A DNA stretch of 44,848 nt from Polyangiaceae bacterium (GTDB lineage Bacteria > Myxococcota_A > Polyangia > Polyangiales > Polyangiaceae). Below, in pieces: positions 1 to 44,848 of the stretch. Where the stretch lies: NCBI GenBank assembly GCA_020849655.1, contig JADLFU010000026.1, forward strand, positions 1 to 44,848. The letters are read 5' to 3'. Within the stretch, counting starts at the first letter, position 1, and every line of letters starts with the position of its first letter. Made by a program: the position numbers and the translations under genes. The notes beneath the pieces are model-generated. The model saw only the letters and a list, made by a program, of their open reading frames with translations, made no database searches and was not told the origin of the DNA.

Positions 1-44
1 CCGAACGCACCCGTCACCCCCCACCAGAGAAGGAGCAACAGCCC

Positions 45-965
45 ATGATCCCCAGCGGCTACCCGGCCCACAAGGTCGGCACCCTCTTCGCGCCGGACGT
101 CGCCCGCGCCACCGGCGAGGGCGCGAGGCTCGGCCTCCCGCCCGCGTCGCGCGACACGAGGAAGATCGCGCTCGTCCTCATCGACGCGCAGATCGACTTC
201 ATCCACACGGAGGGCGCGCTCGCCGTGCCGGGCGCCGTCGACGACACGCGGCGGACGATCGAGTTCCTCTACGAGCACGTCGGCGAGATCAGCACCGTCG
301 TCGCGAGCCTCGACAGCCACCTGGCGTTCCAGATCTTCTACCCGACGTGGTGGGTCGACGAGCGCGGTCAGCACCCCGCGCCCTTCACGCTCATCGGGCC
401 GGACGAGCTCACGCGGGGCGCCTACCGACCGCTGTTCGATCCCGCGTGGTCGGTCGAGTACGTCGGGGAGCTCGCGAAGACGGCGAAGAAGGCGCTCTGC
501 CTGTGGCCGTACCACACGATGATCGGCGGCGTCGGCCAGGCGCTCGATCCGTCGCTGTTCGAGGCGGTGTCGTTCCACGCGGCCGCGCGGCGCGCCCAGC
601 CGGTGTTCCTGTCGAAGGGCTCGATCCCCCAGACGGAGCACTACAGCGTGCTCGAGCCGGAGGTGAAGTTCCCGAGGCACCCGCAGGGCGGCCTGAACGC
701 GACGCTCCTCGACGCGCTCGGGCGCCACGATCTCGTGTACATCGCGGGGCAGGCGAAGAGCCACTGCGTGCTCGAGTCGCTGCGCTCGATGGTCACGTAC
801 TTCGAGCGCGAGCCCGCGGTGCTCGGCAAGCTGCGGCTGCTCGGCGACTGCACCTCGAGCGTCGCGCACCCCGACATCGACTTCGACGCCCTCGCCGAGG
901 CCGAGATCGCCCAGCACCGCGCGCGCGGCGTGAAGGTCGTGCGCTCGACCGATGCCATCGCCTGA
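45..965 (+). CDS. Nicotinamidase/isochorismatase-family cysteine hydrolase
   Basis: A 306-residue protein of the isochorismatase-like cysteine hydrolase fold, whose best-known member converts nicotinamide to nicotinate in NAD salvage. The expected triad is visible: Asp47 in the strand LVLIDAQIDF, a Lys (about 191) in VFLSKGS, and the nucleophile Cys241 in AKSHCVLES. A D90-S-H92 motif is in the place of the nicotinamidase metal ligands. At 306 residues it is longer than usual nicotinamidases (about 200), with a 40-residue N-terminal lead and a central insertion, so the substrate is not certain. An AGGAG site lies about 9 nt before the ATG. The VWA gene follows 21 nt later, and a Nudix gene with an NrtR-like tail comes next, which supports a role in NAD metabolism by inference. 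The window begins just upstream, so a promoter or earlier operon genes may be missing. Confidence 0.85.
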   Translation: MIPSGYPAHKVGTLFAPDVARATGEGARLGLPPASRDTRKIALVLIDAQIDFIHTEGALAVPGAVDDTRRTIEFLYEHVGEISTVVASLDSHLAFQIFYPTWWVDERGQHPAPFTLIGPDELTRGAYRPLFDPAWSVEYVGELAKTAKKALCLWPYHTMIGGVGQALDPSLFEAVSFHAAARRAQPVFLSKGSIPQTEHYSVLEPEVKFPRHPQGGLNATLLDALGRHDLVYIAGQAKSHCVLESLRSMVTYFEREPAVLGKLRLLGDCTSSVAHPDIDFDALAEAEIAQHRARGVKVVRSTDAIA

Positions 966-986
966 GCCGAACCCAAGGAGGACACC

Positions 987-1673
987 ATGAACGACGATGA
1001 AGTCTTGAACCTCGACACCATCACCGATTTCGGCGCGCTCGGCGTCGGCCTGGACGACCTCGAGAGCGAGGACGTCACGCTCGTGAGCTACGTGCTCGAC
1101 GCGTCCGGGTCGATGGGCCCGCACGCGGCCGACGTGGTCGCGGCGTTCGGCGCGGAGATCGCCGCGATGGCGGGCGCGCGGACGGCGGACCAGGTGCTCG
1201 TCAGCGTGACCGTCTTCCAGGACGTGGCGCGGCTGTGCTTCGGCTACCGCAAGCTCGCCGACGTGCCCCGGCTCGACGCGGGGCTCTACGCGCCGGACGG
1301 GTGCACCGCGCTGTTCGACGCCGCGTACGGCGCGCTCGCGCACCTCGACGGGTACCGCGCGATGCTGCGCGACAGCGGCGTGCGCTCGCGCGGGGTCGTG
1401 CTCGTGATGACCGACGTGGAGGACAACGCGTCCCGGCGCAGGGCCGACGAGGTCAAGGCGCTCGCCGCGCGGCTCTCGGGGGACGAGGGGCTCGTGCTCG
1501 CGTACGTCGGGTTCGGCGGTGACGGGGCCGCCCAGGCCGCGCAGGCCGCCGCGCTCGGGTTCCCCACCGTGCTCACGACCGCGCTCTCGGCGGGCGAGAT
1601 CCGGCGCGTCCTCGGGCAGGTGTCGAGGAGCGTGCTGCGCACGGGCGCGCGCGCGCCCGCGTCCTTCTTCTGA
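987..1673 (+). CDS. VWA-domain protein
   Basis: A 228-residue soluble protein that is essentially one von Willebrand factor A domain. The metal-ion-dependent adhesion site is intact: D38-x-S-x-S in VLDASGSMG, a Thr in GCTALFDA and an Asp in VMTDVEDN. There is no signal peptide or membrane segment, so it should act in the cytoplasm as a metal-dependent protein-protein interaction module. An AAGGAGG Shine-Dalgarno sequence sits 6 nt upstream of the ATG, unlike most genes in this window. Spacing to the upstream hydrolase (21 nt) suggests co-transcription. VWA proteins of this kind are found beside NAD-salvage genes in some bacteria; the connection here rests on neighbourhood only. Confidence 0.85.
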   Translation: MNDDEVLNLDTITDFGALGVGLDDLESEDVTLVSYVLDASGSMGPHAADVVAAFGAEIAAMAGARTADQVLVSVTVFQDVARLCFGYRKLADVPRLDAGLYAPDGCTALFDAAYGALAHLDGYRAMLRDSGVRSRGVVLVMTDVEDNASRRRADEVKALAARLSGDEGLVLAYVGFGGDGAAQAAQAAALGFPTVLTTALSAGEIRRVLGQVSRSVLRTGARAPASFF

Positions 1674-1699
1674 CGGGCGCGGACGCGGGGGGCGCGTGG

Positions 1700-1705
1700 T
1701 ATCCA
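1700..1705 (+). promoter_or_regulatory. Putative -10 element of a leaderless promoter (Nudix operon)
   Basis: TATCCA ends 8 nt before the ATG at 1714 and is preceded by TGG, as in an extended -10. No Shine-Dalgarno site is present. This predicts transcription starting at or within a few bases of the start codon. Confidence 0.45.
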
Positions 1706-1713
1706 TCGCCCCG

Positions 1714-2475
1714 ATGTCGTCGCGGAGGCAGAGAGAGCGCGAGGCGCCGCGCGGCTACGATCCGTCGCGCTTCCCCCGCCCGTCGGTCGCGGTGGATCTC
1801 GTCGTGACGAGCGTCGGCGACGACGGGCGGCTCCTCTGCCTGCTCGGGCGGCGCGCGGAGGCGCCGTACCTGGGAGCCTGGGCGCTGCCCGGCGGGTTCC
1901 TCCGTGAGGACGAGTCGATCCCCGAGGCGGCGGTGCGCGTGCTCTCGGAAGAGACGGGCCTCGCGGGCGTCGCGTGCGAGGAGGTGGGGACGTTCTCCGA
2001 GCCCGACCGCGATCCGCGCACGCGCGTCGTGTCGGTCGCGCACCTCGCGCTCGTCCCCGCGGACGTCCTGGCGCGCGCCGCGGCGGGCCTGCGCACGACC
2101 GAGGTGGGGTTCTTCGCGCTCCACGTCGACCGGGGAGGCGACGTCCGGATCGGCGCGATGGAGGGCGCGGAGGCGGGCGAGGGAGAGATCGCGCTCGCGT
2201 TCGACCACGAGGAGATCCTCGCCCGCGCGGTGCGGGTCCTGCGGGCGCGCGTCGAGACGACGACGCTGGCGTTCGGCTTGTTGCCTGCGCGCTTCACGCT
2301 GTCGGAGGCGCAGCGGGTCGTCGAGTCCATCCTCGGTCGGACCCTCGATCGCGCCGCGTTCCGGACGAAGGTGCTGTCGCTCGGGCTCGTCCGTCCGACG
2401 TCCGAGGAGCGCCGCGGGCAGCACCGGCCCGCGCGCCTGTTCGTCGCGGCGAAGGGGTGGGAGACCGCGCCGTGA
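1714..2475 (+). CDS. Nudix hydrolase with NrtR-like winged-helix C-terminus
   Basis: A 253-residue protein. The N-terminal half is a Nudix domain with a complete Nudix box (G-x5-E-x7-RVLSEETGL, about residues 66-88), so a nucleoside-diphosphate-X hydrolase activity is possible. The C-terminal part (about residues 170-253) resembles the winged helix of NrtR, the Nudix-derived repressor of NAD genes that senses ADP-ribose. Because the Nudix box is intact, it could be an active enzyme, a regulator or both. The ATG at 1714 was chosen over longer in-frame options because a TATCCA element lies 8 nt upstream, matching the leaderless arrangement seen at many starts here. It is the first gene of a four-gene unit joined by GTGA overlaps. 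The nicotinamidase-like gene upstream fits an NAD theme. Confidence 0.85.
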   Translation: MSSRRQREREAPRGYDPSRFPRPSVAVDLVVTSVGDDGRLLCLLGRRAEAPYLGAWALPGGFLREDESIPEAAVRVLSEETGLAGVACEEVGTFSEPDRDPRTRVVSVAHLALVPADVLARAAAGLRTTEVGFFALHVDRGGDVRIGAMEGAEAGEGEIALAFDHEEILARAVRVLRARVETTTLAFGLLPARFTLSEAQRVVESILGRTLDRAAFRTKVLSLGLVRPTSEERRGQHRPARLFVAAKGWETAP

Positions 2476-2882
2476 GCGAGCTCGGCGAGGTGACGCGGCA
2501 CCGGCTCGTCGTGAGGTTCGTCGAGACCGATCTGATGGGCATCGTGCACCACTCCAACTACCTCCAGTACTTCGAGGCCGCGCGCGTCGAGTGGCTGAAG
2601 GCCCGCGGCGTCTCGTACGACGACTGGGTCCGGGCGGGCATCCACCTGCCGGTCGTCGACGCGCGGCTGAGGTACCAGCGGCCCGCGCGGTTCGACGACG
2701 CGCTCGTGGTCGCCGCGCGCGTGGCCGAGGTGACCCGCGTGACGGTGAGGTTCTCGTACGAGATCACGCGCGAGGCCGACGGCGTTGCCGTGTGCGACGG
2801 CGAGACGCGCCTCGCGTGCGTCGGGCAGGACATGAGGCCGCGGCGCTGGCCTGCCGAGGTCGCGCGGCTGCTCGGCTCGTGA
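2472..2882 (+). CDS. YbgC-like acyl-CoA thioesterase (hotdog fold)
   Basis: A 136-residue single hotdog domain of the 4-hydroxybenzoyl-CoA/YbgC thioesterase family, which hydrolyses acyl-CoA or acyl-ACP thioesters. The family signature is clear: FVETDLMGIVHHSNYLQY near the N-terminus, with catalytic Asp20 and the HH pair at 26-27. The GTG start is embedded in the stop of the Nudix gene (GTGA, 2472-2475), and its own stop overlaps the start of the first histidine kinase in the same way. Translation is therefore probably coupled. The link between a thioesterase and membrane kinases is unusual; no substrate can be read from the sequence. Confidence 0.88.
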   Translation: MSELGEVTRHRLVVRFVETDLMGIVHHSNYLQYFEAARVEWLKARGVSYDDWVRAGIHLPVVDARLRYQRPARFDDALVVAARVAEVTRVTVRFSYEITREADGVAVCDGETRLACVGQDMRPRRWPAEVARLLGS

Positions 2883-4441
2883 CGAGGCAGCGGTCGCCGT
2901 CGGTCGCGCAGGCGGCCGGACGGGGTCGGGGCCTCTCGCTCGCGGCGGTCGCGACGGCCGCGGTGCTCCTGCTCGGGATCGCCGTGACGACGGTCATGGT
3001 GGCGCTGTCGCTCGCGCACTTCCGCCGGGTCGCCGACGAGGGCTCCGAGCAGGCCGCGCGCCTGCTCGCCCGGACGACGGCGGCGCGCCTGCGGGCGGTG
3101 GGCGAGGAGGATCGCCCGCAGGTGCTCGAGCACATCGCGCGGCAGGCGCGGGTGGATCTGCTCCTCGTCGAGGGCGAGGGGCGCGTGCTCGTCGACACGG
3201 GCGCGGAGCTGGAGCGCCCGGCGAGCGAGCTCTTGCTCTCTCCGGGCGGGTTCACCGACACCTCGACCGGGCGATCGGCGTTCTCGGCCCAGTCGCTCTC
3301 GCCGCCGCAGGCGCACCTGTCGGTCGTCGCCCTCGTGCACGCGCCGGCGACGCCGCTCGGGTCGCGGGATCTGCTGCGCGCGCTCGTCGTGCTCGCGGTC
3401 GCGCTGGTCGCGACGGCGTCGTACGGCGCGTTTCGCTTCGCGAAGGGCGCGAGCGACGATCTCGAGGTCGTGCGCGCGAGGGTCGAGCGGATGGCGCGCG
3501 CGCCGGGCGAGCCGGTCGGCGAGCCCGTGCCGATCCGCACGTTCGAGCAGGGCGGCGTCGTCGCGGCGGCGTTCGATTTGTTGCTCGAGCGCTTCGCGGC
3601 GAGCGAGCGCGCGCACCGGCAGGACCTCGAGCAGGCCGAGGCCATCGACGAGGGCCGCTCGCGCTTCCTCGCGACGCTCTCGCACGAGCTGCGCACGCCG
3701 CTGAACGGCATCCTCGGGTTCACCGACGTGCTGTCCGCCGAGGTCGAGGGCGAGATCTCCGACGGCGCGCGCGAGGATCTCGCCGTCATCAGGAAGAGCG
3801 GCGAGCACCTGCGCGGGCTCATCGACGACATCCTCGATCTGTCCGCCATCGAGACCGGGACGCTGCGGCTGGACCGCGCGCTCATCGATCTGTCGCCGAT
3901 CGTGGACGACGTCCTGCGCTCGATGGCGCCGCTCCTCGAGGGCCGCCCGGTGCGCCTCGTCGCCGTCGGTGACCGGCCGACGCTGGCGTGGGCGGACCGG
4001 CGGCGCGTCCACCAGATTCTAACGAACCTGATCGGCAACGCCGTCAAGTTCACCGCCGCGGGCGAGGTGCGGGTGACCCTGCGGAGCGGCGACCAGCGCG
4101 CGCGCGTCTCGGTGTCGGACAGCGGCCCCGGCATCTCGGAGGCCGAGGCGCAGCTCGTGTTCGAGGAGTTTCGTCAGGTCGGCGACGCGCGGCTGCGCCG
4201 CAAGGGCAGCGGGCTCGGGCTCGCGATCGCGCGGCGTCTCACGCTCGCGCACTCGGGCAGCCTCGCGCTCGACAGCGTCCCCGGGGAGGGCTCCACGTTC
4301 CACCTCGAGCTGCCGGCCGCGCCGCTCGCCGAGACGAGCGAGCCGCCCGCGCGCCGCTCGTCGCCCCCTGCGCCGGGGTCGCGGCCGCCGGTGTCTCGCC
4401 CCCCGGTGTCTCGCCCTCCGGGGCGCTCGAGGCTCGCGTGA
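2879..4441 (+). CDS. Membrane sensor histidine kinase
   Basis: A 520-residue hybrid-free histidine kinase. Two transmembrane helices (about residues 18-42 and 165-185) enclose a periplasmic sensor of some 120 residues. A short linker with a coiled region (about 230-260) leads to the HisKA dimerisation domain with phospho-acceptor His269 in SHELRTPLNG. The HATPase domain is complete: N box NLIGNAVKF, G1 DSGPGIS, F box, G2 GSGLGLAI. A Ser/Pro-rich tail with a repeated PPVSR unit ends the protein. The GTG start overlaps the thioesterase stop (GTGA). No response regulator is adjacent; the nearest is at 29886-30566, so its partner is unknown. Confidence 0.9.
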   Translation: MTRQRSPSVAQAAGRGRGLSLAAVATAAVLLLGIAVTTVMVALSLAHFRRVADEGSEQAARLLARTTAARLRAVGEEDRPQVLEHIARQARVDLLLVEGEGRVLVDTGAELERPASELLLSPGGFTDTSTGRSAFSAQSLSPPQAHLSVVALVHAPATPLGSRDLLRALVVLAVALVATASYGAFRFAKGASDDLEVVRARVERMARAPGEPVGEPVPIRTFEQGGVVAAAFDLLLERFAASERAHRQDLEQAEAIDEGRSRFLATLSHELRTPLNGILGFTDVLSAEVEGEISDGAREDLAVIRKSGEHLRGLIDDILDLSAIETGTLRLDRALIDLSPIVDDVLRSMAPLLEGRPVRLVAVGDRPTLAWADRRRVHQILTNLIGNAVKFTAAGEVRVTLRSGDQRARVSVSDSGPGISEAEAQLVFEEFRQVGDARLRRKGSGLGLAIARRLTLAHSGSLALDSVPGEGSTFHLELPAAPLAETSEPPARRSSPPAPGSRPPVSRPPVSRPPGRSRLA

Positions 4442-6288
4442 GGTCGGCGGAGCGGCTGGTGGGGGGCGTGCTCTTGACGCAGCTCGGCGTCGGTCTCGTG
4501 GTGCTCGTGGGGTTCTCCCTGCTCGCGCCGCCGCTCCTGCTGCTGGACGCACGCGAGGCACAGGCGGTCAGGAGCTCGACGCTGCAGGTGGCGGTCGCGG
4601 TGGAGCTGGCGGCGCAGCTGGCGGTGTACCTGCGCCTGACGCGCCTCCGCTACCTCTTGCGCGCGATCGCGCTCGGCTCGCGCGCGTTCGAGCCCCAGGA
4701 GATCGAGGAGCTCGCCTCGCTGCCCGCGTGGGTCGCGCGCGTGTCCGTCGCCGTGGGGAGCCTGGCGTGCGCGGCGACGCTCGTGCCGCAGCTCGGCGCC
4801 GAGGACGTCGATCTCGGCACGCGCCTCGCGCTCGCGGTGCTCGGCTGTCTCGCGGTGGGCGCGGGGGGGATCCCGCTCTACGTGATCCTGCGGCGCATGG
4901 TGGCCCTCGTGCTGGAGCTCGTCCCGGCGGACTCGGCGCGGGAGGTGCTCGACGAGCTCGATCTGCGGGGCGTGCCGGCGCGGCGCACGGCGACGACGCT
5001 GCTGCTCTCGGTCGTCGCGCCCGTCGTGATCGTGGCGGTCGGCGCCTCGGTCGTCGCGCACGCGCAGGTGCGGCGCGCGGTCGAGACCTCGCGGATCGAC
5101 GCGGCCATCCAGCTCGCGCGCGGGCCGCTGGATGCGCTGCCCGCTGCGTCGCCCACGGCGGGGCAGCACGAGGCGACGAGGATCGCCGCGGAGCAGGGGT
5201 ACCTCGCGCACGCGCGCCCGCAGCCCGCGCTCTACCGCGTGCAGCGAGGCGCGGACGACAGGCTCGGCGTCACCGTCCCGAACGCGGAGGGGCACGCGCT
5301 CGTTCGGTTCGCGACGCCGGACGCCGAGCTCGCGAGCGTGCCCGTCGTCCTCGCGGCGGTGGTGGCCGTGTTGCTCGCGGCCGCGGTGGGGCGCTGGCTC
5401 GGCCGCGCGCTCGCGAGGGATCTCGAGGTCGCGGCGGCGCACCTCTCGGAGCTCGGCAGCGAGCGCCTCCGTCGGGGCACCACGCGCCTCGACGCGCCGG
5501 CGCGCTTCTCCGCGGTCGCGCGGCTCGCGGACGCGGTCGACGCGCTCACCGACAGGTTCCGGGAGTTCGCGGCCGCGCAGGAGCGCAAGCTCGACACGCA
5601 CGAGGCGAGCCTGCGGCTGCGCGGCCTGCTGTTCGCGAGCGTCAGCCACGATCTGAAGAGCCCGCTCAACTCGATCCTCGGGTTCGCGGCGCTGGTCGAC
5701 GCCGAGCCGCTCAACGACGGGCAGCGGGAGAGCGTGGCGGTGATCGAGCGGCGGGCGCGCGAGCTGCTCGCGCTCATCGAGACGATCCTCGACGCGGCGC
5801 GGGTGGAGGCGCAGCAGCTGCAGCTCACGCGGGTGCCCGGGCGCATCGACGAGATCGTCGCGCTGGCGATCACGAGGGGCGACGAGCTCGGGCCGATGGA
5901 GGCCGCGCCCGTCAAGGTGCAGGTGGAGGGCGGGCTCCCCGAGGTCACCTGGGACGAGGCGCGGATCTCCCAGGCGCTCGCGGTGCTCCTCGGCCACGCG
6001 AAGCGGCTCTGCCCCGCAGGCGGGGTCGAGCTCCGGGTCGCGCGCCGCGACGAGCGGCGCCTGGTGATCACGGTCCGCGAGCCCTCGGGCACGTACAAGC
6101 TGGAGGACGTGGCGCTGCTGCTCGATCCCGTGCGCTGGCCGACCGTCAAGGGGCGCCTGGGTGGGCTCGCGGTCGGCCTCCCGATGGCGCGCGCGATCGT
6201 CGCGCTGCACGGCGGGAAGCTGACCATCGAGCCCGCTCGCGGCGGCGCGATGGCCTTCCGCGCGGTGATCCCGATCGAGCCCCCGTAG
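4438..6288 (+). CDS. Histidine-kinase-like membrane protein with degenerate ATPase domain
   Basis: A 616-residue protein whose N-terminal 320 residues hold about six hydrophobic segments and a roughly 90-residue extracytoplasmic loop, followed by a HAMP-like linker and a HisKA domain with His404 in SVSHDLKSPLNS. The ATP-binding domain is odd. The N box reads ALAVLLGHAKRL, with His where the Mg-binding Asn should be, the G1 position reads VREPSGTYK with no DxGxG, and only a G2-like GGLAVGLPMA is recognisable. It may bind ATP poorly or serve as a dimerising partner of the intact kinase just upstream, with which it overlaps by GTGA. Phosphatase or scaffold function is inference. Confidence 0.82.
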   Translation: MRSAERLVGGVLLTQLGVGLVVLVGFSLLAPPLLLLDAREAQAVRSSTLQVAVAVELAAQLAVYLRLTRLRYLLRAIALGSRAFEPQEIEELASLPAWVARVSVAVGSLACAATLVPQLGAEDVDLGTRLALAVLGCLAVGAGGIPLYVILRRMVALVLELVPADSAREVLDELDLRGVPARRTATTLLLSVVAPVVIVAVGASVVAHAQVRRAVETSRIDAAIQLARGPLDALPAASPTAGQHEATRIAAEQGYLAHARPQPALYRVQRGADDRLGVTVPNAEGHALVRFATPDAELASVPVVLAAVVAVLLAAAVGRWLGRALARDLEVAAAHLSELGSERLRRGTTRLDAPARFSAVARLADAVDALTDRFREFAAAQERKLDTHEASLRLRGLLFASVSHDLKSPLNSILGFAALVDAEPLNDGQRESVAVIERRARELLALIETILDAARVEAQQLQLTRVPGRIDEIVALAITRGDELGPMEAAPVKVQVEGGLPEVTWDEARISQALAVLLGHAKRLCPAGGVELRVARRDERRLVITVREPSGTYKLEDVALLLDPVRWPTVKGRLGGLAVGLPMARAIVALHGGKLTIEPARGGAMAFRAVIPIEPP

Positions 6289-6297
6289 CGTCGATGA

Positions 6298-6303
6298 TAG
6301 TGG
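6298..6303 (+). promoter_or_regulatory. Putative -10 element (lipoprotein at 6311)
   Basis: TAGTGG lies 7 nt before the ATG at 6311 in a locally less GC-rich patch (GATGATAGT). No ribosome-binding site is seen, consistent with a leaderless transcript. Confidence 0.4.
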
Positions 6304-6310
6304 GCTGGGC

Positions 6311-7057
6311 ATGCGCCGCACGGTCCTCACGATCTCCACGTCGCTCGCCCTCGGCTGCGGCGCGTCTCCGTCAGCCGCTCCGCCCTCTGCCGCGCCCGCG
6401 CCTCCTCCTCCGGCGTCCTCCGCCGCGCCCGCCGCTCCTCCAGCCCCCAAGGAGCCCGCACCGGCAGCGCTCGGCCTGCCCACCGAGTGCGACGCGGCCG
6501 GCAAGAGCGCGACGGGGGCGTGCGTGCCCTCGGAGGCGCACGTCGCGCTGCTCTGTCGCGTCGCGAGCGCCGACGCCGCGCTCGTGATGTTCGCGAAGGG
6601 CTCCCCGTGGACGCGCGCCTTCCTCACGCGCGACACCGAGGCGTGGAACGCGGGCGGCGGGAGCACGTCGCGCGGCAAGCTCGTGTTCGACGAGGAGGTG
6701 CTGCTGCTGCGCAAGCACGCGGGGGGCGGGATGATCGTGGGGCAGGGCGCGAGCTTCGACGTCCTGCGCTGGGACGGCTCGTGCGCTTCGCTCGCGCAGG
6801 AGGAGCTCACCGAGAAGCGCCCGCCCCGCGCGAAGGCCGGCCCGGTGTCGTGGCGCGAGCTCGGGCAGAAGACCCGCGACGCGGTGCTCGCCGACGCGAA
6901 GCTCTCCGCGCTCTACGACAAGCGCCGCAAGGAGTGTCGTGGCGTGACGAGCGGCGACGTCACCGCGGCGTGCGTGAAGGCGGACGCGGCGCTCTCGAGC
7001 GGGATCGTCGACGCGGTGCGCGCGGGGCTCGCGGCGCCGGCGCCCGAGCTGCGCTGA
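6311..7057 (+). CDS. Hypothetical lipoprotein with Pro/Ala-rich linker
   Basis: A 248-residue protein not matched to a known family. It begins with a lipoprotein signal ending in SLALGC (Cys16 or so), followed by an Ala/Pro/Ser linker of about 35 residues that would hold the globular part away from the membrane. The folded part (about residues 55-245) contains several Cys residues (TECD, GACV, LLCR, GSCA, KECR, AACV) that could form disulfides in the periplasm. It ends 66 nt before a convergent gene. Secreted or outer-membrane-anchored location is inferred from the signal. Confidence 0.75.
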   Translation: MRRTVLTISTSLALGCGASPSAAPPSAAPAPPPPASSAAPAAPPAPKEPAPAALGLPTECDAAGKSATGACVPSEAHVALLCRVASADAALVMFAKGSPWTRAFLTRDTEAWNAGGGSTSRGKLVFDEEVLLLRKHAGGGMIVGQGASFDVLRWDGSCASLAQEELTEKRPPRAKAGPVSWRELGQKTRDAVLADAKLSALYDKRRKECRGVTSGDVTAACVKADAALSSGIVDAVRAGLAAPAPELR

Positions 7058-7122
7058 CCGGCCCACGAGCGGCGGCGGCGACGAGCCGTGGGGCGTCGGG
7101 CGTGATGATTGTTGGAATGCAA

Positions 7123-9054
7123 TCAGCCGCGGGACGCGAGCAGGATGCAGGCCTCCGCCGCCGCCCGCGCGCCGAGGTAGCGGTAGACGGGCAGGGCGTC
7201 GATGCCGGTCGCGACCGCGCCGGCGGCCTTGTCGGCCACGTTCATCGCGGTGGGGAGGTACGCGGAGACGGCGTCGCCGGCGCGCTTCGCGTACGGCAGC
7301 ACCGACTGCACGATCCCGGACACCGGCGCGATGAGCGACGAGAGGATGCCCTGCGCCTCGCCCGCGGCCGCCGGCCCGGCGACGGCGCCGAGCTTGGTGG
7401 TGGCGGCGGCGCCGTGCCGCGCGATGAGGCCGCCGAGCAGGTCGGACCCGTACGAGACGGCGTTGTCGGCGAACGGCAAGGCGACGTCGACGGCGCCGTA
7501 GAAGATGGTCATCGCCTGCCCGGCGGGGGTCGTGTGGTGCGCGCGCACCCGATCGATGGGGCCTCCCGGGTAGAGCTTCGCGATGAAGTACGCCATCGCG
7601 AGCAGCTTGATCACCGCGTCGACGCCCTGCTGGGTGTCGGTCTCGAGCGCGTCGCTGCCCTTGCCGGTGATGAGCCCCCAGACGGCCTTCGCGCCCGAGA
7701 ACGCCGCGATCCCGGTGTCGGCCTTGTCGGCGACGCCGACCGCAGACAGCGCCGAGGACACGTCGGCGCCCGACGCCAGCATCGACGCGCGCCGGTGCGT
7801 CTCGCCCGTGGCCGCGGGGAAGAGCTGCGGCAGCGCCTCCTCGAGCGTACGGTACGAGAGCGGCGTCGGCGCGAAGGGCACGACGCGCAAGACCGCGTTC
7901 GCCACCATCACGGAGTAGTCGTCGGGCGCGAACTCGGCGAGCGCCGTGTTCACCGCGTGGAACGTCGGGAGCGTCGGCATCGGCGGCCCCGCCGGCGCGA
8001 CGGGCGCGGGCGCCGTCGACCCCTGCGAGCCCGAGTACGCGAGCGCCGCGACGCCGCCCGCGACCGCCGCCACCCCGACCCCCGCCGCGATGGCGCCGAC
8101 CCCGAGCCCCGCGCGCGGCGCTCCCTGCGACGTCGGCGCGCCCGTGTAGGACGGCGCGGCGTAGGACGGGCTCGCGTACGAGGGCGCCCCGCCGTAAGGG
8201 GCCTGCGCCTGCGCACCGGTCGCGGGCGCGACGGCCCCGCCCGCGAGCGCGGGGACGGACGCGAGCTCGGGCGGGGTGAGCACCTCGGGCTGCATCGAGC
8301 AGCCCCGCGCGCGCAGCCGCTCGGCCGTGCGCTCCACCGTCGCCTGCCACGGCGCGCCGCCCGCCTCGGCGAGCACCTCGAGCAGCGACAGCGTGAAGGC
8401 GCCCCGCACCTCGCCGCTCGCCTGGATCTCGGCCGCGACCTCGCCCTCCCGGCACGCGAGCACGCCGATGATCGGCGCGTCGTCGCCCTTGCGCACGAGC
8501 AGCCTCGGGCGGAGCGACAGCCCGCGCGCGAGCTCGGCCTGCACCATCAGCGGCGGCGGCGCGAGGAACCTCCCGCGCGTCGGCATCGGCGCGCCGAACG
8601 CGGGCGGCCCGCTCGGCGCCGGCAGCTCGCACGGCACCCCGACGTCGGCGATGACGACGGTCGCCGCGCCCCGCGGCACGCGCCGCAGCCTGGTCACCAG
8701 CTCGTCGTCGCGCAGCGCCGTCAGCTGAAAGTGGTGATCGTGCGACGCGAACACCTGGTCGAGGCCGTCGCGATCGTCGCCGCGCTCGTTCGGCAGGTAC
8801 GAGCCGTACGTCGCCAGGTAGAGGAGCGCGGTGTCGCCCGGGGCCGCGGTCATGCCGAGCCAGTCGACCGCGCGCAGGATGGCGTCCTTCGTCGCGCGCG
8901 CGCCCGTCAGCAGCTTCACGTCCGCCTCGGCGAAGCCGAAGCGCTGCACGAGCGCCGCGGCCATCGCCCTCGCGTCGGCGACGCACCCCGCGAGCGGCGG
9001 GACGGCGCGGTCGGAGAACTCGTCGATGCCCACCAGCACGGCGCGCTTGGTCAT
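7123..9054 (-). CDS. Caspase-fold (C14-like) protein lacking catalytic His and Cys, with C-terminal domain
   Basis: A 643-residue protein. Residues 1-150 follow the orthocaspase pattern: ALLVGID-type first strand (RAVLVGID), the GDDRDGLDQ segment after the histidine loop, and a hydrophobic strand ending in Asp137. The usual SGHG motif reads ATYG (Tyr83 in place of His), and the usual DxCHSG reads D137-V-G139-V-P-C142, so the nucleophile position is Gly, with a Cys three residues on. A Gln/Ala/Tyr-rich linker with PSYA repeats (about 270-310) leads to a Gly/Ala-rich hydrophobic helix (about 315-340), probably a membrane segment, and then about 290 residues of unrecognised, partly hydrophobic sequence. 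It is likely a pseudo-protease used as a binding or signalling module. The start is supported by TACCTT 6 nt upstream. Confidence 0.75.
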   Translation of the reverse strand: MTKRAVLVGIDEFSDRAVPPLAGCVADARAMAAALVQRFGFAEADVKLLTGARATKDAILRAVDWLGMTAAPGDTALLYLATYGSYLPNERGDDRDGLDQVFASHDHHFQLTALRDDELVTRLRRVPRGAATVVIADVGVPCELPAPSGPPAFGAPMPTRGRFLAPPPLMVQAELARGLSLRPRLLVRKGDDAPIIGVLACREGEVAAEIQASGEVRGAFTLSLLEVLAEAGGAPWQATVERTAERLRARGCSMQPEVLTPPELASVPALAGGAVAPATGAQAQAPYGGAPSYASPSYAAPSYTGAPTSQGAPRAGLGVGAIAAGVGVAAVAGGVAALAYSGSQGSTAPAPVAPAGPPMPTLPTFHAVNTALAEFAPDDYSVMVANAVLRVVPFAPTPLSYRTLEEALPQLFPAATGETHRRASMLASGADVSSALSAVGVADKADTGIAAFSGAKAVWGLITGKGSDALETDTQQGVDAVIKLLAMAYFIAKLYPGGPIDRVRAHHTTPAGQAMTIFYGAVDVALPFADNAVSYGSDLLGGLIARHGAAATTKLGAVAGPAAAGEAQGILSSLIAPVSGIVQSVLPYAKRAGDAVSAYLPTAMNVADKAAGAVATGIDALPVYRYLGARAAAEACILLASRG

Positions 9055-9060
9055 CCCCCG

Positions 9061-9066
9061 AAGGTA
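9061..9066 (-). promoter_or_regulatory. Putative -10 element (caspase-like gene)
   Basis: On the minus strand TACCTT lies 6 nt before the ATG at 9054, with no purine-rich ribosome site that would fit better. Confidence 0.4.
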
Positions 9067-9094
9067 CCGTCCTTTGCGCGCAGAGGGCGCGGGA

Positions 9095-10948
9095 TCAGGG
9101 CAGGACCCACCCGAGCGTCTGCTCGACCGTCTGCCCCTCGCACCCGGCGTCGGGCGAGACGAAGTGGTCGCCCGAGCCCGGCACGTAGCAGCGGTGGAGC
9201 GCGACGCGCCCGCCGCCGGCCGCGTCCCACGCGTACCCGAGCGGCCCGAGCGGCGGCAGGCCCTCGCAGCTCGCGCTCGGTGACACGAGCGAGTGCGCGC
9301 CGGCGCGGCACTCGAAGAGGAGGTGCGTCCCCGGCTGCGGATCGCGCGAGAGGCGCCACGACTGCTCCTTCGTGAACCCGGTCGGCGGCTCCCTCGTCGA
9401 GGCCCAGTGCCCACGCGCGGCCGAGTAGCTGCGCGTCAGCCGCACGTACGGCAAGTCCTCGAACCCGCACGACACCTTGCCGACGTCGGGGCGGTTCGCG
9501 AGCGCCCAGACCGCCCACGCCGCCTTCGCCTTGCCGTTCGTGTCGCGCAGGCCGACGCCGAGCCCCGACGCGGTCTCGACGGGGTGGTCCTTCATGCGGT
9601 GGTAGATGTAGCTCTCGACGCCTGGCGTCCCGAGCGCGTTGCGGAGGCTCTTGCAGACGCCGTCCGCCTGCGCGGCCTCGCTCGAGCCAGGCCCGAGCGA
9701 GTTGACGCCGCTCTCCGTGAGCTGGATCTCCCACGTCCAGGGCGCGGTCGGGAAGGTCCTCCGCAGCCAGCCCGCGAGCACGCCGAGGCTGCCGTAGGTG
9801 ACCTTCGGATCGTCGTCCGGCGAGAACGCGGGCTTCAGCAGATCGGGCGGGTAGGGGTGCATCGCGACCCGCCATTTCCGCGCCCCGACGCGCGCCGCGA
9901 GCCCCTCGAGCACCGTCTGCCCGCCGAGCAGCGGGTGCGCCGCGGCGGGCGTATCGAACTGCTTGCCGAAGTGGTGATCGAGCGAGACGAGCACCTTCGC
10001 GGTCGCCTGCTCGTCGATCACGCGATCGTAGGCTGCCGAGAAGCTCGCGGCGTAGGCGTCGAGCCACGCGTCGACGTCGCACGCCTTGCCCTGGCCGCAC
10101 CCGATGTCGAACCAGTCGTTCGCGTTGACCTCGTTGTGGATGACGAAATCCGCGACGCGGCCGTGCCCGGATTTCCCGTCGTAGCGGCGCGCGAGCATCC
10201 CCGCGAACCGCCCGTAGTCGGCGGCGTCGTCAGGCGAGCAGAAGATCTCGAACCCCGCCGCGACCGGCGAGCACGGGTGGCCGGCGCGCGCCCAGCCGGG
10301 CACGCCGTACACGATCGCGGTGACGGCGACGCCGCGGTCGGAGTACGCCTTGATGGCCTGGTCGACGCCCGCGTCGACGACGAAGCACCGCCCGTCGTAC
10401 TCCTGCTCCTTCGCGCCGCACGGCGCTGACTTCTTCGTGCTCTCCCAGACCGCCCACACGAGGTTCATCGCGACCGCGCCGACGCCGTTGCCGGCGACCT
10501 CGTCGAGATCGGGCCAGAAGTCGGGCTGGAGGCCCTTCAGCTTCATCGCGGGCCGGGTCGGGTAGGGGAGCGGACCGCTGCCCGCGCTGCCCGCGCTCGC
10601 CTTGCCCGCCGCGCCTGCGGTCGCCTTGCCCGCGCTGCCTGCCGTGCCCGCGCTCCCTGCCTTCCCCGCGCTGCCCGCCTTCCCCGCGCTGCCCGCCTTG
10701 CCTGCGTCGCCCGCCGCGCCGGCGCTACCCGCCTTGCTTGCGCCGCCGGCCGTGCCCGCGCTGCCCGCCGTGCCCGCGCTCCCCGCCTCGCCAGCGTCGC
10801 CCGCGCTGCCTGCCTGTCCGCTCGCCGGCTGGCCGCCGGCCGCGTGCGCGCCGCCGGCCGACGTGGAGGGCGCGCTGGTCGCGTCGTCGGAGCCGCCGCC
10901 GCAGGCCGCGGCGAGCATGAGGAGCAGCGTGGTCGCGCGGAGCCGCAT
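9095..10948 (-). CDS. Secreted glycoside-hydrolase-like lipoprotein with DUF5648-like C-terminus
   Basis: A 617-residue lipoprotein (signal ending MLAAACGGG). Residues about 25-125 are an Ala-Gly-Ser-Lys low-complexity spacer. The next 330 residues resemble a TIM-barrel glycoside hydrolase: an acid/base candidate in IHNEVNAND and a nucleophile candidate in IQLTESGVNS, plus GVPGWA and HPYPPD loops near the expected active site. The last 130 residues carry two units of the type LFECRAG...HSLVSPSASCEG and LHRCYVPGSGDHFVSPDAGCEG, resembling the DUF5648 repeat seen on secreted proteins. The exact GH family is not certain (DUF5722-like is my best guess). The ATG at 10948 is supported by the lipoprotein signal and TACGCG 8 nt upstream. 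Confidence 0.72.
   Translation of the reverse strand: MRLRATTLLLMLAAACGGGSDDATSAPSTSAGGAHAAGGQPASGQAGSAGDAGEAGSAGTAGSAGTAGGASKAGSAGAAGDAGKAGSAGKAGSAGKAGSAGTAGSAGKATAGAAGKASAGSAGSGPLPYPTRPAMKLKGLQPDFWPDLDEVAGNGVGAVAMNLVWAVWESTKKSAPCGAKEQEYDGRCFVVDAGVDQAIKAYSDRGVAVTAIVYGVPGWARAGHPCSPVAAGFEIFCSPDDAADYGRFAGMLARRYDGKSGHGRVADFVIHNEVNANDWFDIGCGQGKACDVDAWLDAYAASFSAAYDRVIDEQATAKVLVSLDHHFGKQFDTPAAAHPLLGGQTVLEGLAARVGARKWRVAMHPYPPDLLKPAFSPDDDPKVTYGSLGVLAGWLRRTFPTAPWTWEIQLTESGVNSLGPGSSEAAQADGVCKSLRNALGTPGVESYIYHRMKDHPVETASGLGVGLRDTNGKAKAAWAVWALANRPDVGKVSCGFEDLPYVRLTRSYSAARGHWASTREPPTGFTKEQSWRLSRDPQPGTHLLFECRAGAHSLVSPSASCEGLPPLGPLGYAWDAAGGGRVALHRCYVPGSGDHFVSPDAGCEGQTVEQTLGWVLP
10571..10870 (-). repeat. Low-complexity Ala-Gly-Ser-Lys coding repeat
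   Basis: Imperfect repeats of nine-base units coding for AGSAGKAGS-type sequence inside the lipoprotein at 9095-10948. The units differ at synonymous and non-synonymous positions, as expected for a flexible linker evolving by repeat slippage. Confidence 0.8.
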
Positions 10949-10956
10949 GATCTCGA

Positions 10957-10962
10957 CGCGTA
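10957..10962 (-). promoter_or_regulatory. Putative -10 element (GH-like lipoprotein)
   Basis: TACGCG preceded by GTGG on the minus strand, 8 nt upstream of the ATG at 10948. Confidence 0.38.
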
Positions 10963-10983
10963 CCACGCAGCTCGCCGCGGCCG

Positions 10984-11859
10984 CTAGCGCGCGCCGACCA
11001 CGCACTCTCCCTCGCCGCGGTAGTGGCCGACGCTCCGGGAGAGGGACGTGATGAAGTCGCCGAGGTGCGTCACCGCGAACGGCGACGGATTGTACGTCGG
11101 CACCGACAGCGTCGCCGCGCGCAGCTCCTCGAGCGTCACGTCGCCGTCGCCGTCCGCGTCGGCCGCCGCGATGGCGTCGAACCGGAGGCGCGTGGCCACG
11201 GCCGGATCGGGCGAGGCCTGCAGGCGGTCGTAGAAGAAATGGTCCCCGTGCGTCGTCAGCTCGCTCGTGTCCGTCTGCCCCGGGCGCACGACGATGCCGA
11301 GCTGCTCGCGGCCGTCCTCCACGGCCTTGCACTCCGTGAGCGCGGTGTTCGTCGCAAAGCCCCACGAGAAGCGCTTCGTCTCGCCGCCCTTCGTCGCCGC
11401 GCCCGTCACCCAGATCGACCAGCCACGCGCCGCCATCTCGTCGCGGTCGGCGTCGGTCGCCGCGACGGGGCGCGTCGTCGGCGTGACGGGCACGAGGGCG
11501 TACGACACCTGCGGGTACGCCTTCGCCTCGAGGCCCGTGATCCGAAACAGCGACTTTCTGCCGGGGCGTACGTTGTCGACGAGCGCCGTCCCTGCTTGCG
11601 CCCCCGCCACGGCGCCGCTCGCGTCTCTCACCGTGATCTCGCCGAAGTTCACGAGGAACTTCTCGAACTTCACCGTCCAGCCGTCGACGAAGCCGGCCTC
11701 GCCGGTGGAGTCGGGGCCGATGCCCTGCTCGATGTACGCCTCGCCCCACGTCGTGAACTCGGCGTCACCGACCCCGCCGGAGGGATCATCGCCTCCGCAG
11801 GCGGCGACGAGGGGGATGAGGACTGACATCAGGGAGCGTGACGCGGCGTTGGGGGACAT
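10984..11859 (-). CDS. EF-hand-containing lipoprotein
   Basis: A 291-residue lipoprotein with signal and lipobox ending LVAAC (Cys21 or so) followed by Gly/Asp residues. The body has no family I recognise, but residues about 221-235 contain a canonical EF-hand calcium loop, DADGDGDVTLEE, in a helix-loop-helix setting, so calcium binding outside the cytoplasm is likely. Homologous-looking proteins in related bacteria are annotated only as hypothetical. A TACGGA element lies 6 nt before the ATG; it also contains GGAG, so either leaderless or Shine-Dalgarno initiation could apply. It is divergent from nothing and lies 35 nt upstream of the GH-like lipoprotein on the same strand, though that gene seems to have its own promoter. 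Confidence 0.75.
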   Translation of the reverse strand: MSPNAASRSLMSVLIPLVAACGGDDPSGGVGDAEFTTWGEAYIEQGIGPDSTGEAGFVDGWTVKFEKFLVNFGEITVRDASGAVAGAQAGTALVDNVRPGRKSLFRITGLEAKAYPQVSYALVPVTPTTRPVAATDADRDEMAARGWSIWVTGAATKGGETKRFSWGFATNTALTECKAVEDGREQLGIVVRPGQTDTSELTTHGDHFFYDRLQASPDPAVATRLRFDAIAAADADGDGDVTLEELRAATLSVPTYNPSPFAVTHLGDFITSLSRSVGHYRGEGECVVGAR

Positions 11860-11865
11860 GCGCGC

Positions 11866-11871
11866 TCCGTA
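11866..11871 (-). promoter_or_regulatory. Putative -10 element (EF-hand lipoprotein)
   Basis: TACGGA on the minus strand, 6 nt before the ATG at 11859, the same spacing as at 9054, 29870, 32550 and 36380. Confidence 0.38.
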
Positions 11872-11900
11872 CCCGCGACGCGTGCGCGGGCCCTAGCGAG

Positions 11901-11931
11901 CGCGGGCGCTGTGGCGCGCGCGGTCACTCCC
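11901..11931. repeat. Dispersed GC-rich repeat, copy 1
   Basis: About 30 bases (GCGCGGGCGCTGTGG followed by GCGCGCGCGGTCACTCC) recur almost exactly at 15101-15130 with one substitution and one or two indels. Copy 1 lies in the gap between the EF-hand lipoprotein and the sulfatase-modifying-factor-like gene. That gap (11860-12139, 280 bases) holds no gene I can support. Confidence 0.45.
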
Positions 11932-12139
11932 TCTTGCTCGCGGCGCGCCGCGCAGCCTGCAGCCCGATCGCGGTCGCGCGCGGACGGGCTGCTGCTTCTC
12001 GCCTCTTGCGCGCTTCGTCGCGCCCGGCAACAGCCGAACCCGCTGGCGCTGACGCGCGCGACCGTGGACCGAGGTCACATCGTCGCGCGACGACATCATC
12101 CCAGTCGACGCGAGCGTCCCCCGCAGCGATCCCGCCGAT

Positions 12140-13417
12140 CTAGGGAAGCGTCCGGGCCAGCCGCACCCCAAATCCTCTAGAGAGCGTCCCGTCACCCGCC
12201 GTAAGACGCATCCCTGAGCTGATGCCCCAGGTGCTGCTGTACACCACGCCTTTCCCAACACTGCGTGACCAAGGAAGTCCGCTCGGCGTCACGGGGCCTG
12301 CGAGCCTGGTCGGGTCCACGACCGGTCCTATGGGGAGCACATAGGAGACGTCGACGCTGTACTCGGCCACGTTCCCCATGATGTCACGGAGCCCCCAGTG
12401 AGAAGGCAGACGCTCTCCCACCCGGTGCACGGTGTCGCCGTGATTGAGACAGTGCCAGGCGCTGAAGTGCAGCGCGCAGTCGAGCACACACTTCGAGATG
12501 CCGCTGGGGCCGTCGTTGTGGAGCATCATGCCCGTGTAGAGCGACGTGACCGTGCCGCCGCGCGCCGCGTACTCCTGCTCTGCCTCGGTCGGGAGACGGT
12601 AGCCGAGGCAGGCGGAGTACGGCGTGTGCGTCGGCACGAACTTCTTGCAGAGGAGCCCCTCGCCCGCCTCGCCCTCACACTCGGACAGCTCCATGCACGC
12701 GGGCAGGCCGTGCCGAGCGGACAGCGCGTTGGCATAGGAAATGGCGTCGAACCACGTGAGCGTGCCTGCAGGGCAGGTGTCTCCCACGCAGGCGGTCGCC
12801 TTGGTCTTCTCTTGCTCGTCGATGCGATTGGGGTACCCGAGCGCCGCCCACTGGCTCTGGGTCAGCTCGTGCTCCTGCAGCAGAAAGTCGCGGCTGATGG
12901 TGACCTGGGTCGGCTCCGCAGTCGCCGCGGCGCGTGGCCTCTGGCATTGTGATTGGCCCATGATGAAGCAACCCTTGGGAATGTAGCACCACCCCTCGCG
13001 ACAGAAGGGCTGCACCACGGGGTGCTTGCACGGTCCCACACACTCCGCGGGCGCCGGGCGAACGTCACACCCGACGATCTCTGCGTAGCTTCGCTCGCAC
13101 CGGTCGTCGGGCTCGTACGAGACCGGCGGGAAGGGGCCGTCCACCTTGCGCGGCTCTCCCGCGGGCGGTCCCCCCGTCGCCTGGACGTCGACGGGGGGAC
13201 AATCCGCCACGCTCGTCGCGCCGGGCGGGGTACCAGGCCAGGTGCGCTCAGCTACAGGGCCGCCGCCCTCACCTCCCTCGCCTCCGCCCCCAGCGGCGCC
13301 GCTTCCTTGCTCTCCCGCGGCTCCCGCGGGTGAGCGGTCGGTGGGCGCCGAGCCGTGACAGGACGCCAGGAGAAGCAGCAGGAGGCAGCACCAACGCAGA
13401 GCGCGCGCGTTCTTCAA
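12140..13417 (-). CDS. Formylglycine-generating-enzyme-like (SUMF1-fold) lipoprotein
   Basis: A 425-residue lipoprotein: signal ending LLLLLASC, then a Gly/Glu/Pro-rich spacer to about residue 60, a Cys-rich segment (120-155), and a sulfatase-modifying-factor domain. Family markers include KGCFIMG, a LTQSQWAALG stretch, GYRLPTEAEQEYAARGG and GLRDIMGNVAEYSVD. True FGEs carry an active-site Cys pair before the last GFR motif; here the C-terminal stretch reads WGISSGMRLTAG followed by SRGFGVRLA and has no Cys, so it is probably not a formylglycine-forming oxidase. The start is TTG at 13417, embedded in the stop of the upstream peptidase gene (TTGA). Coupling to that gene suggests a joint extracytoplasmic role. 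Confidence 0.8.
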   Translation of the reverse strand: MKNARALRWCCLLLLLLASCHGSAPTDRSPAGAAGEQGSGAAGGGGEGGEGGGPVAERTWPGTPPGATSVADCPPVDVQATGGPPAGEPRKVDGPFPPVSYEPDDRCERSYAEIVGCDVRPAPAECVGPCKHPVVQPFCREGWCYIPKGCFIMGQSQCQRPRAAATAEPTQVTISRDFLLQEHELTQSQWAALGYPNRIDEQEKTKATACVGDTCPAGTLTWFDAISYANALSARHGLPACMELSECEGEAGEGLLCKKFVPTHTPYSACLGYRLPTEAEQEYAARGGTVTSLYTGMMLHNDGPSGISKCVLDCALHFSAWHCLNHGDTVHRVGERLPSHWGLRDIMGNVAEYSVDVSYVLPIGPVVDPTRLAGPVTPSGLPWSRSVGKGVVYSSTWGISSGMRLTAGDGTLSRGFGVRLARTLP

Positions 13418-14328
13418 TGGTCCACTCCCGCGTTCTGACCGGTGGGGAGGATGTGAGCGTGCTGACTTGAGAAGAGCCCGAGTTCAGCCCGCGCGCCGAG
13501 GTCGATCCCCATCCAGTCGGCTGCCTGAAAGTGGCATGGTCCTGGATAGGTGCCGCAGGCGCGCCGAAGAATGTTGCCAAGCTGCTGGATCGTCGACCAC
13601 GACTCCATGTCGTTCACTGCCCAGAAGAAGTTCATCCAATCCCACTCTACCCCGGCCACGCCGCCGCCGGTGTCAGAGCAGATGTCCTTGTGCCAGCGAG
13701 CATAGGCGACCGCGGGTAGGGCGATGGGGGGCGACGTGGGCGGTGTCCCGGGCGCCTGCCAAGGAAAGCGAATTTCCTTGTAGTAGTTGAGGATAGGGTT
13801 GGGGTTCCACCAGTTGTTCATCAGCCGATTGGCGACGTGGTGCGCAAACCCCTCGTTCACTGCGATCGAGACGAGCTCGACAGACTGAAGTGAGTGCAAC
13901 GTTCCGGCACCTGTCACGTTCGAGGTGTTGCAGAGCGGGTTGTTGGGAACATCCCCGCTGTAGTCCAGCTGCAGGTCTCCGTACCCCATCGACAGTGCGT
14001 GCCCCAGCTCGTGGGCGATCACGGTCTTCCACCTCGAATCGTCGATGTCCTGCGGGTTTGTCGACCCCTGGGCGTCGAGATAGCCGTTCGCGGCCGCGAT
14101 GCCCGAAATCGAATACTTGGCGAACGCCACCCGCGCCGACGCCAGCCCTGGCACCGTCAGGTAGTCCTCGCCCCCGCCGGCATCCAGGAAGTTCGACGTC
14201 ACGGACGCGCACACTCGTCGAGCCACCAGCGGGAAGCAGGGGGGTGGCGGCGGAGGCGGGGGGCCGGGCGGCGCCTTCGCGGGGGCGTCCAGGCCCGTCT
14301 CCTCTTGCTCGAGGAATGGACCGACCAC
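13414..14328 (-). CDS. HELGH zinc-peptidase domain (C-terminal part of a frameshifted lipoprotein gene)
   Basis: This frame codes for a secreted-looking metalloprotease domain with the zincin motif HELGHALSMGYGD (two His ligands and catalytic Glu) and a downstream NEGFAHHVANR segment that may provide the third ligand. A poly-Pro hinge precedes the domain. The GTG at 14328 is only the first available start; open reading continues upstream in the same frame to about 14500, with protein-like sequence (DADAKKKDGHGGGSWG, WEPIEDVAVRKAEEVG) that appears to join the lipoprotein N-terminus in a different frame. I therefore read it as the downstream half of one gene running 14933-13414. Its stop overlaps the TTG of the SUMF1-like gene. 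Confidence 0.6.
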   Translation of the reverse strand: MVGPFLEQEETGLDAPAKAPPGPPPPPPPPCFPLVARRVCASVTSNFLDAGGGEDYLTVPGLASARVAFAKYSISGIAAANGYLDAQGSTNPQDIDDSRWKTVIAHELGHALSMGYGDLQLDYSGDVPNNPLCNTSNVTGAGTLHSLQSVELVSIAVNEGFAHHVANRLMNNWWNPNPILNYYKEIRFPWQAPGTPPTSPPIALPAVAYARWHKDICSDTGGGVAGVEWDWMNFFWAVNDMESWSTIQQLGNILRRACGTYPGPCHFQAADWMGIDLGARAELGLFSSQHAHILPTGQNAGVDH

Positions 14329-14469
14329 GGCACCGACTTCCTCGGCCTTGCGGACGGCGACGTCCTCGATGGGTTCCCAGCCCAGAGCCGTCCTGATTCG
14401 GCCATGAAGGGCACCCTTGTCGCCCCAGCTTCCACCGCCGTGGTCCTTCTTCTTGGCGTCGGCGTCGTA

Positions 14470-14933
14470 CGCAACCGCCTGGCCGCGACCCCGTAGTGGA
14501 CAAACAGCGGGGAGCTCGCCACGACCAGGTCGGGGCGCCCGCTGCGTGCAGCCCGTGCTTCGATGTAGACGGGCGCACTCGCGTTGGTCAGCTGAAGCGG
14601 GAGCTCCTCGAGATCGATGGCGCCTTCTACGATGGCGCCCTTTGCCAGCGAGGAAGTCGAGAGCGGTTGCTCGAGCCTGTCGCCCCAGGGGCTGATCATC
14701 ACGACCTTCAGCGACACAGCGCCGGCGTCGTCGCCTGAGTTGCGAACCGCTCGATAGCGCACGCCCCCGTGAACCTCGTCGAGGGCCACGCCGACCTCGG
14801 TCATGCCCGCACTGTCAACCTCGCCCGAGTCCGGCGAGACGGCCTGGGACGAGCTTCCGAAGGACTCGCTCGCTGCTGGATCGGCGCAGGCGGTCACTGC
14901 CAGGAGACAGAGGCTGACGAGACCTCGCGGGAC
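14470..14933 (-). pseudogene. N-terminal half of the frameshifted zinc-peptidase lipoprotein
   Basis: From a GTG at 14933 the frame gives a lipoprotein signal (SLCLLAVTAC) followed by a domain that reads well through VYIEARAARSGRPD and SPLFVHYGVAA. After about 14480 this frame turns into Arg/Pro/Ser-rich junk, while the frame of the HELGH peptidase becomes protein-like (QAVAYDADAKKK). One inserted or deleted base between roughly 14475 and 14497 would restore a single protein of about 505 residues: lipoprotein signal, N-terminal domain, hinge, zinc peptidase. Either a real mutation or an assembly error explains it. Confidence 0.6.
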
Positions 14934-15100
14934 GGCTCTCTGCGCGCTCTGCGTTCGTGTTTCGTGGGGGGCGGAGGGGGGCGGGACTGTTCATACACGA
15001 ACGAGAACATGAGCTGTCACGCTGCGCAAGCGACTCGGGCCGGGGGGGCGTGACCGATCGGCGCTGGATGCCCGCCGGCCGCGCGCAGGCTCTGGCGCGC

Positions 15101-15130
15101 GCGGGTGCTGTGGGCGCGCGGTCACTCCGT
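15101..15130. repeat. Dispersed GC-rich repeat, copy 2
   Basis: Near-copy of 11901-11931. Here it spans the stop codon (TCA at 15122-15124) of the lipoprotein gene on the minus strand. The gap 14934-15100 otherwise shows nothing I can name. Confidence 0.45.
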
Positions 15131-15910
15131 GGCGGCCATCCGGTAGCCCGAGAGCTGCGCGACGCCGACCGCGAACGAGACGCCCTGCGGGGAGTCCGGG
15201 CCGAGCGTCACCGGCGCCTCGGCGGTGCCGCCGGAGAGCGCGCCGAAGTCGACGAACAAGAACCACGCGCTCGGCGAGATGGTCAGCGTGGCCGCGAGAT
15301 CTCCCGAGACCTCGCGCTCGGTGAAGGGGCAGCCCTCGACGCGCCCGCCCGCGAGGCTCAGCTCGAGCTGGGAGCGGGGCGCGACGAGCCGGAAGGTGAG
15401 GGTCGCGTCGCCCTTCTTCGCCGTGCCCTCCGCGACGACGGCGGCGCCTCCAAGCGACGTGGAGGACGCCGAGTACGTGACGCGCGCGGACCGGAACGTG
15501 CCGGTCACGCCGTCTCCGTCGCCGAGCGCCGTCGGCGCGCCGAGCAGCTCGAACGTGCCGGGCGCTACCACCTCGCCGAGCGCGTTGCCCGCCTGGTAGT
15601 GGCCCGGGTGCGCGTGCGCCGTGCCGAGGAGCCAGCTCGACCACGTCCGTCGCGGGCGCGGCGCCCACGCGACCGCCGGAGGGCCGTCGAAGATCTGCAC
15701 CGCGTCGAGCGCGACCGCCGCGCGCGTCAGCGTCACCGAGTGACCCGTGCCGAGGAAGAAGGGCGCGCGCGCGTCGGCGGCGCCGGCCACGTCGACGTGC
15801 ACGCGGACGCGCTTGCCCGTCGTGGAGTCGGCCGCGGTCGCGTCGCTGCCGCAGCCAGCGTGCAGCGCGCCGAGCGAGGGGAGGCAGAGGAGGATCAGGA
15901 GTCGTTTCAT
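15122..15910 (-). CDS. Hypothetical lipoprotein with HAHPGHY motif, coupled to a TonB receptor
   Basis: A 262-residue lipoprotein (signal ending LGALHAGC). The body is predicted to be beta-rich and has no family name I can give. A His cluster, GTAHAHPGHYQAGNALGE (about residues 110-127), could bind a metal. The ATG at 15910 overlaps the stop of the TonB-dependent receptor upstream (ATGA), so the two are translationally coupled and probably work on the same substrate at the outer membrane. The start at MKRLL was preferred to a longer reading because of the lipoprotein signal and the overlap. A metal-related function is inference from the His motif only. Confidence 0.75.
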   Translation of the reverse strand: MKRLLILLCLPSLGALHAGCGSDATAADSTTGKRVRVHVDVAGAADARAPFFLGTGHSVTLTRAAVALDAVQIFDGPPAVAWAPRPRRTWSSWLLGTAHAHPGHYQAGNALGEVVAPGTFELLGAPTALGDGDGVTGTFRSARVTYSASSTSLGGAAVVAEGTAKKGDATLTFRLVAPRSQLELSLAGGRVEGCPFTEREVSGDLAATLTISPSAWFLFVDFGALSGGTAEAPVTLGPDSPQGVSFAVGVAQLSGYRMAATE

Positions 15911-18300
15911 CGGGAGGCCTTGGGTAACAGGTGGAGCGTGACGCCGGCGAGCCACGCGCGCGGCGCGCCGACGGTGACGTGCCGCTGCGGCACGAGCGAC
16001 GGCGTCGCCCCGCGGGTGAACGCGGACGCGAACGTGTACTCGCCGTCGTAGTAGCGGGCGTCGAGCGCGTTGTAGACGTCGCAGGTGAGCTCGATGGCGC
16101 CGAGCCTGAGCGCCGCCGTCGCGTCGCCCGTCAGCACGTCGTGGGCCAGCTCGCCGAAGGGCAGCGGCCGTCGATGCAGCAGCGACGCTCCGTAGCCGAG
16201 CCGCGCGCGCAGCGGCTGGCCGAGCACGCGCCCCACCACCCCGCGGACCGCGAGATCCGCGCGGGCCACGAGCTGCGGCGCGTACGGCAAGAGATCGCCG
16301 CGCCGGTGCCCGCCGTCATCGGCGCGGAACACCGCGCGGGTGTACGTCGCGCTCGTCGACGTCGTGATCCACGGCGCGGGCTCCGCCACGACGTCCGCGG
16401 CGAGGCCGGTGCGGGAGGTGCCCGGCGTGCGCTCGGCGCGGGTCGTCGCCGGATCGAACGCGAGATCGTCCGAGAGCTCCGCGCGGAACGCGGCCGCCGA
16501 GGCCTGGAGCGCGCCGTCGCGGTAGCGCGCGCCGAGCTCGTAGGACCGCACGGTGGTGAAGGGAGCGAGCTCGCCGTTCGCGAGCGAGCGAGCCTGGGGC
16601 GACCGAAACCCCTCGCCGTAGCTCGCGACGACCGACGCGCCCCGCGCGACCGAGGCCGTGAGCGAGGCCTTCCTCCCGACGTGCGAGCCTGCGGCGCTGC
16701 GCGCCCCGCCTCCCCCTGCCTCGTCGCGCACCGAGTAGGCGAGGCCGTCCTGCCGCACGCCCGCGCGCGCGACGAGCCAGCGCGCGGGCGAGAGCGAGAG
16801 ATCGACGTAGCCCGCCGCGTTGGTCGCGTGGATCGTCGCTCGCACCGGCACGTCCACGATCTGCCGCCGGTCGACGGCGACGTTGGCCTGCGACTGGTGG
16901 ATGCTGTCGCTCCGCGCGTAGACGCCGACCTCGACGGCGTCTCGCGACGAGAGCCAGTCGAGCGGCCGCGCGTAGCGCGCGACGCCGCCGAGCGTCACCG
17001 CGTCGTTCTCTTGCTCGGTGGCCCGGCCGTCGACCGGATCCTCGAGGTACCCGGTGAAGTCCTGCCGCAGCCGCATCGAGCGGGAGCCCACGAACGGCGC
17101 GACGCTCCACCGCTCACCGTCGTCCGCGCTGGCGAGCTCGACGACCAGCTGCGTGCGCGCCGACGCGCCGCCCTGGTCCTCGTCGTAGCTGCCGAAGCGA
17201 TCGATCTTCCCACCCTCGACGTCGCTGAGGCGCAGCACGCCGGCCGAGTCGAACCTCGACGCGTACGTGGAGACGAGCACCCGGAGCCTCGCGGCGTCGC
17301 CGATCGCCCACGCGCCCTGCGCCAGCGCCGAGGCGCGCGTCGCGGCGCGCGCGGGGCCGAACCCGGTCGTCGACGCGGCCTCGAACGCCGCGAACGTGGA
17401 GGGCTCCGCGGAGACCGGGCGGTACGCGACGAACGCGCGGCGCGCGCCGAACGATCCCGCCTGCGACCTCACTGTCACGCCGGGCTCGTCGAGCCCGAGC
17501 GAGAGGCGCAGCGTGCCGGCGACCGCGAAATCACCCTGCCGCGGATCGTACGTGCCGGGCGTCGAGCGCAGCTGTCGCACCAGCTCCGCGGGGACGAAGT
17601 GGAGATCGGCGTAGCCCTGGCCGTGCACGTTGGAGACGTCGTTCACCGGCGCTCCCCCGACCCACACCTCGACGTCCTGCCCGTGCTCGGCGTCGAAGCC
17701 GCGGAAGAAGATCTGGAACGCCTTGCCGTCGCCGCCGTGCTGCACGATCGCGACGCCCGGCGCGGTCTTCAAGAGATCGGCCGCCGTGCGGTGCGGCGCG
17801 GCGCCGAGCACAGGGCGCCCGAGCGTCGACGCGGACGCGGAGCGGACAGCCTCGGGCCGCTCACCGAGCACCCGGACGTGGGCGTGCGAGTGCTCCGCGT
17901 CTCCGTTCGCGAGCTGCGTGGCGCCAGGGCGCGGCGCCACGGGCGCGGCCGGGGGCGAAGGCGCGCGCCCGAGGAACCGGATGACCGCGCGGACCTTCGC
18001 CGCGACGGGGCGCCCCTCGGCTCGTGCGGGCGTGAACGCCCAGCGGCGCGCGGCGTCGATCGCGGCGGCGTCGAAGGGCTCGCCCAGGCTCGCGTCGACG
18101 ATCACCTCGTCGACGTGACCATCGGCGCCGATCACCAGCACGACCGGCACGACCACGTCGTGGGCCGCGGCGGCGCCGTCGGGCCAGCGCGCGACGGGCT
18201 GCGGCTCCGCGGGGCGTGGCGGCGTGAGGTCGTGCGCGCTCGCCGCGGGCGCGATCGAGAGCGCCGCGATCCCGAGCGCGGCCGCGCGGCGCAGAGACAC
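15907..18300 (-). CDS. TonB-dependent receptor with N-terminal TonB_C domain
   Basis: A 797-residue outer-membrane protein. After a signal peptide (about residues 1-23, ending PAASA) comes a domain of about 70 residues typical of the TonB C-terminus: VVLVIGADGHVDEVIVDASL, then AAIDAARRWAFTPARAEG and AKVRAVIRF. A plug domain follows (residues about 140-250; VQHGGDGKAFQIFFRGFDAEHG), then a 22-strand-type barrel ending in WLAGVTLHLLPKASR, although the terminal residue is not aromatic. A His-containing stretch (EHSHAHV) links the TonB_C and plug parts. The fusion suggests energy coupling in cis or self-interaction. The GTG at 18300 is supported by the signal peptide and TAGCCT 8 nt upstream. The substrate is unknown. 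Confidence 0.85.
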   Translation of the reverse strand: MSLRRAAALGIAALSIAPAASAHDLTPPRPAEPQPVARWPDGAAAAHDVVVPVVLVIGADGHVDEVIVDASLGEPFDAAAIDAARRWAFTPARAEGRPVAAKVRAVIRFLGRAPSPPAAPVAPRPGATQLANGDAEHSHAHVRVLGERPEAVRSASASTLGRPVLGAAPHRTAADLLKTAPGVAIVQHGGDGKAFQIFFRGFDAEHGQDVEVWVGGAPVNDVSNVHGQGYADLHFVPAELVRQLRSTPGTYDPRQGDFAVAGTLRLSLGLDEPGVTVRSQAGSFGARRAFVAYRPVSAEPSTFAAFEAASTTGFGPARAATRASALAQGAWAIGDAARLRVLVSTYASRFDSAGVLRLSDVEGGKIDRFGSYDEDQGGASARTQLVVELASADDGERWSVAPFVGSRSMRLRQDFTGYLEDPVDGRATEQENDAVTLGGVARYARPLDWLSSRDAVEVGVYARSDSIHQSQANVAVDRRQIVDVPVRATIHATNAAGYVDLSLSPARWLVARAGVRQDGLAYSVRDEAGGGGARSAAGSHVGRKASLTASVARGASVVASYGEGFRSPQARSLANGELAPFTTVRSYELGARYRDGALQASAAAFRAELSDDLAFDPATTRAERTPGTSRTGLAADVVAEPAPWITTSTSATYTRAVFRADDGGHRRGDLLPYAPQLVARADLAVRGVVGRVLGQPLRARLGYGASLLHRRPLPFGELAHDVLTGDATAALRLGAIELTCDVYNALDARYYDGEYTFASAFTRGATPSLVPQRHVTVGAPRAWLAGVTLHLLPKASR

Positions 18301-18308
18301 GGGCAGGG

Positions 18309-18314
18309 AGGCTA
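18309..18314 (-). promoter_or_regulatory. Putative -10 element (TonB receptor)
   Basis: TAGCCT on the minus strand, 8 nt before the GTG at 18300; it is the main argument for that start besides the signal peptide. The rest of the gap 18315-18521 shows no feature. Confidence 0.4.
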
Positions 18315-18521
18315 GCCTTGGTCGCCCGAGCGCCCGAGCGCCGCGCCGCCGTGTGACCTCGGCCGTCACACCCGCTCGTCGCACGTGTCGGACGATCGCG
18401 CGTGCGACGGCAGGAGCCCGCCCAGACGATCCGCTACCACTTCGTCGAGAGCGAGGGCGCGGCCCTCCGAGAGCGCAGCGCCGCGCCGGGGAGAGACTGC
18501 GCCAACAGCCGGGCCGGCCTC

Positions 18522-19148
18522 TCACGTCTCGACCAGAACGTACAACTGCTGCCCCGCTGTGGCCTGCCGGGCCAGGGCCACGAGGGGCTCGAGGACAGCC
18601 GACGCCTCCAGCGTCGACCACGCGTCGGAGACCTGGACGCCCGACACGGCGTGCGTGTGCTCGGGCGTGGACATCGCGGCGGCCCACTGCTTGGCCACCG
18701 TCTTCAGGTCGACCACGGCGAGCTTGGCAAGCAGTCCCGCCGGCAGTTGCTGAACCTCCGCACCCGACGAGGGAGGCCCGTAGATGGGTGACACGAACTC
18801 AGGGCGGACGCCGACGATCTCGCACAGCGGCCCCAGCTCCACCTCGGTCAGGCCCTTCGCCGCCCAGTGCACGCGGGAGCGCACGAAGGCCGGGATGCGA
18901 CCCCCGAGGTAGCCCTCGTAGCTCCCCTGAACCTCGACCGCCCCGTACTCTGGACCCGGCTCGTCTCCTTCGTCCCCTCCGTCGGGCCACTCGGGCTCGA
19001 CTGTCTCCACTACCGACACCTCGCCGGTGAACGGGTTGCGGAACTCGCGGCGGGAGGGCGACGCCAGCGGCGGCCGCCAGCCGGGGGACCCGCCGAGCAA
19101 CTCGTCGGTGCACAGGAAGAAGGTGGTGTAGATCGCCAACTGGTGCAC
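18522..19148 (-). CDS. Hypothetical protein of unknown family
   Basis: About 208 residues, not recognised. It starts IYTTFFLCTDELLGGSPGW, has an acidic middle (EWPDGGDEGDEPG), and ends in a helical C-terminal half; there is no signal peptide or membrane segment, so it is cytoplasmic. The start is uncertain: GTG at 19148 and TTG at 19139 both fit just before the conserved-looking YTTFFLCTDE segment, while the longer reading to 19232 adds Arg/Ser-rich sequence that looks non-coding. It stands alone between the TonB unit and the divergent mannosidase gene. Size and style recall immunity-type or effector-binding proteins, but nothing in the sequence proves this. Confidence 0.6.
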   Translation of the reverse strand: MHQLAIYTTFFLCTDELLGGSPGWRPPLASPSRREFRNPFTGEVSVVETVEPEWPDGGDEGDEPGPEYGAVEVQGSYEGYLGGRIPAFVRSRVHWAAKGLTEVELGPLCEIVGVRPEFVSPIYGPPSSGAEVQQLPAGLLAKLAVVDLKTVAKQWAAAMSTPEHTHAVSGVQVSDAWSTLEASAVLEPLVALARQATAGQQLYVLVET

Positions 19149-19425
19149 CCGAGAACTCGAGTCCCCGGTAGACGCACCCTGGGTCCGCTGCAGCTCTCTT
19201 CGCCTGGTGGTGCCGCGCGCGACGAAGCGCACAAGAAGAGGCAGTCCGACCGCGTGCGACCACGATCGGGCTGGATTCCGCTGCCCGCGCGTCGGCTACC
19301 AGCCGGCGTACTTGACGGTGTGGAACCTCGGTGGACGGTCCCGGGATGCGCTGGGGCAAGGGGTGAGGCGAGGTGTCGCAGCGAGCGCGCCGACCGAACG
19401 CTCCCCACGCGCGCGGACGATGAGA

Positions 19426-19431
19426 TAGGGT
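19426..19431 (+). promoter_or_regulatory. Putative -10 element (GH38 gene)
   Basis: TAGGGT, identical to the element before 22568, lies 37 nt before the ATG at 19469, so this transcript would have a leader of about 30 nt. The gap 19149-19425 shows no other feature. Confidence 0.3.
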
Positions 19432-19468
19432 GGCGCGTACCCACGTGACCCGAGCTGCCCGCGAGCCC

Positions 19469-22201
19469 ATGTCAGAGAGCCTCACGGCGTCCGCGCGGCA
19501 GAGCGCGCGCGTCGCCCCGGCGGTGCTCGCGCTTGTTTGTATTGGTAATGTGTGTGTCGCGTCGCTCGGCGGCTGCGGCGATGCTCGCCCGGCGCCGCCA
19601 GTCCTCCAGCCGGCGCCGACCGAGCGCGACGTGCGCGGCGCGTTCGGGATCCCGGCCGAGGCCGACCGCGTGCTGATCCTCAGCCAGAGCAGCCACCTCG
19701 ACATCGACTGGAAGAAGGCGTTCGAGCAGTACTACCGTGACCACGTCGAGCAGGTGTTCCTCGACGCCGAAGCGATCCTCGACCGCGATCCCCGCGCCTA
19801 CTACTCGGTCGCCGAGATGGCGTACCTCGCCGAGCATGTCGCCGCGCACGGCGACGGCGCCTGGCCGCGACACCTCGGCTCGGGGCACGCTCGCGTCGTC
19901 GGCGGCGGCATGACGACGCCCGACACGCTGCTGCCAACCGACGAGGCGCTGCTCCGCGACTACCTGCTCGGGACCGAGTTCGCCGAGCGGCTCGGCGCCC
20001 GTCCGCACGCCGCGTGGTTGCCCGACTCGTTCGGTCACTCGCCGACCGTCCCCGACCTCTTGTCCTCGGCGGGTTTCACGTCGGTCGGCTTCGGACGCGC
20101 CGACGGCGCTCGGCGCTCTTACGAGGTGATCGTCGGCAAGCTCGACCCGGTCCTGCCGGGCGCGACCACCACGGCCTCCGTGCTGCGCGATCTGGGCACC
20201 GCCGATTTCGTGTGGCGCGGTCCGGGCGGCGGCGAGGTGCTCGCGCACTACATGCCAGTGCGCGAGTACTGCCAGGGCGACACGATCGATCTCGCCGGGA
20301 TCGCGCTCGGCGGAACACGGATCGGAGTCGACCACGACGACGATCCCGCGTTCGTGCGCGGCCAGCTCGACGAGTACATCACCCAGCTCACCCCCTACCA
20401 GCGCACGCCGTACATGTTCGTCCCCGTCGGCTGCGACTTTCAGCCGCCCCGTCCGAACCTCACACAGTACGCGCAGTGGTGGAACGACGCCGAGTACGCG
20501 CGCACGGGCGTGTGGGTCACCACCGCGACGTTCGAGGACTACATGCGACTCGTCGCGTTCCACCGCGACGCCTTGCCAGTCATGGAGCGGGACATCACGC
20601 CCGTGTGGACCGGATTCTACGCGTCGCGGCCGCGGGTCAAGCGCGCCGCGCGCGAGCTCGTCGACTCGCTCGTCGGCGTCGAGCCGTTCCTCGCGCTGCT
20701 CGAGCCGCGCTCGGTCGAGCTCGCGGCCGCCTGGCGTCCCGCTGTCCTCGCGAACCATCATGACTGGATCACTGGCACGTCCAAGGACGCCGTGGTCACC
20801 GACGAACAGCTCCCGCAGCTCACCGCCGCGCGCGCCGCGACCGACCAGACCCAGCAGCGCGTGAAGGCCGGGCTGGCGGCCGCCGTCGACACCACCGGCG
20901 CAGCGGGCGGCGAGGTCGTCGTGGTGGTCAACCCCGGTCCGCTCGCGCGCAGTGAGGTCGTCGAGGTGCCGCTCGCGATCACCGGACCCGTTCGCGCGCG
21001 CGCGGGTGAGCTCGTCGTGCCCGCGCAGCCCGTCGCGCCCGATCGGGTCGCGTTCGTCGCCGAGGCGGTGCCCGCCCTCGGCTGGCGCACCTTCTCCATC
21101 GAGCCCGCGGCCGCCCCGGGTGCGTCGGTGACGCTCGACGCCAGCACCGCGCACCTGTCGACGGGTCGGCTCGAAGCACGGTGGTCCGGCGACTCGACGG
21201 GCTGGGCGTTGAGCTCGCTCGCCGTCGACGGCGCGGAGCTGCTCGCCGACGCGTCGCTCGTGTGGGTCACCTACCACGACACGGGCGGCCTCTACCGCAT
21301 AGGCTCGGAGCGCGTCGACTGCGCCGACGCCGAGTTCGTCGAGCTTCAGCGGACGCGGTTCGAGAAGCTCTCGATCGTCGAGGCGGGTCCGGCGCGGGTG
21401 ACGCTCCGAGGCACCGCGAAGCTCGACGGTCGGCCGATGACCGTCGACATGATCGCGGCCGCCGGCGGCGCCAGCCTCGAGCTGCGGGTCACGGGCTCCG
21501 CCGCGACCGATCGGACGATCATGCTCCGCGTCCAGCCGAGCGCGGCCGACGACGCGCTCACGATGGGGGTCGCCGCCGGCGTCGTCACGCGTCCGCTCGC
21601 GCACCACTACGAGCCGTCGCTGTGGCCAGCGGTGACCTGGGTGGCGCGCGGCGAGCTCGCGGTCCACCTCGGACAGTCGACCGCCGTGCACGGCACACCG
21701 AGCGGCGCGCTCGAGTGGGTCGCGTTTCGCAACGCGCCCGCCGAGCCATCGTGCGACGACGTCGGCCCGTCGGGGATCGAAGACGGCGAGGCCACCATCG
21801 CGTTCTCGCTGGGCCGACGCGATCGCGCGGGTCAGGGCGCGGCCGACGTGGCGGCCTCGATCGCGCTGTCGAGGCCGCTCTGGGCCGCCCTGACCGGTCG
21901 CCACGCCGGCACGCTCGCCGCGGAGGGGCGGCTGGTCTCGGTCGACGGCGACGGCGTGCTCGTCACCGCGCTGAAGCCCGCCACCCGCGGCGACGGCGCG
22001 ATTCTTCACTTGTTGCGCCTTGGCAGCGGCCCGCGCGCGGTTCGGATTGATCGCGGGGCGCTGCCGTGGACCACCCTCACACGGCCCGATGCCCTCGAGC
22101 GCGACGACGTCCCGTTCGGCGAGCCGACCGAGCGCGGCGTCACCGTGACGCTCGACGCCGCGGTCACGGCCGTGCGGTTGACGCCGACCTCACCTCCCTG
22201 A
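19469..22201 (+). CDS. Secreted alpha-mannosidase-like glycoside hydrolase family 38 protein
   Basis: A 910-residue protein of the GH38 family, retaining zinc-dependent alpha-mannosidases. The zinc and catalytic landmarks are present: H76-L-D78 in SQSSHLDIDW, nucleophile Asp186 in WLPDSFGHSPTVPDLL, and HHD at 430-432 in NHHDWITGTS. The C-terminal half is the usual all-beta region. The N-terminus has a hydrophobic stretch ending SLGGC, suggesting a lipoprotein, unlike the many cytoplasmic bacterial GH38 enzymes. The stretch coding for VCIGNVCV (about 19533-19557) is unusually AT-rich. The ATG at 19469 was chosen because the GTG at 19430 falls on the promoter-like TAGGGT. The gene stands alone, with no sugar transporter beside it, suggesting glycan scavenging. 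Confidence 0.85.
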   Translation: MSESLTASARQSARVAPAVLALVCIGNVCVASLGGCGDARPAPPVLQPAPTERDVRGAFGIPAEADRVLILSQSSHLDIDWKKAFEQYYRDHVEQVFLDAEAILDRDPRAYYSVAEMAYLAEHVAAHGDGAWPRHLGSGHARVVGGGMTTPDTLLPTDEALLRDYLLGTEFAERLGARPHAAWLPDSFGHSPTVPDLLSSAGFTSVGFGRADGARRSYEVIVGKLDPVLPGATTTASVLRDLGTADFVWRGPGGGEVLAHYMPVREYCQGDTIDLAGIALGGTRIGVDHDDDPAFVRGQLDEYITQLTPYQRTPYMFVPVGCDFQPPRPNLTQYAQWWNDAEYARTGVWVTTATFEDYMRLVAFHRDALPVMERDITPVWTGFYASRPRVKRAARELVDSLVGVEPFLALLEPRSVELAAAWRPAVLANHHDWITGTSKDAVVTDEQLPQLTAARAATDQTQQRVKAGLAAAVDTTGAAGGEVVVVVNPGPLARSEVVEVPLAITGPVRARAGELVVPAQPVAPDRVAFVAEAVPALGWRTFSIEPAAAPGASVTLDASTAHLSTGRLEARWSGDSTGWALSSLAVDGAELLADASLVWVTYHDTGGLYRIGSERVDCADAEFVELQRTRFEKLSIVEAGPARVTLRGTAKLDGRPMTVDMIAAAGGASLELRVTGSAATDRTIMLRVQPSAADDALTMGVAAGVVTRPLAHHYEPSLWPAVTWVARGELAVHLGQSTAVHGTPSGALEWVAFRNAPAEPSCDDVGPSGIEDGEATIAFSLGRRDRAGQGAADVAASIALSRPLWAALTGRHAGTLAAEGRLVSVDGDGVLVTALKPATRGDGAILHLLRLGSGPRAVRIDRGALPWTTLTRPDALERDDVPFGEPTERGVTVTLDAAVTAVRLTPTSPP

Positions 22202-22553
22202 GGTCACCTCTCGCCCGGCCGGTCCGCCGAGCCGCGCTCCGCGCATGGGCTGCTCGTTCCCCGCGCGTCCGGTACAAGCTACCACGCATGGAAGAAGCGG
22301 CCGCTGGGTCGCGGCCGGGGAGGCGCGCCGACCCTTCGACGAACCATCTCGATCTGAGACTGGTCGCACGCGGCGGCGCCGCGCTCTGGCGCGCGGGTGA
22401 GCGCGGACGCTGCGGGACGCCGCCGCTCGGCTCGTGCAGGTGATCTCGGGGTACGTCCGCCTTCGCCGGCACGGCGCGACACTCGAGGAACCACCCACCG
22501 CGGCGGCTGGGAGCCGGCGTCGTCGAGCGGCCCGCGACAGCGTGGATCTGGGG
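22202..22553. other. Intergenic region without supported gene
   Basis: About 350 bases between the GH38 gene and the next lipoprotein. Short open frames exist (for example a 51-codon one from 22288) but have no protein-like composition. A TACAAG sequence near 22273 resembles the -10 elements elsewhere. I see no terminator hairpin that stands out from the general GC-richness. Confidence 0.5.
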
Positions 22554-22559
22554 TAGGGT
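22554..22559 (+). promoter_or_regulatory. Putative -10 element (lipoprotein at 22568)
   Basis: TAGGGT matches the TANNNT consensus and sits 8 nt before the ATG, with no ribosome-binding site between. It is the clearest leaderless-type promoter of the set. Confidence 0.5.
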
Positions 22560-22567
22560 CCGCCCCG

Positions 22568-23185
22568 ATGAGGCCCCTCCCTGTCGCCGCGCTGCTCGCG
22601 TGCCTGACGGGCTGCGCGACCCAGCGGATCCCCGATCCGGAGGGCGCCCGCCAGGCCTACGCGCGCGCCGCCTCGCGCGGCGACGCCGACGCCCTGTACG
22701 CGATGATGACGGACGAGGCGCGCCGGTCGATCGGCGTGGAGGGCGCGCGCCGAGGCGTCGCCGACGCGACGCCGGAGCTCGCCGCGCGCGCGGAGTCTCT
22801 TGGCGGCCCCGGCGTCGTCGCGCGCGTCGAGGCGCGGTCGCGGACCGCCGACGGTGAGGAGGTCGTGCTCACCGTCGAGGACGGCGCGCCCAAGCTCATC
22901 AGCGCGCACGCCCTGCCCGCGCGGGCTCGCACGCCAGCGCAGGCGCTCGATCAGCTGCGGAGGGCGCTCGCGCGGCGCAGCTACGCGGCGCTGCTCCGGC
23001 TGCTGTCGAAGGAGACGCGCGCGTCGATGGAGCGAGACCTCTCCCGGCTCGTCACGAGCCTCGAGCGCCCCGACGCGCTCGACGTCAAGGTGAGCGGCGA
23101 CAAGGCGACGGTCGACCTCGGAGGCGGCCACCGGGTGCGCCTGCGTCGAGAGGACGGCGCGTGGGTCGTGGAGGACTTCGAGTGA
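22568..23185 (+). CDS. Hypothetical lipoprotein upstream of DUF4159/VWA genes
   Basis: A 205-residue lipoprotein (signal ending ACLTGC). Two tandem helical and beta segments, AYARAASRGDADALYAMMT (residues 30-50) and a later RRSYAALLRLLSKETR, look like paired NTF2-like or lumazine-binding units that track a cell-surface ligand; this is only a fold impression. It is the first gene of a unit: its stop overlaps the GTG of the DUF4159 gene (GTGA). Location is presumably the outer face of a membrane. Confidence 0.72.
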   Translation: MRPLPVAALLACLTGCATQRIPDPEGARQAYARAASRGDADALYAMMTDEARRSIGVEGARRGVADATPELAARAESLGGPGVVARVEARSRTADGEEVVLTVEDGAPKLISAHALPARARTPAQALDQLRRALARRSYAALLRLLSKETRASMERDLSRLVTSLERPDALDVKVSGDKATVDLGGGHRVRLRREDGAWVVEDFE

Positions 23186-23943
23186 TCGACGGGAGGCTCG
23201 GGCGGCGGGCGCTGCTCGCGGGGGCAGCGGCGGGCCTGGCGGCGCCTCGCGCGCTCGCGTTCGGCGACGAGGGCGCGTTTCACCCGCGGCTCCTGCTCAC
23301 CGGCACCTCGCGGCTCGAGGGGCCGCGCGCGCGCGCGACGGCGCGGTGGGCCGAGGATCTCCGACGTCAGACGAGCGCGCCGTCGCGGGTGACGCCCGGC
23401 ACCGTGCGCGCCGACGCGCCGCAGCTGCTCGCCGAGCCCTTCGCCGTCTGGGCAGGGGAGGGGGCGATCGCGCCGCTGACGATCCGCGAGGTCGAGGGGC
23501 TGCGAAAATTCCTGCTGATCGGCGGCATCCTTCTCGTCGACGACGCCGCGCCGGAGGGCGGCGCGTTCGGGCGCGACGCGCGCCGCGAGCTCGCGCGGGT
23601 GCTGCCGGAGTCCGCGGTGATCAAGCTGCCGGAGAAGCACGTCGTCTACCACTCGTTCTACCTGCTCGCGCGCCCCGTGGGGCGCGTCGAGGGCCCCGAC
23701 CACCTCGACGCGATTTCCCTCGCGGGCACGGCGCAGGTGCTGTTCTCGTCGCACGATCTGCTCGGCGCGCTCGCGCGCGAGCGGGAGGGCACCCCGACGT
23801 ACCGCGTCGAGCCGGGCGGCGAGCGGCAGCGCGAGCTGGCGACGCGCCTCGCCGTCAACATCGCGATGTACGTCCTCTGCTCGAACTACAAGGACGACCA
23901 GGTCCACGCGCCGATGCTGATGAAGCGGCGCGCGCCGAAGTGA
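23182..23943 (+). CDS. DUF4159 protein with Tat signal
   Basis: A 253-residue protein of the DUF4159 type. The N-terminus carries a twin-arginine signal (GRLGRRALLAGAAAG...ALA), so it should be exported folded. The domain shows RWAEDLRRQT near the N-terminus, then FLLIGGILLVDDA, a Rossmann-like segment, and a C-terminal NIAMYVLCSNYKDDQVHAP. DUF4159 proteins are related to the glutamine-amidotransferase fold without its catalytic residues and typically sit beside large VWA/GATase membrane proteins, as here: the next gene starts 3 nt after the stop. The GTG start overlaps the upstream stop. Confidence 0.85.
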   Translation: MIDGRLGRRALLAGAAAGLAAPRALAFGDEGAFHPRLLLTGTSRLEGPRARATARWAEDLRRQTSAPSRVTPGTVRADAPQLLAEPFAVWAGEGAIAPLTIREVEGLRKFLLIGGILLVDDAAPEGGAFGRDARRELARVLPESAVIKLPEKHVVYHSFYLLARPVGRVEGPDHLDAISLAGTAQVLFSSHDLLGALAREREGTPTYRVEPGGERQRELATRLAVNIAMYVLCSNYKDDQVHAPMLMKRRAPK

Positions 23944-23946
23944 CGC

Positions 23947-26139
23947 GTGGACCGCACGCTCGCGCTCTCTGCCGATCTCTCCCGCGCGTCGATCGTGGTC
24001 GCGGTGGGGCTCGCCGCGCTCGGGATCGCGCTCCTCGGGCTCGAGGTGCGGGGCAGGCGCGAGTCGCGGTGGCTCGTGCTGGCGACGGGCGCGGCGGCGG
24101 CGCTCTTGTCGCTCGTCGCGATCCTGCGGCCGGCGTCGGTGCGGACGAAAAGCGCGAGGGTCGGCGCGCGCGTCACGGTGCTCGTCGACCGCAGCCGCAG
24201 CATGCTGCTGCCGGGCCTCGGCGGCACGCGAGACGAGGTCGGCGCGCGCGCGCTCGCGGCGCTGTCGCACGCCGCGAAGGACGCCCGGATCACCGTCTCC
24301 GGGTTCGGCGAGGGGCCGGCGTCGCCGGTCGGGGACGGCCCGCCGAGCTTCGTGCGCTCCGATCTGGGCGCCGCGGTCCTCCGGCTCCTCGACGAGCCGG
24401 GGGAGCCGCCCGCGGCGCTCGTCGTGGTGAGCGACGGCCGGCTCGACGCTTCGCGCGGTGATCGCGAGCTCACCGAGGCCCTGTCGCGACGGCGCATCCC
24501 GCTGTCGGCGGTCGCGGTCGCGACCGACGCGCCGCGCGACGCCTCCGTGCTCAAGGTGTCGACGAGCGGCGCGGCGGTCGCGCACCAGGCGACCCCGATG
24601 ACCATCGAGGTCGCGTGCGCCGGGCTCTCGTGTGACGCCGTGCCGTACCACGTGCGCGAGCTGCTCGACGGCGCAGCCCCGCAGGAGCTCGCCTCCGGCA
24701 CGGTGTCGCTCTCGCGCGGCGCGGGCTCGGTCGACGTGCCGATCACGCTGGAGCGCGCCGGGCCGCGCCTCGTGGAGGTGTCGATCGACGCGCCGAGCGG
24801 CGACGCCATCCCCGACAACGATCGCCGCACGCTCGTCGTCGACGTGACACGCGAGCGCGTGCGGCTCCTGCACGTCGCGGGGCGCCCGACGTACGACGTG
24901 CGCGCGCTCCGCAACTGGTTGAAGTCGAACGCGTCGGTCGACGTGATCGCGTTCTTCATCTTGCGCAGCGATCGCAGCGAGGTGACCGCGCCCGACTCGG
25001 AGCTCGCGCTCATCCGGTTCCCGGTCGACGAGCTGTTCACGACGGAGCTGCCGACCTTCGACGCCGTGGTCCTGCAGGACTTCGACGCCGTGCCGTACAT
25101 GCGCGGCGAGATGTCGAAGTACCTCCGCAACCTCGCGGAGTACGTCGAGCGCGGCGGTGGGCTCGTGATGGTCGGCGGCCCGGGATCGTTCTCCGACGGC
25201 GGCTACGCGGGCAGCGATCTCGCGCGCGTCCTGCCCGTGAAGCTCGAGGGGCGCCGGGGAGGCGACAACGTCGACCAGGCGCGCGTGGCGCCGCGCGTGA
25301 CGACGCAGGGGGCCGCGGCGCCGATGCTCGCGCCGGTGCGCGCGCTGCTCGGGGGCGAGCTGCCGACGATGCCGGGCGCGAACATCGTCGGCGACGCGCG
25401 CGACGGCGCGCTCGTCCTCTGGGAGCACCCGACCCGCGTGACCTCCACCGGCAAGCCGATGCCGCTGCTGTCGCTCGTCGAGCACGGCGACGGCCGCTCG
25501 ATCGCGCTCGGCCTCGACGGCGCGCACCGCCTCGGGTTCGGCGAGGTCGCGGCGCGCGCGGCGGGCAGGGGACACGGCGCGCTGTGGGACGGCCTGCTCG
25601 GGTGGCTGATGCGTGATCCGAGGTTCGAGCCCGCGCAGGTGGAGCTCGTCGCGCCGTGCCTCACGGGTCGCCCGACGAAGCTTCGCGTCGTGCCGCTGCC
25701 TGGCACGACGGGCGACGTCGTCGTCGATCTCGTCCCCGCGACGGAGTCGCCGCGCGGCACGGTGCGGCGCGTCGCGATCCCGCCCGGCGCAGGCAGCGTC
25801 GAGGTCGATCTCGGCGCGCTCGAGCCCGGCGGCTACATGGCCCGCGTGAAGGTCGGCGACGGCGGCGGCGCGACCCGCAGGGCGATCGCGTGCGAGCGGG
25901 GCGGCGACGAGTGGGCCGATCCGCGCCCCGACGAGGCGAGGCTGCGCGCGCTCGCGGCGGCGACGTCGGGCGAGGTCGTGCGGGCGACGGACGCCGCGCG
26001 CCTCTCGCTGCCCGCGGCGGCGGAGGTGATCTCGGAGATGCACGTCTCGCCGCTCGCGCCCGCGTGGGCGTGGACGCTGCTCGCGACCCTCGCGCTCGGG
26101 GCGCACTGGATCGCGCGACGCCGCGGCGGCCTCTCCTGA
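23947..26139 (+). CDS. Membrane-anchored VWA / glutamine-amidotransferase-fold protein
   Basis: A 730-residue protein. Two N-terminal transmembrane helices (about residues 13-33 and 43-63) are followed by a VWA domain (MIDAS LVDRSRSML), beta-rich segments, and a class-I glutamine-amidotransferase-like fold (GGGLVMVGGPGSFSDGGY, about residues 398-416) without an evident catalytic Cys. One more transmembrane helix near the C-terminus (WAWTLLATLALGAH) ends the protein, leaving most of it in the periplasm. Such proteins form a conserved module with DUF4159 and often with MoxR ATPase, DUF58 and BatA genes; those partners are absent here. The start is GTG at 23947. Confidence 0.82.
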   Translation: MDRTLALSADLSRASIVVAVGLAALGIALLGLEVRGRRESRWLVLATGAAAALLSLVAILRPASVRTKSARVGARVTVLVDRSRSMLLPGLGGTRDEVGARALAALSHAAKDARITVSGFGEGPASPVGDGPPSFVRSDLGAAVLRLLDEPGEPPAALVVVSDGRLDASRGDRELTEALSRRRIPLSAVAVATDAPRDASVLKVSTSGAAVAHQATPMTIEVACAGLSCDAVPYHVRELLDGAAPQELASGTVSLSRGAGSVDVPITLERAGPRLVEVSIDAPSGDAIPDNDRRTLVVDVTRERVRLLHVAGRPTYDVRALRNWLKSNASVDVIAFFILRSDRSEVTAPDSELALIRFPVDELFTTELPTFDAVVLQDFDAVPYMRGEMSKYLRNLAEYVERGGGLVMVGGPGSFSDGGYAGSDLARVLPVKLEGRRGGDNVDQARVAPRVTTQGAAAPMLAPVRALLGGELPTMPGANIVGDARDGALVLWEHPTRVTSTGKPMPLLSLVEHGDGRSIALGLDGAHRLGFGEVAARAAGRGHGALWDGLLGWLMRDPRFEPAQVELVAPCLTGRPTKLRVVPLPGTTGDVVVDLVPATESPRGTVRRVAIPPGAGSVEVDLGALEPGGYMARVKVGDGGGATRRAIACERGGDEWADPRPDEARLRALAAATSGEVVRATDAARLSLPAAAEVISEMHVSPLAPAWAWTLLATLALGAHWIARRRGGLS

Positions 26140-26198
26140 GGAAATCCATGGTGCGCCTCCTGCTTGCGAGGCGGGCGGGCGCGTGGCATCGATCGGTC

Positions 26199-26525
26199 AT
26201 GTCGCGCGCGCTCCTGCTCGCCGCCTCGCTCTTCGCCCTCGCGTGGGGGGGCGGAGCGCCCGCGGCGAAGCCGAGCGCCGACGCGACCTGCGTGCGCGCC
26301 CGCGCCGAGGCCCGCTACCGGAACCTCGGGTACGACCATATCGTGCACCTCGACAGCACCTGCGACCGCGACGCCGACTGCGACGTGTCGACCGACGTCA
26401 GCTCCACCGTCCACCGCGTGACCGCGCCCGCGCGCCGCTCGGTCGAGGTGGTCACCTTCATCGGCTCGCCGGCGCGCGTGTTCACGCCGAAGGTCACTTG
26501 TGAGCTGCGCCGGACGCCCCCATGA
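26199..26525 (+). CDS. Small secreted hypothetical protein
   Basis: A 108-residue protein with a signal peptide (ALLLAASLFALAWGG) and a mature part of about 85 residues containing TCVRARAE, a DSTCDRDADCDV Cys/Asp cluster and a final TCELRR. Four Cys suggest two disulfides. An alternative ATG at 26148 has a GAGGAA site 5 nt upstream and would add 17 residues. I preferred 26199 because the signal peptide starts cleanly there and CATCGA, in an extended GTGG context, lies 6 nt before it, but either is possible. The DsbA-like gene follows 9 nt later, which would fit a disulfide-containing product. Confidence 0.6.
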   Translation: MSRALLLAASLFALAWGGGAPAAKPSADATCVRARAEARYRNLGYDHIVHLDSTCDRDADCDVSTDVSSTVHRVTAPARRSVEVVTFIGSPARVFTPKVTCELRRTPP

Positions 26526-26534
26526 GTGGCGCGC

Positions 26535-27158
26535 ATGCGCATCGAGCTCTGGGCCGATCTCGTCTGTCCGTACTGTCGCCTCGGCGAGCGCCGCCTCGAG
26601 CAGGCGATCGCGCGGTCGCCGTCGCCCGGCGCGGTGGAGGTCACGCCTCACGCGTTCGAGCTCGATCCGTCGCTCCCGCTCGGCAGCGAGCAGACGCAGC
26701 TCGAGATGCTGACGGCGAAGTACGGGATGACCGAGGCGGCCGTCGTGACGATGCAGCGGCGCATCGAGGCGACCGCGGCGGCGGAGGGCCTGACGCTGCG
26801 CCTCGTCGGGGGGCGCACCGGCAGCACCCGGCTCGCGCATCAGCTGCTCGCGCACGCGCGGGAGCGAGGTCGCGCGGCGGCGCTCCGCGAGCGCCTGTAC
26901 CGGGCGCAGTTCGAGGAGCAGCGTTCCATCTTCAGCGCGGACGCGCTCTTGCCGCTCGCCGACGAGATCGGGCTCGACGTCGACGAGGCCGCGGCGGCGC
27001 TCTCGTCGGGCGCGCACGAGGAGGAGGTGCGCCGGGATCAGGCGCGCGCGCGGCAGCTCGGCGTCACCGGCGTGCCGTTCTTCCTGCTCGATGGCGCGCG
27101 CGTGATCGGCGGAGCGCAGGCGCCCGCGGTGTTCGACGCCGCGCTCCGGTCGCGGTGA
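26535..27158 (+). CDS. DsbA-family oxidoreductase (FrnE-like)
   Basis: A 207-residue thioredoxin-fold protein of the DsbA/2-hydroxychromene-2-carboxylate isomerase group. The redox motif C11-P-Y-C14 is in the N-terminal strand (LWADLVCPYCRLG), and the cis-Pro loop GVTGVPFFLLDG is near residue 180. Lacking a signal peptide, it is cytoplasmic, like FrnE, which acts as a disulfide isomerase in oxidative stress. The ATG at 26535 matches the usual family start; a GTG at 26526 is also in frame. It ends one base before the convergent DUF4112 gene. Confidence 0.85.
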   Translation: MRIELWADLVCPYCRLGERRLEQAIARSPSPGAVEVTPHAFELDPSLPLGSEQTQLEMLTAKYGMTEAAVVTMQRRIEATAAAEGLTLRLVGGRTGSTRLAHQLLAHARERGRAAALRERLYRAQFEEQRSIFSADALLPLADEIGLDVDEAAAALSSGAHEEEVRRDQARARQLGVTGVPFFLLDGARVIGGAQAPAVFDAALRSR

Positions 27159-27159
27159 C

Positions 27160-27660
27160 TCAGCCGGAGACGAGCCGCCACAGCGCGTAGAGCGCGCCCG
27201 CGCCCAGGCCGTAGACGATCAAGAAGGGCAGCACGACGCTCAGCACGGCGAGGAAGATCCCGACGGCGACGACGACGTAGTCGCGCGCGCGGGGCTTCTT
27301 CCCGCCGCGGTGCGCCTCGATGAGCGCGAGGTTGCGCCGGTTGGAGCGGAAGAACAGATCGAAGATGTCGCCGCCCACCGGGACGAAGCCGAGCAGGGTG
27401 TCGACGAGGATGTTCAGCACCATCTTCGCGATGACGACCGTCGGCACGCCCTCCTTCAGCGCGAGCAGCAACAGCGCGATGGAGCCCGCGCCGGTGAGCG
27501 CGTCGCCGGCGCCCGGAATGATCATTCCGACGATCGGATCGACGCCCACGCCGACCCTCGTGCCGGGCACCTTCACCGCGTCGTCCATGAAGCGCACATA
27601 GCGCTCCGCCCAGCCCGCGATCTTCGGCCCGAGCTCGGGCGGCGTGGGAGCCGCGCTCAT
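27160..27660 (-). CDS. DUF4112 membrane protein
   Basis: A 166-residue protein of the DUF4112 family. The family pattern is well preserved: DPIVGMIIPGAGDALTGAGS, then KMVLNILVDTLLGFVPVGGD, IFDLFFRSNRRNLALIE, and a terminal pair of helices (YVVVAVGIFLAVLSVVLPFL). The first two motifs make short membrane-embedded hairpins and the last helices span the inner membrane. Its function is unknown. The ATG overlaps the stop of the thioesterase gene upstream (ATGA), linking the two. Confidence 0.85.
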   Translation of the reverse strand: MSAAPTPPELGPKIAGWAERYVRFMDDAVKVPGTRVGVGVDPIVGMIIPGAGDALTGAGSIALLLLALKEGVPTVVIAKMVLNILVDTLLGFVPVGGDIFDLFFRSNRRNLALIEAHRGGKKPRARDYVVVAVGIFLAVLSVVLPFLIVYGLGAGALYALWRLVSG

Positions 27661-28073
27661 CCGCGGGCGAACCTCTCGACGATCTCGGGCGTCACGCGGC
27701 GGGGGCGCCCCGACGAGATCGACACGAGGGCCCAGCGCGTCTCCGCCCGCGCGAGCGGCTGGCCCGACGCACCGTCGAGCGTCACCACGCGCCGCGCCGT
27801 CGCGCCCGAGTACTCCGCTATCCATGTCGTCGCGCGGACCTCGTCGCCGCCCATGATCGGGCGAAGGTAGTCGAGCTCGTGCCGTCGCACCACGAACACC
27901 ACGCCCGCCGCCTGGTAGGCCGCGAGATCGAGGCCCACCGCCTCGGAGTGGGCCCGCGCGACGTCCTGCACGTAGCGCACGACGGCGACGTTCGAGACGT
28001 GCCCGAGCTCGTCGACGTCCGCCTCGGGCGCGCGAAAGACCAGCTCGAACGTGGCGCTCGCGCGCTCGCTCAC
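27657..28073 (-). CDS. Acyl-CoA thioesterase (4HBT-like)
   Basis: A 138-residue hotdog-fold protein with D21-E-L-G-H-V-S-N28 and VRYVQDVARAHSEAVG, the signature of the 4-hydroxybenzoyl-CoA thioesterase group. Residues RHELDYLRPIMGGDEVRA and RAETRWALVS are in the usual later strands. It is the second such enzyme in the window (see 2472-2882) and not closely similar to it. The GTG start overlaps the stop of a lipoprotein gene (GTGA) and its own stop overlaps the DUF4112 gene, so three unlike genes are coupled on the minus strand. Confidence 0.85.
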   Translation of the reverse strand: MSERASATFELVFRAPEADVDELGHVSNVAVVRYVQDVARAHSEAVGLDLAAYQAAGVVFVVRRHELDYLRPIMGGDEVRATTWIAEYSGATARRVVTLDGASGQPLARAETRWALVSISSGRPRRVTPEIVERFARG

Positions 28074-28543
28074 GATCCGCCGGCGCCCGCGCTGCCCGCC
28101 GTCGAGGCCGCGCCCGCCGCGCCCGCCGCGCCCGCCGCGCCGGTCACCGGGACGACGGGGACGAGCCAGGCGCACTCGGTGAGCAGCTCGGGCTTCAGGA
28201 TGGCGTCGCAGGACGTCGCGCCGGGCGCGGCGCCGACGGACGCGCACGGCGCGCCGGGATCGCGCTTCGCGCAGGTGGCCGCGGCGTCGAGCGCCGCCGT
28301 GCACTTGTCGACCGCGGGCTTGCCCGGGTCCGCCTCGACCGCGAGCCCGTGGAGGCACTGGTCGCGATAGAAGCGCTTGCATGCGGCGACGTCGGGGCTC
28401 GTGCCGCAGGTCGGCGCGAGCTCGCAGCGCTTCTCCTCGATCGTGCGGCAGCTCTCGACGCCGACCGGCTCGGTGCCGCAGCCGAGCGCGCCCACCACGG
28501 TGGCGAGCAGGAGGGCGAGCGCGAGCGACACGGTGAGGCGCAT
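28070..28543 (-). CDS. Cys-rich lipoprotein with Ala/Gly tail
   Basis: A 157-residue lipoprotein (signal ending VVGALGC). The mature part has about nine Cys residues (ESCRTIEEKRCELAPTCG, AACKRF, DQCLHG, DKCTAA, ATCAKR, APCASV, TSCDA, TECAW), typical of small disulfide-stabilised surface proteins common in Polyangiales. The last 25 residues are an Ala-Gly repeat from GAAGAAGAAGAAS. The ATG at 28543 has TACCGG 7 nt upstream and no ribosome site. It is the first gene of the lipoprotein-thioesterase-DUF4112 unit. Confidence 0.75.
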   Translation of the reverse strand: MRLTVSLALALLLATVVGALGCGTEPVGVESCRTIEEKRCELAPTCGTSPDVAACKRFYRDQCLHGLAVEADPGKPAVDKCTAALDAAATCAKRDPGAPCASVGAAPGATSCDAILKPELLTECAWLVPVVPVTGAAGAAGAAGAASTAGSAGAGGS

Positions 28544-28550
28544 GCGCCGG

Positions 28551-28556
28551 CCGGTA
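28551..28556 (-). promoter_or_regulatory. Putative -10 element (Cys-rich lipoprotein)
   Basis: TACCGG on the minus strand, 7 nt before the ATG at 28543, inside the palindrome CCGGTACCGG. Confidence 0.35.
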
Positions 28557-28635
28557 CCGGGCGCGCGTCGGCGGGGCCAAGTTCTCGGGGTCGTTCTCTT
28601 GGCCCTGTGCGCCCGCGCGTGGCATCCGGGGGCGC

Positions 28636-29499
28636 GTGGTGACGGCGATGATCCTCGCGGCGGGCTACGGGACGCGCCTGCGCCCGCTGACCGACGAGCT
28701 GCCGAAGCCGCTCTTGCCGGTCGGCGACAGGCCCGCCGTGCACCACGTCGCCCTGGCGCTCGCGCGCGTCGCCGAGCGGGTGATCCTCAACACGCACCAC
28801 CGCCCCGAGGCCTTCGACGGGCTGAGCCTGCCGCTGCCGCACGTCGCGCTCTGCGAGCCGCGCATCCTCGGGACCGCCGGCGGCGTGGCGAACGCGCGCG
28901 CGCTCCTGGGAGACGGAGACGTCGTCGTGTGGAACGGCGACATCCTCGCGCCGGTGGATCTCGCGGCGCTCCTCTCGCGGCGGCGCGTGATGGGCGCGCT
29001 CGCCGCCTGGGTCGTCGCCCCGCGCGCGCGTGGCGAGGGGACGGTCGGCGTCTCCGAGGATGGGCTCGTCGTGCGCGTGCGAGGGACCACGGTGGGCGAG
29101 GAGGCCCGCGGCGGTGACTTCCTCGGCGTCTCGGCGCTGTCGCCGGCTGCGGTCGCGTCGCTGCCCGGCGAGGGCTGTCTCGTCGGCGACGTCGTGGAGC
29201 CCGCGCTCCGGCGGGGCGCGCGCGTCGCCGCCGCGTGGCACGAGGGGCCTTGGGACGACATCGGCACGGTCCGCTCGTACGCCGCCGCGAACGCGCGCTG
29301 GCTCGGCGCGCGCCCACAGTTCGTCGCCCCGTCGGCCAGGGTCGCCGCCGGCTGCGACGTGCGCGGCTCGATCGTCGGCGACGGCGCCGTCGTGCGCGCC
29401 GCCGTGAGGGGCTCGATCGTGCTGCCCGGGGCGGAGGTCGACCGCCCCGTCGAGCGCGCCGTCGTGACTGCGCGCGGAACGATCGTTCCGATCGACTAG
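28636..29499 (+). CDS. Sugar-nucleotide transferase (MurU/ManC-like nucleotidyltransferase)
   Basis: A 287-residue NTP_transferase with the N-terminal pyrophosphorylase loop AMILAAGYGTRLRPLTD and KPLLPVGDRPAVHH, a WNGDILAPVD metal-binding Asp, and C-terminal left-handed helix-type repeats (GSIVGDGAVV, GSIVLPGAEV) found in mannose-1-phosphate guanylyltransferases and glucose-1-phosphate thymidylyltransferases. It should activate a sugar phosphate to a nucleotide sugar; which one cannot be told. It starts at GTG 28636 (CATCCG in an extended GTGG context 7 nt upstream) rather than the ATG at 28648. Its stop codon overlaps that of the convergent TerB-like gene. Confidence 0.85.
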   Translation: MVTAMILAAGYGTRLRPLTDELPKPLLPVGDRPAVHHVALALARVAERVILNTHHRPEAFDGLSLPLPHVALCEPRILGTAGGVANARALLGDGDVVVWNGDILAPVDLAALLSRRRVMGALAAWVVAPRARGEGTVGVSEDGLVVRVRGTTVGEEARGGDFLGVSALSPAAVASLPGEGCLVGDVVEPALRRGARVAAAWHEGPWDDIGTVRSYAAANARWLGARPQFVAPSARVAAGCDVRGSIVGDGAVVRAAVRGSIVLPGAEVDRPVERAVVTARGTIVPID

Positions 29500-29870
29500 C
29501 GCTCGTCGAGCGCGCCGCCGCGCACCGACTCGATGATCTCGAACGACCTCGAGCGGTCGAAGCCGAGCAGGGTGGAGAGCTCGCCGAGCACGAGGCGCTC
29601 GGCGGTGGACTGGTCGCCGTCCGCGTGCGTGAGGAGCGCCGCGTTGCCGAGCAAGAGCTCCTTGTCCTCGTCGGAGAGGCCCGAGACGTCGACGTCGCGG
29701 AGCGAGCGCTCGGTCCGCGCGTACTCGCGCAGGGTGGCCTCCTCGTCGTCCGACGCGTCGAAGCCCGCGAGCAGGCCGTCGATGACGGTGCTCTCGGTGT
29801 CTTCCATCTGGCCGTCCGCCCACGCGACCGCGATGAGCGCGCGCAGCACCTTGTGGTCGTTCTCGGTCAT
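29496..29870 (-). CDS. TerB-like protein
   Basis: A 124-residue all-helical protein of the TerB/DjlA-N-like fold, acidic throughout. TerB-type markers are the N-terminal LRALIAVAWADGQMEDTE and the second ALLTHADGDQSTAERLVLG, two half-sites of the DG...E type thought to bind metal. In the Ter systems TerB is linked to phage defence and stress, but no other ter gene is visible. The ATG at 29870 has TACGCT 6 nt upstream. Its TAG stop shares a CTAG palindrome with the TAG stop of the gene on the other strand. Confidence 0.75.
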   Translation of the reverse strand: MTENDHKVLRALIAVAWADGQMEDTESTVIDGLLAGFDASDDEEATLREYARTERSLRDVDVSGLSDEDKELLLGNAALLTHADGDQSTAERLVLGELSTLLGFDRSRSFEIIESVRGGALDER

Positions 29871-29876
29871 CGCGCG

Positions 29877-29882
29877 AGCGTA
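29877..29882 (-). promoter_or_regulatory. Putative -10 element (TerB-like gene)
   Basis: TACGCT on the minus strand, 6 nt before the ATG at 29870 and just downstream of the stop of the response-regulator gene. Confidence 0.4.
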
Positions 29883-29885
29883 CCC

Positions 29886-30566
29886 TCACCGCGCGCGCGC
29901 GCGATACCCGACGCCGTACACGGTCTCGATCGGGTCGACGCCGGCGTCTCGGAGCTTCCTGCGCAGGCGCTTGATGTGCGTGTCGACGGCGCGCGGTCCG
30001 GCCTCGCCCTCGGAGCCGAGCGCCGAGAGGGCGAGGTGCTCGCGCGTGAGCGCCCGGCCCGGCGCCGCCACCAGCTCCGCGAGCAGCTCGAGCTCCGACG
30101 TCGTCAGCGGGAGCGGGGCGTCGCCCACCCGCGCGAGGTAGCGGGCGCGGTCGACAGAGAGCGCGCCGAGCGTCACCGCGTCGGTCGACTCCACCTTCGG
30201 CGCCGCCGCTCGCCGCAGCACCGCGCGCACGCGGGCGCAGAGCTCTCGCGGCGAGAAGGGCTTCGTCACGTAGTCGTCGCCGCCGACCTCGAGGCCGACG
30301 ATCTTGTCGAGCTCCTCGTCGCGTGACGAGAGGAACACGATCGACACCTCCGCCCGCGCGCGCAGGCGCCGGCACACCTCGAGGCCGTCGAGCTCCGGCA
30401 TCGTGACGTCGAGCACCACGAGCGAGAAGGGCCCGCGCTGCTCGAAGACCTCGAGCGCCCGCTTGCCGTCGGCCGCCGCCTCCACCGCGTATCCCTCGCG
30501 ACCGAGCGCGTACGTGACGACGTCGCGCAGGTGCGGATCGTCGTCGACGACGAGGACTCGGCTCAC
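29886..30566 (-). CDS. OmpR/PhoB-family response regulator
   Basis: A 226-residue response regulator. The receiver has the acidic pair D8-D9, phospho-acceptor Asp53 in VVLDVTMPELDG, a switch Ser in VFLSSRDEE and the conserved Lys in DDYVTKPFSP. The C-terminal half is a winged-helix DNA-binding domain of the OmpR type (ALTREHLALSALG, VDTHIKRLRRKLRDAG, TVYGVGYRARA). The GTG at 30566 lies 31 nt after the end of the gene upstream, so it is probably the last gene of the 32431-29886 operon. No kinase is adjacent; the orphan kinases at 2879-6288 are possible partners but not shown to be so. Confidence 0.88.
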   Translation of the reverse strand: MSRVLVVDDDPHLRDVVTYALGREGYAVEAAADGKRALEVFEQRGPFSLVVLDVTMPELDGLEVCRRLRARAEVSIVFLSSRDEELDKIVGLEVGGDDYVTKPFSPRELCARVRAVLRRAAAPKVESTDAVTLGALSVDRARYLARVGDAPLPLTTSELELLAELVAAPGRALTREHLALSALGSEGEAGPRAVDTHIKRLRRKLRDAGVDPIETVYGVGYRARAR

Positions 30567-30597
30567 CGGGGGATCCGACGAGCGGCGCGCCGGCGCG

Positions 30598-31131
30598 TCA
30601 AGAGAGGCCGTCGTCGAGCCCCCCCTGCGCGTCGCGGAGCCGCGCGACGAGCGCCCCGACCCGCTCGCGCTCGCCGCCCGTCGCGCCGTCCGAGAACCGG
30701 AGCGCCACCACCTCCAGGCGCAGCGCGTCGAGCGCGCCGCGCATCTGCCGGGCCTCCGACTCGGCGCGCGCGGCGAGATCGAGGAGGCGAGCGCCCGGCG
30801 CGGGCTCGGCGGCGACGACGCGCGAGAGATCGGACGCGCGCCGCGCCATCGCGCCGAGCGCTCGGTCGATCGACGACAGCTCCGCCGGACCCGGCAAGAG
30901 CGGGCGCCACGCCGGGTCGCGCACCTCGGCGATGACGGCGGCGAGCCGCGCGATCTCGGGGCAGAGCGGCGGCGCGGCCCGCGGCGCGAGCGCCGACGGC
31001 GCGTAGAGCGGCCACGCGACGCAGACGAGCGCGAGATCGAGCCGAGACGCGCCGGGACTACGCCGCGCGAGCGCGACGGCGAAGGCGACGCCCAGGGCGA
31101 CGTACACCCCGCCCCAGTGCTCGAGCCTCAT
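30598..31131 (-). CDS. Hypothetical membrane-anchored helical protein
   Basis: A 177-residue protein with two N-terminal hydrophobic helices (about residues 5-22 and 30-48), followed by mostly helical sequence rich in Ala/Arg/Glu that may form a coiled coil (MARRASDLSRVV, RAESEARQMRGALDALRLE). I cannot name a family. The ATG overlaps the stop of the polytopic gene upstream by one base (TGATG), placing it in the operon that ends with the response regulator. Confidence 0.65.
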   Translation of the reverse strand: MRLEHWGGVYVALGVAFAVALARRSPGASRLDLALVCVAWPLYAPSALAPRAAPPLCPEIARLAAVIAEVRDPAWRPLLPGPAELSSIDRALGAMARRASDLSRVVAAEPAPGARLLDLAARAESEARQMRGALDALRLEVVALRFSDGATGGERERVGALVARLRDAQGGLDDGLS

Positions 31132-31883
31132 CAGTCCGCCTCGCTGGCGGAGCTGCGCTCGCGCGTCCGCTCGGTCCACTCCCCCGGCTCGCGCGCGAAG
31201 CTCCCGGTCGCGGAGCGCAGCGAGGTGCTGACGCTGCCGAACGGATCGCCCTCGACCGCGCGCATGAACGGCACGTGCACGGTGCGCGGGCGCACGAGGA
31301 ACGGCCGCAGCATCCACGACGTCTGCGCGCCCAGCAGGCCGAACACCGCGACCATCAGCGCGCCCGCGACCTTGCCCCACGTGCCGCGCCGCGCGAGCCC
31401 CGCGAACAGCAGGGAGGAGGCCGAGAGCCCCGCGACGAGCATCGCCGCCGTGCTCCACAGCGTCATCGAGTGGTACGTGCAGACGCCCGACAGCAGCCAG
31501 AGCACGGGCGCGAGCCCGACGAGCACCAGCGCGAGCCGCGCCGTCGCGCCGAGCGAGAGCGCCACCAGCTCCGCCGGCTCCACCCGCAGCGAGAACGCTC
31601 GCGCGAGGCCGACGAACGCCGGCACCGAGAGGGCCAGCGTCCCGAGCAGGAACGCGGGCAGCTTCACGGCGGCGTAGGCGACCTGGGCGCCGCCTCGGTA
31701 CCCGCCGATCACCGCGCCGAACACCGCGCCGCCGAGCACGATCGTGGCGAGCAGCGCGCGCGTCGAGCTCGTCGACGGCGCCCCCGCGTCACGGACGAAG
31801 CGCTCCGGCGCGCGCGCGAGGGACTCCAGCTGCTCCCAGGCCTGCTCCCGCGGCGCTACCTGAGGATCGAAGGCCGGCGTCAC
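31131..31883 (-). CDS. Polytopic membrane protein of unknown function
   Basis: A 250-residue protein with a soluble N-terminus (QLESLARAPERFV) and about five to six transmembrane helices (LLATIVLGGAVFGAVIGG, AFLLGTLALSVPAFVGLA, LVLVGLAPVLWLL, and two more), ending in a Ser/Arg-rich tail. The arrangement recalls Yip1-like proteins, but I have no motif to prove it. The GTG at 31883 overlaps the stop of the gene upstream (GTGA); a very long in-frame extension beyond 31883 is antisense to the FG-GAP gene and was dropped. Confidence 0.7.
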   Translation of the reverse strand: MTPAFDPQVAPREQAWEQLESLARAPERFVRDAGAPSTSSTRALLATIVLGGAVFGAVIGGYRGGAQVAYAAVKLPAFLLGTLALSVPAFVGLARAFSLRVEPAELVALSLGATARLALVLVGLAPVLWLLSGVCTYHSMTLWSTAAMLVAGLSASSLLFAGLARRGTWGKVAGALMVAVFGLLGAQTSWMLRPFLVRPRTVHVPFMRAVEGDPFGSVSTSLRSATGSFAREPGEWTERTRERSSASEAD

Positions 31884-32431
31884 GGCGCACCTCCCAGGTT
31901 GCGCGACAGGAGGAACATCAGGCGCGCGCCGATGCCGAGCGAGAGCGTCCCCCACGCCGCGATCGCGAGCCACGCGTGCGGCGCGTCCTCCGCGGCGCGG
32001 AGCGCGCGCGCCTGTCGGAGCACGGCGGCGAGCCCCGCCACCGACAGCGTCGCGACGAGGACGCCCAGCCCCGCGCGCGTGCGCACCGTCGCGGAGAGGA
32101 AGGCCGCCGGGAGCGCGAGGCCGAGCAGCGCGCGCCCGAGCGCGCCCAGCGTCCCCGCGGTGTGCCGCCCGAGCTCCGCGAGCGTCGCGCGCGACCCCGA
32201 CCAGGTCCCGCACAGCACCATCGGCGGCAGCGCGAGCGCCGCGCCTCCGAAGAACAGGAGCGGCGCGAGCGCGGCGCCCCGCAGGCCCATCGCGAGCCCG
32301 TGCCCGCTGCCGGCCGCGGCGCCGAGCGCGGCCGCGCCCGCGATCCCGATCGCCACCTCGCGCGTGAGCGGCGCCCGCTCGCGCTCTCGATCCATCGTCG
32401 TCTCCGTCGTCGTCTCCATCGTCGTCGTCAT
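31880..32431 (-). CDS. Polytopic membrane protein with Thr-rich N-terminus
   Basis: A 183-residue protein, first of the 32431-29886 operon. It has about five transmembrane helices starting near residue 25 (VAIGIAGAAALGAAAG). The N-terminal dozen residues, MTTTMETTTETTM, come from a small ATG/ACG trinucleotide-like repeat (32393-32431), so start position may vary by slippage; MDRERE at 32395 is an in-frame alternative. A GGAGG Shine-Dalgarno sequence 6 nt before the ATG at 32431 argues for the longer form. No family recognised. Confidence 0.68.
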   Translation of the reverse strand: MTTTMETTTETTMDRERERAPLTREVAIGIAGAAALGAAAGSGHGLAMGLRGAALAPLLFFGGAALALPPMVLCGTWSGSRATLAELGRHTAGTLGALGRALLGLALPAAFLSATVRTRAGLGVLVATLSVAGLAAVLRQARALRAAEDAPHAWLAIAAWGTLSLGIGARLMFLLSRNLGGAP

Positions 32432-32537
32432 CGTCGACCTCCGCGCCCTTCTTCGCAGGCGAGCGGGGCGGGGCGACGGCGCGCGCGAGGAGCTTCGCGG
32501 CAGAGATCATGGCGAGATCGTGGCGGAGCGCCCGTGC

Positions 32538-32543
32538 TACGCA
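32538..32543 (+). promoter_or_regulatory. Putative -10 element (FG-GAP lipoprotein)
   Basis: TACGCA in the context GTGCTACGCA, 6 nt before the ATG at 32550. The divergent operon starts at 32431, so the 118-base gap carries both promoters. Confidence 0.42.
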
Positions 32544-32549
32544 CGACCC

Positions 32550-34721
32550 ATGCGCGCCCGCATCTTCGCCTGGTTCCTCGCCCCGATCGTCGCCGTCGCC
32601 TGCGGGGGGGACGACGACTCGCCCCCGGCGGCAGCCGCCGGGCAGGCTGGCGCGGCTCACGCAGGCGCGTCGCAGGCCGGCGCGTCGCAGGCGGGGGCCG
32701 GGCAGGCAGGCGCCGGGCAGGCAGGCGCGGGGCAGGCGGGCGCGGGGCAGGCGGGCGCGGGGCAGGCGGGCGCGGGGCAGGGCGGCAAGAGCGGCTCGCC
32801 GGGGAGCTCGGGCGCGTCCGGCGCGGCGGGCGGCGGCTTCGTCGGCCAGGCGGGAGGTGGCGCAGCGCCGATCGTCGTCGATCTGCCCGCGAAGTGCTCG
32901 CCCGTCGCGCCGTGGACGCCGGGCACGAAGGCGTTCGAGGAGGCGACGTCGAAGTGGAAGCTCGAGGGCGTCGTCGGCGTGCGGCTCAACGTCGCCGACG
33001 TCGACGCGGACGGCCGGCCGGATCTGGTCGTGCGCCGCGGCGGCAACGGCGCCGACGACTTCGCGTCGCCCGACAAGCGCCAGACGTGGCTCCTGCGCAA
33101 CGACGGCGGCGCGTTCAAGGACGTGACGGAGGCGTCGGGGCTGCGCGCGCGCCGCACGCCGGGCGCCACGCCGACCGAGGGGCGACCGGGCGAGGTGTTC
33201 GCGTTCGGCGACGTCGACAACGACGGTGATCTCGATGTCTACACCGGGCTCACCGCCGATCCGAAGAGCCCCGGCACCGAGACGAGCGAGCTGCTGCTGA
33301 ACGACGGCAAGGGCAACTTCGCGCTCGGCTCCGACGCGCTCGATCTGCGCCTGAACCCGGGCAAGGACGCGCCGGCGGGCGCCGCGTTCGTCGATTTCGA
33401 TCGCGACGGCAACCTCGACCTCTGGGTCACCGAGAACTCGGTCGGAGCGAACCCGCAGCAGGATCGCTTGTACCGCGGCGACGGCAAGGGCGGCTTCGTC
33501 GACGTGACCGTCGACGCGGGCCTGAAGACGCTCCCCTGGTCGAGCGCGAAGCCGGCCGACCTCGACGCCGCCCTCGGCAGCTCGAACGCGTGGAGCGCGG
33601 CCGCGTGCGATCTCGACGGCGACGGCACCCCGGAGCTGCTCGCCGCGTCGTACGGCCGCGCGCCGAACCTCCTCTTTCGCGGCAAGGGGGACAACACGTT
33701 CGAGAACGTCAGCGTCTCGTCCGGCTACGCGTACGACGCCGATCAGGACTGGCGCGACAACGAGTCCGCGCGCTGCTGGTGCAAGCTGCACCCGACCGAC
33801 GACGAGTGCGAGGGCGTGCCCGCGCCGAAGTACATCCCGTGCAAGACCGACTCGGACGCATTTCGGTGGAACCACGCGACCGATCGGCGCGCCTACCGCC
33901 TCGGCGGCAACAGCGGCGCGACCGTCTGCGCCGACTTCGACAACGACGGGCGCCTCGATCTGCTGACCACCGAGATCATGCACTGGGACGTCGGCAGCTC
34001 GTCCGATCGCGCGCAGCTGCTGCTCAACCGGTCGAGCGGCGGCGCGCTCGTGTTCCAGCGGCCCGGCAACGCGGCGATGGGCCTCTCGCGCACGTACCCG
34101 TCGGTCGGCTTCGACGAGGGGATCATGACGGCGTCGGCGCTCGACTTCGACAACGACGGGCGCCTCGATCTCTACCTCGGCGGCTCCGACTACCCGGAGA
34201 ACCGCGGCCTGTTGTTTCATCAGAAGCCGGACGGCACGTTCGAGGCGGTGCCGCTCGCCGACGGCATCGATCACCACCGCAGCCACGGCAGCGTCGTCGC
34301 CGACTTCGATCGCGACGGCGATCTCGATCTGGTCGTCGGGCACTCCCGCGCGCGCTGCGGCTCGTCGCCGACCGACTCGGCCGAGTGCTACCCGACGTCG
34401 CAGGTCCGCCTCTTCGAGAACCAGCTCGGCGGCAGCTTCGTGCAGCTGCGGCTCGTGGGCGGCGCGGGCGCGAACCGCGCGGCCATCGGCGCGCGCGTCG
34501 AGGTGTTCGCGGACGACCGCGGCCAGGTGCGCGAGGTCGACGGCGGCCACGGTCACTACGGCAACCAGGACGACGCGACGCTGCACTTCGGCCTCGGCGG
34601 CGCGTGCTCTGTCGACGTCACCGTGCGCTGGCCCGACGCGCCGGGGACGATCGAGCGCTACCGCCTGCCGGCCGGGTACCGGTTCGTGATCGAGCAGGGC
34701 AAGGCGCCGAAGCCCGAGTGA
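32550..34721 (+). CDS. FG-GAP/VCBS and ASPIC/UnbV repeat lipoprotein
   Basis: A 723-residue surface lipoprotein (signal ending IVAVAC followed by GGDDD). Residues about 30-80 form an Ala-Gly-Gln repeat. The rest is a beta-propeller of FG-GAP/VCBS repeats with calcium loops (DVDADGRPDLVV, DVDNDGDLDVYT, DFDRDGNLDLWV, DLDGDGTPELLA, DFDNDGRLDLLT and DLYL, DFDRDGDLDLVV), about seven blades, ending in an ASPIC/UnbV-type domain with VTVRWPDAPGTIERYRLPAG. A Cys-rich insertion (ARCWCKLHPTDDECEG) interrupts one blade. Likely a calcium-stabilised adhesin or sugar-binding surface protein. Confidence 0.88.
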   Translation: MRARIFAWFLAPIVAVACGGDDDSPPAAAAGQAGAAHAGASQAGASQAGAGQAGAGQAGAGQAGAGQAGAGQAGAGQGGKSGSPGSSGASGAAGGGFVGQAGGGAAPIVVDLPAKCSPVAPWTPGTKAFEEATSKWKLEGVVGVRLNVADVDADGRPDLVVRRGGNGADDFASPDKRQTWLLRNDGGAFKDVTEASGLRARRTPGATPTEGRPGEVFAFGDVDNDGDLDVYTGLTADPKSPGTETSELLLNDGKGNFALGSDALDLRLNPGKDAPAGAAFVDFDRDGNLDLWVTENSVGANPQQDRLYRGDGKGGFVDVTVDAGLKTLPWSSAKPADLDAALGSSNAWSAAACDLDGDGTPELLAASYGRAPNLLFRGKGDNTFENVSVSSGYAYDADQDWRDNESARCWCKLHPTDDECEGVPAPKYIPCKTDSDAFRWNHATDRRAYRLGGNSGATVCADFDNDGRLDLLTTEIMHWDVGSSSDRAQLLLNRSSGGALVFQRPGNAAMGLSRTYPSVGFDEGIMTASALDFDNDGRLDLYLGGSDYPENRGLLFHQKPDGTFEAVPLADGIDHHRSHGSVVADFDRDGDLDLVVGHSRARCGSSPTDSAECYPTSQVRLFENQLGGSFVQLRLVGGAGANRAAIGARVEVFADDRGQVREVDGGHGHYGNQDDATLHFGLGGACSVDVTVRWPDAPGTIERYRLPAGYRFVIEQGKAPKPE
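32638..32790 (+). repeat. Ala-Gly-Gln coding repeat
   Basis: Tandem fifteen-base units coding for AGAGQ and ASQAG variants (at least six near-identical copies from 32695) within the linker of the FG-GAP lipoprotein. Near-identity of the later copies points to recent slippage. Confidence 0.8.
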
Positions 34722-34776
34722 CGCCGCGGCTCGACCACGCCGGCGCACGGCGGAGCGCGCCGCCTGGTGGCCCCGC
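34721..34776 (+). repeat. Dispersed intergenic repeat, copy 1
   Basis: A stretch beginning ACGCCGCGGCTCGACC and ending GCGCGCCGCCTGGTGGCCCC is about 80 % identical to 40715-40772, both on the plus strand and both ahead of a gene. It lies just after the FG-GAP gene stop. Confidence 0.55.
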
Positions 34777-34805
34777 GCTCCCCGCGCGCTGGCAGGCTGA
34801 CCCGC

Positions 34806-35213
34806 GTGGAGCCCGCCGAGCTCGACCGACTGCGCGCCGCGTTGCGCGATCTGCAGAGCGCGGGCCTCGTCGTGCTGTTCGGCTCGTGCGCGAAGGGCTC
34901 CCCGCGCGCCGACAGCGAGCTGGACGTCGCCGTCCTGCCGAGCGGCCCGCTGTCCGCAGCGGACGAGGCTGACCTCGAGGACGCGCTCGCGCGGGCGAGC
35001 GGCCGCGCCGTCGACTTGCTGCGGCTCGATCGGACCGACGATGTGGTGCTGCGCCGCGAGGTCGCGCGGGGCGTTCTCCTGCGCGAGGAACGCCCCGGAT
35101 CGTTCGCGCGGTTTCGCGCTGACGCGGCGCTGGAGTGGCTCGATCTCGAGCCGGTGTACCTCGACGCGCAGGCTCGCTACTTGAGGCGGGTCGCAGGCGG
35201 AGGCGCCGGGTGA
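34806..35213 (+). CDS. mntA: MntA-like nucleotidyltransferase antitoxin
   Basis: A 135-residue minimal nucleotidyltransferase. In MntA/HepT (type VII) systems this antitoxin adenylylates and silences the HEPN RNase toxin. The signature is clear, but the first catalytic Asp is changed: the consensus G-S-x10-D-x-D reads LFGSCAKGSPRADSELDVAV, that is, Glu in place of the first Asp. The later Asp in AVDLLRLDRTD is conserved. The start is the GTG at 34806 (CAGGCT 7 nt upstream), and the TGA overlaps the GTG of the hepT remnant (GTGA), the usual antitoxin-toxin order. With the toxin truncated, activity may no longer be under selection. Confidence 0.72.
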   Translation: MEPAELDRLRAALRDLQSAGLVVLFGSCAKGSPRADSELDVAVLPSGPLSAADEADLEDALARASGRAVDLLRLDRTDDVVLRREVARGVLLREERPGSFARFRADAALEWLDLEPVYLDAQARYLRRVAGGGAG

Positions 35214-35401
35214 TCGACCCGCTGCTGGTGACGCGCAAGCTCGCGCTGATGCGGGAGCACCTGACCCGCCTGCGGCGCAGGCGCCCCGAGGCGGTCGACC
35301 AGCTCCGCGCGGACGAGGACCGCCTGGACGCGCTGTCGATGAGCGTCCTCGTCGTCGTCCAGGAGGCGATCGGCCTCGCGTTCCACATCGCCAGTGATGA
35401 T
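35210..35401 (+). pseudogene. hepT: Truncated HepT (HEPN) toxin remnant
   Basis: The first 64 codons match the N-terminal half of HepT toxins: PLLVTRKLALMREHLTRL, the Arg-rich helix, DRLDALSMSVLVVVQEAI and GLAFHIASDD. After this the sequence loses similarity; the second half, which carries the RNase motif Rx4-6H, is missing. The frame stays open and runs into the next gene (35492-36115), giving a 301-codon fused reading frame that may or may not be translated. A deletion joining two genes is the simplest explanation. Confidence 0.68.
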
Positions 35402-35478
35402 CGCGGCGGTCGTAGCGCAGCCCCGGTAGCCGACGCAGGGCGGACGCTCGCCGGGTTCCACCCATCTCTGCGGCCATG

Positions 35479-35484
35479 TACGCT
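35479..35484 (+). promoter_or_regulatory. Putative -10 element (nucleotidyltransferase at 35492)
   Basis: TACGCT, 7 nt before the GTG at 35492, within the fused frame; it suggests the second nucleotidyltransferase still has its own promoter. Confidence 0.4.
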
Positions 35485-35491
35485 CGCGTGC

Positions 35492-36115
35492 GTGAAGGCG
35501 TGGAAGCTGGGCTCGGCGGCCGACAACGCGCGGTTCATCCGGGAACGCGCCCGCTCGCTCGTGGGCGAAGAGGGCCTCCGCGTCGCCGAGGAGCTGCGCG
35601 CGCGACCTACGATGACCCAGAGTCTCCACCCCGACTTGAGAGAGTTTTTGTGCTGTCTCGCGGACCATCGAGTCCGGTTCGTCGTCATCGGCGCGCACGC
35701 GCTCGCGACGCTGGGTAGGCCGCGGTTCACCGAGGATCTCGACGTGCTCGTCGAGCCCACCCGGGCGAACGCGGCGCGGCTCGCGGAGGCGCTCGCGTCG
35801 TTCGGCTACGCCGCGCTGGCGGAGCAGGCGGTCGCGCACTTCTCCGCGAAGGGCAGGATGGCCACCCTGGGTCGTCCGCCGGTCGCCATCGACATCCTCA
35901 GCAGCACGGCCGGACTCTCGTTCGGCGAGGCGTGGCGGGGACGGAACACGCTGGTCGTCGAGGGCCGAGAGGTCGGTTTCCTTGGGCTCGCCGAATACGT
36001 GAAGACGAAGCGCGCGTGCGGTCGCCCCAAGGACCTGCTCGACATCGAGCTCCTCCGAGAGGCGGGTCTCCTCCCGCAGCGGTCCGTCCGCAGGCGCCAG
36101 AAGTCGCGGCCATGA
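35492..36115 (+). CDS. Nucleotidyltransferase (AbiEii/DUF6036-like)
   Basis: A protein of about 207 residues if started at the GTG at 35492. The first 40 residues (FIRERARSLVGEEGLRVAEE) resemble the tail of a small helical protein; from about residue 41 it reads as a nucleotidyltransferase of the kind used as antitoxin-like proteins: RVRFVVIGAHALATLGRPRF, TEDLDVLVEP (the paired Asp), and a C-terminal GREVGFLGLAEYVKTKRACG, DLLDIELLREAG. An ATG at 35612 would give just this domain. It lies in the same frame as the hepT remnant, so a fused product is possible. Confidence 0.72.
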   Translation: MKAWKLGSAADNARFIRERARSLVGEEGLRVAEELRARPTMTQSLHPDLREFLCCLADHRVRFVVIGAHALATLGRPRFTEDLDVLVEPTRANAARLAEALASFGYAALAEQAVAHFSAKGRMATLGRPPVAIDILSSTAGLSFGEAWRGRNTLVVEGREVGFLGLAEYVKTKRACGRPKDLLDIELLREAGLLPQRSVRRRQKSRP

Positions 36116-36211
36116 CGCTCGGGCGGTTCCAACCTCGGCGTGCCTCTCCTCGCCACGCCAGGGGCGGTTGGGTGGTCGTTCCACCGGGGAGTGAGACGCC
36201 CTTCCGCACGG

Positions 36212-36227
36212 GTTGACCAGCGTCAAC
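36212..36227. promoter_or_regulatory. Perfect inverted repeat GTTGAC-CAGC-GTCAAC
   Basis: A 6-bp perfect palindrome with a 4-base centre in the intergenic space 36116-36379, about 150 bases before the next start. It could be a regulator site; no obvious regulator pairs with it. The rest of the gap has a few less GC-rich bases and no gene. Confidence 0.3.
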
Positions 36228-36367
36228 TTCAGCCAGACGCCAGAGACAGTTGCATCTGTTCATCGCCCCCGTCTCACCCTGCGCGTTCATCACAAATTGC
36301 CATGACTTTCGTCCTCTCCCCCTCCGCCTGCCGTGCCGTGTCGGCTCGGCGCACGTCGGCGTCGTGA

Positions 36368-36373
36368 TACAAG
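36368..36373 (+). promoter_or_regulatory. Putative -10 element (gene at 36380)
   Basis: TACAAG in TGATACAAG, 6 nt before the ATG at 36380, with no ribosome site. It fixes the start. Confidence 0.42.
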
Positions 36374-36379
36374 CCGCGG

Positions 36380-37081
36380 ATGCTCGCCCTCCGCGCCGGA
36401 CAACGCCCGGACCCTGTCGTCGCGCATCAGATGCTCGCGGCGCTCTTTGGCCCGGCGGGGGTGAGGCAGGACGGCCCGGTGTTCTCGGAACTCGAGGCGC
36501 GGGGGAGGATCCGCGGCGCACCCGTGCGCGTTGTGATGACGATGAGCGCCTCGCGGACGGGGACGATGCCCTTCACGACCCTCGAGGTCGAGGACGAGCT
36601 CGACGTCAGCGTGTACAGCGGCGGCGCCACCTGGCCCTACCCGGCCTGGGAGCCGGTCTCCCGCTTTCAAGGACAGAGGCTCGCCGGGACCGCCATGGTC
36701 GGAGCCCCCCGCGCGCTGGGCGCGGCGATCGCCCAGGGTCCGATCGCCGCATGCCTGTCCGCGAGCGGGATCAGTCGGCTCACGCTCGGCTCCGACGCGA
36801 AGCGCGACGGCTGCGCGACACCGGGCGTGCACTGGGTGATCGAGGGGTGGCCGCTCGACGAGCCCACCCTGCGCGCCCTGGTCGACACCGCGGTCGAGCT
36901 CGCCGTCGCCGCGCGCACGGAGCTCGCACGCGGCTGCCAGCCAGAGGTCGCGGCCTACCGCGCGGAGCGGGCGGCGAGCCGTGCCACGGGACTGAAGATC
37001 GTCGCCGCGGTGGTCGTGGGGGTGGTCGCGACGACCTTCGCGGTCATGGCGCTCGTCGCCGTGGCGATCCTCTGGCGCTAG
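36380..37081 (+). CDS. Hypothetical tail-anchored protein
   Basis: A 233-residue protein with no family I recognise. The soluble N-terminal 200 residues include TGTMPFTTLEVEDELDVSVY, AVELAVAARTELARGC, and two possible Cys pairs (IAACLSAS, DGCATPGVHW). The last 25 residues are a single hydrophobic helix (IVAAVVVGVVATTFAVMALV) followed by WR, so it is probably anchored in the inner membrane by its C-terminus with the body in the cytoplasm. It lies upstream of the TetR gene, which has its own strong promoter. Confidence 0.65.
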   Translation: MLALRAGQRPDPVVAHQMLAALFGPAGVRQDGPVFSELEARGRIRGAPVRVVMTMSASRTGTMPFTTLEVEDELDVSVYSGGATWPYPAWEPVSRFQGQRLAGTAMVGAPRALGAAIAQGPIAACLSASGISRLTLGSDAKRDGCATPGVHWVIEGWPLDEPTLRALVDTAVELAVAARTELARGCQPEVAAYRAERAASRATGLKIVAAVVVGVVATTFAVMALVAVAILWR

Positions 37082-37204
37082 CGTCAGCGCCGATCGTGGG
37101 GCGCGTCTCTGCGGTCCTTCGTGGGAGCGCAGGAGCGCCCGTGTGGGAGGCGCGGTGGGTGGGACGGGACCCAAGAAATCGGGCTGCGGCCCCACATGAC
37201 CCTC

Positions 37205-37232
37205 TTGACAGCGAAGAGCACCTCGCTATAAC
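37205..37232 (+). promoter_or_regulatory. Canonical sigma-70 promoter of the tetR-like gene
   Basis: TTGACA (37205-37210), 16-bp spacer, TATAAC (37227-37232): very close to the sigma-70 consensus and exceptional in this GC-rich DNA. The predicted transcription start, near 37239, falls within the palindrome at 37233-37244. Confidence 0.72.
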
Positions 37233-37244
37233 TGACCTCGGTCA
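37233..37244. promoter_or_regulatory. Palindromic operator TGACC-TC-GGTCA
   Basis: A perfect inverted repeat immediately after the -10 box, overlapping the expected transcription start. Its place argues for repression of the downstream TetR-family gene by its own product. Confidence 0.6.
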
Positions 37245-37287
37245 TTCGCAGAGCGGCTTGAACTTCTCATTCGAGGAGAGAGCGGTC

Positions 37288-37893
37288 ATGGTGGAGAAAC
37301 TGACACGTGTGCAGCGACGGCAGCGCGAGACGAGGGAGCACATCTTCCGGACCGCCATGGAGCTCTTTCGGAAGAAGGGGTTCGAGCACACGACCGTGAC
37401 TGAAATCACGGAGGCTGCGGACATCGGCAAGGGGACGTTCTTCCTGTATTTTCCGACGAAGGAGGCTGTGTTCGGCCACCTTGGGGAGATGCTCACGGAG
37501 GCGATGTCGGCGCTCGTGGACGAGGGACTTCGCGCCAAGGTGCCGATCTCGGCGTTGATTCGTCAGCTGTTCGACGTCTCTGCGACCTGGCATGAAGAGA
37601 ATCGTTCGCTGTCGGAGCAGGTCGTGATGGCGGGGCTGCGGTCGGGTCCGGTGATGGACGCGGACGCCCCGAACCAGCAGCGACTGCTCCAGCTCCTCGA
37701 GCAACTGGTGCGGGCGGGGCAGGCCCGAGGTGAGCTGAAGAGGGACATGCGGCCCGAAGACGGCGCCCTGGTGCTGTCTGGGGCATACTTCAGCACCGTC
37801 GTGGGGTGGCTTCGCGAGGCGGACGACGCGCGTCCCTTGAGCGCGCGGTTCGGCGCGTCGCTCGACCTCGTCTTTCGGGGGATGCGCAAGTGA
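37288..37893 (+). CDS. TetR-family transcriptional regulator
   Basis: A 201-residue TetR-type regulator. The N-terminal helix-turn-helix is typical: RETREHIFRTAMELFRKKGF, TTVTEITEAADIGKGTFFLYF, TKEAVF. The C-terminal ligand domain is all-helical and unassigned. The ATG at 37288 has GAGGAGAG 7 nt upstream. A consensus sigma-70 promoter and a palindrome overlapping the start site lie upstream, so autoregulation is likely. The rifampin-phosphotransferase-like gene follows 187 nt later on the same strand; the regulator may control it, perhaps in response to an antibiotic, but this is inference. Codon use is less extreme in GC than in neighbours. Confidence 0.87.
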   Translation: MVEKLTRVQRRQRETREHIFRTAMELFRKKGFEHTTVTEITEAADIGKGTFFLYFPTKEAVFGHLGEMLTEAMSALVDEGLRAKVPISALIRQLFDVSATWHEENRSLSEQVVMAGLRSGPVMDADAPNQQRLLQLLEQLVRAGQARGELKRDMRPEDGALVLSGAYFSTVVGWLREADDARPLSARFGASLDLVFRGMRK

Positions 37894-38080
37894 ATCGACG
37901 TCGCACGGGGCCGTCGGCGTCCTCTCCTGCCGACCTGACACACGTGTCTCCCTCGTCTCCCACCTGTCCATGCCACGGGCACCCGCCCGACAGAGCGCTG
38001 GCCATCATCTCGGGATCGTGTGCGGGAGCTTCTGTGTTGGTGCTTGGTCGGGGCGCTTCGCCTCGCGTCGAGGAGGTGTC

Positions 38081-40609
38081 ATGAGCGTCGTGTGGTTTCA
38101 TGAGGTCGGAGCAGGAGACATTGAACGGGTCGGTGGCAAGGGCGCCAACCTCGGCGAGATGGCGCGCGCCGGTCTCCCCGTGCCGGGGGGCTTCTGTGTG
38201 ACGGCCGAGGCGTATCGCAGAGTCATCTCCGAAGCTGACTTGTGGCCTTCGATCCAGAGGCTGCTCGACGCGATGGATCCCGAGGATGCGTCGAGCAACG
38301 AGGCGACCGCGGCCGAGATTCGCGCGCTCATCGAGCGAGCTCCCGTCCCCGCGGACGTGGTCGAGGCCGTGGAGGCAGCCTACGCGAAGCTGGAAGGGGG
38401 CCCGTGTTCCGTCGCCGTGCGGTCGTCGGCGACGGCGGAGGACCTGCCCGAGGCGAGCTTCGCGGGGCAGCAGGAGACCTACCTCGGCGTCCGGGGGGAG
38501 GCGCCGCTGCTCCAGAGCATCCGGCGTTGCTGGGCCTCGCTCTGGACCGGGCGGGCGGTCGCCTATCGGCAGCGCAATGGCTTCCCGCACGAGCAAGTGA
38601 GCCTGTCCGTCGTCGTCCAGCGCATGGTCGAGCCCGAGACGGCCGGTGTGCTGTTCACGGTCAACCCCGTGACGGGACGACGCGACGAGATGCTGATCAA
38701 CGCCTCCTACGGGCTCGGCGAGAGCGTCGTGTCCGGACGGGTCACCCCCGACACGTTTCGCGTGGGCAGGACGACGCCGATGGAAGTTCGCGAGCAGGTG
38801 TGCGGGACCAAGGAGACGCTGATCCGCTCCGCGGCCGAGGGCGGCACGGTGACCGAGCCGGTGGCGTCCGAGGATCGGAGGCGACTGTGCCTGGACGAAG
38901 CCGCGCTCTCTCGCCTCCTGAGGCTCGGCTCGGACGTGGAGGCGCACTACGGGCATCCGCAGGACATCGAGTGGGCGTTCTCCGGGGGAGAGGTGTTTCT
39001 CCTCCAGACCCGCCCTGTCACCTCGCTCGGGGTGCTCGAGGCACGATCCACCGCGCCTGCGCGAAAGCTCAGCGGGATCGAGCGTCGGATGCTCGACGAC
39101 ATCCTCGAGCATTACCCGGATCCACCCTATCCGCTGGACCACGAGGCGGTCGTCTCCAGCTACGAACAGCTCCTGTGTGCCATTCGTCGGGTCGGCGTGA
39201 AGGCTCCGTCGGCCGGCGAGATGATCCTCATGCACGAGGACGGCCTTCCCAGGATCGATCCCATCGCGCCGCGCGTGACGCTCGGGCTGTTCGGGCTGCC
39301 ACGCACCCTCCGCCGGTGGCTCCGCGTGGACCCGGCGGCGTGGAGCCATGGCGAAGGCAAGCGGCTCGGCGACCGGCTCGCCGAGCTGCGGAAGGTGGAC
39401 GTCACTTCGCTCGATGACCGAGCGCTGGTCCAGTTCATTGTCGGCGCGGTCGACGCGTCGGCCGAGGTGGGTCGTGCTCGCTTCGGTGACTACATCATGC
39501 CGATGATGGTCCGGGGCGTCATGTTGAAGCTGCTCGTGCGCGTGGGAGGGGGCGGGCGGGTCGAGTGGGCGGACTTGCTCGGCGATCTCCAGTATCGGAC
39601 GGTGATGATTGACCAGGCGCTCGAGCGATTGGCCGAGCGGGCGCAGGCCGTGCCTGTGGTGCGGGCGACGCTCCAGGAGCCGCCGGGTCAGGTGTTGCCC
39701 GCGCTCCGCACGACGGAGGAGGGCAGGGCGTTCGTCGAGCACTTGCAGCGGTTCCTCGACGAGCATGGTGCTCGCACCATGAAGGTGTACTTGCCTTTCT
39801 CGAATGTCTCGTGGAGGGAGGACCCGACGCCGCTGTTCGCCACCCTGGCCGCGGTGGTGCGCTCGGGGCTGGCGGGCGCGGGCGAGGCGCGAGGTGCGGC
39901 GGCGGCCGAGCGCTTCGCGAGGCTTCGAGATGGCGTCGCCGCGCGCCTTCCGGGCAGGGTTCGGCGCCTCTTCCTGGGGATGCTGGAGAAGTTTCGCCTG
40001 GGGCACGTCGCTCGCGAGGCGACCTTGTACCTCATCGAGGAGCTCTTCTCGGTGGCCCGAGCGGGCGTGCGCGAGGCCCAGAGGCGGCTCGTAGCCGCCG
40101 GGGCGTTGGCCACCGAGGACCACGTTCGCTTCCTGACGCTGCGTGAGCTGTGCCAGGCGCTGCTGGGTGAAGGGAGTCCGCCGGAGCTCCGGAAGCTGGC
40201 GACGAGGCGGCGCGCGGCTCGGGCAGGTGCGACGACGTCGTGGCGGGGGCCGGCGCTGGCCATGGCGTCGAGCGACGCTGACTTGAAGGGGCAGGCTGGC
40301 AGCCCTGGTGTGGCGACGGGACCTGCGAGGGTCATCCACGGGCCCGAGGAGTTTGGCAAGCTGGAGCCTGGCGACGTGCTGGTCTGTTCGTTCACGGATC
40401 CGGCGTGGACGCCCCTGTTCTCTCTGGCGTCCGCGGTCGTCGCCGACACGGGCGGGCCGCTCTCTCATGCTGCCATCGTCGCGCGGGAGTACGGCATCCC
40501 CGCGGTGCTTGGCACCCAGGTCGCGACGCACCGCCTGAAGGACGCCGACATCGTGGTCGTGGACGGAACGCGCGGGCTCGTCCAGAGGAGCTCGGCCGGC
40601 CCGTCCTAG
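38081..40609 (+). CDS. Rifampin phosphotransferase-like / PEP-synthase-like enzyme
   Basis: An 842-residue enzyme. The N-terminal ATP-grasp domain (residues 1-320) has GGKGANLGEMARAGLPVPGGF, VRSSATAEDLPEASFAGQQE, and VLFTVNPVTGRRDEMLIN. The central region (about 330-740) is helical, followed by a phosphohistidine swivelling domain with His796 in GGPLSHAAIVAREYGIPAV. The C-terminal TIM barrel of true PEP synthase is absent; ATP-grasp, middle, His domain is the order and size (about 860) of rifampin phosphotransferases, which inactivate rifamycins with ATP, whereas other members act on unknown substrates. AGGAGG lies 4 nt before the ATG. The TetR gene upstream suggests inducible expression. Confidence 0.82.
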   Translation: MSVVWFHEVGAGDIERVGGKGANLGEMARAGLPVPGGFCVTAEAYRRVISEADLWPSIQRLLDAMDPEDASSNEATAAEIRALIERAPVPADVVEAVEAAYAKLEGGPCSVAVRSSATAEDLPEASFAGQQETYLGVRGEAPLLQSIRRCWASLWTGRAVAYRQRNGFPHEQVSLSVVVQRMVEPETAGVLFTVNPVTGRRDEMLINASYGLGESVVSGRVTPDTFRVGRTTPMEVREQVCGTKETLIRSAAEGGTVTEPVASEDRRRLCLDEAALSRLLRLGSDVEAHYGHPQDIEWAFSGGEVFLLQTRPVTSLGVLEARSTAPARKLSGIERRMLDDILEHYPDPPYPLDHEAVVSSYEQLLCAIRRVGVKAPSAGEMILMHEDGLPRIDPIAPRVTLGLFGLPRTLRRWLRVDPAAWSHGEGKRLGDRLAELRKVDVTSLDDRALVQFIVGAVDASAEVGRARFGDYIMPMMVRGVMLKLLVRVGGGGRVEWADLLGDLQYRTVMIDQALERLAERAQAVPVVRATLQEPPGQVLPALRTTEEGRAFVEHLQRFLDEHGARTMKVYLPFSNVSWREDPTPLFATLAAVVRSGLAGAGEARGAAAAERFARLRDGVAARLPGRVRRLFLGMLEKFRLGHVAREATLYLIEELFSVARAGVREAQRRLVAAGALATEDHVRFLTLRELCQALLGEGSPPELRKLATRRRAARAGATTSWRGPALAMASSDADLKGQAGSPGVATGPARVIHGPEEFGKLEPGDVLVCSFTDPAWTPLFSLASAVVADTGGPLSHAAIVAREYGIPAVLGTQVATHRLKDADIVVVDGTRGLVQRSSAGPS

Positions 40610-40714
40610 GCGGAGAGGACGCCGTCGCGGCCTCGCTCCCCGACGCCTGCGGTCACGCCCGCCGGCAGGGGACCGGCTCGTGCCCTGGCGGAGCGAGCTG
40701 CCCTTGCCCGCGGG

Positions 40715-40772
40715 ACGCCGCGGCTTGACCGCGCCGGCTCCACGGCGCAAAGCGCGCCGCCTGATGGCCCCT
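40715..40772 (+). repeat. Dispersed intergenic repeat, copy 2
   Basis: About 80 % identical to 34721-34776 with small indels (begins ACGCCGCGGCTTGACC). Its last bases include the ATG of the next gene. Confidence 0.55.
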
Positions 40773-41539
40773 CGCCTCGCAGGTCTGCTCACGTTCCTCG
40801 CCGTCGTCGCGGCCCTCAACCTGTGGGGCGGCCGCCGCGACCGGCCCGCGGGCGCGCCGCTCGAGATCACGCCGCCCGTCGACTTCAACGAGGCGCAGCG
40901 CGACATCGCCGCGGCGATCGTCGGCGGCGACGACGACAAGGCCGTCGAGGCGCTGAAGGCCGGCACGAGCCGCGTCTGGTTCCACTGGAGCGCCGACGAC
41001 GGCGACGAGCACGAGGCGAGCTACACCGAGGTCGTCGAGCTCTCGGAGAGCGACTACCCGTTCCGTCCGGGCGACGAGCTGAAGGAGACGCTGTTCGGCA
41101 AGGGCGTCGTCGAGATCGGCGACGTCCCCGCGAAGGTCGTCGAGGCGCGCGTCGTGAGGCTCGGTCCCGGCGACGCCGTCTTCGCGCGGCTCGAGGCCAC
41201 GGTGAAGAGCGAGCGCTGGGGCGAGCAGCCGATCCGCGTGTTCCGCTGGGTGGTGCCGACCGACAAGGGCATGGGCATGATCGACGCCTACTGCCTCGCC
41301 GCCGAGGAGAACAAGTACGCGGCCGCGTTCACGCGCATGGCCGAGGGCGCGCGCGGCGTCGCGTTTCGCCCCGCGCGGCTGCACTGGGCGCTGGCGGGCG
41401 CGGCGGGCGCGGTCGCGGGGGCGCTGGTGGCGTTCGCGGTCTGGCGCGTCGGCCGGAGCCCCGCGCCGCCGCCACCCCCGCCGAGGCGCCGCGAAGAGGA
41501 TGAGGACGAGGGCGACGATCGCGCCCCGGGAGAGCGGGC

Positions 41540-41543
<4 letters not shown>
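40764..41543 (+). CDS. Hypothetical membrane protein coupled to uvrA
   Basis: A 259-residue protein with an N-terminal helix (LAGLLTFLAVVAALNLWGG), an acidic soluble region of about 190 residues (FNEAQRDIAAAIVGGDDDKA, VWFHWSADDGDEHEASY), a second helix (ALAGAAGAVAGALVAFAVW) and a Pro then Arg/Glu/Asp tail. The helices would put the body in the periplasm and the tail in the cytoplasm. No family recognised. Its stop overlaps the GTG of uvrA (GTGA), so the two are coupled; an earlier start at 40680 would not add a credible domain. The ATG falls inside the repeat at 40715. Confidence 0.68.
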
Positions 41544-44383
<2,840 letters not shown>

Positions 44384-44390
44384 GCAGGCC

Positions 44391-44794
44391 TGGGTGGGGC
44401 GGGGGGCCATCCCCCGGAGTTGCACTATCGGCGCAGGGCCTGCGAGCTGCCAGTCGTGGTGGTCACGGCGCCGCCTGGGCGGGGGGCCGAGGCTGTCGAG
44501 GCGGATACGGTAGGTGCCGGAGTCGATCGAACTGACCGCGAGCGCCCAGACCTCGTCGCAGGTGACACCGTAGACCTCATCCCAGGGCTCGTGGTCATGG
44601 TCGCGACGCGGCGGGTCGAGCGTCGCGCGCGTGCGAGGGACGACGCGGTCGCCCACAAGGAGGAAGAACGTGACGATGAGGGTGCCCCACCACCCGAGCC
44701 GCGTCGGCGAGCACCGGCCCTCACCCGCCCACGCGACCGTGAGCTGCACCGCGAGGATCGCGTCGAGCGAGGAGTCGGGGAGAGGCGCGGCCAT
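44391..44794 (-). pseudogene. Possible N-terminal remnant of a BrxE-like (BREX type 6) protein
   Basis: On the minus strand, an ATG at 44794 opens a frame beginning MAAPLPDSSLDAILAVQLTV then AWAGEGRCSPTRLGWW, which closely recalls the start of BrxE proteins from BREX type 6 systems (LQLTVAWAGEG...RLGWW). After GWW the frame turns into a hydrophobic and then His/Asp/Arg-rich sequence unlike the family and runs on, antisense, into uvrA, so no intact gene exists. The identification is from memory of the family's opening motif only. The surrounding 44384-44848 has no other supported gene; the true extent of the remnant downstream of about 44690 is unclear. Confidence 0.3.
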
Positions 44795-44848
44795 GGAGGG
44801 CCTCGCAGCGTACGTGCCCGGGGCGCCCTGAACTGAATCAAGGCGGCA

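Follow-up and report, generated by a model that had tools for sequence, protein, structure and literature searches.

The window, that is, the whole 44,848-nucleotide stretch of Polyangiaceae DNA that was analysed, carries on its minus strand an open reading frame that starts with an ATG at 9054, ends with a stop codon at 7125-7123 and encodes a protein beginning MTKRAVLVGI, in which a caspase-fold domain, a low-complexity linker, a hydrophobic segment and a long C-terminal module follow one another (Table 1). The same start methionine and full length are found in its orthologues: L045, from a same-genus metagenome-assembled genome (MAG), with 83% identity over the whole protein, and L037 and L033, from two genomes of a second genus of the same family, with 48-52% identity. 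The preliminary description of this protein, made from the DNA letters, is confirmed, except for Cys142 as a nucleophile and for the C-terminal membrane domain.

Table 1. Features of the gene and of its predicted protein, in window coordinates
Feature	Position	Strand	Basis
Whole gene, 643 aa plus stop	7123..9054	-	Open reading frame and translation; orthologues in three other genomes
Caspase-fold (Peptidase C14) domain, aa 1-275, p20 core plus p10-like C-terminal part (predicted)	8230..9054	-	Pfam, AF2, Foldseek, VIA
Cys24 and Asp27, S1-pocket positions kept	8974..8985	-	Alignment and published pocket residues
Tyr83, replaces catalytic His	8806..8808	-	Alignments A2 and A3
Asp137, S1-pocket Asp kept	8644..8646	-	Alignment
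Gly139, replaces catalytic Cys	8638..8640	-	Family alignments
Cys142, proposed shifted nucleophile, not conserved	8629..8631	-	Gly in L037 and L033
Low-complexity PSYA/Gly linker, aa 276-314, fast evolving	8113..8229	-	dN/dS 0.45, aa identity 0.68 (window vs L045)
Gly/Ala/Val-rich hydrophobic segment, aa 315-341, marginal transmembrane candidate	8032..8112	-	Kyte-Doolittle
All-helical module, aa 358-643, undescribed Myxococcota family (predicted)	7126..7983	-	AF2 model; 48/377 phylum genomes

No conserved operon partner accompanies the gene, its neighbours being common within the genus and not between genera. A DUF5722-type gene lies 41 bases upstream and was rejected as an operon partner because only the same-genus genome shares it; the convergent gene downstream is likewise common only to that genome. 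A defence island was also rejected, since a PADLOC scan of ten neighbouring open reading frames yielded no defence partner (one weak partial match, of a histidine kinase). The upstream DUF5722-type protein contains a long Gly-Ser-Ala repeat (GSAGKAGSAG; window 10600-11050) after a lipoprotein-like start and, further along (15907-18687), a single open frame appears to encode a TonB C-terminal domain fused ahead of a TonB-dependent receptor with its plug and barrel.

The caspase-fold framework claimed for the N-terminal part is borne out at both the sequence and the structural level. PF00656 matches the protein with an E-value of 3.1e-16 and a score of 60.2 bits, where the Pfam cut-off is 21.4, and the AF2 model of residues 1-275 (pLDDT 85.4, pTM 0.86) resembles metacaspase-9 in Foldseek (E 2.8e-18) and metacaspase-4 in VIA (6w8r; Z 28.2, rmsd 2.8 over 236 residues). 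The matches to metacaspases and to GSU0716 cover the whole length of the domain, and the alignment with metacaspases, which extends through residue 275, indicates a p10-like structure such as that of GSU0716 (3bij). The domain is therefore assigned, from sequence and model, to the Peptidase C14/caspase fold. Two narrower families do not take it in: NF047832 (EACC1-associated caspase) scores 35 bits against an NCBI cut-off of 140 and over residues 4-87 only, and the PADLOC model PDLC02987 (anti-phage defence caspase), at E 5.8e-11, is matched over only positions 5-77 of 453.

Both catalytic residues of this domain are replaced. In the family alignment Tyr83 stands opposite the histidine of SGHG and Gly139 opposite the cysteine of D-x-C-H-S-G; among 23 domains of the order (alignment A3), the His/Cys dyad is found in 19 and the Tyr/Gly pair in four, which are the window protein, L045, L037 and L033. 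Alignment with Arabidopsis metacaspase-4 again sets Tyr83 opposite the SGHG histidine and ends at 138, so that Gly139 adjoins the catalytic Cys139, a residue named by the titles of PDB entries (C139A). The replacements of His by Tyr83 and of Cys by Gly139 that had been proposed are thus found in agreement by family and structural alignment, the active-site geometry being judged by alignment throughout. Cys24, Asp27 and Asp137 are kept in all four Tyr/Gly proteins, in which the serine of SGHG is an alanine (Ala81). In metacaspases the counterparts of these three residues belong to the S1 pocket (PMC4357240, PMC6426788), so that the pocket keeps its acidic residues for basic substrates in what is best described, on the alignments, as a pseudo-orthocaspase.

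In the domain tree, for which the His/Cys orthocaspases of Myxococcota were sampled in trimmed form and which does not place the cyanobacterial Tyr-Gly members, the four Tyr/Gly proteins (the whole of the clade as sampled) form one group with 100/100 support, nested among His/Cys-intact relatives. The group spans two genera and its stem measures 1.05 changes per site; both catalytic residues were thus lost in its ancestor. It had been suggested that a profile search recovering homologues with the dyad restored would point to recent loss: such homologues do exist, one of them (L035) with the same C-terminal module, but the loss is not recent given the long stem and the two genera. A recent or random loss in a single strain was rejected on the same grounds and on the low dN/dS values given below. 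The closest intact relatives in the tree are myxococcal orthocaspases of family f6 (L047, L048, L125, L126, L129 and L131), which are 31-33% identical and share the HDHDW region and the C-terminal end with the Tyr/Gly clade, but differ from it by their intact dyad, the lack of the module and other C-terminal parts.

The loss of the dyad appears to be rare in the order. Across 90 regions, 77 of the 82 C14 domains have simple His and Cys motifs, a sample that leans towards intact domains because it was drawn from the best-scoring matches. Two of the five flagged domains are members of the Tyr/Gly clade, L170 and L215 turned out to be His/Cys on reading, and L180 retains SGHG with Asp-Ala-Ser in place of Asp-x-Cys, which makes it a single-residue pseudo-variant. 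Additionally, a 1205-residue protein (L051:5494-9108) contains three caspase-type repeats with degenerate dyads in two of them (YSGMSG, FAGNGS) and appears to show that caspase decay also arose independently elsewhere in the order. Most of the genomes are MAGs, 81-97% complete in key cases, so that absences are to be taken as soft.

The C-terminal module of about 285 residues is the newer part of the finding. Its AF2 model is all-helical (pLDDT 80.6, pTM 0.83). Sequence searches of Pfam, PHROGs and the PDB found nothing significant for it, and with Foldseek its model found no match below E 0.37 in the PDB or BFVD, although this lack of matches is no proof of a new fold. MxA/MxB stalks and alpha-pore toxins gave the best VIA scores (Z 6.2) and were not used as fold assignments because this value lies inside the noise quoted for helical bundles. 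The last 290 or so residues, described earlier as unrecognised, thus remain without a convincing match in Pfam, PHROGs or the PDB, and the earlier picture of a pseudo-caspase fused to an unrecognised C-terminal part holds in both halves. Within the order 7 of 183 genomes carry the module, and across the phylum 48 of the 377 that were sampled; it is often multicopy (up to five places per genome, often adjacent on one contig) and, judging from these searches, would be a family absent from the libraries consulted. A phage or plasmid origin was rejected, with no match in plasmids (tblastn) or viral contigs. Over 45 divergent members, Pro393, Gln476, Asp479, Lys483, Gly512, Pro527, Ala615, Asp619 and Glu634 (window numbering) are invariant, a pattern suggestive of a site for a ligand or for catalysis, or of a strict structural network.

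The partners of the module vary. It follows the dead caspase in the four proteins of the Tyr/Gly clade, an intact caspase in L035 (G057:C292) and an acidic TerB/DUF533-like domain in L034 and L040, whose scores of 17.5-18.4 bits lie below the Pfam cut-offs, hence "TerB-like" only. It stands alone in L036, L038, L039, L041-L044 and L105, as well as in a further gene (G000:C258) of the genome that the window comes from. In other families of the phylum the module is N-terminal, with coiled coils, proline-rich stretches, a beta-type domain or a hydrophobic tail behind it, and its genes adjoin housekeeping genes such as rbfA and truB. L035 has the same order of parts as the window protein, caspase domain then module (50% identical), but differs by its SSHG and DTCHSG motifs, by the lack of a Gly/Ala segment and by a module whose sister is the stand-alone L038. 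The loci of L035 and L038 are orthologous: the upstream MFS gene and the module are each about 77% identical in DNA, but G057 has the caspase domain and G019 shows no remnant of it. In the module tree the dead-caspase and TerB-like fusions group together (96/96) and L035 groups with L038 (100/100). The caspase may have been joined to the module twice, or once with later loss and replacement, and the trees favour neither reading; the module itself is a modular, partner-swapping unit.

At L096, L097, L098, L103 and neighbouring loci, two to five module paralogues are clustered in tandem or divergently, and some of them have tails that end in repeats of an I-K-x-T-R-S/N-x-(D/E) motif and in a hydrophobic anchor rich in Cys and Gly. 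In two genera, a conserved papain-like protein with LGFP repeats adjoins a stand-alone module (L041:3034-5427 and L042:10412-12805, with L041:5767-6969 and L042:9713-10408). The catalytic cysteine of its G-S-C-W-type motif appears to be an alanine (GGSAASA, LGTATAA) while the His and Asn motifs remain, which would make it a second dead cysteine protease linked to the module.

We consider it fairly probable that the dead Tyr-Gly orthocaspase-type domain, the linker, the Gly/Ala segment and the Myxococcota-wide module together form a regulator or scaffold without catalytic activity, which works by way of the module. The dyad is lost, selection keeps the domain intact and it is joined to the module, all of which argues for a partner or regulator that does not cut; the "scaffold or sensor" role of the preliminary description was a fair inference. 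The caspase-fold domain would not cleave but could still bind Arg/Lys-containing peptides or pair with other caspase-fold domains, so that the protein would serve as a regulatory or scaffold subunit. The module would be the constant working part, by ligand binding or by assembly with stand-alone paralogues, on which caspase, pseudo-caspase and TerB-like domains would act as interchangeable input or output domains. As a guess, the stand-alone G000:C258 might be the natural partner of the dead-caspase protein in its own genome. A broader and quite tentative view, possible but not favoured, is that the module serves in Myxococcota as a signalling or enzymatic domain of an undescribed kind, repeatedly wired to cysteine-protease-like domains, within a phylum-specific control system that uses pseudo-proteases as receptors; it is based on the invariant Gln, Asp, Lys, Gly, Asp and Glu positions of the module, and on the intact caspase, the dead caspase and the Cys-to-Ala papain-like neighbour of stand-alone modules.

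That the protein is instead a membrane-anchored sensor, with the Gly/Ala helix spanning the membrane and the C-terminal 290 residues forming a membrane domain, seems unlikely. The hydrophobic Gly/Ala segment is indeed there (residues ~315-341), reaching a Kyte-Doolittle value of 2.09 over 19 residues, and in other families several module paralogues have a hydrophobic C-terminal tail, rich in Cys and Gly, that resembles a membrane anchor. A similar segment is found in the pseudo-caspase and TerB-like fusions but is absent from the intact-caspase fusion L035 and from the stand-alone forms of the module. In the module itself hydropathy peaks at about 1.6 at most across members and at about 1.5 in the window protein, charged residues are invariant and the helical model is compact; hydropathy thus argues against a multi-pass membrane domain, with the Gly/Ala segment as the only, marginal, candidate, and the earlier "membrane domain" label is weakly supported. 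To judge from the tail-anchored relatives, moreover, the module would be cytoplasmic, the reverse of the placement expected from an N-in transmembrane Gly/Ala helix.

A decaying gene, in which the inactive caspase domain drifts and is carried along by a useful module, has little probability. Between the window protein and L045, dN/dS (Nei-Gojobori counts, without significance test) is 0.22 for residues 1-150 (the p20 core), 0.39 for 151-275, 0.45 for the linker and 0.09 for the module, so that the dead domain is less tightly constrained than the module; the module also exists alone, and at one orthologous locus the caspase domain is absent. Between L037 and L033 the corresponding values are 0.16, 0.16, 0.27 and 0.10. 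The low values indicate that the dead domain is constrained: dN/dS is well below 1 in both sister pairs, the frames are open at full length in two genera, and Tyr83, Gly139, Cys24, Asp27 and Asp137 are exactly retained across a deep split.

In c-FLIP and other metazoan pseudo-caspases, a dead caspase-fold domain is kept by selection. A comparable arrangement here, in which the dead caspase pairs through its module with an intact module-fused caspase and controls it, would fit G057, which encodes both the dead-caspase L033 and the intact-caspase L035 with the same module, but it is similarly improbable. Of the four genomes that carry the dead form, only G057 also carries the intact module-fused form, and the orthologous locus of the sister genome G019 lacks the caspase part, counts that are weakened by MAG incompleteness (81-84%). 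Neither G000 nor G001 has an intact caspase carrying the module, the other caspase of G000 (L002) being His/Cys-intact with a different architecture, so that pairing with such a partner is not general. The comparison with c-FLIP is one of working principle only: the window protein has neither death-fold domains nor a shown partner, and the inactivations have no common origin. Least of all is the protein likely to be a shifted protease with a displaced active site, as proposed for Cys142 with a nearby histidine or for another pair: Cys142, which the window protein and L045 have three positions beyond Gly139, was rejected as a nucleophile since it is glycine in the other two clade members, Cys24, His105/107/108 (the HDHH stretch) and Cys201 are not compensating changes because intact relatives have them at the same positions, and, with the last one, Cys252, outside the comparison, no replacement His/Cys pair emerges as a candidate.

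Dead caspases as such are a known kind. Pseudo-variants make up 8.6% of bacterial orthocaspases, about 90% of them alphaproteobacterial or cyanobacterial; tyrosine is the commonest replacement of the histidine, and the Tyr-Gly pair is on record and common in Synechocystis (PMC6426788, PMC7889975). In that organism, deletion of the dead caspase SyOC raised oxidative-stress tolerance (PMC7889975). The window protein resembles these pseudo-orthocaspases (Klemencic et al., 2019, PMC6426788; SyOC, PMC7889975) in its C14 fold, its Tyr-Gly pair and its retained pocket Asp residues, and some of them also have long C-termini lacking an identifiable domain (PMC6426788). Unlike them, its clade is myxococcal and nested in myxococcal His/Cys orthocaspases, and its C-terminal module is definable as a mobile family. 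Since Tyr-Gly pseudo-orthocaspases are already published, the dead caspase itself is a known type that is rare in the order and sits in an unusual lineage; the literature on myxococcal caspases and TerB yielded nothing relevant.

Pseudo-orthocaspases have mostly been reported from photosynthetic bacteria and linked to photosynthesis. A conserved Tyr-Gly clade in predatory-type, non-photosynthetic Myxococcota shows that dead caspases are also maintained outside a photosynthetic setting. It is joined to a conserved multicopy family that is undescribed in the libraries searched, and the natural forms of this module (with a dead caspase, with an intact caspase, TerB-like, stand-alone and tail-anchored) make its function directly testable.
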